Below, piece after piece: positions 1-64,000 of a DNA stretch of 64,000 nt. The DNA is from Bacteroidota bacterium (lineage in GTDB: Bacteria > Bacteroidota > Bacteroidia > UKL13-3). The stretch is from contig JAZKBU010000006.1 in assembly GCA_040388375.1 (NCBI GenBank), positions 333,909-397,908 of the forward strand, in the 5' to 3' direction. Under the pieces are notes generated by a model, which was given only the letters and a program-made list of their open reading frames with translations, ran no database searches and was not told where the DNA came from. How positions within the stretch are numbered: the stretch's first letter is position 1; every line of letters begins with the position of its first letter. Both the position numbers and the translations under genes were made by a program.

Positions 1-2
1 CC

Positions 3-416
3 AAAACAGAAACAGAAAACACCTATCAATACCAGTTTACTATAACGCAAAAAGAAATGAGTAGCTTACCTCGTTTTACTGGAGCTATATTTTGCCTCGT
101 TGATAATGGCTCGTTTAGTGCAGCCAGTTTTGAAGCTGCGTATTTAAAACACAAAGCCAATGCTATTGTTATTGGACAAGAAACAGCAGGCACCGAGTCC
201 GGATGTTTTGCTGTAAATACTCCTTTTTTAGAATTACCCAAAACAGGTAATTTTGTGCGTATACCACACTATAAGTTCCAACATCATTTACCCGTTGCCG
301 ATTCAGAAAGAGGTGTTTTGCCTAGTATTGAGACAACCATAACTTCACAAACAATTAATTCGAAAAATGATGAGGATTTAGATTTAATTTGGAACCTTAT
401 ATTTGAAAAAAATTAA
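3..416 (+). CDS. S41 family peptidase, C-terminal part (cut by window edge)
   Basis: The reading frame is open to the left edge, so only about the last 137 residues are visible. The stretch DNGSFSAASFEAAYL followed about 12 residues later by IGQETAGTESG looks like the catalytic core of S41 (C-terminal processing/tricorn type) serine peptidases, in which the Ser of the SFSA-type motif is the nucleophile. Proteins of this type in Bacteroidota are usually exported and carry an N-terminal domain that would lie outside the window. The catalytic Lys/Glu of the family cannot be assigned with certainty from this fragment. A lipoprotein gene follows 18 bases downstream on the same strand. Fold assignment is likely; substrate unknown. 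Confidence 0.7.
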   Translation, partial: KTETENTYQYQFTITQKEMSSLPRFTGAIFCLVDNGSFSAASFEAAYLKHKANAIVIGQETAGTESGCFAVNTPFLELPKTGNFVRIPHYKFQHHLPVADSERGVLPSIETTITSQTINSKNDEDLDLIWNLIFEKN

Positions 417-434
417 CGACTGATTATTTTAAGA

Positions 435-1094
435 ATGAGAAAAGGTTTTTACGCAATTGCTTTTTTACTGGTAACATTACAAGCTTGCGATAACGATGAA
501 ATAAGTAGAGATGCCGCAGGAGACAGTGTTTGGAAACACGAAGAAAAGGCAGCTAAAGATACATCCCTCCATTACAAGGGAATGAGTTACGATGAAATGA
601 AGCGCTTTGCCAAAGACGACACGGCTGCTGATTTTAAAAAAGTAAACATTCAGCGTGCGCTGAAACATAAATTCTCAAATCCCAACAGTAAAGATGAATT
701 TAAAGTAAAAATTATTGGCGATAAAATATACAATGCCAATATTGATTTTACCATTACAAACGAAGCAGGTGAAGAAATTTTTCACGATTATTTCCACGCC
801 AACAATGTATTGGAAAATGCATTTGACGGTGGAGGCCAATATGCTACCGATATAGAAAAAGAAGAGTACTTGCGTAAATGGATTTTTGAGTTTTTACATT
901 TAAATAAATTCAATGCGCCTGCTATTCATCCGGAAAGAGAATTTATTGCCGAACACAGCGACAAAACAGCTTGGGACGCTATTATTGCTGACCAAAGTGC
1001 CGTAGCGTTTGTGTATAGTAAACAAAAAAGCAGTCAAACCGAAATAGCATTTGATAAAGCAGCAAATAAAGTAGTAAAGTTTTACGAGTATTAA
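435..1094 (+). CDS. Hypothetical lipoprotein
   Basis: A 219-residue protein with an N-terminal signal sequence ending in a lipobox (VTLQAC), so Cys18 should be lipidated and the protein anchored in the outer or inner membrane. The residues after the Cys (DNDEIS) are acidic, as in many exported Bacteroidota lipoproteins. The rest is charged and mostly soluble, with no domain I recognise. It lies 18 bases after the S41 peptidase and 10 bases before the EVE-domain gene, so the three may share a transcript. Function unknown; lipoprotein assignment is from the lipobox. Confidence 0.7.
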   Translation: MRKGFYAIAFLLVTLQACDNDEISRDAAGDSVWKHEEKAAKDTSLHYKGMSYDEMKRFAKDDTAADFKKVNIQRALKHKFSNPNSKDEFKVKIIGDKIYNANIDFTITNEAGEEIFHDYFHANNVLENAFDGGGQYATDIEKEEYLRKWIFEFLHLNKFNAPAIHPEREFIAEHSDKTAWDAIIADQSAVAFVYSKQKSSQTEIAFDKAANKVVKFYEY

Positions 1095-1104
1095 GCACAC
1101 ACAC

Positions 1105-1509
1105 ATGAAACATTGGTTAGTAAAATCAGAGCCATTTAAATACAGTTGGGAACAATTTGAAAAAGATGGAAAAACATTTTGGGATGGTGTAAGGAATTAC
1201 CAGGCACGCAACAATCTCAGAACCATGAAAAAAGGTGATTTAGTGTTTTGGTACCATAGCAACGAAGGCAAAGAAATAGTAGGTATAGCCAAGGTAGTAA
1301 AAGAACATTACCAAGACCCGACCACTGACGATAAAAATTGGGTAGTGGTGGATTTAGCTCCGTTTAAAAAACTAAAAAAACCAGTAACGCTGGAGCAAAT
1401 TAAAGCTGATGAAAAGTTACAAAATATTGGCTTGGTAAGACAAGGCAGGCTCTCCGTAATGGAAATACAAAAAGAAGAGTTTGACTATATACTACTGTTG
1501 GCTAAATAA
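1105..1509 (+). CDS. EVE domain-containing protein
   Basis: A 134-residue protein that begins KHWLVKSEPFKYSWEQF and contains FWDGVRNYQARNNLR and GDLVFWYHS, the typical landmarks of stand-alone EVE-domain proteins (thymocyte nuclear protein 1/YTH-like fold). Its length fits the single-domain family. EVE domains are PUA-superfamily modules thought to bind modified bases in RNA or DNA; the ligand of this one cannot be read from sequence. The family ending RLSVMEI, in which the conserved RQ(G/S)RLSV stretch is intact, is present near residues 112-121. Start is the ATG 10 bases after the preceding gene. Confidence 0.9.
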   Translation: MKHWLVKSEPFKYSWEQFEKDGKTFWDGVRNYQARNNLRTMKKGDLVFWYHSNEGKEIVGIAKVVKEHYQDPTTDDKNWVVVDLAPFKKLKKPVTLEQIKADEKLQNIGLVRQGRLSVMEIQKEEFDYILLLAK

Positions 1510-1682
1510 TTAAACGCCCTTTATCGCTTTACATTTATTCGTTTTCTGCCCGTGGTTGGTGTCCTCCCCAACCCACACACACATGCTATCACTTTTACCC
1601 TTGGGTTACCGCCTCTAGTGCACAAACTAAAGCTTATCAGGACACTACCGTTAAGCTATCCACATTCCTCTTAAAAATACTT

Positions 1683-1712
1683 TTGACCAACCGAGGCTAA
1701 ATACTATATTTG
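1683..1712 (+). promoter_or_regulatory. Promoter of lpxC/fabZ
   Basis: TTG at 1683-1685, 19 bases, then TATATTTG at 1705-1712, an exact match to the Bacteroidota TTG/TAnnTTTG layout. Transcription would start near 1719, which leaves a leader of about 48 bases before the ATG at 1767. The leader holds a small inverted repeat (AGCTAC 1731-1736 with GTAGCT 1746-1751). Confidence 0.75.
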
Positions 1713-1766
1713 AGCCCTAATTTTAAAAAAAGCTACCCTATCGGAGTAGCTGAAAATCAGCAAAGA

Positions 1767-3152
1767 ATGAAACAAACAACCATAAAAAGTGCGGTAAGTT
1801 TAAGTGGTGTAGGACTACATACAGGTCAGGAGGTTACCATGACTTTTAATCCGGCTCCGGAAAACTACGGTATTAAATTTCAACGAATTGATTTACCAAA
1901 CAAACCAATAATTGATGCCGATGTTGACAACGTAACTGATTTAAGCAGAGGTACCACATTAGAACAAAATGGAGGTAAAGTAAACACAGTAGAGCATGTA
2001 ATGGCTTCGTTAGCTGGTTTAGAAATAGACAACTGTTTAGTACATATTGATGCAGACGAAACACCCATTATGGATGGTAGTTCGCAATACTTTATTAAAG
2101 CACTTAAAGAAGTAGGTATATTAGAACAAAATGCAGAACGCGAATATTTCACCCTGCCATCTAATATTTATTATACCGAAGAAGACAGACAAGTAGAAAT
2201 GATAGCCATGCCTTTAGACGATTATCGCCTGACAGTAATGGTTGATTACAACTCACCGGTATTAGGTAGCCAGCATGCTTCAATTACCAGCTTAAAAGAG
2301 TTTGAATCAGAAATATCATCGTGTCGTACTTTCTGCTTTTTACACGAGTTAGAAATGCTATACAACAACAACTTAATCAGAGGTGGCGATTTAAACAACG
2401 CCATTGTAATTGTTGATAGAATAATACAAGACGATGAACTGGAACATTTGGCTAAAATGTTTAACAAGCCAAAAGTAGAAGTAAAAAAAGAAGGCATTTT
2501 AAACAATGTTGATTTACGTTTTCACAATGAGCCTGCTCGTCATAAACTATTGGATTTAGTTGGCGATTTGGCTTTAATCGGTACACCCATTAAAGCACAG
2601 ATTATGGCAGCTCGCCCCGGGCATGCAGCCAATATAGCTTTTGGTAAAAAAATAAAAGCATTAATTAAAAAAACACGTAGTCAGGTAAACGTTCCTAAAT
2701 ACGATCCAAATAAAATACCTTTATACAACACACAGGATATTGCAAAAATGCTTCCACATAGAAGTCCGTTTTTGCTGGTAGACAAAGTGCTTGAAATGGG
2801 TAAAAGCTATTTAACAGCAGTAAAAAATGTAACCTTTAACGAGCCGTTTTTCCCTGGCCATTTTCCTGGCAACCCGGTTATGCCTGGTGTATTAATTATT
2901 GAAGCTATGGCACAAGCAGGTGGCGTTTTGGTTCTATCGCAAGTAGAAGACCCTGAAAACTACAACACCTACTTTATGAAAATAGACAATGCTAAGTTTA
3001 AAGATAAAGTAGTACCGGGAGATACTTTGGTATTCAGGTTAGACTTAATTGCTCCGGTAAGAAGAGGTGTATGTGTAATGAAGGCATCAGCGTTTGTAGG
3101 AGAAAAGCTAGTGTGCGAGGCAGAATTGATGGCACAGGTAATAAAAAAATAA
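1767..3152 (+). CDS. lpxC/fabZ: Bifunctional UDP-3-O-acyl-GlcNAc deacetylase / 3-hydroxyacyl-ACP dehydratase
   Basis: A 461-residue fusion that performs the committed deacetylation of lipid A synthesis (LpxC) and dehydration of 3-hydroxyacyl-ACP in fatty acid synthesis (FabZ). The LpxC half (about 1-300) shows SGVGLHTG near the start, EHVMASL and HKLLDLVGD, which hold the zinc-binding His and Asp residues. The FabZ half (about 315-461) shows [22 protein letters not shown] with the catalytic His, and IIEAMAQ with the catalytic Glu. The fusion is normal for Bacteroidota. An in-frame TTG at 1710 lies inside the -7 promoter box, so the ATG at 1767 is the start. lpxA follows after 76 bases. Confidence 0.97.
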
Positions 3153-3228
3153 AATAAACAGAAACAAAATTTAGAAGGGCAAAAGACTATCTCCTCACAC
3201 CAGAAAGCCAATAGCCATTAGCTTATAT

Positions 3229-4014
3229 ATGATATCAAACCTAGCACAAATAGACACCAGAGCCAAAATTGGCGCTAACGTAGTAATAGGCCCTTTTACT
3301 ACCATTTACGATAATGTGGAAATAGGCGAGGGAACCGAAATAGGAACCAACGTAACCATATATCCGGGTGCACGCATAGGCAAAAATTGTAAAATATTTC
3401 CGGGTGCCGTTATTAGTGCAGTACCACAAGATTTAAAATTTGTAGGTGAAGAAACCTTTGCCATTATTGGCGACAATACAACTATCAGAGAATGTGTAAC
3501 CATAAACCGTGGTACAAAAGATAAATTTAAAACAGAAGTAGGCAGCAATTGCTTATTAATGGCTTATGTGCATTTAGCACACGATTGTATTATAGGCAGC
3601 AACGTAATTATAGCCAATGGCGTGCAAGTAGCGGGCCATGTAAACATTGCCGACTTTGCTCGTATTGGCGGACTTTCAGCCATACACCAGTTTGTAAAAA
3701 TAGGACGTAACGTAATGATTGAAGGTGGTAGTATGGTTACTAAAGATATTCCACCTTATGTAATTGCAGGTCGTTACCCGGTAAGTTACGAAGGCGTTAA
3801 CTCAATAGGTTTAAAACGAAATGGCTTTACTCAGGAAGAAGTAAATACCATACAAGATACTTATAGAATTATTTTTATTCATAACAACAACGTAAGCAAA
3901 GGTATTAACCAAGTAGAAGATGCAATTAAACCATCCGTATTACGTGATGAAATTTTAGAGTTTATCAGAACCTCAGAAAGAGGTGTAATGAAAGGCTTTA
4001 ACAAAGGTAAATAA
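3229..4014 (+). CDS. lpxA: Acyl-ACP--UDP-N-acetylglucosamine O-acyltransferase
   Basis: Cytoplasmic enzyme of the first step of lipid A synthesis: transfers a 3-hydroxyacyl chain from ACP to UDP-GlcNAc. The 261-residue length matches the family. Residues 1-185 are hexapeptide repeats of the left-handed beta helix (for example IGANVVIGPF, IGEGTEIGTNV), with the catalytic His at about 118 in the motif HLAHDC. The helical C-terminal domain follows. It sits directly behind lpxC/fabZ and is probably cotranscribed; lpxB is about 12 kb away at 15979. A strong hairpin terminator lies just past the stop codon. Confidence 0.97.
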   Translation: MISNLAQIDTRAKIGANVVIGPFTTIYDNVEIGEGTEIGTNVTIYPGARIGKNCKIFPGAVISAVPQDLKFVGEETFAIIGDNTTIRECVTINRGTKDKFKTEVGSNCLLMAYVHLAHDCIIGSNVIIANGVQVAGHVNIADFARIGGLSAIHQFVKIGRNVMIEGGSMVTKDIPPYVIAGRYPVSYEGVNSIGLKRNGFTQEEVNTIQDTYRIIFIHNNNVSKGINQVEDAIKPSVLRDEILEFIRTSERGVMKGFNKGK

Positions 4015-4036
4015 GCCCATTCATTATCATATTATC

Positions 4037-4070
4037 AAAAAAAGAGGTGCTGCATAGCACCTCTTTTTTG
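4037..4070. terminator. Bidirectional terminator, lpxA / uvrB
   Basis: AGAGGTGCT (4043-4051), loop GCAT, AGCACCTCT (4056-4064), flanked by an A run on the left and a T run on the right. The stem is perfect and sits between converging genes, so it can serve both strands. Confidence 0.9.
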
Positions 4071-4097
4071 TTTTAGCAGTGTTGCTTAAAAACATTA

Positions 4098-6131
4098 TTA
4101 AGCAAGTTCTTCTAATCTTTTTTGTAAAGCAAACATTTCATCGCGCAAGCGGGCTGCTTCCATAAAGTCCATGTCTTTGGCTGCCTTTTGCATACGTTTT
4201 TGCGTTTCTGCAGCCATTTTCTCTAATTTAGGCTTACTTAAATATTCTACAATTGGATCGGCTGCTATATTAAACTCTTCAGGCTCTACATAAGCTTTTG
4301 GCTCCGGAGCTAAAATAGTTCGCGCATCTGCCAATTCTGTTTGTTTTAATATTTCCTCACGCGAACGTTTAATCGTTCTAGGTGTAATCCCATGTAAAGT
4401 ATTATAAGCTATTTGCTTTTCCCTTCTTCTATCCGTTTCGTTAATAGTACGCTGCATACTATCCGTCATTTTATCAGCATACATAATTACCTTACCCCTA
4501 TCGTTACGTGCTGCCCTACCAATGGTTTGAGTCAATGATTTATCGTTGCGTAAAAACCCTTCCTTATCCGCATCCATAATGGCCACCAAACTTACTTCAG
4601 GTAAATCCAATCCTTCGCGCAATAAGTTTACGCCAATTAATACATCAAATACACCTAAACGCAAATCGCGGAGTATTTCTACCCTGTCTAACGTTTTTAT
4701 TTCACTATGAATATAACGGCATTTTATATTAAGCTTACTCATGTACTTACTTAATTCTTCAGCCATACGTTTGGTTAAAGTAGTAACCAAAATTCTATCG
4801 CCCATTTTTATGCGTTCATCAATTTCATCCAATAAATCATCTACCTGATTTAAACACGGGCGCACTTCAATGGTTGGATCCAATAAACCTGTTGGGCGAA
4901 TAATCTGTTCTACCACTACTCCTTCTGCCTGACGTATTTCATACTCTGCAGGAGTTGCACTTACATAAACCGTTTGGCCTATCATACTTTCAAATTCATT
5001 AAACTGCAATGGTCTGTTATCCATAGCCGATGGCAATCTAAAACCATATTCTACCAGATTTTGTTTCCTGCTTCTATCGCCACCGTACATTGCTCGTACC
5101 TGCGGAATACTCACATGGCTTTCATCCACCATTAAAACAAAATCTTTCGGAAAATAATCTAAAATACAAAAAGGTCTATCACCAGGCTTACGCTTATCCA
5201 TATACCTGCTGTAATTTTCTATACCACTACAATAACCCAGTTCACGCATCATTTCTAAATCAAAATTGGTACGTTCTTCCAAACGTTTTGCTTCCAAATG
5301 TTTTCCTATCGATTTAAAATATTCAATCTGCGCGACCAAATCATCTTGGATTTCGTACATGGCTTCATGCAACTGCTCTTTGGGCGTTACATAAATATTA
5401 GCTGGGAAAATAGCAATATCAGTCATTGACTCTTGTTTTTTTCCGCTAACAGGGTCTATTACATCAATACTTTCAATTTCATTTCCAAAAAACGAAATAC
5501 GAAAAGCAAAATCAGCATAAGCCGGATATACATCTAAAATATCACCTTTAACCCTAAAATTTCCCCTGTTAAAATCTGCTGTTGTGCGGCTATACAATGA
5601 ATCAACTAAAGCATACAATACCGTATTGCGTACTATTTTTTGCCCCACATGCAAACGCACTATACTACTTTCATAATCCTTTGGATTACCGGCACCATAA
5701 ATACAACTAACCGAAGCTACCACCAATACATCTCTCCTGCCGGAAAGTAAAGCCGAAGTAGTAGAAAGACGCATCTTTTCTATTTCTTCATTAATAGCTA
5801 AATCCTTTTCAATATAAGTATTACTTGAAGGGATAAAAGCCTCAGGTTGATAATAATCGTAATACGAAACAAAATACTCAATTCTGTTTTCAGGAAAAAA
5901 CTGTTTAAACTCGCTATACAATTGAGCAACCAATGTTTTATTATGGCTCAATATTAAAGTAGGTCGTTGTATTTGTGCTATTACATTGGCCATGGTAAAT
6001 GTTTTACCACTACCAGTAACACCCAATAAAACCTGGCTTTTATCGCCACGATTCAACCCCTCTACCAATGATTTGATAGCGCTTGGCTGGTCGCCAGTTG
6101 GCAAATATTCGCTTGTTAACTTAAATTCCAC
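4098..6131 (-). CDS. uvrB: Excinuclease ABC subunit B
   Basis: The damage-verification helicase of nucleotide excision repair, which takes over DNA from UvrA and recruits UvrC. The 677-residue protein has Walker A GVTGSGKT at 37-44, the beta-hairpin region YYDYYQPEAFIP, the helicase motif DESHVSIPQVRAMY, helicase motif VI-like QTIGRAARN, and a C-terminal UVR motif (about 640-675) that contacts UvrC. Length and motif order are normal. It stands alone on the minus strand between lpxA and a TPR lipoprotein gene. No convincing promoter was seen in the 263 bases upstream; a CAAATTTA at 6136 lies too close to the start to serve. Confidence 0.98.
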   Translation of the reverse strand: MEFKLTSEYLPTGDQPSAIKSLVEGLNRGDKSQVLLGVTGSGKTFTMANVIAQIQRPTLILSHNKTLVAQLYSEFKQFFPENRIEYFVSYYDYYQPEAFIPSSNTYIEKDLAINEEIEKMRLSTTSALLSGRRDVLVVASVSCIYGAGNPKDYESSIVRLHVGQKIVRNTVLYALVDSLYSRTTADFNRGNFRVKGDILDVYPAYADFAFRISFFGNEIESIDVIDPVSGKKQESMTDIAIFPANIYVTPKEQLHEAMYEIQDDLVAQIEYFKSIGKHLEAKRLEERTNFDLEMMRELGYCSGIENYSRYMDKRKPGDRPFCILDYFPKDFVLMVDESHVSIPQVRAMYGGDRSRKQNLVEYGFRLPSAMDNRPLQFNEFESMIGQTVYVSATPAEYEIRQAEGVVVEQIIRPTGLLDPTIEVRPCLNQVDDLLDEIDERIKMGDRILVTTLTKRMAEELSKYMSKLNIKCRYIHSEIKTLDRVEILRDLRLGVFDVLIGVNLLREGLDLPEVSLVAIMDADKEGFLRNDKSLTQTIGRAARNDRGKVIMYADKMTDSMQRTINETDRRREKQIAYNTLHGITPRTIKRSREEILKQTELADARTILAPEPKAYVEPEEFNIAADPIVEYLSKPKLEKMAAETQKRMQKAAKDMDFMEAARLRDEMFALQKRLEELA

Positions 6132-6341
6132 GTTACAAATTTATAGTATTTTAATGTTTGTGGGAGAAATAGATTTTGTAAAAAATAGTTCCTCCATTTA
6201 TAGCTATCAAATACAATTTACAATAGCCTTTTAACAAAGTGAAATATTGTAAATAATTATTATAAAGGCTTCAAGCGCATGAATAGCTTTACTTTCTATA
6301 AAACTAAACTGGTAACATACCCATGTGCTTAAATTAAACAA

Positions 6342-6370
6342 TTGTAGTATTCATAAGTTTACTTTCTTTG
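6342..6370 (+). promoter_or_regulatory. Possible promoter of the TPR lipoprotein gene
   Basis: TTG at 6342-6344, 18 bases, then TTTCTTTG at 6363-6370, which lacks the A at the second position of TAnnTTTG. Weaker than the other promoters listed here, but correctly placed 24 bases before the ATG. Confidence 0.4.
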
Positions 6371-6394
6371 TGCTATTAAAAAATTATTAGTTTT

Positions 6395-6901
6395 ATGAGA
6401 GTAGCCTATTTATTAATTTTAGCTGTTTTATTAGTTGCGGCTTGTAAATCGCCAAGAGAGAAAAAAATAGATTATATAAACAGTTTAGAAGCCAGTGACA
6501 GTGCTTACAATTTAAACCAGATGACAGAATTGTATTGGAATTACATTGATTATGCCGATAAATATCCGGACGATTTAAGAACACCTGAATACCTAATTAA
6601 AGCCGCTCAAAGAAGCAGTTCATTAAATAAAGCAGAAGAAGGTATTCGTTTACTGGAAAGACTATTAAAAACCTACCCAAGCTCTAAATTTTGTGAACAG
6701 GCTCTATTTACCATGGCCTTTAGTTACGAGAACAACTTAAACGACTTTGATAAAGCACGCAAATATTATACAGAGTTTTTGCAGAAATATCCTAAAAGTG
6801 AACTGGCTGAAGATGCTAAACTATCGCTTGATGCGTTGGGGAAATCACCGGAAGAGTTTTTAGAATCTATTCAAAAAGACAGCACCTTTGATAAAAACTA
6901 G
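6395..6901 (+). CDS. TPR-containing lipoprotein
   Basis: A 168-residue protein with a signal sequence and lipobox (LLVAAC, Cys17), then helical tetratricopeptide-like repeats between about 50 and 145: APxYLIKAAQ-type helices, LLERLLKTYPSSKF, ARKYYTEFLQKYPKSELA. The pattern K-YP-S/D at the end of each repeat resembles BamD/YbgF-type outer-membrane-associated lipoproteins, but it is shorter than BamD and I would not assign it to the BAM complex. It overlaps by four bases the end of the converging cdaA gene, with a shared CTAG holding both stop codons, so there is no room for a separate terminator. Confidence 0.75.
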   Translation: MRVAYLLILAVLLVAACKSPREKKIDYINSLEASDSAYNLNQMTELYWNYIDYADKYPDDLRTPEYLIKAAQRSSSLNKAEEGIRLLERLLKTYPSSKFCEQALFTMAFSYENNLNDFDKARKYYTEFLQKYPKSELAEDAKLSLDALGKSPEEFLESIQKDSTFDKN

Positions 6902-7692
6902 TGAGATGGCTGCAACTCGATATTCAACAAATCAATGAGTTGTTCCCTATCAATAGCCTCTTTTATTTTACCCTCTTTAACAAAACTGATATACCCCCTT
7001 TCCTCGCTTATAACTAAGCAAATAGCATCCGTTTGCTCCGTTATACCAATGGCTGAAAGGTGGCGCAATCCATATTTGTTAATCATATCAGGATTATCAC
7101 TAACAGGTAAAACACAATTAACAGCCTTTATTCTTCCTTTAGCTATAATCATAGCGCCATCATGCAAAGGACTATTTTTATTAAAAATACTCAATATTAA
7201 CCTACGGCTCAAATGAGCATCAATAGCTTCGCCACTGGCAGCCAAAAACCTCATTTCACTTGTTTTAGGAAATATAATAATAGCGCCCGTATGCGTCTCG
7301 GCCAACGCCTGACAAGCATCTACAATGTCCGCAAAATCAACAGTTATGTTTTCATCTAATTTCCATTTCCATGGAAAAATATGCCACCAGCGTTTATTCT
7401 CACCCAAAAAGGAACGCCTGCCTATAATCAATAAAAATTTTCTGATTTCCTGTTGAAATACAATCAATACCGCCACTACACCAAACTGTGCAAAACCACC
7501 TAAAATGGTTTCTAACAAAGGCATTTCAAAATATTTAACTACCCACCAAAATGCATACAGTGTGAGCAGGCCAATCATAATATTAAACGCCAAACTTCCT
7601 TTCAGCCTTACAAACAATTGCCAGCTAAATAATAGCACCAGCAATATATCCACTAGGTTAATCCAACTAAATTTATAGCTTAAAATATCCAT
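6898..7692 (-). CDS. cdaA: Diadenylate cyclase (CdaA/DacA type)
   Basis: Membrane-bound enzyme that makes the second messenger c-di-AMP from two ATP. Three membrane helices fill about residues 10-90; the DAC catalytic domain follows, with the DGA motif at 178-180 in PLHDGAMII. The second catalytic motif, normally RHR, reads RHL (210-212) in GLRHLSAIGI, an unusual change. The 264-residue length is typical of CdaA. It follows folP by 59 bases on the same strand, the common Bacteroidota order folP-cdaA. No CdaR-like regulator is present. Family is sure; full activity is less sure because of the motif change. Confidence 0.93.
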   Translation of the reverse strand: MDILSYKFSWINLVDILLVLLFSWQLFVRLKGSLAFNIMIGLLTLYAFWWVVKYFEMPLLETILGGFAQFGVVAVLIVFQQEIRKFLLIIGRRSFLGENKRWWHIFPWKWKLDENITVDFADIVDACQALAETHTGAIIIFPKTSEMRFLAASGEAIDAHLSRRLILSIFNKNSPLHDGAMIIAKGRIKAVNCVLPVSDNPDMINKYGLRHLSAIGITEQTDAICLVISEERGYISFVKEGKIKEAIDREQLIDLLNIELQPSH

Positions 7693-7751
7693 GTCGCAAC
7701 TGCGATTATATTACTTTTTTTACTTTTTCCCGCAAATAAGCCTTTATACAA

Positions 7752-8609
7752 CTAGTTATCAGCTTCTTGCCCCATCAATCGGTTGTAAATATTAACACAT
7801 TCCATGGCTTCCTTCACATCATGTACCCTTAAAATATTGGCTCCATGCATCAAAGCAATTGTATTCGCTACTGTTGTTCCATTCAAAGCATTTGCAGCCT
7901 CCTCATTAATTACCTTTTGAATCATTTTTTTGCGCGACATACCTGCCAATATTGGCAAACCCAATATTTCAAATTGCTTGAGTTTGTTTAACAATTCGTA
8001 GTTATGAGCTAGATTCTTGCCAAAACCAAAACCCGAATCAACAATTAAATCAGCCACACCTTGTTGTCTTAAATAATTAATTTTAGGGACAAAATAGTCA
8101 ATAATATCAAGCACTACATTGCTGTAAGTTGGTTTTAACTGCATGGTTTTACTATTGCCTTGCTTATGCATCATTATATAAGGTACCTTACATTCCACCA
8201 CTACATTAAACATATCAACATCATCATCTCCGGCCGACACATCATTAATAATACTCACTCCGGCTAAAACAGCTTGTTTAGCCACTTGTGCATGAAAAGT
8301 ATCAATAGAAAAAACTGCTTGAGGAAACTGTTTAACCAATGCTTCAATAATAGGAATAGCTACAGCTAATTCTTTCTCTGCCTCAATTATATCAGCACCC
8401 GGCCTTGTTGATTGCGCTCCGATATCAATAATAGTAGCCCCTTCCTGTAGCATTTTTTCAGTTTGAAAAATAGCCGCATCTAACCTATTATGTTTACCTC
8501 CATCAAAAAAACTATCCGCTGTAATGTTTAAAATTCCCATTACAATTGGTTTTTCAATGCTTATAAGCCTTCCCTTACAATTAATATATTTTTTAGTTTG
8601 CAATGTCAA
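7752..8609 (-). CDS. folP: Dihydropteroate synthase
   Basis: Condenses p-aminobenzoate with dihydropterin pyrophosphate in folate synthesis; the target of sulfonamides. The 285-residue protein has the family signatures MGILNITADSFFDGG (24-38), IDIGAQSTRPGA, SIDTF and a C-terminal LRVHDV loop that binds the pterin diphosphate. It is a TIM-barrel cytoplasmic enzyme. Its neighbour downstream is cdaA, a linkage usual in this phylum. The start at 8609 gives a normal N-terminus. The upstream gene is divergent with 120 bases between; no strong promoter for folP could be fixed there. Confidence 0.96.
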   Translation of the reverse strand: MTLQTKKYINCKGRLISIEKPIVMGILNITADSFFDGGKHNRLDAAIFQTEKMLQEGATIIDIGAQSTRPGADIIEAEKELAVAIPIIEALVKQFPQAVFSIDTFHAQVAKQAVLAGVSIINDVSAGDDDVDMFNVVVECKVPYIMMHKQGNSKTMQLKPTYSNVVLDIIDYFVPKINYLRQQGVADLIVDSGFGFGKNLAHNYELLNKLKQFEILGLPILAGMSRKKMIQKVINEEAANALNGTTVANTIALMHGANILRVHDVKEAMECVNIYNRLMGQEADN

Positions 8610-8729
8610 TACCCTGTTTATTTTTGTGCAATATTAAGTAGGTTTAGCTTATTAGTGATAAGTAATTTATAATATACCATTCTATCACACCAAAAAGGTA
8701 TAAGCATAACTGAAACTGTAAAACATTAT

Positions 8730-9290
8730 ATGAGCAAAACAGCTATCCAATACGATTCAGTTATAAAAAATTGCAGAACCGTTTTTATCAATAAAAACCA
8801 TGACTATGGAACTTCATGGCGCATTATGCGCATTAGCAGTATCATTGATCAGATATATATTAAAGCAACACGCATCCGGACCATTGAAGAAAAAGGCACC
8901 ATGAAAGTAGATGAGGGTATAGAACCTGAATTTATGGGTATTATTAACTACTGTGTAATGGGTTTAATTCAACTGGATTTGGTTAACGATAAAAATATGG
9001 ATTTAGAAAGTTCATTTTTAACCAATTTATATGACAAGCATATAGCCAATACAAAAGCTTTAATGGAAGAAAAAAACCACGATTATGGCGAAGTATGGCG
9101 CGACATGTTAGTTACCACTTTTACTGATATGTTGCTTATGCGTATACAGCGCATGAAACAAATACTGGAAAACAAAGGAAAAACGATAGCCAGTGAAGGC
9201 ATAGAAAGCAACTTGCAAGACATGATCAATTATTCTGTTTTTGCTTTAATACAATTATCAGAACAGAATAATTCAAGTAGTAAAAACTAA
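8730..9290 (+). CDS. Tandem DUF1599 domain protein
   Basis: A 186-residue cytoplasmic protein made of two similar halves. Each has the motif NHDYG..WR (residues 23-31 and 116-124), then a helix with an R-I/M-R/K pattern, an EGIE segment (62-65 and 156-159), and a closing INYxVxxLIQL (72-82 and 166-176). This matches DUF1599, a family linked by name with nucleotide-modification associated domains; the biochemical role is not established. The gene is usual next to folP and the DoxX-like gene in Bacteroidota. It starts a short operon with the BT_3928-type gene 32 bases downstream. Confidence 0.85.
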   Translation: MSKTAIQYDSVIKNCRTVFINKNHDYGTSWRIMRISSIIDQIYIKATRIRTIEEKGTMKVDEGIEPEFMGIINYCVMGLIQLDLVNDKNMDLESSFLTNLYDKHIANTKALMEEKNHDYGEVWRDMLVTTFTDMLLMRIQRMKQILENKGKTIASEGIESNLQDMINYSVFALIQLSEQNNSSSKN

Positions 9291-9322
9291 TTCATCCATA
9301 CAATTAAAAACAATACAATAGC

Positions 9323-10435
9323 ATGAAAATTATAACACAAATAAGTCGAATTTTTGTAGGCGTACTATTTATTATTTCAGGCTTAATAAAAGCCAACGAT
9401 ACACTGGGGTTTAGTTACAAACTGGAAGAATACTTTGAAGTATTCAACATGACCTTTTTTGTACCTTATGCAGTTGGTTTGGCTATGTTCATTTGCATTT
9501 TCGAAATTATATGTGGTATAGCCCTTTTATTAGGCGCTTACACCAAATTAAATGCATGGTTGCTGTTGCTCATGATAGTGTTTTTTACTCTACTCACAGG
9601 CTACTCTGCCATTACCCACAAAGTAACCGACTGTGGCTGCTTTGGCGATGCCGTTAAGTTAAAACCTATCGAATCCTTCTATAAAGATTTGATACTTTTA
9701 GCACTCATCCTAATTATATTTTTAGGACAAAAACATATTCAACCTTTAATGAAAAAAACATTGCAAAATTTAGCCATGTCCGTTTCATTATTAGTGGTAA
9801 GCTTTTTTACTTTTTACACCTATATGTTTTTACCCGTTAAAGATTTTTTACCTTATAAAATTGGAAACAATATCAAAGAAAAAATGGTATGCCCTCCGGG
9901 CTCACCTGTTGACTCTATTGTAATGATGTTTGTATATGAAAAAAATGGCGTTAAAGAAGAATTTGACATGAACCATATTCCATCAGATACCAACTATAAA
10001 TTTGTTGACAGAAAAGATGTAGTAGTGAGAGAAGGATGTAAACCACCTATCCATGATTTTAACTTAACAGGTGAAAACGATATTAACTATACCGATAGTT
10101 TATTTGCCAGTCAGGGATATAAATTAGTACTCGTTCAAAAATCAATTGATGAAGGAAGAAAAGGCTTAGAAAAACAAATAGCACAATTGGCTGCTGATTG
10201 TATCAACGATAAAAAAGAATTTTGGGCTTTAACCTCTACTTCTGCTGATAGAACAGAAAAATACAGGCACGAAAATCAAATGGCATTTAAATACTATATG
10301 GTTGATGTGGTTCCACTTAAATCAATGGTTCGTTCAAACCCAGGCCTTATATTAATGAAAGGAAGCACCGTTGTAAAAAAATGGAGCGCTTATAACTTCC
10401 CTACTTATGATATAGTGGTGAAATACATGCAATAA
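9323..10435 (+). CDS. BT_3928 family protein: DoxX/MauE-like membrane domain plus periplasmic domain
   Basis: A 370-residue protein. The first 150 residues form four membrane helices of the DoxX/MauE type, with the motif SGLIKANDTLGF near 18-29 and TDCGCFGDAVKL between helices 3 and 4, a Cys pair typical of MauE-like redox-associated proteins. After a further membrane segment (about 148-170) there is a C-terminal soluble part of roughly 190 residues with CPPGSP and a region resembling a thioredoxin-like fold, lacking a clear CxxC. Found in many Bacteroidota beside the DUF1599 gene. A redox or quinone-linked role is plausible, unproven. Confidence 0.8.
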   Translation: MKIITQISRIFVGVLFIISGLIKANDTLGFSYKLEEYFEVFNMTFFVPYAVGLAMFICIFEIICGIALLLGAYTKLNAWLLLLMIVFFTLLTGYSAITHKVTDCGCFGDAVKLKPIESFYKDLILLALILIIFLGQKHIQPLMKKTLQNLAMSVSLLVVSFFTFYTYMFLPVKDFLPYKIGNNIKEKMVCPPGSPVDSIVMMFVYEKNGVKEEFDMNHIPSDTNYKFVDRKDVVVREGCKPPIHDFNLTGENDINYTDSLFASQGYKLVLVQKSIDEGRKGLEKQIAQLAADCINDKKEFWALTSTSADRTEKYRHENQMAFKYYMVDVVPLKSMVRSNPGLILMKGSTVVKKWSAYNFPTYDIVVKYMQ

Positions 10436-10494
10436 AGAGTTCATTGCTTAAGTAAATACACTCCTTATCCATTCATTGTTTAGTTTTATCAATC

Positions 10495-11010
10495 ATCGAA
10501 AAATCCATTACATATATTGTTGGTATGCCGGGCAGTGGTAAATCATCATGGGGCAAACAATTAGCCAAACGGGTTAATTATGCATTCGTTGATTTAGATG
10601 ATTTAATTGAACAAGAAGAAAAGCAAAGTATCATCACCATTTTCCAAACCCAGGGCGAAGCCTTTTTTCGTGAATTAGAACATAAATATTTACTCCGTAC
10701 AACGAGGTTAATAAAAACCATAGTTAGTTGTGGAGGAGGCACTGCAAGTCATTATAATAATATGGAATTAATGAACAAGCATGGAAAAACTATTTATTTA
10801 AATGCATCAAAAGGCTTATTGGCTGATAGAATTTTTAACGCTAAGAAGCCCAGACCTATGTTTAAAGACCTTTCAAAGGAAGAAATTGAAAAAAAAATCG
10901 ACCTCCTTCTATCTGAAAGAGAATCGTTTTTCAAACTCGCTCAATATACCTTTAGTGTTCCTCAAGAAAGCCTGCAAAGCTTTGTCAATAAAGCATCTTG
11001 GCTTATTTAA
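10495..11010 (+). CDS. aroK: Shikimate kinase, non-AUG start
   Basis: Phosphorylates shikimate in aromatic amino acid synthesis. P-loop GMPGSGKSSWGK, FVDLDDLIE (shikimate-binding Asp), FFRELEHK and CGGGTA are all present, and the lid region RPMF follows. The first ATG (10525) falls inside the P-loop and would delete the beta-1 strand and the first Gly. The same frame stays open upstream to the stop at 10453 and encodes a normal start region (EKSITYIVG) with no ATG, GTG or TTG. I place the start at the ATC at 10495; ATC 10492, ATT 10471 and ATA 10456 are alternatives. Domain call sure, start unsure. Confidence 0.85.
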   Translation: MEKSITYIVGMPGSGKSSWGKQLAKRVNYAFVDLDDLIEQEEKQSIITIFQTQGEAFFRELEHKYLLRTTRLIKTIVSCGGGTASHYNNMELMNKHGKTIYLNASKGLLADRIFNAKKPRPMFKDLSKEEIEKKIDLLLSERESFFKLAQYTFSVPQESLQSFVNKASWLI

Positions 11011-11110
11011 CGTTAGACTTAGAAAGACAAAAAAGCCGCAGACATGCGAATCTGTTGATAATGTGTGAAAATTTTGTTTTATTTTTTTTCTAAAAAAAAT
11101 ATGGCAACAC

Positions 11111-11140
11111 TTGATTTTTTGAATACTATAGCTACTTTCG
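11111..11140 (+). promoter_or_regulatory. Promoter of the HU gene
   Basis: TTG at 11111-11113, 19 bases, TACTTTCG at 11133-11140 (one base off TAnnTTTG). Start of transcription expected near 11147, about 22 bases before the ATG. Confidence 0.7.
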
Positions 11141-11168
11141 TTTTGTAAATTTTAAAAACTATATAAAT

Positions 11169-11444
11169 ATGGCTAACAAATCAGACTTAATCGATTCAAT
11201 TGCAAAAGCTGCAGGTATTACTAAAGTTCAAGCAACAGCTGCACTAGATGCATTCATGTCAACTACTCAAACTGCTTTGAAGAAAAACGACAAAGTAATC
11301 TTAGTTGGTTTTGGAACTTTCTCAGTAACTAAACGTGCTGCTCGTAAAGGACGTAACCCTCAAACAGGTAAAGAAATTAACATTCCAGCTAAAAAAGTTG
11401 TTAAATTCAAAGCTGGAGCAAACTTACAAGCTAAAGTTAAATAG
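11169..11444 (+). CDS. HU family DNA-binding protein
   Basis: A 91-residue histone-like protein that bends and compacts DNA as a dimer. NKSDLIDSIAKAAGITK forms the helical base, VGFGTFSV the beta saddle, and RKGRNPQTGKEI the DNA-inserting arm with its conserved Pro. Length and motifs are standard. It is flanked by its own promoter and by a strong terminator, so it is a single-gene transcript and probably highly expressed. Confidence 0.97.
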   Translation: MANKSDLIDSIAKAAGITKVQATAALDAFMSTTQTALKKNDKVILVGFGTFSVTKRAARKGRNPQTGKEINIPAKKVVKFKAGANLQAKVK

Positions 11445-11462
11445 TTTATTTAACCTCAGTTT

Positions 11463-11501
11463 AAAAAAAATGCTTCTAATTGTTATTAGAAGCATTTTTT
11501 T
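11463..11501. terminator. Bidirectional terminator, HU / phosphoribosyltransferase
   Basis: ATGCTTCTAAT (11470-11480), loop TGTT, ATTAGAAGCAT (11485-11495), with eight A on the left and a T run on the right. Perfect 11-base stem between converging genes. Confidence 0.92.
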
Positions 11502-11523
11502 ATGCAATCAACTTTTTTGCGCC

Positions 11524-12021
11524 TTAGGCAATAAATACTTCAAACTGTTTTTGCTTATTCAGTTCTACACTTACATGTTCCTGAAAAGTAGTGTTTAATT
11601 GTATACCAATATAATTAGCAGCTACCGGAAACATTTTATGGTTCCTGTCCACCAAAACTACCACCTGAAGTTTATTAATTTTTAAATTTAAAAAAGGTAA
11701 TGCCGCATATACCAAAGTTCTGCCTGTATTTAAAACATCATCAACTATAATTACAGTGCCTTTTACCTGAAATGGCACAGGCTTTATAATAGTTCCTGCA
11801 GGTGTTGGCTGCTCTTTATCCATAGTTACTTCTAACAAACTACTTTTAAGAGGGCTGATAGTATCTAATTCAGCCTGAAGTAACTTGGCAATTTCATAGC
11901 CTTTTGATTTAATACCTACTAAAGTTATTTGTTTATCGCCAAAATTATTTTCATAAATCTGGTAAGCCATTCTTTTAATTATCTTTTCAATATCAGGATG
12001 GTTAAGTACTTTCGTTTTCAC
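11524..12021 (-). CDS. PyrR-like phosphoribosyltransferase
   Basis: A 165-residue type I phosphoribosyltransferase. The PRPP-binding loop is VIIVDDVLNTGRTL (about 90-103), with the preceding LVGIKSKGYEIA pyrophosphate loop. Overall layout resembles PyrR, the uracil phosphoribosyltransferase and pyr regulator, but the sequence does not show whether it binds RNA or only acts as an enzyme. In Bacteroidota this gene is commonly found near shikimate kinase, as here. It converges with HU across a shared terminator. A CAAAATTA at 12055-12062 could be its -7 element on the reverse strand, without a well-spaced -33. Confidence 0.85.
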   Translation of the reverse strand: MKTKVLNHPDIEKIIKRMAYQIYENNFGDKQITLVGIKSKGYEIAKLLQAELDTISPLKSSLLEVTMDKEQPTPAGTIIKPVPFQVKGTVIIVDDVLNTGRTLVYAALPFLNLKINKLQVVVLVDRNHKMFPVAANYIGIQLNTTFQEHVSVELNKQKQFEVFIA

Positions 12022-12100
12022 TTTTGATAATTTTTAAGTAATAAATATAAAAGCCAAAATTAGTGTTTTATCTAATACAAATTTTTTTTCAATAAAATAT

Positions 12101-12130
12101 TTGCATTTATTTTAAAAATACATACTTTTG
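12101..12130 (+). promoter_or_regulatory. Promoter of rpmE2
   Basis: TTG at 12101-12103, 19 bases, TACTTTTG at 12123-12130: a perfect Bacteroidota promoter. The start of transcription should be near 12137, about 17 bases before the ATG. Confidence 0.85.
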
Positions 12131-12153
12131 CCCTCCCAAAAAGTATATAAATT

Positions 12154-12405
12154 ATGAAAACAGGAATTCATCCGGAAAATTATAGAAAAGTTGTATTTAA
12201 AGATATGAGTAATGGTTACACCTTTGTAACTGGTTCAGCTGTAGATACAAAAGAAACAATAACTTGGGAAGATGGAAACGAATATCCACTTTTCAAATTA
12301 GAGATTTCTCACAAATCACATCCTTTCTTTACAGGCCAAAGCATGTTAATTGACACTGCGGGTCGTATTGACAAGTTCAAAAAACGTTACGGTGCAAAAA
12401 AATAA
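12154..12405 (+). CDS. rpmE2: 50S ribosomal protein L31 type B
   Basis: An 83-residue ribosomal protein. [33 protein letters not shown] and SHPFFTGQ are characteristic of L31 type B (YkgM-like), the form without the zinc-binding CxxC pairs of L31 type A; no Cys is present. It has its own perfect promoter and a terminator right behind it, so it is monocistronic. Confidence 0.97.
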
Positions 12406-12429
12406 TTTTGCGCACACATTCATATTTAA

Positions 12430-12456
12430 AGCCTTCCAATTTGGAGGGCTTTTTTA
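12430..12456 (+). terminator. Terminator of rpmE2
   Basis: AGCCTTCC, loop AATT, GGAGGGCT followed by six T; one T-G wobble in the stem. Confidence 0.88.
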
Positions 12457-12497
12457 TTTTTAGCTAATTGCAGTTCAAAAGTTTCAAATTTTAAAGC

Positions 12498-13694
12498 ATG
12501 AATTATATTTTATTTGATAACCAACAAGACCGAGAAAACTTACTTCCATTTACCTTTACTAGGCCGGTAGCTGCCATTAGAATAGGAATACTGACTATAG
12601 CTGAGAAATGGGGAAAATTACTGCTTAGCCCTGTTTCTTATCTCACCCAAGACTATTTACAAGAAAAATTCGCCATTAAGCTGAGCAACAACAATATTTT
12701 CATTAATGGGAGTATTTGCCCTAATCAGTTGCTGGTAGATGAAATAAATAAGCTAAAAGAAGGCGAAGCATTGGTTAAAGGAAATACCATTATTGCTTTT
12801 TACAATCAACTTTTTGTAGAAAACGACAATATATCAGAGACCTTTAAATTAATAGAAACAAAAGCTGACGAGTTTTTGCATATTCAATTTCCTCATCACA
12901 TTTTTTCGCAGAATGGGGCAGCTATTCAAAACGACTTTCAACTTATTACCGCCAATAGAAAATCGCAACCTATTTCAGCCACAAATCAGGTAATTGCACC
13001 TGAAAATGTTTTTATTGAAGAAGGAGCTAAAGTAGAATGCAGCATTTTAAATGCAAGTACAGGTCCTATTTATATTGGTAAAGATGCTGAAATTATGGAA
13101 GGCTGTAAAGTAAGAGGGCCATTCTCACTTGGTGAACATGCTGGCTTAAAAATGGATGCTAAAATTTATGGCCCAACTACCGTAGGACCACACTGTAAAG
13201 TAGGCGGAGAAGTAAATAATGTCGTATTCTTTGGTTATAGCAATAAAGGGCATGACGGATTTGTTGGCAATGCCGTAATTGGCGAATGGGTAAATATGGG
13301 CGCTGATACCAATAACTCCAATTTAAAAAACACCTATGATGAAGTAAAGCTATGGAGTTACCCTTCACAAAAATTTGAAAAAACAGGACTAACCTTTTGC
13401 GGCTTAATGATGGCAGATCATGCTAAATGTGGTATTAACACCATGTTTAATACTGGAACCGTAGTGGGTGTTGGAGCCAATTTATTTGGGGCAGGGTTTC
13501 CAAGAAATTATATACCTGATTTTGCTTGGGGTGGAGCCCAGGGTTTTGAAACATTTGTATTATCAAAATTTTTTAAAACAGCAGAAGCTGTTTATAAAAG
13601 ACGCAATATGGAGCTGAACGATATTGACAGGAAAATATTAACGTACATATTTAACGAAACCAAGCAATACAGGTTTTGGGAGAATAAACAATAA
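12498..13694 (+). CDS. GlmU-like putative sugar nucleotidyltransferase/acyltransferase
   Basis: A 398-residue cytoplasmic protein. The N-terminal half starts NYILFDNQQDRENLLPFTFTRP, typical of a Bacteroidota group related to GlmU in which the nucleotidyltransferase domain has lost the usual GGxGTR signature; only FTRPVA-type residues remain. From about 170 a left-handed beta helix begins (VFIEEGAKVECSIL, IYIGKDAEIMEGC, VGPHCKVGG), resembling GlmU/LpxA acyltransferases, with HAKCGINTMFNTGTVVGVGAN. Often annotated as a GlmU family protein; I would not assume that it is the real GlmU. Substrate unknown. Followed by a strong terminator. Confidence 0.8.
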   Translation: MNYILFDNQQDRENLLPFTFTRPVAAIRIGILTIAEKWGKLLLSPVSYLTQDYLQEKFAIKLSNNNIFINGSICPNQLLVDEINKLKEGEALVKGNTIIAFYNQLFVENDNISETFKLIETKADEFLHIQFPHHIFSQNGAAIQNDFQLITANRKSQPISATNQVIAPENVFIEEGAKVECSILNASTGPIYIGKDAEIMEGCKVRGPFSLGEHAGLKMDAKIYGPTTVGPHCKVGGEVNNVVFFGYSNKGHDGFVGNAVIGEWVNMGADTNNSNLKNTYDEVKLWSYPSQKFEKTGLTFCGLMMADHAKCGINTMFNTGTVVGVGANLFGAGFPRNYIPDFAWGGAQGFETFVLSKFFKTAEAVYKRRNMELNDIDRKILTYIFNETKQYRFWENKQ

Positions 13695-13712
13695 ACTCAA
13701 ATGAGAGAAAAC

Positions 13713-13747
13713 AAAAAAGGTGAGCATTTTAAATGTTCACCTTTTTT
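13713..13747. terminator. Bidirectional terminator, GlmU-like / ABC-F
   Basis: AAAAAAGGTGAGCAT pairs with ATGTTCACCTTTTTT (one G-T wobble) around a short T/A loop; between converging genes. Confidence 0.9.
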
Positions 13748-13770
13748 AGTTAAATAAAATACGGTTAAAA

Positions 13771-15402
<1,632 letters not shown>

Positions 15403-15478
15403 TTATTACTTATTTATTTGGGGCGCAAAGGTATAACAATAGCACCTAACTTACATTATAAAAGAGAGATTGGTATAA

Positions 15479-15508
15479 ATAAAAAAGCCACTATAAAGTG
15501 GCTTTTCT
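15479..15508 (-). terminator. Terminator of the small exported-protein gene
   Basis: AAAAGCCACT, loop ATAA, AGTGGCTTTT; on the minus strand the hairpin is followed by a U run. It lies 18 bases past the stop of the 69-residue gene. Confidence 0.85.
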
Positions 15509-15525
15509 TATAAATTCATCTTAAA

Positions 15526-15735
15526 TTATTTCTTTTTATTGAATGCTTTTTTGGCACCATAGATACCGGCAGCAGCAACTAATAATGATATACCCCCATC
15601 AATTGGACCATTATCATCTGGCTCATCACCAAAGCCTCCTCCGCCTCCTCCACCACCGCCTGGTTGAGCACTTACTATATTCATTGAAAGTATTAAAACT
15701 AACAATATAAAAATACTTTTTATTGACACTTTCAT
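15526..15735 (-). CDS. Small exported glycine-rich protein, PID-CTERM-like
   Basis: A 69-residue protein: signal sequence 1-23 (cleavage after VSA), a run of nine Gly (27-35), a short acidic spacer, then PIDGGISLLVAAAGIYGAKK, a hydrophobic segment followed by a Lys-rich end. The PIDGG start, hydrophobic helix and basic tail resemble the PID-CTERM sorting tail described by annotation databases for small Bacteroidota proteins, which is thought to be a sorting signal. The processing enzyme, if any, is not in the window. It has a strong promoter and terminator of its own, so it is probably abundant. Function unknown. Confidence 0.75.
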   Translation of the reverse strand: MKVSIKSIFILLVLILSMNIVSAQPGGGGGGGGGFGDEPDDNGPIDGGISLLVAAAGIYGAKKAFNKKK

Positions 15736-15764
15736 TTGGTTAATAAATCCTTTTCACTTTGACA

Positions 15765-15794
15765 CAAAAGTAATCCATTAAAATTGAATTTCAA
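15765..15794 (-). promoter_or_regulatory. Promoter of the small exported-protein gene
   Basis: Read on the minus strand: TTG (15794-15792), 19 bases, TACTTTTG (15772-15765), identical in -7 box to the rpmE2 promoter. About 29 bases before the start codon. Confidence 0.85.
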
Positions 15795-15978
15795 GCATTA
15801 AATATAAAAAATTACATTAAATAGCTATATCAGTGTATTTTCTATGTAAGTTAATGTTAAACTATTGCCAATGGTATTGGGGAGTCAATTCTCAGTACTT
15901 TTAAAACCAAATTATAATTTTAAACCACTAAGGCCTTTATTAATTTTGCTATTATTGCCTTTTATTTAAAATAACTTT

Positions 15979-17079
15979 ATGAAGTATTTTATAGTAGCTG
16001 GAGAGGCTAGTGGCGATTTGCATGGAGCCAATTTAATAAAGGCCATTAAAGAAAAGGATGCCACTGCCGAATTCCGGTTTTGGGGTGGTGATTTAATGAG
16101 TAAACAGGCAAACGGCTTACTAATGCATTATAAAAATACTTCTATTATGGGTTTTATTGAAGTAATATTAAAAATCAGAACTATTCTTAACTTTATATCC
16201 CTTTGCAAAAAACAAATTGACTTTTTTAATCCTGACAAGGTAATTTTAATTGATTATCCGGGTTTTAATTTACGTATAGCTGAATATGCAAAAAACAAGG
16301 GTTATGAAGTAACCTATTACATAGCTCCGAAAGTTTGGGCATGGAAAGAAAACCGAGCTAAAAAACTAGAACTTTTTGTAGATAAACTGCTCCTTATTTT
16401 CCCATTTGAAGTAGATTACTTTAAAAAATGGAAAGTAAATGCTACCTATATTGGCAATCCTTTACTTGATGAAATAAATGCTTTTAAACCTAATCCCACT
16501 TTTAAAAAAGAGAATCATTTAGACGAAAGCAAACCCATTATTGCATTATTGCCGGGAAGCAGAAAACAGGAAATCAGCACCACTTTACCTAACATGATGT
16601 TATTAGCTTCAAAATACCATCAGTTTGAATTTGTTATTTGTGCGGCTCCTGCTATTCCAGAAGAGTTCTATCAAAAGTTTATTGGCCCTAACACTAAAAT
16701 AATTTATAACCAGACATACGAGGTATTAGCCTTGGCTAAAGCGGCTGTAGTATGCAGCGGGACGGCCACTTTAGAAACCGCCTTGTTTAATGTACCACAG
16801 GTTTGTGGTTATGTAGCCAACAGTATTTCTTATTTAATCGCTAAGCAATTTGTTAAAATAAAATACATTTCACTGGTTAATTTAAACCTAGACAAAAACG
16901 CCATTGTTGAATTGATTCAACATGACTATAACTTACAAAATTTGCAAACAGCTTTTGAAGCCATTTTACCTGAAGGTAAAAATTATCAAGCACTAATGAA
17001 TGATTACAAAAACCTGCAACACATTTTAAATAAACAAGGAGCTAGTAAAAATGCGGCTGATATTATTATTGGCAGTTAG
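15979..17079 (+). CDS. lpxB: Lipid-A-disaccharide synthase
   Basis: Glycosyltransferase (GT19) that joins UDP-2,3-diacylglucosamine and lipid X in lipid A synthesis. The 366-residue protein starts MKYFIVAGEASGDLHGANL, with the family's EASGD motif, followed by MGFIEV, IDYPGFNLR, YIAPKVWAWKENR and LLPGSRKQEI; CSGTATLE near 255 is the nucleotide-binding part. It acts at the inner face of the inner membrane. A TAATTTTG at 15941-15948 matches the -7 consensus, but no TTG lies at the right distance. fmt follows after 30 bases. Confidence 0.97.
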   Translation: MKYFIVAGEASGDLHGANLIKAIKEKDATAEFRFWGGDLMSKQANGLLMHYKNTSIMGFIEVILKIRTILNFISLCKKQIDFFNPDKVILIDYPGFNLRIAEYAKNKGYEVTYYIAPKVWAWKENRAKKLELFVDKLLLIFPFEVDYFKKWKVNATYIGNPLLDEINAFKPNPTFKKENHLDESKPIIALLPGSRKQEISTTLPNMMLLASKYHQFEFVICAAPAIPEEFYQKFIGPNTKIIYNQTYEVLALAKAAVVCSGTATLETALFNVPQVCGYVANSISYLIAKQFVKIKYISLVNLNLDKNAIVELIQHDYNLQNLQTAFEAILPEGKNYQALMNDYKNLQHILNKQGASKNAADIIIGS

Positions 17080-17109
17080 TTTTTCCTTCTTTTGATTGAA
17101 TAACCATTT

Positions 17110-18018
17110 ATGAAAATAGTTTTTTTAGGAACACCTGATTTTTCAGTACCGGCATTGGATGCTATAATTAAAGCCGGGCACCAGGTAGTTGGTGTAGTTA
17201 CCATGCCCGACAAACCTGCTGGAAGGGGTATGCAAATGCAACAAAGTGCTGTAAAAAAATATGCAGTTGAAAACAATATAAAGGTATTGCAACCTGTTAA
17301 ATTAAAAGACCCTGCTTTCATTGAAGAATTAAAAAGCCTTGACGCAGATATGCAAGTAGTAATTGCGTTTAGAATGTTACCTGAAATAGTTTGGCAAATG
17401 CCAAAATACGGAACATTAAACTTACATGCATCTCTTTTACCTGATTATAGAGGAGCGGCTCCTATTAATTGGGCCATTATAAATGGAGAAACTAAAAGTG
17501 GAGTAAGTACTTTTTTTCTAAAACATGAAATTGATACGGGCGATGTACTATTAAAAACGGAAGTTGATATAACTCCAACCATGAATGCAGGTGAGCTGCA
17601 TGACTTATTGATGCATATTGGTGCAGAAACAGTTGTTAAGTCGCTAGCACTAGTTGAAAGTGGCAATACCAAAGGTTCTCCACAAGGAAGTGGAAGCAAT
17701 AAAACAGCACCAAAAATATTTAAAGAAAATTGCCTGATTCACTGGGATAATAAAGCTGAAGATATTTACAATTTAATTAGGGGATTAAGCCCATACCCTG
17801 CTGCATTTACTCATTTTGAAAACAAAATATTAAAAGTATTTGAGGCTGAAGCTGAATTAACTAAGCATACGGAACCTATTGGTAAGTTTATAAGTGATAA
17901 TAAAACCTACTTAAAGGTAAGTTGTCAAAATGGTTTTATTCATTTACTAAGTATTCAATTGGAAGGAAAAAAACGCATGAGTGTAGTTGAGTTTTTAAGA
18001 GGAACCAAGATTAATTAA
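17110..18018 (+). CDS. fmt: Methionyl-tRNA formyltransferase
   Basis: Adds a formyl group to initiator Met-tRNA. The 302-residue protein has MKIVFLGTPDFSVPAL, DKPAGRGM (tRNA-binding loop region), and catalytic Asn104, His106 and Asp142 in LNLHASLLPDYRGAAPI and HEIDTGD. The C-terminal OB-like domain (about 205-302) is present. A small oddity is VVIAFRMLP where many homologues have VVVAYG..LP. Presumably cotranscribed with lpxB. It converges with the MBOAT gene, with only 24 bases between and no hairpin. Confidence 0.97.
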   Translation: MKIVFLGTPDFSVPALDAIIKAGHQVVGVVTMPDKPAGRGMQMQQSAVKKYAVENNIKVLQPVKLKDPAFIEELKSLDADMQVVIAFRMLPEIVWQMPKYGTLNLHASLLPDYRGAAPINWAIINGETKSGVSTFFLKHEIDTGDVLLKTEVDITPTMNAGELHDLLMHIGAETVVKSLALVESGNTKGSPQGSGSNKTAPKIFKENCLIHWDNKAEDIYNLIRGLSPYPAAFTHFENKILKVFEAEAELTKHTEPIGKFISDNKTYLKVSCQNGFIHLLSIQLEGKKRMSVVEFLRGTKIN

Positions 18019-18042
18019 TAGTTGTTTATTGACAGACATTAT

Positions 18043-19521
18043 CTAAAACTGAAAATAAATAAAAGGTTGTATTTCGGCTGATTTCACCTGTATAAAAATA
18101 ATAATAACTACAAGCATACACGCTACTTTAACAGTTAACGGGGTTTGTGTAAACCAATTCAGGATTAATGTTTCGTATTGTTTAGGTACAAAATGCAAAG
18201 CATAACCCAATAACATCAACAATACTATTTTGTAATACGATGTAATGAATGTAAATACAATAGCTGCATTAAACGCTGTGAAAATTTGATGCAATAGTTG
18301 TTTAGCAATTACAAAATTGGGGGCTCTGAAAAGTATCCAGCAAAAACAAACAAAATGAAATGTTACCAAAGTAGCTATCCATTTATGGTCGAAAAAACTA
18401 GTAAACGATTTGGACAGTTTGCCTTTTATTTCCAGATAATATTTGTGGACAGCTAAACCACTTCCATGCATAGCACCCCAAAATATAAAATTAAAACTTG
18501 CACCATGCCACAAGCCTCCTAATAGCATGGTGACAAATAAATTAAAATAAGTTCTCCATTTACCCAGCCTGTTTCCTCCCAAAGAAATATATAAATAATC
18601 GCGGAGCCAGCTACTTAATGACATATGCCATTTACGCCAAAACTCTGTTATACTCTTTGACTGGTAAGGTGAGTCAAAATTTAAACAAAACTCAAACCCA
18701 AGTAATAAGGCTATGCCTATTGCCATATCGCTATAACCGCTAAAATCACAATAAATTTGTAATGCATAAGCATATACGCCCATTAGGTTTTCAAAGCCAC
18801 TGTATAAGGTTGGATTATCAAAAATCCTGTCAATAAAATTAACGCTGATATAATCGCTGATAACTGCTTTTTTAAACAACCCACAGGCTATTAGAAACAA
18901 TCCTCTGCCAAACATTTCTTTACTTACAAAAGTGGGCTTATATAGCTGCGGAATAAAATCGTGAGCACGTACAATAGGGCCCGCTACAAGCTGTGGAAAG
19001 AACGAAACAAAGAAGGCATAATCGAAAATATTTTTAACTGGCTTTAAGGTTCCTCTATAAATATCTAAAGTATAGCTTAAGGATTGAAATGTAAAAAAAG
19101 AAACCCCAACAGGTAAGAATATATCAAGTGGTTCAAACTCTTTATTAGCTATGTTATAAAATATATCCAATACAAAATTGGTGTACTTAAAATAACCTAA
19201 TAAACCTAAGTTTACTATCAGGCTTATTACTAACCATACCTTTTTAGTATAACTGGTTTTGCTTTGGTAAATAAAATTGGCCAATGTATAATCAACAACT
19301 GTAGAGGCAATAAGTATTAGAAAATAGATACCGCTTGATTTATAATAAAAGTACAAAGAAAATAAGGTTACAAAAGTAATTTTAGCTCTATGGGTTTTAT
19401 GCAATAATGCATAAACGCCAATAAATGCTGTAAACAAAAACATAAAGAAACCTGTATTGAATAAAATAGGTTCTTGTGGATTATACAGAAACTGTTCCTT
19501 TATTTTTGAAAAGTCTATCAC
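18043..19521 (-). CDS. MBOAT family membrane O-acyltransferase (AlgI/PatA-like)
   Basis: A 492-residue polytopic membrane protein with the AlgI-type landmarks SFFTFQSLSYTLDIYRG, FPQLVAGPI, YCDFSGYSDMAIG, ITEFWRKWHMSLSSW and GLWHGASFNF; His299 and His339 are the usual MBOAT catalytic candidates. Such proteins pass acyl (usually acetyl) groups across the inner membrane to sugars on the outside, working with periplasmic SGNH hydrolases. Two SGNH genes lie directly upstream in the same orientation (24 bases, then a 20-base overlap), so the three form one O-acylation set. The acceptor could be exopolysaccharide or peptidoglycan; the sequence does not decide. Confidence 0.92.
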   Translation of the reverse strand: MIDFSKIKEQFLYNPQEPILFNTGFFMFLFTAFIGVYALLHKTHRAKITFVTLFSLYFYYKSSGIYFLILIASTVVDYTLANFIYQSKTSYTKKVWLVISLIVNLGLLGYFKYTNFVLDIFYNIANKEFEPLDIFLPVGVSFFTFQSLSYTLDIYRGTLKPVKNIFDYAFFVSFFPQLVAGPIVRAHDFIPQLYKPTFVSKEMFGRGLFLIACGLFKKAVISDYISVNFIDRIFDNPTLYSGFENLMGVYAYALQIYCDFSGYSDMAIGIALLLGFEFCLNFDSPYQSKSITEFWRKWHMSLSSWLRDYLYISLGGNRLGKWRTYFNLFVTMLLGGLWHGASFNFIFWGAMHGSGLAVHKYYLEIKGKLSKSFTSFFDHKWIATLVTFHFVCFCWILFRAPNFVIAKQLLHQIFTAFNAAIVFTFITSYYKIVLLMLLGYALHFVPKQYETLILNWFTQTPLTVKVACMLVVIIIFIQVKSAEIQPFIYFQF

Positions 19522-19545
19522 TGCTTATTTGTTTAACTTTTATAC

Positions 19546-20724
19546 TTACTTACTATTTATAATGGCCTGATACAATAATTCTGCCTGTAATTGGTAACCA
19601 CGCACATTGTAGTGCAAATTATCTTTGGCAAACAATTGGTATTTTTTCCAAAACCTTGCTGACTTATAGCCACCACTAATGTTGTACAAATCCCAACATG
19701 CAATATTGTTGTCTTTGCAATAGTTAACAATGGTTTGGCTCACCCGCTTCATAATCGGGTTAAATTGTTTTTTTCTTCTGTAACTATCAGCGGGAGTAGT
19801 TAAAAGTATAAGAGCATTAGGATTAAAATTTTGCAAATCGTTTACTAGATTTTGTATCTGGTTATAAAAATTAGCTTCCTCAAATTTTGTATTGGCTGCT
19901 TCATTGGTACCTAATGATAAAATAATCAAATCGGGTGCTAATGATTGTGTTTGCTCAGCAAAAAATTTGGCATCGTTATAATGCCTGTACTCTGCACCAT
20001 TTACCCCTAAACTGCTATAAATTACACCTGCTTCGTTATTGCATACATATATACCATAAATAATACTTTGCCATTGTGCATAGCTGTTTTTTCTGTTTTG
20101 TATAATAACGGAATAAATGGTTTGGTTAGCCCTAAATACAGTTTCATATGGCAACTTATTGTCTTTAAAATCCTGTTGTTTTAGTTCATTTCCATTTTCG
20201 TCTGTTACTACTAAATCAAAAGCCGTTTCATCGTTTTGATGAAATATTTTTATACTGTTAAAGCCTATATTATCTTTTACTTCTAATACTATCGAAGCTG
20301 TATCGTCAAAAGTTTGAACAGTGATGCCTCCAATACCTATTGGCAAATCGCTATCCGTTTTTACTGCTCTTCGGCTTTGCCATGTACTATAGGTTTTGGT
20401 TTTATACATCCTGCTTTCGTTTGTTTTTGCAACACGGCAAGGCACTATTAGTCCTCTACCAGCTTTCGATTCGAATAAATCGCGCATGCGTTGTGTTAAA
20501 AAATCGGCTTGCAAATGAGAGTCGCCTATATGCAAAATATTTATTTGAAACTGGCTATCTTTTAACAAGGCTAGCTTAGTATAAAACGGCTGTAAATATT
20601 CTTTACTGCTTATTATATTTCTTTCATCTTTTACAAAAGGAACAATGCTTTGAGCCTTTAAACACAAAGTACTTATCATAATCAATAACAAACTTATTAT
20701 TCCCTTATTTTTTCTTTTTAGCAT
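19546..20724 (-). CDS. Exported SGNH/GDSL hydrolase family protein
   Basis: A 392-residue protein with an N-terminal signal sequence (about 1-25, cleavage near LKAQ). Block I reads HIGDSHLQAD with nucleophile Ser69, the Asn/Gly block is LSLGTNEA, and the C-terminal Asp368/His371 are in KDNLHYN. The order S-G-N-H is complete, so it should be an active esterase or acetyltransferase in the periplasm. The first 20 bases overlap the end of the next SGNH gene, which implies translational coupling. It most likely partners with the MBOAT protein, like PatB/AlgJ-type enzymes. Confidence 0.88.
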   Translation of the reverse strand: MLKRKNKGIISLLLIMISTLCLKAQSIVPFVKDERNIISSKEYLQPFYTKLALLKDSQFQINILHIGDSHLQADFLTQRMRDLFESKAGRGLIVPCRVAKTNESRMYKTKTYSTWQSRRAVKTDSDLPIGIGGITVQTFDDTASIVLEVKDNIGFNSIKIFHQNDETAFDLVVTDENGNELKQQDFKDNKLPYETVFRANQTIYSVIIQNRKNSYAQWQSIIYGIYVCNNEAGVIYSSLGVNGAEYRHYNDAKFFAEQTQSLAPDLIILSLGTNEAANTKFEEANFYNQIQNLVNDLQNFNPNALILLTTPADSYRRKKQFNPIMKRVSQTIVNYCKDNNIACWDLYNISGGYKSARFWKKYQLFAKDNLHYNVRGYQLQAELLYQAIINSK

Positions 20725-22045
20725 AATGGTTTAATTCGTTTGAAAGTGATTTATAAAACAGGGTTGCTAATTGCTTTCCGCCTCTAAAAGTTAAATGGGT
20801 AAAATCTTTATTGGCCAATGGTTTTTTAGCTTGTGCCCATTTAGCCATTGTACTCTCGCCCCCCATGGCTTCAAACATGTTCCAAAACATTATTTTATTT
20901 TGCATAGCCAAGCTGCGTTGTGTATTTACAAAATTATATATACTCGGTATGGTTACATATTTCCCATTTACTTTAGTGCTTCTATCGCTTACACTTAAAA
21001 GCAATATGGAAGCATCAGGAAAGCTTTGTTTTATTCTTTTTATTACATTGTTCATGCTCTTGGCATACCACAAAGTATTGGTATCTTTCTCGCTCATGGC
21101 ATTTAAACCATACTGTAAAACTATTAATTTGTATTGGCGTAAATGCTGAAACTCTTTATAGGTATTTTCTGCTATATAACCCAAACCAACACCAGAGTTA
21201 CCACGCATACCAAAGTTATCGAGGTATATGCCTGTATTGTTTTCAAAGCTTACACCAAATAGTTGTAATGCAGGTGAAACGGGAAAAGTAAATTTTAGTC
21301 TTCGTGCTGCTTTGCTTTTTATATTAATAACGTGAAGTCCATTATCCCTTTCTAACTTAACGGCATGGTTTGAATCGTTGATGTTATAGTGTATTTGCAA
21401 AGTATCATTGCTCTTGTTTTGGTAAAATAATTGCGCTGTACTAAAGGAACTATACACTTTATTTCTATATGGAATTACATAATTCAATGTGTTATCAGCC
21501 AAAGGAATATCGCAGGTTCCTGCTATACCTAAACTGATACCCAGTGCGCGCTTGGTTACTATGGAGTATGATTCAAAGTTTTTAAATTCATGTAATATGG
21601 TACTTCTAAAACCAGCAACCGGTGATGTAATGGGGACAAAACCAACACCGCTTCCGCCAAATATGTATTGCAAGGTGTCTCTTATATCGCTGGTAAGCAT
21701 ATCTCCTTCAATAAAGGAGTCGCCAAAAAAAGCTATGCGTATTTTTGTTTTATCCTTTTGCATATCTTTCAATGCTTCTGCAAATATTTTTAAACCTTGC
21801 TTATCTTCAGTAAAATCTTCAAAAGGTACTATTTCTTGTATTTGCCCACTGGCATCTTTTACTTTTTGTTTTTTTACTTTCACTACTTTTTTAGTAGTTG
21901 TGTCTTTTCTTACATCAGCTAAAATGTCTACCTTTTTTAAGCCCAGCTTTTCGGTATTGCAGTTTTTAAACTGGCTTAAACAGAGCAAACACAACAGTAA
22001 GCTTATGCTTATAAAAAAAACTTTATATATATAATTTGATTGCAA
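20705..22045 (-). CDS. Exported/anchored SGNH hydrolase-like protein
   Basis: A 446-residue protein with one hydrophobic N-terminal segment (about 8-26) that could be a signal anchor, then a Lys-rich linker (about 45-65). Block I is FFGDSFIEGD with Ser110; VLQYGLNA gives the block III Asn; NKDFTHLTFRGG near the end carries Asp414 and His417. It is related in plan to the downstream SGNH protein but is longer and diverged. It is the first of the three-gene O-acylation block after recO. The pair may divide the work between acetyl transfer and removal, or act on two positions; this is inference. Confidence 0.85.
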   Translation of the reverse strand: MQSNYIYKVFFISISLLLCLLCLSQFKNCNTEKLGLKKVDILADVRKDTTTKKVVKVKKQKVKDASGQIQEIVPFEDFTEDKQGLKIFAEALKDMQKDKTKIRIAFFGDSFIEGDMLTSDIRDTLQYIFGGSGVGFVPITSPVAGFRSTILHEFKNFESYSIVTKRALGISLGIAGTCDIPLADNTLNYVIPYRNKVYSSFSTAQLFYQNKSNDTLQIHYNINDSNHAVKLERDNGLHVINIKSKAARRLKFTFPVSPALQLFGVSFENNTGIYLDNFGMRGNSGVGLGYIAENTYKEFQHLRQYKLIVLQYGLNAMSEKDTNTLWYAKSMNNVIKRIKQSFPDASILLLSVSDRSTKVNGKYVTIPSIYNFVNTQRSLAMQNKIMFWNMFEAMGGESTMAKWAQAKKPLANKDFTHLTFRGGKQLATLFYKSLSNELNHYAKKKK

Positions 22046-22060
22046 TGATTATGATGATAA

Positions 22061-22789
22061 TTAGGCTAAAACTTCCATTAATACTTTATGCGATTTCAAC
22101 TCTCTAAATTCGCTTATATGAAACTTATAATACTCCATGGCATGTGTTAACAGTATTTGTCTGTTTTTTTTATTGATATCTATTTGACTAAAGTCTTCGA
22201 AATTGGCTGCACATAACTCAGCCCATTGAACAGCCTGCGCTGTTTCCACTACATGTATATCGCCAAAAATGGTTGACTTAAAAACACCTTCTTCTAAATC
22301 AAAACTATCGTTTACTTCACTGTAGTTCATTTTTGGACCAAAGCCTAAATATTGGCTCAACTGTAACATAAAATACACCGGAAAATTGGCTAAATTTTGT
22401 TCCGCTACATCAAGGTATTGTATAACGGTATATAAAAAATCGAACAGGTTTTTGTCTGCTTGATTTTCGGCTTGTACTGTTTTATTTAAAATTTCGCTGA
22501 TAAAAATACCTATGCTGCTTTTAATTAAATCGTAATGCAACGATTTTAAAATAGGTTGGCATTTTAATTCTTTGATGCGTTGCAGATTCTTATTTAATTG
22601 ATGATAAACATCTAAGTCCAATAAATTTAGTGGCATTAAATGAGAAGGTTTGATAACTCCCCGTTTATTTTTAACGCCATTAATAAGATAGGTCTGCAAA
22701 CCAAATTGCTCTGTAAAACACTTAACAATAACGCTGTTTTCGCTATAATCAATGGTTTTTATAACAATGGCCTTGGTTTTTAAAAGCAT
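22061..22789 (-). CDS. recO: DNA repair protein RecO
   Basis: Helps load RecA at gaps in the RecFOR pathway. The 242-residue protein begins LLKTKAIVIKTIDYSENSVI, the typical OB-fold opening, followed by FTEQFGLQTYLINGVKNKRG and a helical C-terminal domain with YFMLQLSQYLGFGPKM. No zinc-binding Cys set, as in many Bacteroidota RecO proteins. It leads the reverse transcript with the O-acylation genes 15 bases downstream, an arrangement with no obvious functional link. Confidence 0.93.
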   Translation of the reverse strand: MLLKTKAIVIKTIDYSENSVIVKCFTEQFGLQTYLINGVKNKRGVIKPSHLMPLNLLDLDVYHQLNKNLQRIKELKCQPILKSLHYDLIKSSIGIFISEILNKTVQAENQADKNLFDFLYTVIQYLDVAEQNLANFPVYFMLQLSQYLGFGPKMNYSEVNDSFDLEEGVFKSTIFGDIHVVETAQAVQWAELCAANFEDFSQIDINKKNRQILLTHAMEYYKFHISEFRELKSHKVLMEVLA

Positions 22790-22947
22790 ATTAATTTTGT
22801 AAGGCGCTTAAATAGGCCTATCCACACTCTTTTTCTTGATTGCTGCAAATTAATAATTGGTTTAGTATAATCAATACCTATTTTTTAATTGTATACATTT
22901 TATTCATTTAGCCTGTTTACCTGCAAAAATCAGCCCATTACAAAGCA

Positions 22948-22986
22948 TAAAAAAACACCTTAACAAATTTGATTATTAAGGTGTTT
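22948..22986 (-). terminator. Terminator of clpP
   Basis: AAACACCTTAA (22953-22963) pairs with TTAAGGTGTTT (22976-22986), 12-base loop; on the minus strand it is followed by a run of U. Confidence 0.88.
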
Positions 22987-23033
22987 ACTATTTTTAAATG
23001 ATACCGATTGTATCTATTCAAAACAATCAGCAA

Positions 23034-23726
23034 TTATTTTGTTGCTTCTTCTTTTTTAGGTTTAATCAATACATCGTCTAACATACCGTAAGCTTTAGCT
23101 TCTTCTGCAATCATCCAGTAATCGCGGTCGCTATCTGCTTCTACTTTTTCAAATGGTTGGCCACTGTGGTGTGAAATAATCTCGTACAATTCTTTTTTCA
23201 ATTTTTGAATTTCACGGGCTGTTATTTCTATATCGCTAGCCTGGCCTTGTGCACCTCCCAATGGCTGGTGAATCATAATACGTGCATGACGCAAAGCAGT
23301 ACGTTTACCTTTAGCTCCTGCACATTGTAAAACAGCACCCATTGATGCCGCTAAACCTGTACAAATGGTTGCTACATCTGGTTGTATCCATTGCATGGTG
23401 TCATATATACCTAAACCGGCATACACTGAACCACCCGGGCTATTGATGTACATTTGAATATCTCTACGCGCATCCATCGACTCTAAAAACAACAACTGTG
23501 CTTGTACAATATTGGCTATATAATCATCAATTGCAGTTCCTAAAAACAATATTCTATCAGCCATTAAACGAGAGAAAACGTCAATTTCTCTAAAGTTCAT
23601 TGGACGTTCTTCAATTACCGTACGAGTCATATTTTGCGGAATGCTTTCCATATATGCATCCACTTTTAAACTGCTTATGCCTTGGTGTTTGATGGCATAT
23701 TTTCTAAATTCTTTTCCTACATCCAT
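23034..23726 (-). CDS. clpP: ATP-dependent Clp protease proteolytic subunit
   Basis: Serine protease core that works with ClpX or ClpA/C unfoldases in the cytoplasm. The catalytic triad is Ser128 (GLAASMGAV), His153 ([10 protein letters not shown]) and Asp202 (DSDRDYWM), with the same spacing as in E. coli ClpP (25 and 49 residues). The 230-residue form has an N-terminal extension of about 30 residues before the usual start of the mature core, probably a removed propeptide, as is common in this phylum. No clpX beside it; clpS is at 49515. It has its own promoter and terminator. Confidence 0.97.
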
Positions 23727-23754
23727 ATTATAATTATTTAGTTTTTGTTTTTTT

Positions 23755-23784
23755 CAAATATATATTCAGTACCAACATTGTCAA
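23755..23784 (-). promoter_or_regulatory. Promoter of clpP
   Basis: Read on the minus strand: TTG (23784-23782), 19 bases, TATATTTG (23762-23755), the same -7 box as lpxC/fabZ. About 28 bases before the start codon. Confidence 0.8.
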
Positions 23785-23975
23785 GTGCGATGCCATTTAT
23801 TTTTGCTGACAAAAAGGCTTTATTATTTGTTTACAAGATACAACACAAAATATAGGCTACTGTTTTGGCTTATATCCATTTTTAAATGCATCATTTTAAT
23901 ACACTACTATTTATGCGTGGAAAAATTTCTCATACAACACTCCTAAACTTCTATAATAAATAATAAACTTGCAGC

Positions 23976-24629
23976 ATGGAGATACTCGAAATTTTAAAAG
24001 AATTACTGACCAACACTAAAGGCTTTTTAGAAGCTTTTGTTTCTAATCACGGCCTTTGGGTTTATGGCTTGTTGTTTTTAATCGTGTTTTGCGAAACAGG
24101 CTTGGTTGTTTTACCGCTTTTACCTGGCGACTCTCTTTTGTTTGCGACAGGTGTATTAGCAGGTAATACTTCTAATAACTTGGATGTAATATTGATTATT
24201 TTACTATTAATTGTAGCCGCATTACTGGGCGATAATACAAACTATTTTATAGGAAAATTTTTAGCTAAAAAAGGCGAAGGAGCCAAACTGTTTGGTTTGT
24301 TTACTATTAAAAAAGAATATATTCAAAAAACGGAAACTTTTTATACTAAACACGGTTCGGCAGCTATTATAGTAGCACGCTTTGTCCCAATAGTTAGAAC
24401 TTTTGCACCTTTTGTAGCCGGTATTGGTAGCATGAATTACCCTCGTTATATTACATTCTGCTTTATTGGCGCTGTACTTTGGGTATCATCAATTACCCTT
24501 GCCGGGTATTTTTTAGGAAGCAATGAGTGGGTGCAACATAATTTTGAAAAAGTTGTGCTTGGCATAGTTTTCGTATCTGTATTACCAATCGCTTTTGGAG
24601 TGATTAAAAGTCAATTTGCTAAAAAATAA
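23976..24629 (+). CDS. DedA family membrane protein
   Basis: A 217-residue inner-membrane protein. FCETGLVVLPLLPGDSLLFATG (about 46-67) and RFVPIVRTFAPFVAGIG (about 135-151) are the DedA signatures, holding the membrane-embedded Glu, Asp and Arg residues linked in this family with proton-dependent transport of undecaprenyl-phosphate or other lipids. DedA proteins of this group support envelope integrity. The next gene starts inside its end (14-base overlap), which suggests coupled translation. Confidence 0.92.
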   Translation: MEILEILKELLTNTKGFLEAFVSNHGLWVYGLLFLIVFCETGLVVLPLLPGDSLLFATGVLAGNTSNNLDVILIILLLIVAALLGDNTNYFIGKFLAKKGEGAKLFGLFTIKKEYIQKTETFYTKHGSAAIIVARFVPIVRTFAPFVAGIGSMNYPRYITFCFIGAVLWVSSITLAGYFLGSNEWVQHNFEKVVLGIVFVSVLPIAFGVIKSQFAKK

Positions 24630-25401
24630 TTTTCATACAAAACGCTTATTTAAAAGACTCGCTGTATTAATCTATAGCGGTCTTTTTGCTTTTATTATAT
24701 TGGCAAATAGCTCTGTTAAAGCAGAAAACACCTATGGCTATTGCAATATAAAAGATAAAAAAGGGGGTACTGATATATTCACCCTTTTGGGCAATACTGC
24801 TTTTAATTGTGTGCCTGTTGACCAAAATTGGCAACAAATTTTAGTAAAAGTATTGGTGTTGAAACAAAAAGTTTACGATGACCAGCAAATACTATCTCAA
24901 GCCAAGCTATTCAACGAAAACAGGAAACAAATTGGTTTGTCATTAATTGATTTTACCCCTTATAAATTTATAGCGGAACTTGACTCCTACTATGTTTTTG
25001 AATTAAGTGGCTTAATGCAGCAGGCTTGTATTAATACCAATTCAATACCGGAATTGGATGTAAATAAAATCTTATCGACTGCAAAACAAAATGCTGAATT
25101 TGAACTGTTTGAAAAGCACTTAAAAGCATTTAATTATAGAAGCGTTGATTCAAATGGTAAATACCAATCGTTTGTCCTCAATGAATACAATTTTACAAAA
25201 CACGCATATAGCCCACGTATTCTGATTGTTTTTTACAAAAACGAACTCATTGCCATATTTTATTCGAGAGAAATTATTGCCAAACTATATGACAGCATTG
25301 AAATGGGAAGTCAATATAAACTCATTTATAACTCCAAGTTTACAGAAAACACTAAAACTGAAATGATGGATATTTATAAAAAGCAGATGCATTTGAATTA
25401 A
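24616..25401 (+). CDS. Hypothetical exported protein
   Basis: A 261-residue protein that opens with a basic N-terminus, a hydrophobic segment (about 15-31) and SSVKAEN, a likely signal peptidase site near residue 36. The only usable start is a TTG at 24616, which lies inside the DedA gene; no in-frame ATG exists before the signal sequence. The mature part has two Cys early (CNIKDKKGG and FNCVPVD), a Lys/Gln-rich middle and a closing alpha/beta region. I recognise no domain. Its overlap with dedA suggests that the two are made together; role unknown. Confidence 0.65.
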   Translation: MLKNNFHTKRLFKRLAVLIYSGLFAFIILANSSVKAENTYGYCNIKDKKGGTDIFTLLGNTAFNCVPVDQNWQQILVKVLVLKQKVYDDQQILSQAKLFNENRKQIGLSLIDFTPYKFIAELDSYYVFELSGLMQQACINTNSIPELDVNKILSTAKQNAEFELFEKHLKAFNYRSVDSNGKYQSFVLNEYNFTKHAYSPRILIVFYKNELIAIFYSREIIAKLYDSIEMGSQYKLIYNSKFTENTKTEMMDIYKKQMHLN

Positions 25402-25465
25402 TTTTTTATATTTAAGCAAACTTATTTTTTCTTATCATTGCCCTTTATTTTAAGACTATTATTAA

Positions 25466-26605
25466 ATGAAAACAGCCCTTATTACAGGTATAACAGGACA
25501 GGACGGAGCTTATTTAGCAGAATTTTTATTAGCAAAAGGCTATAAAGTACATGGTATAAAACGCAGAAGTTCTTTATTTAATACAGACAGAATTGATCAC
25601 TTATACCAGGATCCACACGAAAAACATGTTAATTTAACCTTGCATTATGGCGACTTAACTGATAGCACCAACTTGATTAGAATTATTCAGGAAACACAAC
25701 CTGACGAAATTTATAATTTAGCGGCTATGAGTCATGTGCATGTTAGTTTTGAAACACCTGAATATACCGCTAATGCTGATGGAATTGGCACTTTGCGTAT
25801 ATTGGAAGCATTACGTATTTGTGGCTTAACAAATAAAACAAGAGTATACCAAGCCTCCACTTCAGAGTTGTACGGATTGGTACAAGCTGTTCCTCAATCA
25901 GAAACTACACCTTTTTACCCGCGTTCACCTTACGCAGTGGCTAAATTATATGCTTACTGGATAACTGTAAATTATCGCGAAGCTTACAATATGTTTGCTT
26001 GTAATGGTATTTTATTTAACCATGAAAGCCCGGTACGAGGCGAAACTTTTGTTACGCGTAAAATTACCCGTGCAGCAAGTAAAATTGTAATGGGCTTACA
26101 GGACAAATTGTTTCTAGGTAACTTAAACGCACAACGCGACTGGGGCCATGCCAAAGATTACGTAGAAGCCATGTGGTTAATTTTACAACAAGATACGGCT
26201 GAAGATTTTGTAATTGCTACAGGTATAACTACCACCATCCGCGATTTTATAAAAATGGCTTTTACTGATGTAGGAATAACAGTAGGTTTTAAAGGCGAAA
26301 ACGAAAATGAAATAGGTTTTGTAGCAGCCATTGACCAAAGCCGATTGGAGTTTTTAGATATTGCCAAAGACTGTAAACTACAAATTGGTGACGAAATAGT
26401 AGCCGTTGACCCTCGTTATTTCAGACCAACTGAAGTAGAGTTGTTAATTGGAGATGCTACAAAATCGCAAACCAAATTGGGTTGGAAACCTAAATACAAT
26501 TTACAAGCACTTGTAAACGATATGATGAAAAACGATTTAAAATTAATGAAAAAAGAGCGTTTTTTAAAAGAGAATGGTTACAACACTTTGAACTATTTTG
26601 AATAG
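25466..26605 (+). CDS. gmd: GDP-mannose 4,6-dehydratase
   Basis: Converts GDP-D-mannose to GDP-4-keto-6-deoxymannose, the first step to GDP-L-fucose and related sugars. The 379-residue SDR enzyme has the NADP site [12 protein letters not shown] (8-19), [15 protein letters not shown], the active-site STSELYG and YxxxK in [12 protein letters not shown], and [18 protein letters not shown], a strong Gmd signature. fcl follows after 42 bases, so the pathway is complete in two genes. The three regulatory genes downstream suggest that the sugar feeds a surface polysaccharide. Confidence 0.97.
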
Positions 26606-26647
26606 TTTAAATACATTATTTATTGCTACTATTAACTAGTATTTGCA

Positions 26648-27583
26648 TTGAACAAAACAGATAAAATATTTATTGCCGGCTACAGAGGTATGGTTGGCTC
26701 TGCTGTTTACAGAAAATTAATAGCAGAAGGATACACCAATGTATTTGGCATTTCATCGTCAGAATTAGACTTAACCAATCAATTAGCTGTAGCTGATTTT
26801 TTTGCTAAGCATAAACCTGATTATGTTTTTATGGCTGCGGCTAAAGTAGGTGGTATTGTAGCCAATAATACTTACCGTGCACAGTTTATATACGAAAACC
26901 TGATGATTCAGAACAATGTGATTCATCAATGTTACGTACACAATGTAAAAAAAATGATGTTCTTTGGCTCTAGTTGTATTTACCCAAAAATGGCTCCTCA
27001 GCCGTTAAAAGAAGAATACTTATTAACTGACACCTTAGAACAAACCAATGAACCGTATGCCATAGCAAAAATTGCCGGCATAAAAATGTGTGAGGCATAC
27101 CGGGCACAATATGGCTGTAATTTTATTGCTGTTATGCCAACCAATTTATATGGGTATAACGATAATTATCATCCGCAAAATAGCCACGTTTTACCCGCTC
27201 TTATCAGACGCATTCATGAAGCAAAAGAGCAAAACCTCCCTTTTATAGACGTTTGGGGAACAGGCACTCCATTGCGTGAGTTTTTGTTTGTAGATGATTT
27301 GGCTGAAGCAGCTTATATGCTCATGCTCAATTATAACGAAGCTCAGTTCTTAAATATTGGTTCTGGAACCGATATATCAATTAAAGAATTGGCTCTTACT
27401 ATAAAAGACATTATTGGTTATCAGGGAGATATCCATTTTGATACTACGAAACCAGATGGAACTCCACGCAAACTAATGGATGTTGCTAAAATTAATGCCT
27501 TGGGCTGGAAAGCTACAACCACTCTTGAAAAAGGAATAGCACTGGCTTACAACGATTTCCTAAAAAAACACATCGAAAGATAA
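26648..27583 (+). CDS. fcl: GDP-L-fucose synthase
   Basis: Epimerase/reductase that turns the Gmd product into GDP-L-fucose. The 311-residue SDR protein has FIAGYRGMVGSAVYR (NADP site with the family GxxGxxG), GSSCIYPKMAPQP, the catalytic YxxxK in EPYAIAKIAGIKMCE, and PTNLYGYNDNYHPQNSHV, typical of GDP-fucose synthases. No ATG lies near; the start is a TTG at 26648, which gives the expected N-terminus (NKTDKIFIAGY). Probably cotranscribed with gmd. Confidence 0.95.
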   Translation: MNKTDKIFIAGYRGMVGSAVYRKLIAEGYTNVFGISSSELDLTNQLAVADFFAKHKPDYVFMAAAKVGGIVANNTYRAQFIYENLMIQNNVIHQCYVHNVKKMMFFGSSCIYPKMAPQPLKEEYLLTDTLEQTNEPYAIAKIAGIKMCEAYRAQYGCNFIAVMPTNLYGYNDNYHPQNSHVLPALIRRIHEAKEQNLPFIDVWGTGTPLREFLFVDDLAEAAYMLMLNYNEAQFLNIGSGTDISIKELALTIKDIIGYQGDIHFDTTKPDGTPRKLMDVAKINALGWKATTTLEKGIALAYNDFLKKHIER

Positions 27584-27656
27584 TTTTTTATTATCAGGCC
27601 TTATTCCCATTTTATTACTTTGTTTCATAACAGAAATAAATGTTAATTTGCGATAG

Positions 27657-29024
27657 ATGGCTTATTCGAAAGATTCATACAAAGTTTTTGTTGTCGAAGA
27701 TGACAAATGGTATAACAACTTTTTAAAGTACACAGTCTCTTTAAATCCTGAATACACAGTCGAAACATTTTTTAATGCACAAGACGCATTATTGAAATTA
27801 CATGAAAAGCCCGACTTAATTACTGTTGACTATTCTATGCCAGATATGAATGGCGAGGATTTAATCAGAAAAATAAAAGACCAAAACCCCGAAATTCAAA
27901 TTATAGTTATATCAGGGCAGGAAGATGTACAAACAGCCGTTCAGTTACTTAAGCTTGGCGTTTACGATTATATTTTAAAAGATGAAGACACTAAAAACAG
28001 GCTTCTAAATACCATTCAAAATGCACGAAACAATACTTCATTAAAACAGGAAATTGTTTCGCTTAGAGAAGAAGTTGCCAAGAAATACGATTTTAGTAAT
28101 ACCATTATTGGAAACTCTGATTCCATCAAAAAAACCTTTTCGCTAATTGAAAAAGCGGCTTCCAGCAAAATAGTAGTAAGCGTTACAGGCGAAACCGGTA
28201 CAGGTAAAGAATTAGTAGCTAAGGCCATTCATTATCATAGTGAACGTAAACGCTTACCCTTTGTAGCTGTAAACGTAGCAGCTATTCCCAAAGATTTAAT
28301 AGAATCAGAATTATTCGGACACGAAAAAGGTGCCTTTACAGGTGCAGATGCCAGACGTATTGGTAAGTTTGAGCAAGCCAATAAGGGAACTATATTTTTA
28401 GATGAAATTGGCGAAATGGATTTAAATATTCAAGCCAAACTTTTAAGGGTATTGCAGGAAAAAGAAGTAACACGTGTAGGTGGCAACCAAACCATTCCGC
28501 TTGATGTGAGAGTAATAGTAGCGACCCATAAAAACTTATTAAAAGAAATTCAGGAAGGTAGATTCCGGGAAGATTTATACTATCGTTTATTGGGCTTACC
28601 CATCGCCTTACCACCACTCAGGGAAAGAGGCAATGACATTATTTTAATTAGTAAACATTTTATTGATGATTACTGCAAGGAAAACAAAATAAAGAAAATT
28701 AACCTAAGTCCTGAAGCACATAAAAAAATATTAAGCTACCATTTTCCCGGAAATATTAGGGAGCTAAAAGCTATTATAGAGTTGGCATGTGTAATGTGTG
28801 ACGATTATGTAATTACTGAAAACAACTTAACCTTTAATACAGAAAAATCATTAAACAGCTTACTGATGCAGGAAATGACCTTAGATGACTATAATAATTT
28901 AATTATAAAAAGTTATTTGGAGCGCTACAGCGACAATGTTTTAGCCGTAGCACGCAAACTCAATATTGGAAAGTCGACCATCTATAGAATTTTAAAATCT
29001 GACTCATTCCAAAAAATAAAATAA
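27657..29024 (+). CDS. NtrC-family sigma-54-dependent response regulator
   Basis: A 455-residue transcription activator. The receiver domain (about 8-125) has acidic pocket ED-D, phosphoacceptor Asp58 (TVDYSMPDMNG), and Lys108 (YILKDED). The AAA+ domain (about 148-385) has Walker A GETGTGKE (178-185) and the sigma-54 loop GAFTGA (225-230), so it should act with RpoN. A Fis-type helix-turn-helix closes the protein (VARKLNIGKSTIYRILK). No histidine kinase is encoded nearby. It is followed by a lone receiver (23 bases) and a receiver-like/sugar transferase fusion, all in one direction after gmd/fcl, pointing to control of polysaccharide production. Confidence 0.95.
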   Translation: MAYSKDSYKVFVVEDDKWYNNFLKYTVSLNPEYTVETFFNAQDALLKLHEKPDLITVDYSMPDMNGEDLIRKIKDQNPEIQIIVISGQEDVQTAVQLLKLGVYDYILKDEDTKNRLLNTIQNARNNTSLKQEIVSLREEVAKKYDFSNTIIGNSDSIKKTFSLIEKAASSKIVVSVTGETGTGKELVAKAIHYHSERKRLPFVAVNVAAIPKDLIESELFGHEKGAFTGADARRIGKFEQANKGTIFLDEIGEMDLNIQAKLLRVLQEKEVTRVGGNQTIPLDVRVIVATHKNLLKEIQEGRFREDLYYRLLGLPIALPPLRERGNDIILISKHFIDDYCKENKIKKINLSPEAHKKILSYHFPGNIRELKAIIELACVMCDDYVITENNLTFNTEKSLNSLLMQEMTLDDYNNLIIKSYLERYSDNVLAVARKLNIGKSTIYRILKSDSFQKIK

Positions 29025-29047
29025 TTCACCCCAACACTTCAAAGATT

Positions 29048-29431
29048 ATGACTAAAAATACAATACTGGCTTTAGATGATGAATTAAGTATTCTAAAAAT
29101 ACTTGATTTCTACTTTGGAAAAAACTACAATGTTGTATCAAAAAGCAATGGAAAAGTGGCTTTAGAGTGGATGCAACAAGGTCAGTTACCAGATATTATT
29201 ATTGCTGATGTAAACATGCCTGACATGAATGGGCTAGAGTTTATTGCGCAAATAAGAGCAAGTGGTTTTTTTAGAGATATTCCGCTTATTATGCTTAGTG
29301 GTAATGAGGGTACTGCTGATAAAATTAAATGTTTAAAAGCAGGAGCAGATGATTATTTGGTAAAACCATTTAACCCGGAAGAACTGGAAGCTCGAATTGA
29401 GAACATATTACGTAGAATTAGAAAAAACTAA
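29048..29431 (+). CDS. Single-domain response regulator
   Basis: A 127-residue protein that is only a receiver domain: acidic pair DDE (10-12), phosphoacceptor Asp54 in IIADVNMPDMNG, switch Ser84 (MLSGNE), and Lys106 (YLVKPFNPEEL). All catalytic residues are intact, so it should be phosphorylated. With no output domain it must act through a partner; the obvious candidates are the flanking NtrC-type regulator and the pseudo-receiver sugar transferase, 8 bases downstream. The cognate kinase is not in the window. Confidence 0.93.
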   Translation: MTKNTILALDDELSILKILDFYFGKNYNVVSKSNGKVALEWMQQGQLPDIIIADVNMPDMNGLEFIAQIRASGFFRDIPLIMLSGNEGTADKIKCLKAGADDYLVKPFNPEELEARIENILRRIRKN

Positions 29432-29439
29432 ATTAACTG

Positions 29440-30648
29440 ATGAACGCAAAGAAACCCGCTATAGCGTTAATAGATGAAAATCCTGAGTTAATTGTTGATT
29501 TCTCACATCAATTCAGAGATAATTTTGAAATTTTTAGTTTCGAAAATGTTTTTCAATTTATACAATGGACCAATAAAAACCCTCCCGTAAAACTGATTAT
29601 TTCTGGTAATGATTTACTAGGTGTTAAAGGGATGACATTACGAAAAAACTGTAAAAACATTCCCAAAACAGCCAATGTTCCATTTATTACCTTAGTACCC
29701 AAAATAACCGAACGCAATAAAAGCGTAGCATTACACGAAGAGTTTGCAGATATTTTTGATTTGCCCATCAATAAAAATGATTTTTTAATAAGGGCTAATT
29801 ATTTAATAGATAATCCTCCACGTTACCACCAGTCAATTTTAAATGCACGTAATGAGTTTGCTGATTACTCAATGCCGTTTATGAAACGATTGTTTGATAT
29901 TTTGGTTTCAGGAATTGCGCTGCTTTGCTTATCACCGGTATTTTTACTCATAGCTCTTTTAATCAGATTAGAAAGCAAAGGCAAAGTATTTTACTTTAGT
30001 AAACGTGTAGGCACAGGTTATAATGTATTTAAGTTTTATAAGTTTAGAAGTATGCGTACAGGTGCTGACAGTATGCTTAAAGACCTAAAACATTTAAACC
30101 AATACACCAATACCAAAGCGACTGCAACAAACGAAAATGCCAATCAAACATTTGACTTAAAAGTATATTTATGTGACGATTGTAAAAGCAAAAACATATC
30201 ATGCCAGGCATCGCTTTTTATGGATGGTATTCAAATTTGTGAAAAAGCGTATATTGAAAAACGCAAAACCAATGCAGGCTCTACCTTTATTAAAATAGAG
30301 AATGACCCGCGTATTACAAGGGTTGGGCGCTTTATAAGAAATACCAGTATTGATGAATTACCACAACTTTGGAATGTATTAATTGGCGATATGAGTATTG
30401 TAGGAAACAGGCCTTTGCCTCTTTACGAAGCTGAAAAAATCACAACAGACCAGTTCTCGATGCGCTTTATTGCACCTGCAGGTATTACCGGTTTATGGCA
30501 GGTAACCAAACGCGGAAAAGGCGGCCCGATGAGCGAAGAAGAACGCATGGAATTAGATAATGAATATGCTAAAACATACTCGTTTTGGAATGATATAAAG
30601 TTAATCCTTAAAACCATTCCTGCTTTGTTTCAAAAGGAAAACGTTTAG
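29440..30648 (+). CDS. Pseudo-receiver / priming sugar transferase fusion
   Basis: A 402-residue protein of two parts. Residues 5-123 follow the receiver pattern (LIDENPEL, then KLIISGNDLLGVKG) but the phosphoacceptor Asp is replaced (Ser55/Gly56) and the Lys of the KP motif is lost (DLPIN). Residues 145-402 are a polyprenyl-phosphate sugar-1-phosphate transferase (WcaJ/WbaP type, bacterial sugar transferase family): membrane helix 153-177, FKFYKFRSMRTGAD, SIDELPQLWNVLIGDMSIVG and PAGITGLWQV. Between KFRSM and the IENDPRITRVGRF segment is an insert of about 70 residues with four Cys (245, 248, 255, 267). It should start a lipid-linked glycan at the inner membrane. The fusion and context imply control by the receiver proteins. 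Confidence 0.9.
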   Translation: MNAKKPAIALIDENPELIVDFSHQFRDNFEIFSFENVFQFIQWTNKNPPVKLIISGNDLLGVKGMTLRKNCKNIPKTANVPFITLVPKITERNKSVALHEEFADIFDLPINKNDFLIRANYLIDNPPRYHQSILNARNEFADYSMPFMKRLFDILVSGIALLCLSPVFLLIALLIRLESKGKVFYFSKRVGTGYNVFKFYKFRSMRTGADSMLKDLKHLNQYTNTKATATNENANQTFDLKVYLCDDCKSKNISCQASLFMDGIQICEKAYIEKRKTNAGSTFIKIENDPRITRVGRFIRNTSIDELPQLWNVLIGDMSIVGNRPLPLYEAEKITTDQFSMRFIAPAGITGLWQVTKRGKGGPMSEEERMELDNEYAKTYSFWNDIKLILKTIPALFQKENV

Positions 30649-30659
30649 TAAACCAATAC

Positions 30660-31019
30660 TTAAAACTGTCCAGTTCTCAGTAAAACCAAAGTACAAGCCT
30701 CTAAAGCTTCAATTCCTTTTTCTCTTAACGTTTTTTCAAATTCCGTGTTTTCTGTTCCCGGATTAAATATAACACGCTTAGGTTTTAAGGCAATAATTTT
30801 ATCTGTATATTCCTTTTGATTCTGCTTGTTTAGATACAATGTTACCGTATCAAAGTCCGTTTCCGTAGGCCAAGCCGTTTTAATTGTAACATTTTCAATT
30901 GCTCCTTCCTTTAAACCAAACGGATATACCTCATGTTTATATTCACCCAACATAACAGTGGCTATATAAGCATATCTGTCAGGTTTTGCGCTTGCTCCTA
31001 TAACTAAAGTTTTTTTCAT
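30660..31019 (-). CDS. CoA-binding domain protein (YccU-like)
   Basis: A 119-residue stand-alone Rossmann-type CoA-binding domain, as found at the N-terminus of succinyl-CoA ligases: KKTLVIGASAKPDRYAYIA, VYPFGLKEG, IIALKPKRVIFNPGTEN and EALEACTLVLL. The family's role is not known; it probably senses or holds CoA. It lies alone on the minus strand, converging with the sugar transferase gene (11 bases between, no hairpin) and divergent from pheT. Confidence 0.88.
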   Translation of the reverse strand: MKKTLVIGASAKPDRYAYIATVMLGEYKHEVYPFGLKEGAIENVTIKTAWPTETDFDTVTLYLNKQNQKEYTDKIIALKPKRVIFNPGTENTEFEKTLREKGIEALEACTLVLLRTGQF

Positions 31020-31101
31020 ATTTCAAAATTAACAATCCGCATTGGTATTTTATTATTTTCGCACTTTAATTTACAAATACCCATAAAGGTAATTTTACGC
31101 A

Positions 31102-33528
31102 ATGAAAATAAGTTATAACTGGTTAAAAGATTTAATAAATATAGATTCAAATGCCCAAGAAATTGGCAAGTTACTTACGGGAACCGGACTTGAAGTAGAA
31201 AGCATAGAAACATTTCAGAATATAAAAGGTGGTTTAGAGGGAATTGTAGTAGGATTTGTAAAAGAAAGAGTAAAACATCCCAATGCAGATAAACTAAGCG
31301 TTTGCAAAGTAGATATAGGCATTGGTGAAGACAAACAAATAGTATGTGGTGCACCCAATGTAGATGCCGGGCAAAAAGTATTGGTAGCAACTGTTGGCGC
31401 CACTGTTTATCCAACAAAAGGCGAACCATTTAAAATAAGCAAATCGAAAATACGTGGCGAAGTAAGTGAAGGGATGATTTGCGCAGAAGATGAATTAAGT
31501 TTAGGCGAAAGCCATGATGGTATTTTAGTTTTACCGGAGCACTATGAAATTGGAAAACCTGCTGCCCATTATTTTGACATTTATTCTGACAGTATATTTG
31601 AAATAGGTTTAACCGCCAACAGGGGCGATGCAGCCAGCCATTTAGGAGTAGCAAGAGATTTAAGAGCAGTTACCGGACAAGAATTAAAAACGGTTCAATA
31701 CCAGCTACCAGCCATCAATGAAAAAAATACTATTGAAGTTATAATAGAAGACTTGGAAAGCTGTAAAAGGTATTCAGGCCTTAGTATTTCTAATATCAGC
31801 GTAAAACAATCGCCAGAATGGATACAGAACAAACTAAAAGCAATAGGTATTAATCCCATCAACAATATTGTTGATGCTACCAATTATGTTTTACATGAAT
31901 TGGGTCAACCAATTCATGCTTTTGATGCTGATAAAATGGAAGGCAATAAAATAATTGTTAAAAAAGCCGTAGCCAATAGTAAATTTACTACGCTCGACAA
32001 AGTAGAGCGTACTTTAAATGGCCATGAATGTTTAATTTGTGATACCCAAAAACCATTGGCTATAGCCGGTGTGTTTGGCGGATTAGATTCTGGCATTACT
32101 ACTCAAACCAAAAATATATTTTTAGAGAGTGCTTATTTTGATGCTGTAAGTATTCGTAAGACAGCCAAAGCACACACCTTAAGTACTGATGCAAGTTTCA
32201 GGTATGAAAGAGGAACAGATCCTAACATAACCATTGATGCTTTAATTAGATTAGCCAACTTAATAATAGAAATAGCAGACGGAGAAATAACATCTGACAT
32301 TATTGATATTTATCCAAGCAAAATAGAAAAGATAGTTATTGATTTCTCCTTGAGCAAAGCCAACCAACTTATTGGAAAAGACATTGAAAAAGAAAGAGTT
32401 TTAACCATTTTTAAAGCTTTGGATATTGAAGTACTGGCCGACAAAAACGATATACTCAATATAGCCATACCAGCTTACCGTTCTGATGTAACACGTCAAG
32501 CTGATGTTACTGAAGAAATTTTACGCATATACGGTTTAAACAGTATTGAAATAGGCAACGATATTAAATCGACCATAGCGTACAACAGCACTGAACAAAA
32601 AGTAAAAATAAAAAATAATTTAGCCAATTACTTAAGTGCAAACGGATTTAATGAAATAGCCACCAACACCTTAACAAAATCTGCTTACTACCCCGAAGCA
32701 GCATTGGTAAATGCAGTAAAAATTTTGAATCCACTTAGCAATGATTTGGATATTATGCGTATGGATATGGTTCAAAACATGCTGGAAGCCATGCAATATA
32801 ACCGCAACAGAAAACTACACGACCTGCGTTTTTTTGAATTTGGAAAAACTTACCACAAAGGTATCAATGCCGAAGACAAACAAGTACTGGAAGGTTATTC
32901 TGAAAAATCGCACTTGGTGATTGGCTTATGCGGACGCAAAGAAGCTGAAAGCTGGAATGCATCCAACCAAACTGTTAACTATTTTACCATAAAAGGTATA
33001 GTGCTTTCTTTATTAGCAAAAAGTAAGTTAAAAAACGTTGAAATTCAACAGGAACAAAAAGAAAATTTTGAGTTTGTTACCAGTGTACTGTTTAAACAAA
33101 AAGAAATAGCCGTTTTCGGTCAGTTAAAAACTGAATTAGCAGGTAAATTTGATATTGATTTGCCCGTTTATTATGCCAGTATAAACTTTGATTTATTATA
33201 TGCTTTAAACGCCAATGAAACCACAGTTATTAAACCTGTTTCTATTTTCCCTGCTGTTAAACGCGATTTAGCTTTATTGATTGATGATGCCATTAATTAC
33301 GCACAACTAGAGAAAATTGCTGTTAAAACAGACAATAAACTAATTAAAGCCATTAATGTATTTGACGTTTACAAAGGCGATAAAATTGAAAGTGGTAAAA
33401 AAAGCTATGCGTTGAGTTTTATTTTACAAGATGAAACAAAAACATTAACGGACCAGGAAATTGATGCTGTAATGAACAAATTGATTAAAAACTACGAAAA
33501 AGAAATTGGAGCTACCCTGAGAGCCTAG
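31102..33528 (+). CDS. pheT: Phenylalanyl-tRNA synthetase beta subunit
   Basis: Beta chain of the (alpha-beta)2 enzyme that charges tRNA-Phe. The 808-residue protein has the N-terminal tRNA-binding OB domain (about 40-150, VKHPNADKLSVCKVD), the B3/B4 editing domain (about 215-390), B5 (about 405-470), the catalytic-like core, and the C-terminal FDX-ACB anticodon-binding domain (FPAVKRDLALLID onwards). Full length. pheS is not adjacent in the window. It heads a run of genes on the plus strand: a coiled-coil protein 3 bases downstream, then zapA and rny. Confidence 0.97.
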   Translation: MKISYNWLKDLINIDSNAQEIGKLLTGTGLEVESIETFQNIKGGLEGIVVGFVKERVKHPNADKLSVCKVDIGIGEDKQIVCGAPNVDAGQKVLVATVGATVYPTKGEPFKISKSKIRGEVSEGMICAEDELSLGESHDGILVLPEHYEIGKPAAHYFDIYSDSIFEIGLTANRGDAASHLGVARDLRAVTGQELKTVQYQLPAINEKNTIEVIIEDLESCKRYSGLSISNISVKQSPEWIQNKLKAIGINPINNIVDATNYVLHELGQPIHAFDADKMEGNKIIVKKAVANSKFTTLDKVERTLNGHECLICDTQKPLAIAGVFGGLDSGITTQTKNIFLESAYFDAVSIRKTAKAHTLSTDASFRYERGTDPNITIDALIRLANLIIEIADGEITSDIIDIYPSKIEKIVIDFSLSKANQLIGKDIEKERVLTIFKALDIEVLADKNDILNIAIPAYRSDVTRQADVTEEILRIYGLNSIEIGNDIKSTIAYNSTEQKVKIKNNLANYLSANGFNEIATNTLTKSAYYPEAALVNAVKILNPLSNDLDIMRMDMVQNMLEAMQYNRNRKLHDLRFFEFGKTYHKGINAEDKQVLEGYSEKSHLVIGLCGRKEAESWNASNQTVNYFTIKGIVLSLLAKSKLKNVEIQQEQKENFEFVTSVLFKQKEIAVFGQLKTELAGKFDIDLPVYYASINFDLLYALNANETTVIKPVSIFPAVKRDLALLIDDAINYAQLEKIAVKTDNKLIKAINVFDVYKGDKIESGKKSYALSFILQDETKTLTDQEIDAVMNKLIKNYEKEIGATLRA

Positions 33529-33531
33529 ATT

Positions 33532-33822
33532 ATGAATAGCAATTTGTTTTTAAGTACCGAGATTAAACTAAGGGTTGTTAAACTCCTGAATCAAAATAAA
33601 AATTTGATGGCTAGTAACTTGGAACTTGAAAATAAAATAAATGAACTCAACAAAATAGTTGAAAAACAAAAAAACTTATTGCAAGAGATAGAAGATAACA
33701 ATAAAATTATTAAACTTGCGAGAGAAATACATTTATCAACCAAAGAAAAGCAGGAATTGAAATTGGAGTTGAAGGAAAAAATTAAGTTGATTGATGAATG
33801 TATAAAAATGTTAAGCCAGTAA
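33532..33822 (+). CDS. Small coiled-coil protein (possible ZapA partner)
   Basis: A 96-residue, highly charged protein with almost no Pro or Gly and leucine/asparagine heptads over nearly its whole length (LELENKINELNKIVEKQK, LKLELKEKIKLIDE), so a coiled coil is predicted. Starts at the ATG 3 bases after the pheT stop, and zapA starts 12 bases after its stop. Similar short coiled-coil proteins ahead of zapA are seen in Bacteroidota and could play a ZapB-like role at the division ring. That role is inferred from position only. Confidence 0.7.
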   Translation: MNSNLFLSTEIKLRVVKLLNQNKNLMASNLELENKINELNKIVEKQKNLLQEIEDNNKIIKLAREIHLSTKEKQELKLELKEKIKLIDECIKMLSQ

Positions 33823-33834
33823 TATTCTTAACAG

Positions 33835-34122
33835 TTGAACGAAATATCAATTAATATCAATATAGCCGGGCGCAATTACCCGCTTACCATTGCACCAGCC
33901 GATGAGGAAGCAGTGAGAACAGCCGGTAAAATGATAAATGACAAATTGAACGTGTATAGCGAACAATTTTCACTAAAAGATAAACAAGATGCTTTAGCCA
34001 TGTTTGCTTTAGAAATAAGCATGGAGCATCAGAAACAAAAGGCATTGGCAAAAACCAATGACGAATTAATAGCTACAGAATTAAATTCAATTAAGCAGCT
34101 ATTAGCCCCTGTTCAGCTTTAA
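33835..34122 (+). CDS. zapA: Cell division protein ZapA
   Basis: A 95-residue protein that binds FtsZ and bundles its filaments. The N-terminal ISININIAGRNYPLTIAP and the middle EEAVRTAGKMINDKL match ZapA, followed by a helical C-terminal half (DALAMFALEISMEHQ) for dimerisation. The start is a TTG at 33835; there is no ATG before the conserved region. It sits between the coiled-coil gene and rny, an order common in this phylum. Confidence 0.9.
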   Translation: MNEISININIAGRNYPLTIAPADEEAVRTAGKMINDKLNVYSEQFSLKDKQDALAMFALEISMEHQKQKALAKTNDELIATELNSIKQLLAPVQL

Positions 34123-34180
34123 ATTAAGACCCTCTTACTGTGTTTAACTAAGTTTTACTAATTTATTAAACCACAAACAA

Positions 34181-35722
34181 ATGAACATTTTTTTAATAGT
34201 AATTATTGCCATGGTAACATTTGGAGCAGGTGCTACCATTATGTTTTTCATAAACAATAATTTACTTAAAAGTAAAGCAGAAAATGTAATGAAGGATGCC
34301 GAAGCGCAAGCCGAAATTACCAAGAAGAAAAGAGAGTTAGAAGCCAAAGAAAAATTTATACAATTAAAGGCTGAACACGAAAAAGAAGTTCAACAACGCA
34401 ATAATCAAGTAGCACAAAATGAAAACAGGCTAAAACAAGTTGAAAACTCTTTAAAACAAAAAACAGAGCAAGCCACCAAAAAGGATAACGAGCTTGAACA
34501 GATAAAACAGACTTTAACTAAACAGCAGGAAGTAGTTAAACAAAAGCAAGCAGATGCGGAAAAAGCACTAGCCAATCAACAAAAACAATTAGAAAAAATA
34601 GCTGGTCTTTCTGCTGACGAAGCAAAAAAACAATTGGTTGAAACTTTAACCGAAGAAGCCCGCACAGAAGCTTTAAGCCGCGTAAAAGATATTGTTGATG
34701 AAGCAAAATTAACTGCCAACAAAGAAGCTAAAAAAATAATTTTAGGAACTATCCAACGTACCGCAGCTGAACATGCTATAGAAAATGCCGTTTCTATTTT
34801 CAATATTGACAGTGACGAGATGAAAGGTAGAATTATTGGAAGAGAAGGACGTAATATCAGAGCATTAGAAGCAGCAACAGGTGTTGAATTTATAGTTGAT
34901 GATACACCGGAAGCTATTATCCTTTCTTGCTTCGATCCTATCAGAAGAGAAATTGCACGCCTATCTATTCACAGGTTAGTGACAGACGGACGTATACATC
35001 CTGCCCGTATTGAAGAAGTTGTTGCCAAAACAAAAAAACAAATTGAGGACGAGATTGTAGAAACAGGAGAGCGTACTTGTATTGATTTAGGTATACATGG
35101 CTTACACCCAGAACTAATCAGAATGGTTGGCCGTATGCGTTTCCGCTCAAGTTACGGACAAAATTTATTAATGCATAGCCGTGAAGTAGCCAACTTATGT
35201 GCTACCATGGCAGCAGAATTAGGCTTAAACGTTAAATTAGCTAAACGTGCCGGCTTATTACACGATATAGGTAAAGTGCCAGATGACGATGCAGAAACTC
35301 CGCATGCTTTATTAGGAATGAAACTGGCTGAAAAATACAAAGAGCATCCGGAAGTAATTAATGCCATTGGAGCGCATCATGACGAAATAGAAATGACCAG
35401 CATGCTTTCACCTATAGTACAGGCTTGCGATGCTATTAGCGGAGCCCGCCCTGGAGCTCGTAGAGAAGATACCGAAAACTATATGAAACGCTTAAAAACC
35501 TTAGAAGATATGGCTTTAAGCTTTAAAGGTGTAGAGAAAGCATTTGCTATACAAGCAGGCCGTGAATTACGTGTAATGGTTGAAAGCGAAAAAGTAACTG
35601 ATGAAGAAGCAGAAATGATTTCATTAAACTTATCGAACAGGATACAAACCGAAATGACCTATCCTGGTCAGATAAAAGTAACCGTAATCAGAGAACGTAG
35701 AGCTGTTAACTATGCTAAATAA
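34181..35722 (+). CDS. rny: Ribonuclease Y
   Basis: Membrane-anchored endoribonuclease that starts mRNA decay. The 513-residue protein has one N-terminal membrane helix (about 4-25), a long coiled coil (about 30-160), a KH RNA-binding domain (about 200-260, [15 protein letters not shown]), and an HD metal-dependent nuclease domain with [12 protein letters not shown] and IGAHHDEIE. Full length. A 13-base-pair terminator-like hairpin sits about 22 bases beyond its stop, inside the start of the next gene, so expression of downstream genes may be limited at this point. Confidence 0.97.
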
Positions 35723-36470
35723 AAAGCATAATAAAACTTTATTTAAAAACTGTAACCGACTCCAATTGGTTACAGTTTTTTTCATTTTAGCTTTGCTCAG
35801 TTTTAAAACGGCTAACGAAAATTTTGAACGTATTAGCTTAACCATGCAAAGCAAAAAGGTTATCAATGGCAAATTAGTCATTACCAATGCCGATGTGTTT
35901 TATGCGGCTGATGGCAAAATGGTAACCCATATATTATCGCCAATTGAAACAGTAGTTATTAATAACACAAAAGGCGATTTAAACATTTACAACCCCAGGG
36001 AAAATGAAGTTTACAAAGAATTTAATTATAACCAAGGGACAGAAAGCACTTCATTGTATTATTTTTTAAAAGACAGAAACAATGAATTGGGTTTACGCAG
36101 TTTAGGCTTTAAATTAAATAACTCGAAAGTAGAAAATGGATATATAGTTACAAGCTGGGTACCACCTGCTCAGTATATGAAAATGTTTAATTCAGTAGAG
36201 CTTGTTTACCAGCAAGGCAAGCCTGTTTTCCTTAAATTTATCAATAATAAAAACAAAGCTATTAAGAAGAGTTATTATTATAATTATACCAAAGTATTGA
36301 ACTTAAATTTTCCTTTAGCCATTACACATATCAGTTATTTTGATAATGGTGATTCGACTGTTGAAAAAACCATATACTCCAACATAAAAGTAAATAATGC
36401 CAGCAACAACTCTTATTTTGATTTTAATATACCGGCCAATGCCAAACTAAAAAGTAGCGGCAACAAATGA
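35712..36470 (+). CDS. LolA-like exported protein, start unsure
   Basis: Up to 252 residues. After a basic N-terminus and a hydrophobic segment (about 19-34, [13 protein letters not shown]) comes a beta-rich domain: [60 protein letters not shown]. The plan resembles LolA-type lipoprotein carriers of the periplasm, though similarity is loose. The ATG at 35712 overlaps the rny stop by 11 bases; an in-frame TTG at 35766 would start translation inside a terminator-like hairpin (35745-35782). It overlaps the next gene, an exported YidD, by the sequence ATGA, so those are coupled. Confidence 0.6.
35745..35782 (+). terminator. Terminator-like hairpin between rny and the LolA-like gene
   Basis: AAAAACTGTAACC (35745-35757) pairs perfectly with GGTTACAGTTTTT (35768-35780), loop of 10 bases, followed by more T. 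It looks like an intrinsic terminator for rny, but it lies within the coding start of the next gene. Confidence 0.75.
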
Positions 36471-36907
36471 GAGCAATTATTTTTATAATCATACTAAGTA
36501 CTTTTACTCATTCTGTGCATGCACAAATTGACAGCATTGATATTGCCCTAATAAAACAGAAAGAAACAACGTTTAAACCACAAACCCCCATAAGACCTTA
36601 TACTCATTTACACAAAAGCAAATGGCAAACTTATAACCCAATCAATTTAACCTTTTCGGGCTTGATGTTCTTCTATCAAAATATTATTTCCTCGCAAATA
36701 AATGCCAGTTGCTTATACTCTCCTTCATGTAGCGAATATGCCAAAGATTGTATAAAAAAATATGGCTTAATAAAAGGTATGTTTTTAGCAGCCGACCGAG
36801 TACAAAAGTGTAACAGAATTACATTGTTAGGTTTAGACTTAAAGAAACTAAATAAACACAATCGTTTCAACGATTCGGCTGACGATTATAGTTGTAAGCA
36901 TAATTAA
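36467..36907 (+). CDS. yidD: YidD family protein with a secretion signal
   Basis: A 146-residue protein. Residues 62-118 match YidD, the membrane protein insertion efficiency factor: FFYQNIISSQINASCLYSPSCSEYAKDCI and a helix ending DRVQKCN; Cys82, Cys88, Cys95 and Cys115 are present. Ordinary YidD is a short cytoplasmic-face protein. Here residues 1-19 form a clear Sec signal peptide (cleavage near VHAQ) and about 40 extra residues precede the domain, so the product should be exported. It is coupled by ATGA overlap to the LolA-like gene and followed immediately by two membrane-protein genes. yidC, rnpA and rpmH, its usual neighbours, are absent. Confidence 0.85.
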   Translation: MRAIIFIIILSTFTHSVHAQIDSIDIALIKQKETTFKPQTPIRPYTHLHKSKWQTYNPINLTFSGLMFFYQNIISSQINASCLYSPSCSEYAKDCIKKYGLIKGMFLAADRVQKCNRITLLGLDLKKLNKHNRFNDSADDYSCKHN

Positions 36908-37768
36908 ATGAAGAAATTTACTTTATTCTTTTTGTTATTAGGCATTCAACTGCTTTTTAAATTACAAGCGCAGCAGGTATTTAATTATTCATTTTACAAA
37001 AGCTTAATCAATCAAAAAGAAAATGATGTAGCCTTATTATACCTTTATAATTGCAGCCAAATAACAAGCAATCCACAAGTATTGGATAGCTTATTGTTCT
37101 TTAGCGGCAAATTACATTTTGATAAAAAGGATTTTACATCTGCTGTAAATGCATTGAATAAAGTAAGTACCAACTCACTTTTTTTACAACAAGCCAGACT
37201 ATATGAAGTAATTGGTTTAGCCTATCTCGACAGTTCGGAGCAATATATCATCAGCAGGTTTCCTGCTAATAATCCTTCAGATAGTGTATTCAATCAAATA
37301 GTAAATATTTCGCATGCAGCTATTGCTTTAATAAAAAATAATATTCAACAATACGATAGTTTACAGCGCACCATAAACGACTCCTTATATTATTATCAAA
37401 GTTTAAAGGCAACTTTAAACAAATGGAGGGTTAACAGTGAAAAGCATAAAAAAAGTCCGCTTGTAGCTGCAGGTCTTTCAGCCATAGTACCTGGCTTGGG
37501 GAAAGTATACGCCAATAAGCCATACGATGGTTTGAGTACCTTTTTAACCCATATACCACTAGCACTTATATTAATTGAAAGTCAAAGTAAAGCGGGCGTA
37601 AACTCTCCACGGTTTATTACCTTTTCAGCCATTGCTTCTTTATTCTATATTGGTAATATATGGAGTAGTTATTTTTATATTTTAAAGAACAGAAAGGAGG
37701 TTAATTTTGACAGGAAGAATGAGATTTTATTACAGTGTAATGTTATGCTTAGGAGCTATTATAACTAA
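36908..37768 (+). CDS. Exported membrane protein, DUF5683-like C-terminus
   Basis: A 286-residue protein with a signal sequence (cleavage near LQAQ), a helical, repeat-like middle (about 30-170) resembling TPR repeats, and a C-terminal hydrophobic part (about 182-262) that includes SAIVPGLGKVYANKPYDG followed by two membrane segments. The PGxGxxYxxKxxxG pattern recurs in the next protein and in DUF5683/TM2-like modules. It starts directly after the yidD stop codon and overlaps the next gene by 50 bases. Function unknown; position points to the envelope, with YidD. Confidence 0.65.
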   Translation: MKKFTLFFLLLGIQLLFKLQAQQVFNYSFYKSLINQKENDVALLYLYNCSQITSNPQVLDSLLFFSGKLHFDKKDFTSAVNALNKVSTNSLFLQQARLYEVIGLAYLDSSEQYIISRFPANNPSDSVFNQIVNISHAAIALIKNNIQQYDSLQRTINDSLYYYQSLKATLNKWRVNSEKHKKSPLVAAGLSAIVPGLGKVYANKPYDGLSTFLTHIPLALILIESQSKAGVNSPRFITFSAIASLFYIGNIWSSYFYILKNRKEVNFDRKNEILLQCNVMLRSYYN

Positions 37769-38555
37769 TGCTCAAATAGTAAAACTACCTGATAGCTTAT
37801 ATAAAAGCAACAACTCCTTACATGCAGAAATAGCCTATGAACAGGCTATTTATAACAATACTGATAATGTAACCAATCAATATAAAATACTATTTGAAAA
37901 AGCCCGCTATTTAAAAACAATAAAAAACTATCCTAAAGCCATTGAAACACTGGTAAGAATAAATGAAAACGAATTGGATGACAGCATTAAATTCAGTTAT
38001 TATTATCAATTGGCCATATTGAATTATTTAACCGATAACAATGCTGAGGTAGATTTAAACCTAACTAAAATAAAGTACTTTATAAATGATACTTCATATA
38101 ATAGGGAAAGAATAGTATTGCTCGATATTTTAAATTTAAACAGAAGCCAGAAATGGGAAGAAGCCAAGCAATTGCTTATTCAATTAAACAAAGGCAAAAT
38201 GGATTCTAACAGCATTCATCAATTGTATAAAAATGCTTTACATTTTAAACCTAAGTCAACCAAAACTGCACAGGCTCTACAAACTTTTTTACCGGGAACC
38301 GGGCATATGTATGTAGGAAAAACAACGCATGGCATTATCAATGCAACGCTTATTTTATCAGGATTAGCATGGGGCGCTTATAATGTTTTTAATGGCTATT
38401 ATGTTACAGGTGTATTCAGCGGCTTCTTTATATCATATGCCTTTTATGGCGGAGGAATAAACTATGCTGTTAGTAATGCCATTCAGTATAACCAAGTAAA
38501 GGTAGATGCTATCAATAAAGAACTAAACAATTCCATTATAACTACATTTAATTAA
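37719..38555 (+). CDS. Exported membrane protein, similar to the preceding one
   Basis: A 278-residue protein: signal sequence (1-19, cleavage after TNAQ), helical TPR-like middle (about 30-170), then LQTFLPGTGHMYVGKTTHG and two or three membrane segments. It follows the same plan as the preceding protein, probably an old duplication. The ATG at 37719 gives a proper signal peptide; an in-frame TTG at 37707 would add four residues and lies 6 bases after AGGAGG, which is rare here, so it remains possible. It overlaps the previous gene by 50 bases. A very strong terminator closes the operon. Confidence 0.65.
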   Translation: MRFYYSVMLCLGAIITNAQIVKLPDSLYKSNNSLHAEIAYEQAIYNNTDNVTNQYKILFEKARYLKTIKNYPKAIETLVRINENELDDSIKFSYYYQLAILNYLTDNNAEVDLNLTKIKYFINDTSYNRERIVLLDILNLNRSQKWEEAKQLLIQLNKGKMDSNSIHQLYKNALHFKPKSTKTAQALQTFLPGTGHMYVGKTTHGIINATLILSGLAWGAYNVFNGYYVTGVFSGFFISYAFYGGGINYAVSNAIQYNQVKVDAINKELNNSIITTFN

Positions 38556-38563
38556 ATGGCAAA

Positions 38564-38600
38564 AAAAATCCCGGATATATCAATTATATCCGGGATTTTT
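38564..38600. terminator. Bidirectional terminator, end of the yidD operon / TM2 gene
   Basis: AAAAATCCCGGATATA (38564-38579), loop TCAAT, TATATCCGGGATTTTT (38585-38600): a perfect 16-base-pair stem between converging genes. Confidence 0.95.
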
Positions 38601-38619
38601 CATTTTAATAATTTAGTGA

Positions 38620-39042
38620 TTACCACATGAAGAATTTAGTATTGTCTTCGTATTTGTTAATGTCTTTCTCAATTGCTCCTACTAAAAGAACAATCCAGTC
38701 AACAAAAGGAACAATACCAAAAATACCACCACATGTTAAAATGTAACCAATACCGGTTAAGGTAGCAGTTCCTAAATAAAAACGGTGAATACCTAAACCA
38801 CCAACAATAAACGCCAACGCAAAAGCAACCCATGCATTTTTACCGCCTGTTACTTTAGCTTGTTCTGTTGGAATAGTTGGAGCAGCGTTGATATAATCAA
38901 CACTTACCGGAGCAGCAACAGCCGCTGCAAAAACAGCTTCTACTGCATCATCATTAATTACGTAACTTTCAGCCTTAGCTGAACTTGTACCGGCAATAAC
39001 CATTACTGCCAATACACTTACAATGGATAGAATTTTTTTCAT
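38620..39042 (-). CDS. TM2 domain-containing protein with signal peptide
   Basis: A 140-residue protein: signal sequence 1-24 (cleavage after AKAE), an Ala/Val-rich linker (about 30-65), then a TM2 domain (about 68-125) of two membrane helices with FIVGGLGIHRFYLG and PFVDWIVLL, the family pattern G-x-HRFYLG and a D/W-containing second turn. TM2 proteins are widespread; function not known. It is separated from groEL by a terminator and should have its own promoter, but I saw no exact one. A CAAAATAA near 39068 is one base from the -7 form. Confidence 0.85.
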   Translation of the reverse strand: MKKILSIVSVLAVMVIAGTSSAKAESYVINDDAVEAVFAAAVAAPVSVDYINAAPTIPTEQAKVTGGKNAWVAFALAFIVGGLGIHRFYLGTATLTGIGYILTCGGIFGIVPFVDWIVLLVGAIEKDINKYEDNTKFFMW

Positions 39043-39115
39043 TGGTTGTAGTTTTTAAATATGTGAGCAAAATAATGATTACACTTCTCTTTACAAATAT
39101 TTTTATTCCAATGCA

Positions 39116-39151
39116 AAAAGGCTCGAAGCCATTGCTGGTTTCGAGCCTTTT
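39116..39151 (-). terminator. Terminator of groEL
   Basis: AAAGGCTCGAAGCCA, loop TTGC, TGGTTTCGAGCCTTT with one G-T wobble; 16 base pairs, 45 bases beyond the groEL stop. Confidence 0.85.
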
Positions 39152-39196
39152 ATATTTGATAATCAACAACTATTAATAAATAGTTATTTGATTATT

Positions 39197-40910
<1,714 letters not shown>

Positions 40911-40919
40911 TGAAACATT

Positions 40920-41195
40920 TTAAACAATAGCGAAAATATCGCTTTCACGCATGATTAAATATTCTTTACCATCAACAGTAACTTCGGTACCTGCGTATTT
41001 ACCATACAATACGGTATCGCCTGCTTTTACTGTCATAGGCTCATCTTTTTTGCCTGCTCCTGCTGCAACAACAATTCCTCTTTGTGGCTTTTCTTTAGCT
41101 GTGTCAGGAATAATAATTCCTCCTACTGTTTTTTCTTCTGCCGGTGCTGGCTCCACCAACACTCTGTCGGCTAATGGTTTTAATGATACTGACAT
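40920..41195 (-). CDS. groES: Co-chaperonin GroES
   Basis: Lid of the GroEL chamber, 91 residues. The protein runs from [20 protein letters not shown] through [13 protein letters not shown] (the mobile loop) to [13 protein letters not shown], the standard family ending. The frame extends 29 residues further upstream to an ATG at 41282, but family length and the start [11 protein letters not shown] set the start at 41195. A CAAATTTA at 41293-41300 (TAAATTTG on the coding strand) is a possible -7 element, giving a leader of about 90 bases, but a well-spaced TTG was not found. Confidence 0.97.
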
Positions 41196-41770
41196 ATTTA
41201 TTTTTTTTATTAAATTTTGTAGAAAAATATAAATCAATGATGATTTATGTTTTGCATTTACACACTTATTGTGCCATTGCATATTAGTATGACAAATTTA
41301 CGACACCTAAAAACAAGTCACCTTGCCCCCATTTCAGAAAATGGATATAACAAGCTGAATTTCTAACATTTAAACACAATACAGTCGAATTAAATAATAA
41401 TTATTTTGTCGTTAATCAGCTAATAGATTTAATGATAAAACGACATAAAAGCCGATTTTCATTCACAAATTAGTCTCCCTATTATTCATAAAAAAATTAT
41501 ACTTATAAGCCATAAACACCTCATTTTAGGCCTATTTTCCAGCACAATGTGCACCAGAATGGTTTAAAAATATAAAACCGTCTCTGTCAAAAGGCAAAAA
41601 ATAGGCAAATCGCACTACATTTGCACTGGAAATTTTATATAAACAGCGTGTAAGAAAGTTTTGTCCAGTGGCTATTTAAAATAAAATTTTAATACCTAAG
41701 TGCAACCTCCATTTGACGTAACTTGACTTATATTTAAACACCCTAAACAAATTCAACTTTAAACCAATAC
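41196..41770. other. Long intergenic region between groES and the ECF sigma gene
   Basis: 575 bases with no convincing gene. Contents: a possible groES -7 box (41293-41300); an inverted repeat TGTCGTT (41407-41413) / AACGACA (41439-41445); a short palindrome GCACA-A-TGTGC (41542-41552); TACATTTG at 41616-41623, a perfect -7 box without a TTG at the right distance, which may drive the sigma gene; and CACTGGA (41624-41630) / TCCAGTG (41664-41670), which could form a stem in its leader. Confidence 0.55.
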
Positions 41771-42334
41771 ATGCATCTTTCCATTGAAGATATGATTTCT
41801 GGTTGCAAAGAAGGAAATCGTGTGGCGCAAAAAGCAATGTACGATTACTTCGCATCAAAAATGCTAGGCGTTTGCATGCGTTATGCAAAAGACCGTGCAG
41901 AAGCAGAAGACATGTTACAGGAAAGTTTTATTAAAATATTTCAAAATTTACATACATACAGGGGTGAAGGCAATTTTGAAGGATGGGTAAGACGTGTGGT
42001 AGTATTTAATGCTATTAATTTATACAAACACAGGCTACGCCATTTTAAGGAAGACCTTGATGTACGTGATTACGATGCAAAATATGATGATGATGTGGTT
42101 TCGAAAATTTCGGTAAAAGAAATTTTGGCGTTTGTTCAACAAATGCCTGACGGATACAGATTAATTTTTAATCTTTATGCGGTAGAAGGATTTACCCATA
42201 AAGAAATTAGTGAACAACTTGGCATTGCTATTGGAACAAGTAAATCGCAATACTCACGTGCGAGAGACTGGATGAAAAAAGTATTATGTCAACATTACGA
42301 AATAATGAATGAACCGTTTGAAGAACCAAAATAA
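41771..42334 (+). CDS. ECF-type RNA polymerase sigma factor
   Basis: A 187-residue sigma-70 family protein of the extracytoplasmic-function group: region 2 about 20-90 (YAKDRAEAEDMLQESFIKIF binds core and the -10 element) and region 4 about 125-178 (LPxGYRLIFNLYAVEGFTHKEI, then the helix-turn-helix IAIGTSKSQYSRARDWM). Sigma region 3 is absent, as expected. Its last 26 bases overlap the next gene, which encodes a membrane-spanning protein with an anti-sigma-like N-terminus. The pair most likely forms a signalling unit. It has a leader of about 140 bases with possible structure. Confidence 0.95.
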   Translation: MHLSIEDMISGCKEGNRVAQKAMYDYFASKMLGVCMRYAKDRAEAEDMLQESFIKIFQNLHTYRGEGNFEGWVRRVVVFNAINLYKHRLRHFKEDLDVRDYDAKYDDDVVSKISVKEILAFVQQMPDGYRLIFNLYAVEGFTHKEISEQLGIAIGTSKSQYSRARDWMKKVLCQHYEIMNEPFEEPK

Positions 42335-43991
42335 CTTTGAACAAAAGCTAAAAGAGCAATTTGACAATTTCGAGGCTAAACCAAATGAGGCCTTGTGGGA
42401 GAGTATTGCCCAAAATTTACCGGAAGATAAATTTGAAAAAAGCATTGCTTCAAAACTTAGTTCATTAGAAACTACTCCCAGCCAAAATGTATGGTTAGCC
42501 ATTGAGAAAAAATTACCACTCATCGCTACCCAAATGAATAAAAAGTTGATTTATTTATGGACCGGTGTTGTTTTAACTTTTGGCTTAATAGCCGGTTATT
42601 TCATTAGCCAGTACACCAACAATATAAATAACTTAACTGCTGACTTAACGCATCCGGAAGCATTTGTTTGGTTAAACAACAAAACGTCTGATGCCAATGC
42701 ACAAACCATAACCGAAACTACTACAACCAGCAGTATTCATGCTCCAACTAGAACTACTCATGAAAACACGTTGGCTTTAGCGGAGAAAAGTCATTCAGGT
42801 AACAGACCTAATTTATCAGCACAATCACATAATAATAGTACTGAAATAGCAAACACAAACGTTGCCTCTGTTAGAGAAAATGAAAACCTACCTACTAGCA
42901 ATGCTATTGTTTCACAAGGGAAGCACAACGTAACAAATGCTGCAACAACTGCTACTGAATCTAACACTATTCCACAAAACAACCAAAATACAATTGCCAG
43001 CACACTAGGCAAAACAGGTGCTTTAGAAGGTAATAATACCGCTAACAGCAATGATGAACCTATTGCTAAAAAAGAAACCAACAACAACGATAAAACACTT
43101 AGCAATAATACGCCTACAATAAGTTCAGAAAACAAAGGCAACAGTGATATTTTGGCACAAAATAAAATTGACTCAACACCTGTAGCTGAAGTACTAACTA
43201 ACAAAGTAGATACCGCTACTGAAAGTACCCAAGTAAAAAGCATGGCAAACAACCAAGCAAGTGAAAATGACTATACTGGACCTTCACTAAAAAAAGAACG
43301 TTTAACTATTTTAGCTTATGCAGGTTTTGCCTTTGGCAATATGTATTATACTGCAGGAAACAATCAAACCAATGCAACTGCTAATATTAACCTACGCGAA
43401 AAAACAGAACGCTCTGCAAGCGATATTAATGGTGGTTTCTTAATTGGATATGACTTGAATAAACGTTTTACGCTTAGCTCCGGAATTATTTTAGCTAATT
43501 TTAAACAAACGCTTAGTTATAGCGTTGAAGCACCAAAAAATAATTACCCTACTAAGCAAGGTGAAAATTTTCAACACGGTGCCGATACTATTACTACAGG
43601 AGGTTCATACACGGCTGAATTAAAATACTCTTATACTGAAATACCTTTATTTATTACTTATAAAGTATTTGAAAACCAAAAATTTGAATTTGCTTTACAA
43701 TCAGGTTTGGGCTTGGGTATTATTACCGGTGTAAATACTTATATTATCAGCACTGACAATATTGGTATTTATGAAGTAAATGGAAAAGACGATTTCCCTA
43801 AAGTTAAAAACACGCTGTTCTTTACTTTTCAGCCACAAATAATGTACAACTTACCTGCTAATCCTGGCATTTCGATAGGATTTATGCCTACTGTAAAAGC
43901 AAGTTTATCTAATATTATTAACGATGAAAGTTGGATAAAACAGTATCCTTATTCATTTGGGTTAAACGCATTTATCAGAAAAAGGTTCTAA
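42309..43991 (+). CDS. Envelope-spanning protein: anti-sigma-like domain, membrane helix, linker, outer-membrane barrel
   Basis: A 560-residue protein with no signal peptide. Residues 8-72 are two copies of a helical motif of about 32 residues: FExK..xxL/F..xEA/TxP...xxW/xxI...LP (Trp30 and Trp62). Residues 79-100 form one membrane helix (LIYLWTGVVLTFGLIAGYF). Residues about 101-323 are rich in Asn, Thr, Ser and Ala with no fold. Residues 324-560 look like an outer-membrane beta barrel: alternating strands such as LAYAGFAFGNMYY, GGFLIGYDL, LSSGIILANF, and a final strand ending in FIRKRF, with C-terminal Phe. Overlap with the ECF sigma gene suggests that the first part binds sigma. An anti-sigma factor that reaches the outer membrane is the simplest reading. 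Confidence 0.8.
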   Translation: MNRLKNQNNFEQKLKEQFDNFEAKPNEALWESIAQNLPEDKFEKSIASKLSSLETTPSQNVWLAIEKKLPLIATQMNKKLIYLWTGVVLTFGLIAGYFISQYTNNINNLTADLTHPEAFVWLNNKTSDANAQTITETTTTSSIHAPTRTTHENTLALAEKSHSGNRPNLSAQSHNNSTEIANTNVASVRENENLPTSNAIVSQGKHNVTNAATTATESNTIPQNNQNTIASTLGKTGALEGNNTANSNDEPIAKKETNNNDKTLSNNTPTISSENKGNSDILAQNKIDSTPVAEVLTNKVDTATESTQVKSMANNQASENDYTGPSLKKERLTILAYAGFAFGNMYYTAGNNQTNATANINLREKTERSASDINGGFLIGYDLNKRFTLSSGIILANFKQTLSYSVEAPKNNYPTKQGENFQHGADTITTGGSYTAELKYSYTEIPLFITYKVFENQKFEFALQSGLGLGIITGVNTYIISTDNIGIYEVNGKDDFPKVKNTLFFTFQPQIMYNLPANPGISIGFMPTVKASLSNIINDESWIKQYPYSFGLNAFIRKRF

Positions 43992-44017
43992 CCCCCCTTC
44001 TTATTAAAAATAGGAAA

Positions 44018-44752
44018 TTATTGACGATTATATAAATCTCTGATAGCAACACTGGCAACGGTACAACCAAATACTGCCGGCATATAACTAATAGTACCTA
44101 CTACTGATTTTTTACGCATATCGTTTGGTGTTTCTACCACTTGAAACTCGGGCATACGTTGCTCATCGCTGAAAACAGCTTTTACTCCTTTATAAACACC
44201 TAACCTGTGCAGGTATTTTCTTACATACTTAGCCAAATGGCAATTGTATGTTTCTGAAATATCAGCTACTCTTAAACGTGTCGGATCAACCTTTGAACCG
44301 GCACCCATTGAGCTTACAATAGGAATACCTTTATCTATACACGCTTTTATAAAATATACTTTGGGCGAAAGCGTGTCAATACAATCAACAGCGTAGTCAA
44401 ACTTATTGTTATTTAACACATCTTCGGTTATCTGGTCACGGAAATAAACGGGTAAAACCTGCAACTCTAACTCCGGGTTAATATCTAATAAACGTTCTGC
44501 TAAAACATCTGCTTTAACTTTGTGTTCAGTACTTTTTAAAGCGGGTATCTGGCGGTTTCTATTGGTTGGGTCAACTGTATCAGCATCTACTATAGTCATT
44601 TTACCAACCCCTGAACGGGCTATCATTTCTGCAGCGATTCCACCTACTCCACCTAAACCTACTACTAATACATTAGAATTGACTAAAGTTTTTAATTTAT
44701 CCGGACCCAACAAAAGTTCGGTGCGGCCCATCCATGGTTGTACTTCTTTCAT
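44018..44752 (-). CDS. tcdA: tRNA threonylcarbamoyladenosine dehydratase (ThiF/E1-like)
   Basis: A 244-residue adenylating enzyme that converts t6A37 in tRNA to its cyclic form. The nucleotide site is VVGLGGVGGIAAEMIARSG (30-48), then VDADTVDPTNRNRQ and DYAVDCIDTLSPK. The size and motifs fit the TcdA (CsdL/YgdL) group rather than ThiF, as no ubiquitin-like partner or zinc-binding Cys set is present. Last gene of a reverse operon, 12 bases after tatD; converges with the barrel gene. Confidence 0.93.
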   Translation of the reverse strand: MKEVQPWMGRTELLLGPDKLKTLVNSNVLVVGLGGVGGIAAEMIARSGVGKMTIVDADTVDPTNRNRQIPALKSTEHKVKADVLAERLLDINPELELQVLPVYFRDQITEDVLNNNKFDYAVDCIDTLSPKVYFIKACIDKGIPIVSSMGAGSKVDPTRLRVADISETYNCHLAKYVRKYLHRLGVYKGVKAVFSDEQRMPEFQVVETPNDMRKKSVVGTISYMPAVFGCTVASVAIRDLYNRQ

Positions 44753-44764
44753 TTACAAATTAAT

Positions 44765-45418
44765 TTATTGCTTAAAAAGCAGCGCAAAGTTATGAAAGAT
44801 TTGATTTTTTAAAACTGTTTCTTCCATCTCTAAAATTTGCGCAGCCTGTTCATATACTTTATCAATGTAATACTTACTGGTATCTGTTTCTAAAAACAAC
44901 CTGTTTAAGGGCACATCTGCTATTATTAAACTGGCATTTGATGCTGGATTGAATAAATATTTACCCATACTAAAGAAAACATTTTCAAAAGCTAATAGCA
45001 TTTGTAAAATAGCTGCATTGCCCGAAAAACCATGTAATACAAATGAAACCTGTGGATATTGTTTTGCTATAGCAGCAAAATCGGCATAGGCTTTAACACA
45101 ATGTACTATAACAGGCAAGTGGTAAGTAGCGGCTAATTCTATTTGCCTATGAAAAGCATTTAACTGTACCTCTATAGGAGTTTGAATAACTCTATCTAAA
45201 CCACATTCTCCAATGGCTATAATTTTTGTATGGTATTGCTTTATTTGTGTTAAAGCCCAGGTCAAATTAGTTTTATGTACATGCCAAGGATGTAAACCTA
45301 ATGAAATTGGATAATTAACCTTACCAAAATCTACACTCTTTAGGAAACCATTTCGCAAAGCTATTTCTCCATCAACCCTGGGTTTTCGGTGTGTATGTAA
45401 ATTAATATAATTGGTCAA
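44765..45418 (-). CDS. TatD family hydrolase
   Basis: A 217-residue metal-dependent TIM-barrel hydrolase. Metal ligands are visible: HxH in NLHTHRKP, Glu in AIGECGLDR, His in VIVHCVKA, His in FVLHGFSG and Asp in FLETDTSK. TatD proteins are DNases or other phosphoester hydrolases. Slightly shorter than the 260-residue family norm, mainly at the N-terminal side of the first strand. Same reverse operon as tcdA. Confidence 0.9.
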   Translation of the reverse strand: MTNYINLHTHRKPRVDGEIALRNGFLKSVDFGKVNYPISLGLHPWHVHKTNLTWALTQIKQYHTKIIAIGECGLDRVIQTPIEVQLNAFHRQIELAATYHLPVIVHCVKAYADFAAIAKQYPQVSFVLHGFSGNAAILQMLLAFENVFFSMGKYLFNPASNASLIIADVPLNRLFLETDTSKYYIDKVYEQAAQILEMEETVLKNQIFHNFALLFKQ

Positions 45419-45446
45419 TATAGTGAGTGGTTAGTACTTGTTATAA

Positions 45447-46946
45447 CTATCTTTCAAACTTATAAATATAGTAGGTTTGATTTTCGTTTCCATATGGATT
45501 AAGCCAATGCATAAACTTATCTAAAAAGCTGGGATCGATAGTGGTTAAATATTGAACCTTACCAAAGTTTTTAATACAAGGTGCTAAACGCTGCACTAGT
45601 TTTTCGGCTTCACCTATAACCAGATAGTTTGGTAATTCATCGTGTGTGTTTTTTAAATTGGCTAATAAGGTATCGGCAGGCTCTTCTTTGGTTACATTGT
45701 AATAAGGTACCCATTTTTGTAAATAATACCTTGGCATTAAAACGTTACCTGAGTTACTGCTTTCTAGTATAAATGAATTAACATCTGTTTTATCTGATAA
45801 ATAATTCATGGCCTCTACCCTGCTTAATTTGGTAGATGAAGGTGTTAATGCAATTAATACAATAGTATTAAACACCCAAAAGAATTTCCAGCTACCAGCT
45901 ACAAACTTTTTGTTTCTCAGTAAAAAAGCATTGGTTTCTTTTAGCTGATTAAAAGTAATTACACCCGCCATAACCACAAACGGAACTATGGGTAATATGA
46001 ATCGTTCTTGTTTATTTGGAAAAGCAGAATGGAATACAAAAAACAGGAATGCAGGCAGGAATAATATCAGGTGCTTGCGCCAGCTTAATGCAAATCCGTA
46101 GAATAAAAACAAACTTACTGGTGGTATTAAAATACCTCCTAAAAGCAGCAAATAATTATACCAATCACCTACAATATAATTATAAGCATTATCTACATTA
46201 TACTGCGAGTACGCTATAAACTCTGCAAAGGGTTTACCCCAAATAATCATATCTATACTTGCCTGAAAAACGAACAAGGATAGTATTACACCTATACCAT
46301 AAAAAAAGGCACTTTTAAACTTGTGTTGAAACCAAACTACCAAGCCTAAACCTGCAATAAAAGTAGAGGTTTGAAAACGTATTGAGAAGGCCAAACCTGC
46401 AATAAAGCCGGCTAATAGAAATTGCAGCATGGTTTTTTTATCGTTGCTTACAATTAACCAGGTGCCATATATTAATGGTGGAATACAAACTACTTCTACC
46501 AGGTTACGTACGCTTAACATAGGAATAAACCACAGCAAAGCACACATCCACGCTACTGTTTTTGCATCATTGTCATTGCTTAATTTTTGAGTAATTTTAT
46601 AAGCATATTTTACTACTATTAGTGACAACAAAGCATGGAATAAACGAACAATAAACATTTTTGAATTAGGCTCTACTATTCCAATGAGAGCTAATAATTT
46701 AAAAAAGTAATAGTGAAAACCTGTATATAATAAAACATGGCCTGTGGCCACTGCATTAGGATTTGTTGGCCCCGGCAACCATTGGCTGTCGTCTCTGCCA
46801 TCAATCCAACTTTGGGCTACTTCTATAATTAAAAAATGGTCATCGCTCATGCCATATCCCTGGCTAAAAATTACAGCTACTAACCTTACTATAAAAGCAA
46901 CAATTAATATAAAGCTCAGGGGTTGGTCTTGGTAAAACTTTTTCAT
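45447..46946 (-). CDS. GT-C type membrane glycosyltransferase
   Basis: A 499-residue polytopic membrane protein. After the first helix comes YGMSDDHFLIIEVAQSW, with the acidic pair (DD) in the first external loop typical of GT-C enzymes that use polyprenyl-phosphate sugars. Later HSAFPNKQERFILPIVPF resembles the HKExR motif of GT22/GPI-mannosyltransferase-like proteins. About ten membrane helices are followed by a soluble part near the C-terminus (about 390-499). The sugar and acceptor cannot be told. It starts 8 bases after scoB, in the reverse operon. Confidence 0.85.
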   Translation of the reverse strand: MKKFYQDQPLSFILIVAFIVRLVAVIFSQGYGMSDDHFLIIEVAQSWIDGRDDSQWLPGPTNPNAVATGHVLLYTGFHYYFFKLLALIGIVEPNSKMFIVRLFHALLSLIVVKYAYKITQKLSNDNDAKTVAWMCALLWFIPMLSVRNLVEVVCIPPLIYGTWLIVSNDKKTMLQFLLAGFIAGLAFSIRFQTSTFIAGLGLVVWFQHKFKSAFFYGIGVILSLFVFQASIDMIIWGKPFAEFIAYSQYNVDNAYNYIVGDWYNYLLLLGGILIPPVSLFLFYGFALSWRKHLILFLPAFLFFVFHSAFPNKQERFILPIVPFVVMAGVITFNQLKETNAFLLRNKKFVAGSWKFFWVFNTIVLIALTPSSTKLSRVEAMNYLSDKTDVNSFILESSNSGNVLMPRYYLQKWVPYYNVTKEEPADTLLANLKNTHDELPNYLVIGEAEKLVQRLAPCIKNFGKVQYLTTIDPSFLDKFMHWLNPYGNENQTYYIYKFER

Positions 46947-46954
46947 GGTAAAAC

Positions 46955-47608
46955 TTATAAACTCATTTCAAAAACGTTATCAGCTACCTGTAAACGTCCC
47001 TCTGTTTTTGATTTAATATAATCAATGGTAACGCCCGGTGCATATTCTAATAACATAAATCCTTGTTCGGTTATATCAAACACACCTAACTCGGTAACTA
47101 CTTTTTTTACGCACCCTAAACCGGTAATGGGTAAAGTACATTTTTTCAATAATTTTGATTCGCCTGCTTTGTTTACATGTTGCATGGCTACAATTATATT
47201 TTTAGCTGAGGCAACTAAATCCATAGCTCCTCCCATTCCCTTTACCATTTTACCCGGAATTTTCCAATTGGCTATATCGCCATTATCGGCTACTTCCATA
47301 GCTCCTAACACGGTTAAATCAACCCGGCCACTACGAATCATTCCAAAGCTCATTGCACTATCAAAAAAACTGGAGCCTATGGTAGTAGTTACCGTTTGTT
47401 TACCTGCATTGATTAAATCCGCATCCACATCTTCTTCATACGGAAAAGGGCCAATGCCTAATAAGCCGTTTTCTGACTGCAGAATAACTTCTATACCTTT
47501 GGGAACATAGTTAGCAACCAAGGTAGGAATACCTATTCCTAAATTTACATAATATCCATCTTGCAACTCTTTTGCAATACGTTTTGCTATTCCAAATTTA
47601 TCTAACAT
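46955..47608 (-). CDS. scoB: 3-oxoacid CoA-transferase subunit B
   Basis: Beta subunit of succinyl-CoA:3-ketoacid (or related) CoA transferase, 217 residues. YVNLGIGIPTLVANY and the catalytic Glu in SENGLLGIGPFP are present, as are GGAMDLV and LLEYAPG. The alpha subunit gene is on the same strand but separated by an acyltransferase gene (47641-48765); normally scoA and scoB are adjacent. Acts in ketone body or short-chain acid metabolism. Confidence 0.95.
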   Translation of the reverse strand: MLDKFGIAKRIAKELQDGYYVNLGIGIPTLVANYVPKGIEVILQSENGLLGIGPFPYEEDVDADLINAGKQTVTTTIGSSFFDSAMSFGMIRSGRVDLTVLGAMEVADNGDIANWKIPGKMVKGMGGAMDLVASAKNIIVAMQHVNKAGESKLLKKCTLPITGLGCVKKVVTELGVFDITEQGFMLLEYAPGVTIDYIKSKTEGRLQVADNVFEMSL

Positions 47609-47640
47609 AGTTAATTGTATAATTTATATTGAATCGTTTA

Positions 47641-48765
47641 CTAACGTTCTGTTTTTATTATTTCAAATTTTTGCTTTAAGCGTAAAAAATATTTCTCAAA
47701 AAGTTCATAGCTAAGTATGGATATACCTATTACTACAACTAAGTAGCCTATTTCGTAAACCCAGAAACTCTTTATAGAATACCTGATAACAACCCTTGAT
47801 ATAAATGGCTCTATAAGCATGTTATGGTATATATAAATACCAAATGAAATTTTTCCTAAGTAATGAATAAAGTTTTTGTGCTTAAAATTTAAAAGTGCTT
47901 CGGGATTGAATAAATAATTGCACATCCAAAAAACGATTAAGCCCAGGTATATGTACTTTTTATACAGAACATCAAATATTCCTGTTCCCCAATTATTGTA
48001 ACCGTCAACAAATAGTAAGGTAATAAAAATTGTATAAACCAAAAGCCTTGTTTTGGTATCGGTATTGATAACAATTGGTTTTTTAAAATGAATCCAGGCA
48101 ACCAAAGCACCAATCAATATTTCATCGATTCTGGCCAACGTATTCACATGTAAATTCATTTGTAAATTGGTTGAGAACTCTGCAAAATACCAGCGTGATA
48201 AAATGCTGACACCAATAAAAAAAAGGGTTACAAATGGAACATTTTTTATCGAAGTAAAATACAATATAAATGGCCAGACTATATAAAAATGCTCCTCCAC
48301 ACAAATAGACCAAAAATGGGCAAACGGGAATTGCCATCCATCAATTCTAATAGCATTAAAATTATTTAAAAAGAGTAAATTGGCTACATAATCAGGAGCT
48401 GAACGGTTGGAGGAGTAAATTAAAATGAATCCAAAAAATATAGCAAAAAAGTACAGTGGCCAAATGCGTAAACTCCGCCTGATAATAAATTTTCCAATAT
48501 GTATATTACCGGAAGTTTGTTTTTCGTTTAACAGCAAATAGGTGATTAGAAAACCACTGATCACAAAAAAAACATCTACCCCAATTGACAGGTTGCCTAT
48601 AAATAACCTAACCTTGGCATCAAGTACCGGAAATGCAATAAGTGGACTGCCCAGCCAACCGCAAAAACCTTCGTATGAATGTGCCAAAACAACCATTAAA
48701 GCACAAACACAACGTAGCACATCGAGGTTTCTAAAATGAATTTTATTTGGTACAATTGGGTGCAT
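47641..48765 (-). CDS. Acyltransferase 3 family membrane protein (OafA-like)
   Basis: A 374-residue polytopic membrane acyltransferase. FRNLDVLRCVCALMVVLAHS near the start matches the R-LD-LR-xA-x-H signature, with catalytic-candidate His29; SIGVDVFFVISGFLIT and RSLRIWPLYFF follow. These proteins O-acylate surface sugars. About ten membrane helices, no extra SGNH domain. The gene sits precisely between scoA (2 bases before) and scoB (32 bases after), an unusual place for an envelope gene. Confidence 0.9.
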   Translation of the reverse strand: MHPIVPNKIHFRNLDVLRCVCALMVVLAHSYEGFCGWLGSPLIAFPVLDAKVRLFIGNLSIGVDVFFVISGFLITYLLLNEKQTSGNIHIGKFIIRRSLRIWPLYFFAIFFGFILIYSSNRSAPDYVANLLFLNNFNAIRIDGWQFPFAHFWSICVEEHFYIVWPFILYFTSIKNVPFVTLFFIGVSILSRWYFAEFSTNLQMNLHVNTLARIDEILIGALVAWIHFKKPIVINTDTKTRLLVYTIFITLLFVDGYNNWGTGIFDVLYKKYIYLGLIVFWMCNYLFNPEALLNFKHKNFIHYLGKISFGIYIYHNMLIEPFISRVVIRYSIKSFWVYEIGYLVVVIGISILSYELFEKYFLRLKQKFEIIKTER

Positions 48766-48767
48766 GC

Positions 48768-49469
48768 TTACGCTTTAGGTCGGGTAGTAACTTGCTCTAT
48801 ACGTTTTTCGTAGTTTTCTCCTTTAAATATTCTGTTTACGTAAACTCCGGGTGTATGAATCGTATCGGGGTCAAGTTCTCCTGCCGGTACTAACTCTTCT
48901 ACCTCGGCAATGGTAATTTTTCCGGCCATAGCCATTAATGGATTAAAATTACGCGAAGTGGCCCTAAAAACAAGATTACCATGTGTGTCGCCTTTCCAAG
49001 CTTTTACTATAGCAAAGTCTGATTTAAAAGCATGTTCTAATAAATATGTTTTACCATCAAACTCTCTTGTTTCTTTACCATTGGCGACCTCGGTACCTAC
49101 ACCTGCCGGAGTAAAAATAGCCGGCATACCGTAACCTGTAGCCATGCAACGGGTAGCTAAAGTGCCCTGGGGAATTAACTCAACTTCTAATTCACCACTT
49201 AACAATTGACGTTCAAATTCAGCATTTTCGCCAACGTATGATGAAATCATTTTTTTTACCTGACGTGTTTTTAACATTAAGCCTATTCCAAAATCATCGA
49301 CACCGGCATTGTTACTGATACAGGTAAGTTGCTTAATTCCTTTTTTAACTATAGCTGTAATGCTGTTTTCCGGAATACCACACAATCCGAAACCACCTAA
49401 CATAATGATGGCACCATCCTGTATATCTTTTATTGCCTCATCGGCATTGGCTACTATTTTATTTAACAT
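48768..49469 (-). CDS. scoA: 3-oxoacid CoA-transferase subunit A
   Basis: Alpha subunit of CoA transferase, 233 residues: IMLGGFGLCGIPENSI near residue 25 is the CoA-binding glycine signature, followed by SNNAGVDDFGIGLML and SYVGENAEFERQLLSGELEVELIPQG-type family sequence (GELEVELIPQGTLA). Works with ScoB encoded about 1.2 kb downstream on the same strand. Second gene of the reverse operon, 45 bases after clpS. Confidence 0.95.
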   Translation of the reverse strand: MLNKIVANADEAIKDIQDGAIIMLGGFGLCGIPENSITAIVKKGIKQLTCISNNAGVDDFGIGLMLKTRQVKKMISSYVGENAEFERQLLSGELEVELIPQGTLATRCMATGYGMPAIFTPAGVGTEVANGKETREFDGKTYLLEHAFKSDFAIVKAWKGDTHGNLVFRATSRNFNPLMAMAGKITIAEVEELVPAGELDPDTIHTPGVYVNRIFKGENYEKRIEQVTTRPKA

Positions 49470-49514
49470 ATTTAATAAGTTAAAGGTTAAACCTTTATTG
49501 TATATTTTTTAAAA

Positions 49515-49799
49515 TTACTCTACTACTGCTGATAATCCTCTATCGCATAAAGCCTGACAAATGCTTTTCATTTTATCTTCTTCTCCCTTTTTCACCAACG
49601 CTTTACCCTTAAAATGAACAAGCATGGCGCATTGCTCTGCTTGCAAAGTTTCGTGCTCACATATTTCACATAAGCATTCAATTACCCAATCAAATGTATT
49701 CACATCGTCATTATATAAAACAACCTTTGCGCCCGACTCAATTGCATCAAGCACATCAACTTCAGCTAATTCTTTTGTTTTTTCTTTTGACATGTACAT
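49515..49799 (-). CDS. clpS: ATP-dependent Clp protease adaptor ClpS
   Basis: A 94-residue adaptor that delivers N-degron proteins to ClpA/ClpC. VVLYNDDVNTFDWVIE contains the conserved NDDxNT substrate-pocket motif, then HETLQAEQCAMLVHFKGKA gives the helix carrying the hydrophobic pocket residues. Two ATGs near the start are possible (49799 and 49793). It leads the reverse operon; clpP lies at 23034. Confidence 0.93.
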   Translation of the reverse strand: MYMSKEKTKELAEVDVLDAIESGAKVVLYNDDVNTFDWVIECLCEICEHETLQAEQCAMLVHFKGKALVKKGEEDKMKSICQALCDRGLSAVVE

Positions 49800-50141
49800 T
49801 AAACGTAATCCCTTTAATTTTAATTATTAAAATTACAAATTTGGGCTTTCAAAAATATTAATTAAGTGGGCGTATGCAAACAAAATAGTTAGCTTGAACT
49901 AAATTAAAAATTGTACACAATTATTAACAAACAATAAAAATTGTGCATACTTATTAAACTACCCATCCTTTAAATAAATTTATTTTGCTCGTGAAATGTT
50001 TTCGATAAGCTTTTATTTTCTTCCTTTATTTGAATAGCAGCATATTTCAAATAAAAATGCTAAAAAACAGTGCTTTACAGAAATAATTTTTATTTAATCA
50101 GTAGAAAAACCTATTTATGCAGCTGTTTTTCAGCTAAAACA
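49800..50141. other. Intergenic region, clpS / large exported protein
   Basis: 342 bases between divergent genes. No gene seen. It contains an imperfect palindrome AATTGTACACAATT (49909-49922) and a related AAATTGTGCATAC (49938-49950), which might be operator sites, and an off-consensus TTATTTTG at 49980-49987. No clear promoter in either direction. Confidence 0.45.
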
Positions 50142-52265
50142 ATGAAAAAAAATACAAACAATCAGTATGCTATAAGCCAAATACTATATAAAGCTTGCTT
50201 TATGCTATTGTTTTTATCAGCTACTGTTTTTATTACCAAAGCCAATAATGCTCCCAATATTCTCATTTTCAAAAATGCTGAATTATTTAAATCATCGCTT
50301 TTTGTTTTAGGAAAGAACAATAGTTTATATTGTTTAGATGCAGAGTCGGGAGCCAATAAACAACATGCTACTATTACCAATATAAAAGGAATTTATCAGT
50401 ATAACGATTCTTTATTAGCGTGGAATGACCACCAAGTTTTCTCTTTTAACAGCAGTCTGCAAAGTTGGGAAATGGCTTTTAACTTTGAATCTACTAAAAT
50501 TATAAAATCAGTATCAGCTTACGACAATGAATTGGTTATAGCTTTTGCTGACGGCTTATTATTTGCCAACAATAAGGACTTTTACAAAGCACCATTTTAC
50601 ATAAAAAGTTTAATAACCGGGCCTAAGCTAATTGCTTTAACCAACAGTAATTTTATATACGAATTTACCAAACAGCACTTGTTTGTAAAAACCATAAAAT
50701 TAGATTCTGCTAAAACAATTCATCAAAGCAGCAATGGTATTATTTACAACACGGAACAGGGGCTTCGCATATATAACATACTAAACAAACAAACAGACTA
50801 CGTTAACAACACAACTACTGCAAGCAGTATTATTGGCACTGCTGATAATATGGTGGTTTTTAACACAGGCAGTGAAATAGCTAAATTTAATATGGCTAAT
50901 GCACAAGTAAGTACTGTTATTAAAACCAACTGCAACAATGCATCACTATTAAGTAATGGCAATATTTTATACAATAATACAGAAGGTCAATGCTTATACT
51001 ACGTAAACAAAACCAATACTACCTTACAGGTTGGTAGTGATATTAAATCGTTTTCAATTATTGATTATTATGAAAATGAAAGTGCCAACGTAAGTATAAC
51101 CAGCGAAGGATTTATTTTCAACAAAAGTAAAAACAAGGAACAACAGGTTATTGACTTATCGTTAAAAACAGGGCGTGTATTTGGCTCTATACAGGTAAAC
51201 AACAATTTGGTTCTGGCATGTGAAAAGGGCTTGGTCCTATTTAATACCATTACTAACGAACACCATATTTATAGCGATTTTAAAAATGTAATATGTAATG
51301 GCATTACTAAAAACGAGAAATATATTTATGTATGTTCAGCTCAACTGGGTATTTTAAAATTCAGGCTAAACAGTATAAACAAGGTGGATGTAAAAGCTGA
51401 TATTATCAATAAAGGATTGATGGCATCTTCTGCTTACATTATTAAAAATTTTGATGGCTTAATTTGTACTGTTTCATCCGCAGGGGTTTATCAAAAGGAG
51501 GCAAAATCGGACCAGTGGATTGAATTTAGCCGAAGTGGATTTGTTACCAAAATTACCGGTATTACTTATTATAAAAAAAACAGCAATGTATTGTTTATTG
51601 CTTCTGCTATTCGTGGGGTAGTTAAAACCAATGACGATGGAAACTCTTACGAACCGGTTAACCTTGGTTTGGTAGATAGCATTATTGTCAATATCGAATC
51701 TGATAGCAATGGTTTTTATGCTTTAAATCAAGCCGGTGATATTTATTTTCATGACCATGATGGTATTCAGTGGGTAAAAATTGATCAGGGTAATGCAAAA
51801 TATGCCAGTTGTTTTTTACGCAAAGGCATTTTGTATATGATTGACCATGAGAATAATATTACTAAGCAAATAACGTCAGAACTTAAACCAAGAATTGAGG
51901 TAGACTGGCAAATAGAACCTGATTATGTAGTTGGGGAAAGAATATTGATTCCTTTTAAAACATTTGGTTTTTTTGGTAAAGACAACCATACTGTTTTACA
52001 ACTAACCAAAGCCAATACTGACTTTGATGATGATTACGTTGACTTTTCCGATGATAAGCAAGGCCAGTTTGAATTAATTATGACTGACAGTTTAACTCCT
52101 CCCGGAGAATATACGATTAGACTGGTAGGAACTGAGCCTTTTGTTCGCTCTGAAAAAACTACGGCCACTTTTAAGGTAATTGAAAAAAGAGCTGCTGCTA
52201 ATGGGGAAAAGCCGCTGGGTACAACTGTACCGGCTTTAATTGAAGACAAGAAAAAATTGAAATAA
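50142..52265 (+). CDS. Large exported protein with propeller-like repeats
   Basis: A 707-residue protein. The ATG at 50142 gives a proper signal sequence (residues about 14-34, cleavage near TKAN); an in-frame TTG 72 bases upstream would spoil it. Residues about 40-560 contain many short beta-strand repeats (LYCLDAESG, LLAWNDHQVFSF, LVIAFADGLLFAN, GLVLFNTITNEHHIY, NVLFIASAIRGVVKTNDDGNSY), which suggest one or two beta propellers. A C-terminal Ig-like part (about 580-690) includes PPGEYTIRLVG. No T9SS sorting domain or kinase. It probably lies in the periplasm or on the surface; function unknown. Confidence 0.7.
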   Translation: MKKNTNNQYAISQILYKACFMLLFLSATVFITKANNAPNILIFKNAELFKSSLFVLGKNNSLYCLDAESGANKQHATITNIKGIYQYNDSLLAWNDHQVFSFNSSLQSWEMAFNFESTKIIKSVSAYDNELVIAFADGLLFANNKDFYKAPFYIKSLITGPKLIALTNSNFIYEFTKQHLFVKTIKLDSAKTIHQSSNGIIYNTEQGLRIYNILNKQTDYVNNTTTASSIIGTADNMVVFNTGSEIAKFNMANAQVSTVIKTNCNNASLLSNGNILYNNTEGQCLYYVNKTNTTLQVGSDIKSFSIIDYYENESANVSITSEGFIFNKSKNKEQQVIDLSLKTGRVFGSIQVNNNLVLACEKGLVLFNTITNEHHIYSDFKNVICNGITKNEKYIYVCSAQLGILKFRLNSINKVDVKADIINKGLMASSAYIIKNFDGLICTVSSAGVYQKEAKSDQWIEFSRSGFVTKITGITYYKKNSNVLFIASAIRGVVKTNDDGNSYEPVNLGLVDSIIVNIESDSNGFYALNQAGDIYFHDHDGIQWVKIDQGNAKYASCFLRKGILYMIDHENNITKQITSELKPRIEVDWQIEPDYVVGERILIPFKTFGFFGKDNHTVLQLTKANTDFDDDYVDFSDDKQGQFELIMTDSLTPPGEYTIRLVGTEPFVRSEKTTATFKVIEKRAAANGEKPLGTTVPALIEDKKKLK

Positions 52266-52266
52266 G

Positions 52267-52878
52267 CTATTTTTTAAAGGCAAATTTATTTTCATTACCT
52301 GCTCTTAACCTAGCTATATTGGCTCGGTGTGTGTATACAACCATTACTGCTATTGCACAAAAAAACACATTGGCTATCCAGTTCTCCCTATAGTAACAAA
52401 ATGATAATAAAGCAGCCAGTATAGCAGCGCTTATGCTACCTACCGATATGTATTTTGTTAACCAAACAATAATGATAAATGTAATAATACATATCAATGC
52501 TATCTGATAATTAAGGGCAATAGCCATACCCAATAAGGTAGCAATGCCTTTTCCACCTTTAAAATGGGCAAATACAGGAAATACATGCCCAATAACAGCT
52601 ACTACTCCCAAACTCATCTGGTAATTAAAATAGGGCTGTGTACCACATTGGTAATTGGTAAAGAAAACAAGGCTGGTTGCCAAAAATCCTTTTAACAAAT
52701 CAATGAACAAAACAATAAAGCCTGCTTTATTTCCTAATACACGCAGTGTATTGGTAGCACCTGCATTTCCACTTCCATGTTCTCTTACATCTATTTTATG
52801 GAAAGTTTTTCCATACCAAACTGCCGTAGGAATTGAACCCAGCAAATAAGCAACTAAAAGCAAAATGTATATCAGCAT
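52267..52878 (-). CDS. plsY: Glycerol-3-phosphate acyltransferase PlsY
   Basis: Membrane enzyme that acylates glycerol-3-phosphate with acyl-phosphate, the first step of phospholipid synthesis. The 203-residue protein has the three family motifs: GSIPTAVWYGK, GSGNAGATNTLRVLG and HFKGGKGIAT. Five membrane helices are predicted. Its stop is one base from the stop of the converging large protein gene. It is followed upstream by the giant gene on the same strand. Confidence 0.96.
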   Translation of the reverse strand: MLIYILLLVAYLLGSIPTAVWYGKTFHKIDVREHGSGNAGATNTLRVLGNKAGFIVLFIDLLKGFLATSLVFFTNYQCGTQPYFNYQMSLGVVAVIGHVFPVFAHFKGGKGIATLLGMAIALNYQIALICIITFIIIVWLTKYISVGSISAAILAALLSFCYYRENWIANVFFCAIAVMVVYTHRANIARLRAGNENKFAFKK

Positions 52879-52935
52879 TAATTATAATTTTAGACTTGGC
52901 AAAGTATAAAAAAAATAAAAAAAATCCATACATAA

Positions 52936-52975
52936 AGTAAAGGCTAATCTTAATGTGCTAAGATTAGCCTTTACT
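52936..52975 (-). terminator. Hairpin terminator of the 1457-residue gene
   Basis: AGTAAAGGCTAATCTTA (52936-52952), loop ATGTGC, TAAGATTAGCCTTTACT (52959-52975): a perfect 17-base-pair stem directly beyond the stop; a U-rich stretch follows about 10 bases later on the minus strand. Confidence 0.75.
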
Positions 52976-52976
52976 G

Positions 52977-55900
52977 CTATTTTTCTTTCATTGCTTTTAG
53001 CAATTTATTTCTATCGCTCATACTGGCCGCTCTGAGCGTAAAACCTTCTGATGAACTTTTTTCGCCTGCTGTTTTTATAATTTCATTAAAGGCCGGGTCG
53101 CTGCTTAAAATGCCCATGCTTCCTTTGGTGTATTTAAAGTAGTACCAACTGCCCCTGTTTTGTTGCAGGTAAACTATAATCTCATCGCCTGCACGTTTCT
53201 TAATTATTTCTACTCTGCCTTGTACCCTGCGTTCAAACACATATTTATCGAAACTGCGAATGCCTATATCGCCTACACTGATAAATGAACGTGTTGCCTG
53301 ATTCCATTTCAGGTTTAAATCTGTTATAAATATAGTTTTAAATAAATCTTCAATTAGTTTCCCTGTTAACTCATCACTCGGGTCTCCAAGTATTTTTTTC
53401 AATACTTTTTCATCTACTAATTCGGGTATGGCTAAATTGAGTATTTGTTTATCGTAATAGTTATTGGATGCACTCGTTGACTGATCTGTTAAGGTATCGT
53501 ACATTAACTTAATAGCATTGCCCGGCATTTGAAAATCAAGTATCATAGCCAAATGCATATTGAAACTGGAGTCTTTTAAATTATATATACAACTGCCTGC
53601 AACGGGCACTTTAAATTTAGGCTGGTCAAAACCAAAGGTAAATTTACCTTCGGCATAAATGGATTTTTTGGCTTCACTTACGGCTAAAAAATTTCCTTTT
53701 CTGGTTGGCTTGCTAAATACTTTATCATAAGGACCAATTCTGAATTCTTCAAATTTTTCATTGTAGGTGTAAGTTCCTTCTACTTTAATCATTTCAAAAT
53801 CGCTGGTAACACGTTTACGCGTAAACATGGCCGGATAAACGTGTGGTGAATCAATGGTTACATTCATTCCACAGTACAAGGCTTGCCTGTTTAAATTAGA
53901 TATAGGTGGTAATAAGTCAATATAAACTGAATCGGGGTTAATAACCGCTGCTGACCTAAACCAATCGGTTCTGGGAAAATGTAAACTATGCAATGGTTTA
54001 AAATGTCCGTTGTATTCCAAATTTTTATTGAATGAGTGTAAAATTGCATTTCCCTGAAAAGCTAATTTTGGTCCTGCTAAAAAGTTAATGGAATCCGGAA
54101 TATTGGTTTTACCTCCCATATATTTTTTATCTTCAATGTATATTTCATTTAAATAAAACCTTTGGGCTTTTTTGTTTTTATCCAGGTAAATATAATTTCC
54201 CTGACCTCTTATATCTGTTCGTCCGTTTACTTTTACCGTGGTTTGCTCCACTTTATGGTAACTATTAATGGTATCTGAAAGAATTTTTGCATTGTAAAAC
54301 TCATCCATTTCAGCATCGGCTCTTACGGTAACTACGCCACTATCAGGAATAATTCTACTGTCGGCCACGTTTATAAATGGTACCTTTTTTATATGCATAA
54401 TATAATCAGCTAAACCTACCTTTAGGTTACCGGCTTTATAAGTTAGATTGTCTTGGCTTGTTTTTTTAGAAACTAAAAAGCTTGATTGAATTGGATTTTG
54501 CTCATACGTTTTTCCGGTAAATTCCATGGTACGTGCGTTAAAATCCCAACGCATTTTTTCAAAACTACCTTCGTAATTATTTAAGTAAAACACATTGTTT
54601 ATTTCATGCGGTTTTAAATAGGTAAATTCCCCATACCGTTCTTCCTGGTTTAAATAAGCATCAACTTGTTTCGTTTCAAAGGCTATACGTGTTGAGTCGC
54701 CCGGCCAGCGTTGGCGGAATATGGATTCTTTACTTAAAATCTCAACGGCCCGCAATTCAAAATTATCATCCAATAGTTCTCCATCTTCAATTTTAATGGA
54801 ACCGTTAGCTGTCATTTTTTCAGGTGTTAGCACCAGTGTTCCTCTCAGCTCTGTTTTTTCGTAAGCAATTTTAATAGGCTCGCCTCTATTGGAAACCAAC
54901 ATGGAATCGTGGTACGGAATCCAATGATTATACACGTTTTTTGAATTGATAATGGTTGGAAACTTCGCTGAACGGTCATTTTTAAAGGCTTCGCACTCCG
55001 CATTCATACTGTCTAACAAAAATATAAACCGCTTACTCGTGGAGGTTGATGATAAATAAAATATTTGTCCATCGCCTATTAAACCATCATTACTCAAGCG
55101 TAAACTCATTTTAGCATTGGCTCTGTTTTTATATAGTTTAAAGTCCCTATTTTCCTCTGCCGGAATAAAAAAGCCTAATGATTTATCGGGTTGTAAATTG
55201 ATATCGCGTGGTAATTCCGGCAATATTCCATCGCTTATTAATGTACCAGGTAATGCTAAGGTCAATAAATTTAAATCACTCAAACTATCCAATTGAAAAG
55301 GATCAACGTTTACATAAAATCTTTCGGGGTCGTAGTTTCCTTTTTGTGTAGTTGGGTAATCGTAAAATATTTTTGAAGCAACCTCACTGGTAAATTTAGG
55401 AAAGCCCGGGTAGCGTTTTCTACTTCCCTTGTTGTACGGATGATCTATTTGCAGGTTACCATATATATTCTGAATAACACTTTTTACATTGGCAAAGTAA
55501 CCCAATGAATCATCGTAATACAAAAATTTAAGTGAATCAACATTGTTCAAACGAATATCAAACTTTGTATAATCGAAAGTAAAATTACTTCCATAAAAAT
55601 CTGCTAAACCCGCGCGAAGTTTACCGCTAAAGTCCATCGACCTGTTTTTCTTAATGGTTAGTACCTGTTCTTTGGGAACTATATATACGTTCTGCGAATC
55701 GCTAAAATAAAATTTAGGTACACCTTGTATAATTAAATCGTTATTGATTAAACTGATGGCCGCATTGGGGATAGCGTTAATGGTTGACCTGAAACTAATC
55801 GCATCAAAATCGGTTCGGCCTGAATGCGCATTTACGTAATCTTTAAGCTTAGGCTTTATGGTAACTATGTTTTTCTTGTCATTTAAATTTAAAAAACCTC

Positions 55901-57350
55901 TGTCATTTAAATCTATCATTTGCAATTTTATATCGCTTATGTTGCTTTTGAATGCGGCTGCATATTCTTCAATGGTAAATGTATTGGAATTGTTTTTTTC
56001 GCAATACTGTTTTATGCGTTGCAATGGATTATAACCCAAAACACCTTGTATGCGCTCATAAATAATATCTCTGAAATAATTGATAGATTGAAATTTAGCC
56101 GGGTCATCACTGGCAATATTATCCAACTGAATTTTGGGGTTGTTAATATCCCATTGCAGTTCATCAACGTATATTTCCATGTTATGAAAATAATCAACGA
56201 AAGGGGCTGCGCTTATACCCATTTTAGTATCTCTGTACAAACTGATATAATCCTCTTTAACATTGTAAGAGAACCTAAGCTGTGGATGATAAACGGAATC
56301 TTTATCCAAAAAGATAGTTAACTCTACTTTATCATTGGTAATCTTATTATCCCTTATAAAAAACTCTTCACTGGCTACTCTTAAAACGGGTTTGTTTTTA
56401 AAATAAAAATACAATTCGGCCTTTTGGGTTGGCGATCCTTTACCAACTATTAAAGCTCCTTTTAAACCAAATATGCCTTTAAATTTAGCTTTGCCATAAG
56501 TAACTCCGGTAAACTGGGTTGAGTATCCATCAAACTGAGGGTAAATAGATTTATCGCCTTGCGCACTTCCAAGAGGCTTATCGGTTACCCGGCCTAAAAC
56601 AGGTTCTTTAAATTTATCTTTATAAAACAATAAGGCACTGTCGGCAATCATTAATCCATCGCTCAAATCAATTTTATAATTATTGAGTTTTGCATACACA
56701 CGCGAAGAGTCAATACCTACCCTTGTCCAATCCACTTTACCGCCTTTTCCTACAAACTGATTGGTACCTGCATAATATTTTCCAGTAGTTTTATAAATTT
56801 CAAACGTATCTCCTGGTGTATAACAAAATAAATCAAGCGACTTAAAAATAAAAGTGGCCTGACCTTCCATTTTCAAATCAACATCCGTTGCGTTACAAAC
56901 CCACAAAAAACTACCTACTCGTAACATTACATTTTCGGCAAAAATATTTCTCGATACATTCAAGAATCGAACAAATTCATCTTTGTTTTTTTTGATTGCT
57001 CCAATCAGTGTTTTATGCCAGTTGTCAAATTTATTCATCTGGTTATTTGACACTAAAGCATTCACTGTTTTAATATAGGCGTAGAACTCGGTATTTGGTT
57101 GCATTTGTTGTTGTAACATATCGTTACATAAACGAACCACTTGTTGTTTTTGAGGGAGGGAAAACTTGCCTGTATTGTAATTGGCACTGAAATTTTCCAG
57201 CTCGTCTTTTACTTCGCTTTTACCTGTTTTTATAAAACTTTCAAACTCGGTTATAAAAGTATTAGGGTCATAGGAAAAACTGGTTGGGCGTTGCGCAAAA
57301 GTTGTTAAACTTATTAAACTTAATATAATAAATTGAATGAAATATTTCAT
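52977..57350 (-). CDS. Giant exported protein of unknown function
   Basis: A 1457-residue protein with a signal peptide (about 1-19, cleavage after TFAQ). A helical segment (about 25-140) leads into a very long, beta-rich body in which short strands alternate through repeated polar/hydrophobic patterns, with many Asp, Asn and Lys. Repeated phrases of the type LKIxGxKxxFxG/VxxDS hint at a beta-helix or bridge-like scaffold such as those of AsmA/TamB or LPS-transport proteins, but there is no membrane anchor and no match I can name. No T9SS tail is visible. It may form a periplasmic scaffold. It stands alone on the minus strand after plsY. Confidence 0.7.
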   Translation of the reverse strand: MKYFIQFIILSLISLTTFAQRPTSFSYDPNTFITEFESFIKTGKSEVKDELENFSANYNTGKFSLPQKQQVVRLCNDMLQQQMQPNTEFYAYIKTVNALVSNNQMNKFDNWHKTLIGAIKKNKDEFVRFLNVSRNIFAENVMLRVGSFLWVCNATDVDLKMEGQATFIFKSLDLFCYTPGDTFEIYKTTGKYYAGTNQFVGKGGKVDWTRVGIDSSRVYAKLNNYKIDLSDGLMIADSALLFYKDKFKEPVLGRVTDKPLGSAQGDKSIYPQFDGYSTQFTGVTYGKAKFKGIFGLKGALIVGKGSPTQKAELYFYFKNKPVLRVASEEFFIRDNKITNDKVELTIFLDKDSVYHPQLRFSYNVKEDYISLYRDTKMGISAAPFVDYFHNMEIYVDELQWDINNPKIQLDNIASDDPAKFQSINYFRDIIYERIQGVLGYNPLQRIKQYCEKNNSNTFTIEEYAAAFKSNISDIKLQMIDLNDRGFLNLNDKKNIVTIKPKLKDYVNAHSGRTDFDAISFRSTINAIPNAAISLINNDLIIQGVPKFYFSDSQNVYIVPKEQVLTIKKNRSMDFSGKLRAGLADFYGSNFTFDYTKFDIRLNNVDSLKFLYYDDSLGYFANVKSVIQNIYGNLQIDHPYNKGSRKRYPGFPKFTSEVASKIFYDYPTTQKGNYDPERFYVNVDPFQLDSLSDLNLLTLALPGTLISDGILPELPRDINLQPDKSLGFFIPAEENRDFKLYKNRANAKMSLRLSNDGLIGDGQIFYLSSTSTSKRFIFLLDSMNAECEAFKNDRSAKFPTIINSKNVYNHWIPYHDSMLVSNRGEPIKIAYEKTELRGTLVLTPEKMTANGSIKIEDGELLDDNFELRAVEILSKESIFRQRWPGDSTRIAFETKQVDAYLNQEERYGEFTYLKPHEINNVFYLNNYEGSFEKMRWDFNARTMEFTGKTYEQNPIQSSFLVSKKTSQDNLTYKAGNLKVGLADYIMHIKKVPFINVADSRIIPDSGVVTVRADAEMDEFYNAKILSDTINSYHKVEQTTVKVNGRTDIRGQGNYIYLDKNKKAQRFYLNEIYIEDKKYMGGKTNIPDSINFLAGPKLAFQGNAILHSFNKNLEYNGHFKPLHSLHFPRTDWFRSAAVINPDSVYIDLLPPISNLNRQALYCGMNVTIDSPHVYPAMFTRKRVTSDFEMIKVEGTYTYNEKFEEFRIGPYDKVFSKPTRKGNFLAVSEAKKSIYAEGKFTFGFDQPKFKVPVAGSCIYNLKDSSFNMHLAMILDFQMPGNAIKLMYDTLTDQSTSASNNYYDKQILNLAIPELVDEKVLKKILGDPSDELTGKLIEDLFKTIFITDLNLKWNQATRSFISVGDIGIRSFDKYVFERRVQGRVEIIKKRAGDEIIVYLQQNRGSWYYFKYTKGSMGILSSDPAFNEIIKTAGEKSSSEGFTLRAASMSDRNKLLKAMKEK

Positions 57351-57432
57351 AGCTGCAAGTAATTAAATTAGCCCACAAACAACAAGCTAATTTTGTGTTT
57401 GTGGGAAAGTAAATAACGTGTTTAAAGAAAAT

Positions 57433-58329
57433 TTATTGTTCAAAGTAAACTTGGGTAGCATCACTTCGCAATGTACAAAGCGAACCCAGTCTGATAGCAA
57501 CATTCAGTGCTTCGTGTCCTGCGGGAAAACTAAAATAAACGGGATAGTTGTATTCAGCCACCGTTTCACTAATAATTTGATAACAATCCTTGTTAAACTC
57601 AAAAGGAGGCGCATTCTCGTTCATACTACTCATACCACCCACCAATAATCCTTTTAACTTAGCCAGCTTACCTGCCCTTTTTAAAGCAATCATCATTCTG
57701 TCAATGTGGTAATAGTATTCTCCTATGTCTTCAATAAACAAAATACAATCATCAAAACTAACTAAACTATCGCTTGCCAGTAAACTATATAGAACAGATA
57801 AATTACCGCCTACTAATTTTGCTTCTACATTACCATTTCTGTTTAAAGGATGCTTTGCAAACGTGTAATTAATTTTATTGTTAAACAGTGCATTTTGCAA
57901 ACTACTTATGGTTGTTTCATTGTAATAATCACCCTGCATGGTTATAGGCATACAAGCATGTAATGTTGGTGTTGGATAATGTTTATTAATGTGTGCATGA
58001 ATAACTGTTACATCGCTAAAACCAATAATTAATTTAGGGTTCTCAGCAAAACCGGAAAAATCAATATCGTCAATAATACGAATGGTACCATAACCACCAC
58101 GTGCCAATAAAATAGCTTTTACTTCACCGTCCAACAACAATTCGTTAAAGGCCTTGGCCCTGCTTGCATCGTTCCCGGCAAAAGCATTATCGCGCTCAAA
58201 CAACGCTGAACTTAATTTTACTTTCAATCCCCACGACTCCAGCAACCGAACGGTATTGGCAATAGTAGCTTCATCAATATGTCGGGCTGTGGCAGCAATG
58301 CCTATTGTATCGTTTTTTTGTAAAATCAT
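57433..58329 (-). CDS. LD-carboxypeptidase (S66)
   Basis: A 298-residue serine peptidase of the LdcA/MccF family that removes D-Ala from murein tetrapeptides during recycling. Nucleophile Ser105 is in LIIGFSDVT, the Glu is in ILFIEDIGEYYYH, and the His in FPAGHEALN. ILLARGGYGTIR is the family's Gly-rich region. No signal peptide, so it should be cytoplasmic. Alone on the minus strand, divergent from the GNAT gene. Confidence 0.93.
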   Translation of the reverse strand: MILQKNDTIGIAATARHIDEATIANTVRLLESWGLKVKLSSALFERDNAFAGNDASRAKAFNELLLDGEVKAILLARGGYGTIRIIDDIDFSGFAENPKLIIGFSDVTVIHAHINKHYPTPTLHACMPITMQGDYYNETTISSLQNALFNNKINYTFAKHPLNRNGNVEAKLVGGNLSVLYSLLASDSLVSFDDCILFIEDIGEYYYHIDRMMIALKRAGKLAKLKGLLVGGMSSMNENAPPFEFNKDCYQIISETVAEYNYPVYFSFPAGHEALNVAIRLGSLCTLRSDATQVYFEQ

Positions 58330-58538
58330 AAGTTATCAATGTCGTTATAACGTATTCCTGAATAAATTAACCGCTCTTTTCAAAAGAAAAGTAATTTGAT
58401 TTGAAATAAAAATTATAATATACACTGTATATGGTAAATGTATAGTAAGGCAAAATGTTGGTTATAATTCATCATAATTTACTTGACGAAAAGTACAAAT
58501 ATGTGTAGCATTGTTCCAATCAATTTTACATTGCTATT

Positions 58539-58820
58539 ATGGAAGTTAAAAATAAACAAACCGACACCAAAGGAAATTTCTTCATAGAAGAAAACGGCTC
58601 AACCATTGCCGAGCTTGAATACGTTTATGCCGGACCTGATAAAATTATTATAAACCACACCGAAGTTAATCCCGGACAGGAAGGAAAAGGCTTAGGGAAA
58701 ATTCTAGTAAAAGCAGCTATTGATTTTGCAAGAGCAAACCATTTAAAAATAATGCCGCTTTGTCCCTATGCAAAAAGTTTTTTCGACAAAACTGATGAGT
58801 ATAACGATGTGTTATTTTAA
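58539..58820 (+). CDS. Short GNAT-type N-acetyltransferase (YjdJ-like)
   Basis: A 93-residue protein of the small GNAT group. IAELEYVYAGPDKIIINHTEV leads to the CoA-binding loop PGQEGKGLGKILV (47-59), typical of this family; PLCPYAKSFFDK forms the closing strand with a Cys near the active site. Substrates are unknown for most members. A strong terminator follows. Confidence 0.9.
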   Translation: MEVKNKQTDTKGNFFIEENGSTIAELEYVYAGPDKIIINHTEVNPGQEGKGLGKILVKAAIDFARANHLKIMPLCPYAKSFFDKTDEYNDVLF

Positions 58821-58834
58821 AAAGTTTATGTCAT

Positions 58835-58862
58835 AAAAAAGGAGCCGATTGGCTCCTTTTTT
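58835..58862. terminator. Bidirectional terminator, GNAT / exported protein
   Basis: AAAAAAGGAGCC (58835-58846), loop GATT, GGCTCCTTTTTT (58851-58862): perfect 12-base-pair stem between converging genes. Confidence 0.93.
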
Positions 58863-59722
58863 TATTTACTGTTTTGTTTCATTACAGTCTTCTTAATTTT
58901 ATTCAACGCTTCTAAATCAGACTTGTTCAGTTTACAATTATCCGGACTGGAAACCACATAATACATTAACTCACTATTCTGAGCGCTTATTACCATTTTA
59001 TTGCAATATCTTTCATCTTTTACCCAAAGATAATATACTAAGGCATTGTCCTGGTCGATAACAGCTTTAGCAATAACATCCCTGTCTACTTCTTCTACTT
59101 CTCCATCATATATATCAGCGGCATCTTTCTTTCCTTTTAATTCCAGCATTTTATCTTCAACCAATAATTTTTTATCTAATAATTGGTTTTTATCTGAAGG
59201 GTAATTGCTGATCATTTTAGAAGGTGATATATCTGCATCTCTTTCTGCTTTTGCCGCGTACTCAAAATAGTTATTTAACATTTGTACCCCTCTTTGCAAT
59301 TCGGCATCCCAATCGGTAGTATCAATTTGATTGCTGCAAAATGCCTGTGCAATAATTTCTTCCGGTATGGCTTTGCGTTTAAATTTGTTTAAAATCATCA
59401 AACCATTAAAATCTTCTTCAGCACTACATAGTTTGGCTTTATTTTTACTTCCTTTTGATTTACTAAAAACCAAATAAGCTACATTTTCTTTTTTGTATTT
59501 TGTCAAATCATTGTCAAAAGCTACTTCATATGGCGAGTATCTCCAATGGCGTATAACAGCTTGTTCAATAGCGGCATTGTAGGCACTATCAAAAAACAAT
59601 ACGACTATCAATTTTGTTTCTTTAAATTTTTCGATTTCCGCCTTTTTAGTGTAAAAACCGAACTGAGCGCTTGCTCCTATTGAGATTAAAGTTAATAAAA
59701 TGAATATGTTTAATTTTTTCAT
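58862..59722 (-). CDS. Hypothetical exported protein
   Basis: A 286-residue protein with a signal peptide (1-19, cleavage after ASAQ). The mature part is alpha/beta and charged: KAEIEKFKETKLIVVLFFDS, a central helical region (about 130-185) and a closing strand pair around VYYLWVKDERYCN and LMYYVVSSPDNCK, each with one Cys that may pair. I do not recognise a family. It lies between two terminators/divergent genes, so it is a single transcript. Unknown role in the envelope. Confidence 0.7.
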   Translation of the reverse strand: MKKLNIFILLTLISIGASAQFGFYTKKAEIEKFKETKLIVVLFFDSAYNAAIEQAVIRHWRYSPYEVAFDNDLTKYKKENVAYLVFSKSKGSKNKAKLCSAEEDFNGLMILNKFKRKAIPEEIIAQAFCSNQIDTTDWDAELQRGVQMLNNYFEYAAKAERDADISPSKMISNYPSDKNQLLDKKLLVEDKMLELKGKKDAADIYDGEVEEVDRDVIAKAVIDQDNALVYYLWVKDERYCNKMVISAQNSELMYYVVSSPDNCKLNKSDLEALNKIKKTVMKQNSK

Positions 59723-59808
59723 TGGTTAGCGATTTTTTATGCAAATAAATCTTTATACTCAAATATTGAAAGTATTTTTTAATTTGCTGCCTTTTAAATA
59801 CCAACAAA

Positions 59809-62013
59809 ATGAAAAAAATTTACCTTATCCTATTCTTACTTTCCATTATTCATAACACAAATGCTCTGAACGGAGACACTACTAAAATAAGAGCCTTTGA
59901 TAAACTAGACATGAATCATTATGGGAATTTTGACGCATGGGTAAAGTTTCCTGATGGTGCTAAAAAATATCAGAAAATAATTATGAAATACACCTTAGGG
60001 TGTTTAAGTAACGGACAATGTGAATGGGATTATACCAATACTCTATTGGTAAGAGAAAATACCGGTTTAAAAGACTCCACACAGAAACAAGCCCCCAATT
60101 ATACTATTGTTGGCCAATCAACCACTCCGGACACCTTGTATTATTTAACCGATACAGCTTATAAATATTTTTTCAATACAACCACTCAAACGGCTGATAG
60201 CACAAAACAAAATGCAATAGTTGTTTTATTATACAACAACACAAGCAATCCGACTTTGGTTACAGATACGCTAAAAGTTTGGCCTACCTATTACCGTGTT
60301 AATTATAATGGCAGTGGTGTTGCTACTGATTCTACCTTGGTTAAAAACAGTGCTAGTTATATTGCAAAAGCCATGCGCACATATTACCAGGTTTTTGACA
60401 TAATAAACGATTATGAATTAGGACGTATGATTACTCCTTACGCTAAATTTTTTAATAAAAACTTCCAATACACTTATGTATTTGATGTAACTGATTTTGC
60501 GGGCAAATTGAAAGATTCAGTTCAGATAAGAATGGATTACTCTGGTTACAGTTATGGTTTTACAGCCACCGTAGACTTTGAAATGATTGAAGGAACACCT
60601 AACAGAGAAGTAGCAAAAATTGAAAACATTTACAAAGGTTATTTCCCTTATGGCAATACATCAAACCCAATTGATAATTTTTTACCTGCTAAAGCATTTA
60701 CCCAAGATGCCGGCACTAAATCCATAAAACTTCGCTTAACGGTTACAGGCCATGGAGGAGAGAACAACGAAGGATGCTCTGAGTTTTGTGCCAAAAAATA
60801 TTTCTTAAAACTAAACAATACACAAATAGCTGAACAATTGGTTTGGAAAGATGATTGTGGTAAAAATGCTATTATTAACCAAGGAGGAACTTGGATTTAC
60901 GATAGAGCAAATTGGTGCCCTGGAGAACAAATAGCTCCTTACGAGTACGAATTAAATACACAATCAGGCAATAATAATGTAGATATTGATTTTGAAGATT
61001 TTGTTGCCAATGGTAGTGCCGGTTATCAGGTAATGGCTACACTTATACATTACAAAGATTACAGTTATAACAACGAAGTAGGCTTACAGGAAATATTATG
61101 GCCTAGCAATGATTTCAGATACCAAAGATTAAATCCTTCTTGCCAGGCGGCAAGAGTTTCCGTAAAAAACAATGGAAAAAACCCTTTAACCTCTTTTACG
61201 GTTAAATACCAGTCAGGCGATAAACGCATTAATTCTTTTGTTTGGAAAGGGAACATTCCGTTTGGTGCAACATCTACTATTGACTTAGGCTATATTCAAT
61301 GGGATGCTAACGTAAAAACATTTAAAGTGTGGGTGGAAAGTCCAAATGGAGCAACAGATGAAAATACTACCAATAACAATTTACAGGTAGGCAATATTGT
61401 AAGCCCGCCTACTTTCCCCAGCCAGATTATTATAGAAACAACTACCAATAAACTGCCGGGAGAAAACCGTTGGATAATTAAAAATGAAAATGGTGATACT
61501 ATTGCTTCAAAATTATTTACCAAAACAAGCACACGCCATTTAGATACAGTAAATATTGGTTACGGTTGTTATACTTTTCAATTTGACGATGCAGGCAAGG
61601 ACGGATTAAGCTTTTGGGCATCATCAGCTAATACAGGTAGTGGAAGCTTACGTATTACAGCTACTAATCCGTACCGTGTATTAAAAACTTACAATGCTGA
61701 TTTTGGTACTTTTATTACACAACACTTTACAGGCCAAGCACCATTAAGTGTGAATGACATGGATGAAACTAAAAATACCATGCTGGTATTTCCTAATCCG
61801 GCCTCTAAAACGGTAAGCATTCAATTGGATATGCCTTTAAATTTTGAATCTAAAACTTACCAGGTTTTCAATATCCAAGGACAATTGGTTTATAGCCATA
61901 CTACTGCTGATTACTTAGTTGATATTGATTTAAGCAATTTTAGCCAAGGCATTTATTTTGCAGTGGTGAATACAAACAACAAAAGCTTCACTCAGAAATT
62001 TATGGTTAAGTAA
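59809..62013 (+). CDS. PNGase F-like protein with T9SS sorting domain
   Basis: A 734-residue secreted protein. Signal peptide 1-19. Residues about 30-430 resemble the two-domain fold of peptide-N-glycosidase F: GCLSNGQCEWDYTNTL, GHGGENNEGCSEFCAKKYF, and GTWIYDRANWCPGEQ, with paired Cys in the same order as PNGase F. A beta-rich middle (about 440-640) follows, and the last 80 or so residues are a type IX secretion (type A) sorting domain: FPNPASKTVSIQLD, VFNIQGQLVY, and the ending GIYFAVVNTNNKSFTQKFMVK. It should be exported over the outer membrane by T9SS and anchored or released. Enzyme activity is likely not certain; no other T9SS genes are in the window. Confidence 0.85.
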   Translation: MKKIYLILFLLSIIHNTNALNGDTTKIRAFDKLDMNHYGNFDAWVKFPDGAKKYQKIIMKYTLGCLSNGQCEWDYTNTLLVRENTGLKDSTQKQAPNYTIVGQSTTPDTLYYLTDTAYKYFFNTTTQTADSTKQNAIVVLLYNNTSNPTLVTDTLKVWPTYYRVNYNGSGVATDSTLVKNSASYIAKAMRTYYQVFDIINDYELGRMITPYAKFFNKNFQYTYVFDVTDFAGKLKDSVQIRMDYSGYSYGFTATVDFEMIEGTPNREVAKIENIYKGYFPYGNTSNPIDNFLPAKAFTQDAGTKSIKLRLTVTGHGGENNEGCSEFCAKKYFLKLNNTQIAEQLVWKDDCGKNAIINQGGTWIYDRANWCPGEQIAPYEYELNTQSGNNNVDIDFEDFVANGSAGYQVMATLIHYKDYSYNNEVGLQEILWPSNDFRYQRLNPSCQAARVSVKNNGKNPLTSFTVKYQSGDKRINSFVWKGNIPFGATSTIDLGYIQWDANVKTFKVWVESPNGATDENTTNNNLQVGNIVSPPTFPSQIIIETTTNKLPGENRWIIKNENGDTIASKLFTKTSTRHLDTVNIGYGCYTFQFDDAGKDGLSFWASSANTGSGSLRITATNPYRVLKTYNADFGTFITQHFTGQAPLSVNDMDETKNTMLVFPNPASKTVSIQLDMPLNFESKTYQVFNIQGQLVYSHTTADYLVDIDLSNFSQGIYFAVVNTNNKSFTQKFMVK

Positions 62014-62034
62014 TAGAGCAATATTGTTTCTAAC

Positions 62035-62069
62035 AAAAAAGGTTAGCTTGTTTAAGCTAACCTTTTTTT
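62035..62069 (+). terminator. Terminator of the T9SS cargo gene
   Basis: AAAAAAGGTTAGCTT, loop GTTT, AAGCTAACC followed by seven T. Perfect stem. Confidence 0.92.
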
Positions 62070-62151
62070 ATGCCTTAATATTTCTGTATTGACTCTATAT
62101 AAAATTTACCGGTAAACAGACTTAAAACTATTTTACAAAGAAGCTTAAATA

Positions 62152-62184
62152 AAAAAAGAGGCTACTAAAAGTAACCTCTTTTTT
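62152..62184 (-). terminator. Terminator of rplY
   Basis: AAAAAAGAGG-C-TACT pairs with AGTA-A-CCTCTTTTTT with a single C-A mismatch; lies 22 bases beyond the rplY stop. Confidence 0.85.
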
Positions 62185-62205
62185 CTATTCATAATCTTTT
62201 TGAGA

Positions 62206-62793
62206 CTATTTCTTTTTACCTTTTGCTTCTTCTGTAGCTGCAGATACTGCTGCTCTAGTCGTTTTAACGGTAACAACCGGATTGTTAGGTGAATCTAATA
62301 ATACAATATTGTTTACTGTGATATCGCCTACTTTAATTGATTTACCAATTTCTAAATTATCAATATTAATTTCAATTGATTCTGGTAAATTAGCCGGTAA
62401 ACCTTTAACTCTTAATTTTTGTTGTTTAATCATCAATTTACCACCTTGACGAACACCTACTGAATTACCAACACATTTAACAGGAATTGGAATTTCAATT
62501 TCTTTGTTATCGTTTAATTCCATAAAGTCAGCGTGAATAATTGACTCATTAACCGGGTGGTATTGGATATCTTTTAATACTGCTTTTATTACTGTACCAT
62601 CAATATCTAATTGTACTTTATAAGTATTTGGAGTATAAACTAAAAGTTTGAAATCAGCTTCATACATTGTGAAATGCAAATGTTCTTTTCCTCCGTACAA
62701 TACGCAAGGAACTTGTCCTGCTGCTCTTACTGCTTTTGTACTTGATTTACCTAAATTGTCACGTTTGTTACCAAACATTGCTACTGTTTTCAT
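62206..62793 (-). CDS. rplY: 50S ribosomal protein L25/general stress protein Ctc
   Basis: A 195-residue two-domain form of L25 that binds 5S rRNA (TL5/Ctc type). MKTVAMFGNKRDNLGKSS leads to VPCVLYGGKEHLHF; the C-terminal domain (about 95-185) follows, ending in an Ala/Glu/Lys tail. The frame runs 12 codons further to an ATG at 62829 (poly-Lys), but homologues begin MKTV, and AGGAG lies 9 bases before the ATG at 62793, an unusually good Shine-Dalgarno for this genome. It is cotranscribed behind prs, the usual order in this phylum. Confidence 0.96.
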   Translation of the reverse strand: MKTVAMFGNKRDNLGKSSTKAVRAAGQVPCVLYGGKEHLHFTMYEADFKLLVYTPNTYKVQLDIDGTVIKAVLKDIQYHPVNESIIHADFMELNDNKEIEIPIPVKCVGNSVGVRQGGKLMIKQQKLRVKGLPANLPESIEINIDNLEIGKSIKVGDITVNNIVLLDSPNNPVVTVKTTRAAVSAATEEAKGKKK

Positions 62794-62887
62794 ACTGTTT
62801 TTCTCCTTTTTCTTTTTTTTGATTGGCAAAACCCATTTCGGTTATCCGATACTAATTTTGCTTTTTGGTTAATAATTAATTTATATT

Positions 62888-63838
62888 TTATTTTTGTTGT
62901 ATTTCAAATAATGAACTAATACTACCGTGTTCATTTACGTTGCGAATAGCATCGGCAAATAACTTGGCAGAACTTAGTACTTTTATTTTAGGGCTTTGGG
63001 TTCTTAAAGGGATGGTATCGCAAACTACTAATTCATCAATTACCGAATTTTCAATAGTTTCGATGGCTTTACCTGAAAGAACCGGGTGAGTACAAAAGGC
63101 TCTTACGCTTAAAGCACCTTTTTCTTTCATTAAACCTGCAGCTTTAGCCAATGTACTTCCTGTGTCAATAATATCATCAACCATTACTACATCTTTTCCG
63201 CTTACATCACCAATTAAGGTCATAGCAGCAATTTCATTTGCTCTACGTCTTTCTTTGTCACAAATTACCATATCAATACCTAAAGCTTTTGCATAAGTAC
63301 GGGCTCTTGTTGTTGAACCCATATCTGGCGAAGCAATAATTAAATTGTCTGTTTTCGCTAAACTTCTGATATATGGTAAAAATATAACCGATGGATCCAT
63401 GTGATCAACCGGTATTTCAAAAAATCCTTGAATTTGAGGCGCATGTAAATCCATTGTCATTACACGGCTGGCTCCAACTGCTGTTAAAACATCAGCTACT
63501 ACTTTTGAACCAATAGAAACACGGGGCTTGTCTTTTCTATCCTGGCGCGCCATTCCAAAATAAGGAATAACTGCAGTAATATAATGTGCCGATGCACGCT
63601 TTGCAGCGTCAATCATCATTAAAAGCTCCATTAAATTATCGCTGTTGGCAAAAGTAGATTGAATTAAAAACACATCAGCACCACGCACACTCTCATTAAA
63701 ATTTGGCTGAAACTCGCCATCGCTAAATTTCGAAATGGTACAATCACCTAACGGTTGACCATATTCTTCAGCTATTTTTTCGGCAAGGTAACGTGAGTTT
63801 GTTCCCGAAAATAATTTTACTTCGTTGTTGTTAGCCAT
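62888..63838 (-). CDS. prs: Ribose-phosphate pyrophosphokinase
   Basis: Makes PRPP for nucleotide, histidine and tryptophan synthesis. The 316-residue class I enzyme shows KLFSGTNSRYLAEKIAEEYG, PYFGMARQDRKDKPR (the flexible loop that binds ATP), TMDLHAPQIQGFF, and the PRPP-binding VVMVDDIIDTGSTL. All key residues are present. It lies 94 bases ahead of rplY and 87 bases behind tRNA-Gln on the same strand; a hairpin lies between tRNA and prs. Confidence 0.98.
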   Translation of the reverse strand: MANNNEVKLFSGTNSRYLAEKIAEEYGQPLGDCTISKFSDGEFQPNFNESVRGADVFLIQSTFANSDNLMELLMMIDAAKRASAHYITAVIPYFGMARQDRKDKPRVSIGSKVVADVLTAVGASRVMTMDLHAPQIQGFFEIPVDHMDPSVIFLPYIRSLAKTDNLIIASPDMGSTTRARTYAKALGIDMVICDKERRRANEIAAMTLIGDVSGKDVVMVDDIIDTGSTLAKAAGLMKEKGALSVRAFCTHPVLSGKAIETIENSVIDELVVCDTIPLRTQSPKIKVLSSAKLFADAIRNVNEHGSISSLFEIQQK

Positions 63839-63867
63839 ATCAGTGAGTTAATAGGTATTGATTAAAC

Positions 63868-63902
63868 AATTAGCTTACCCGATTTAGTCAAGTAAGCTAA
63901 TT
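63868..63902 (-). other. Hairpin between tRNA-Gln and prs
   Basis: AATTAGCTTAC (63868-63878) pairs perfectly with GTAAGCTAATT (63892-63902) around a 13-base loop. On the minus strand it comes 24 bases after the tRNA and 30 bases before the prs start. Only a weak U stretch follows, so it could be a leaky terminator or an mRNA stability or processing element. Confidence 0.6.
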
Positions 63903-63925
63903 ATCTGTGTTTTCTATAAAACTTG

Positions 63926-63998
63926 TTGTCCGACTAGGGCTCGAACCTAGACTCTACTGAACCAAAATCAGTCGTGTTGCCAGTTACACCATCGGACA
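63926..63998 (-). tRNA. tRNA-Gln (anticodon TTG)
   Basis: Read on the minus strand, TGTCCGA pairs with TCGGACA in the acceptor stem, discriminator base A. The anticodon arm is ACTGA-TTTTGGT-TCAGT, so the anticodon is TTG, which reads CAA (Gln). The T arm is CTAGG-TTCGAGC-CCTAG. The 3' CCA is not encoded. The D arm region GGTGTAACTGGC is intact. Likely the first element of a tRNA-Gln/prs/rplY transcription unit, the upstream part of which lies beyond the window. Confidence 0.96.
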
Positions 63999-64000
63999 AT

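Follow-up and report, generated by a model that had tools for sequence, protein, structure and literature searches.

A Dma-type partner with two copies of a short putative sigma-binding module, predicted to span both membranes, beside an ECF sigma gene of a Bacteroidota bacterium

In the 64,000-nucleotide stretch of DNA analysed here (the window; contig JAZKBU010000006.1, positions 333,909 to 397,908), an ECF sigma gene overlaps a gene whose predicted product runs in one chain from a cytoplasmic domain to an outer-membrane barrel, which raises the question of how such a partner might hold its sigma factor and let it go. The 560-residue partner is, we consider, probably an anti-sigma factor of the Dma type. 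It is predicted to reach across both membranes and would grip the sigma factor encoded by the adjacent gene through two tandem modules. The sequence-only reading of this DNA had allowed that the family might already be described, and rightly so: both the layout and the control that it exerts over a sigma factor have been published for Dma1 and Dma2 of Bacteroides thetaiotaomicron (available excerpts of PMC13088901), and the layout also for Phocaeicola vulgatus (available excerpts of PMC9308784). What looks new is the N-terminal motif as a countable module, together with an outer head that varies among barrels, T9SS sorting signals, and PorP/SprF domains.

The same reading had described the 26-base overlap, a duplicated helical motif at the N-terminus, one membrane helix followed by about 220 unstructured residues, and a C-terminal barrel ending in Phe. 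The two open reading frames and the two motif copies of about 30 residues are confirmed (Table 1), prediction bears out the helix and the disordered tether, and structure prediction gives an eight-stranded, OmpA-like barrel whose Pfam match lies below threshold. A chain reaching from the cytoplasm to the outer membrane is thus supported as a prediction. Three trivial readings were rejected: a chance overlap of reading frames by the conserved pairing, a C-terminus other than a barrel by structure prediction, and a chance origin of the motif duplication by 0 of 1000 shuffles. In the model of the studied partner by itself, residues 1-80 reach a pLDDT of just 44-56, and the partner matches no ASDI or zinc-binding anti-sigma profile at E ≤1 in Pfam and NCBIfam, libraries that lack the ASDI profile of the literature.

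Table 1. Features of the sigma/partner locus, in positions of the window
Feature	Position	Strand	Remarks
ECF sigma gene	41771..42334	+	187 aa
Dma-type partner gene, likely anti-sigma	42309..43991	+	560 aa; 26-base overlap with sigma gene
Putative sigma-binding motif, copy 1	42330..42419	+	residues 8-37; 41.8 bits against motif profile
Putative sigma-binding motif, copy 2	42426..42515	+	residues 40-69; 34.6 bits against motif profile
Predicted single membrane helix	42543..42608	+	residues 79-100
Disordered tether	42627..43289	+	residues 107-327, pLDDT <50
Conserved juxtamembrane stretch HPxAFVWL, predicted periplasmic	42645..42674	+	residues 113-122
Predicted 8-stranded outer-membrane barrel	43302..43988	+	residues 332-560, C-terminal Phe
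Promoter-like site GCAACC-N15-TTGAC	41702..41727	+	43 nt before sigma start codon
groES, divergent neighbour	40920..41282	-	
groEL	39197-40831		

A search for the two-gene pair in relatives, proposed as a check by the sequence-only reading, found the partner in 21 of the 40 genomes searched (10 of 10 in the genus, 11 of 14 in the rest of the family, and 0 of 16 in other families), with the sigma gene adjacent in all 21; a second homologue search returned the same 60 proteins. The partner is split across two contigs in one genome (G002), and locus L052 comprises the sigma gene and the start of the partner. Because the genes overlap and stay together, both proteins are likely to be made together. 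In a 30-sequence alignment of the clade, column identity is 0.87 and 0.78 for the two motif copies, 0.79 for the barrel, and 0.48 for the linker, and Trp-30 and Trp-62 are near-invariant. The juxtamembrane stretch HPxAFVWL has a mean column identity of 0.89, on a level with the motif copies, as against 0.48 for the linker, and its position outside the membrane helix would fit a docking or cleavage site. A cleavage site would bear on an alternative that we take seriously while leaning somewhat against it, namely that the tether is cut, leaving barrel and clamp separate at rest or after the signal, with the sigma factor freed by stepwise proteolysis and no need of a pull from the barrel. Regulated proteolysis is the common release route for membrane anti-sigma factors, and a long unstructured linker with a conserved stretch would suit a protease. 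Against this, the linker itself is poorly conserved, the distant relative P0060 shows no HPxAFVWL, and the partner has no known protease or cut site.

As portrayed in the available text of PMC13088901, Dma proteins comprise an N-terminal sigma-binding domain, a membrane helix, a long disordered tether, and a C-terminal barrel, and their genes adjoin an ECF21 sigma gene. The studied partner has these four parts, the helix, tether, and barrel by prediction and sigma binding as predicted in the relative L087 (below), and its gene likewise adjoins an ECF sigma gene. B. thetaiotaomicron Dma1 and Dma2 were compared by description, and kinship through the motif was traced in other Bacteroidales, where four partners encoded beside ECF sigma genes carry it once each within their first 110 residues. 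Scores are 26.7 bits in P. distasonis (L241), 26.5 bits in B. finegoldii (L243), and 26.4 bits in P. massiliensis (L244), with a weak 10.0 bits in a dma2-like protein of B. finegoldii (L242). The gene order at L242 (sigma, barrel protein, DUF4943, DUF4858, nitronate monooxygenase) is the published das2-dma2 order. The L243 pair adjoins a NigD-like gene and may be a dma1 locus, since nigD1 is a reported Dma1 target in the same partial source (PMC13088901). Moreover, the studied sigma factor is 36-42% identical to the sigma factors neighbouring the P. distasonis and B. finegoldii partners. The studied partner differs from these Bacteroidales relatives in having two motif copies rather than one, and its locus differs from Dma loci in lying beside groES-groEL, with no NigD or PUL genes noted adjacent, and in having a promoter-like site of its own. 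The L242 and L243 records (NZ_OY725915 and NZ_OY725958) are B. finegoldii "plasmid" entries that resemble misfiled pieces of chromosome, and L242 adjoins the housekeeping genes queF, nadC, and rlmH.

A comparable pair in P. vulgatus, M0N98_03761/03760, is induced upon exposure to BcpT and, like the studied pair, consists of an ECF sigma factor followed by an anti-sigma factor in which an inner-membrane segment is combined with a predicted outer-membrane barrel. The suggested signal is stress on the cell envelope, and a similar EcfO pair of B. fragilis is cited there (PMC9308784, as excerpted). In that system O-antigen is described as lengthened and NigD genes as raised, among other effects, whereas our site search in the genome under study found no O-antigen or NigD-type targets.

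Support for the anti-sigma role claimed earlier is provided by the motif common to Bacteroidales Dma-type partners and by predicted docking in L087, a single-motif relative whose sigma factor, read through the stop codon into the N-terminus of its partner, was folded as one chain. In this model (mean pLDDT 89.4, pTM 0.85), the motif blocks (residues 191-236) have pLDDT 88-98, both motif helices are placed at that level except for the first two residues, and the sigma factor takes up a closed arrangement of regions 2 and 4. Over both domains, this predicted sigma structure superposes on RsiW-bound SigW (4.8 A over 155 residues), NepR-bound RpoE (5.1 A over 148 residues), and CnrY-bound CnrH (5.7 A over 152 residues), as opposed to 21-28 A for polymerase-bound ECF sigma factors; RseA-bound sigmaE and MucA-bound AlgU can be matched over just a single domain. 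Nor is the closed arrangement confined to anti-sigma complexes, because SigG1, which is filed as a sigma factor alone, matches likewise (4.4 A over 160). Among the 50 structure matches listed, aligned ranges end at or before residue 203, and the motif itself is therefore hardly covered by the structure comparison. In the predictions the module has two short helices per unit, as does class II CnrY, whose two helices wrap sigma regions 2 and 4; tandem repetition of CnrY is not known.

That the partner might instead recruit the sigma factor to the membrane or act as its co-activator seems to us very improbable. The modelled arrangement is unlike that of polymerase-bound sigma factors, and deletion of dma1 or dma2 acts by releasing the cognate sigma factor, with loss of dma2 raising vesicle production via das2, according to the excerpted PMC13088901.

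How many sigma molecules a partner of the inhibitory kind could hold may depend on its motif, which we counted N-terminal to the membrane helix at a cut-off of at least 5 bits, using a profile built iteratively from the same sequences; the best of 590 shuffled N-termini reached 4.6 bits with the final profile. The 140 loci with a readable pair gave 118 unique pairs after removal of 22 duplicates, all of them chosen by likeness to the sigma factor or its partner, or as sigma loci of the genome under study, and hence no fair sample of ECF pairs. The motif is present in 104 of these 118 pairs, a set drawn by likeness to the studied sigma factor. None is scored in 14 pairs, one copy in 73, two in 25, three in three, four in two, and five in one. 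These counts are rough: one partner (L067) has four copies by eye and two by score, in some of the zero-motif pairs the start codon seems to have been misjudged (L072, L106), and low-scoring second copies in L079 (5.2 bits) and L067 (7.6 bits) are doubtful. The clade of the window supplies 18 of the 25 double-copy pairs. In addition, 13 pairs with at least two copies lie outside the family, and copy number has therefore likely changed more than once. In the studied partner and eight others, the motif matches no Pfam family above that family's cut-off; matches below it look like chance (Nudix_hydro, E 0.33, on copy 2 of the studied partner; Cactin_mid, E 4e-4 and 20.5 against 23 bits, on the last copy of L086). 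Two of the long frames (L085, L067), examined as possible Dma3-like fusions, proved to be upstream read-through.

Two modules could allow one partner to hold two sigma molecules, or one more tightly. We find it possible, if a little short of an even proposition, that both copies act on a single sigma factor, for example on region 2 and region 4, in which case duplication would alter affinity and not stoichiometry. Such a division of labour has a precedent in the known anti-sigma domains that touch both sigma regions with separate helices, as set out in the available part of PMC7406223, but the single copy of L087 is already placed with confidence in both helices of the model, and copy numbers of up to five exceed the faces that one sigma factor seems to offer.

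The outer heads were scanned in 88 of the 94 complete motif-bearing partners, six near-duplicates from the genus being excluded. The families found are OMP_b-brl_2 (24), CHU_C, a T9SS type B signal (23), PKD_4 (14), OMP_b-brl (7), and PorP/SprF (1), where a single protein can belong to more than one family and many partners among the 88 have none of them. The five-copy partner (L115) has as its head a PorP/SprF barrel of the type IX secretion system (E 1.9e-19), as does a four-copy partner (L086; E 2.7e-13) that is open-ended and falls outside the 88, and a three-copy partner (L085) carries a CHU_C type IX sorting signal. Similar variety is present within the genome under study. At L060 the motif and membrane helix are joined to OMP_b-brl_2 (E 2e-7), at L058 they come with no named head, and at L062 (G000:C19, partner at about 1984-2904) a sigma gene is followed by motif, membrane helix, and CHU_C (E 5e-14); no motif was scored in the L059 partner. 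The single L062 copy, at 10.3 bits, is clipped by the start codon that the script chose. The L062 partner is apparently anchored in the inner membrane and yet carries an export signal for an outer-membrane machine.

These counts and heads bear on a broader proposal about which we are evenly divided: the two-helix module of about 30 residues may be a short anti-sigma domain of the Bacteroidota's own, which in one to five copies could hold several sigma factors and which one helix and a tether would join to interchangeable heads (OmpA-like and PorP/SprF barrels, type IX sorting signals), forming a modular switchboard that would wire outer-membrane assembly and export directly to transcription. 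Literature searches found no description of a module repeated one to five times and fitted with a barrel, PorP, or T9SS head, and the 2024 Dma1 paper, the 2021 ECF classification, and the 2013 EcfO paper could contain one. If the proposal is true, the module would help to explain the scarcity of class I anti-sigma domains in Bacteroidota; the share of ECF sigma factors with such a domain nearby is only 6% in Bacteroidetes, compared with 32% for all phyla, and other anti-sigma classes were proposed for Bacteroidetes by the same authors (PMC7406223, in the part available). With the studied pair, the Dma family gains a probable doubled-module member, likely from beyond the gut Bacteroidales of the published cases. 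A module so short makes both sigma stoichiometry and signalling from the outer membrane to genes testable with small peptides.

On the reading of the partner as a Dma-type anti-sigma factor, the module would clamp the sigma factor with regions 2 and 4 kept closed, and the predicted helix and tether would connect this clamp to the OmpA-like barrel in the outer membrane. Altered barrel assembly, a change in the state of the outer membrane, or a surface ligand might then weaken the clamp, either directly or through cutting of the tether. Freed sigma factor could drive its own operon and a few exported or outer-membrane proteins, two of them with type IX signals. We infer the outer-membrane location of the barrel, release upon a signal from the envelope or the cell surface, the holding of two sigma molecules by each partner, and the regulon. 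In FecR/PupR-type cell-surface signalling, the state of the outer membrane is likewise reported to an ECF sigma factor, there through a separate TonB-dependent receptor, whereas in the studied partner barrel and anti-sigma part form one chain.

The candidate regulon was drawn from a promoter-like pattern. Of the 21 family loci, 18 carry RCAACY-N15/16-YTGAC in the 150 nt upstream of the sigma gene, where shuffling would predict 0.01, at a distance of 12-55 nt from the start codon. All 18 double-motif loci have it, as against none of 102 other loci, which encode 97 distinct sigma proteins, and the family loci without it (L047-L049) are all single-motif. The copy upstream of the studied gene probably serves the sigma factor as its own promoter. 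In the genome under study, the strict form GCAACC-N15/16-TTGAC is found at six places and its reversed pattern at seven; the number of strict sites is not above chance, but their position is, with four of the six lying 25-49 nt before a start codon compared with 0 of 7 for the reversed pattern (Fisher p 0.02), or three of five when the sigma site, from which the pattern was defined, is left out (p 0.045). Apart from the sigma site, these precede the genes for two proteins with T9SS type A signals, an M43 protease (49 nt) and a 431-aa protein (25 nt), and for an outer-membrane-barrel-like protein whose Pfam match is below cut-off (31 nt). The other two of the six fall inside genes.

Ten genomes of the genus contain 38 matching places. 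Of the 37 that were read, the script's rule puts 12 before a start codon, whereas the reversed pattern gives 0 of 23 (p 0.002, for places that are not independent); without the five sigma sites, the figure is 7 of 32 (p 0.03). The protease site is present in nine of the ten genomes. The gene itself was read behind it in six, and the remaining three genomes have a 26-mer in common with two of the six. The other two non-sigma target sites were seen in the genome under study alone. These patterns suggest that the sigma factor may control exported and surface proteins, with the M43 metalloprotease as its candidate first target. This metalloprotease (L236, G000:C5:155000-159500) combines a PKD domain with its type A signal.

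The neighbour check covered 22 loci, one of which starts within the partner (L005) and one of which is a partner fragment only (L012); groES lies divergently upstream of the sigma gene in all 17 double-motif loci that reach that far, and groEL is also present in 13. The groES-groEL genes are thus conserved divergent neighbours throughout the double-motif clade.
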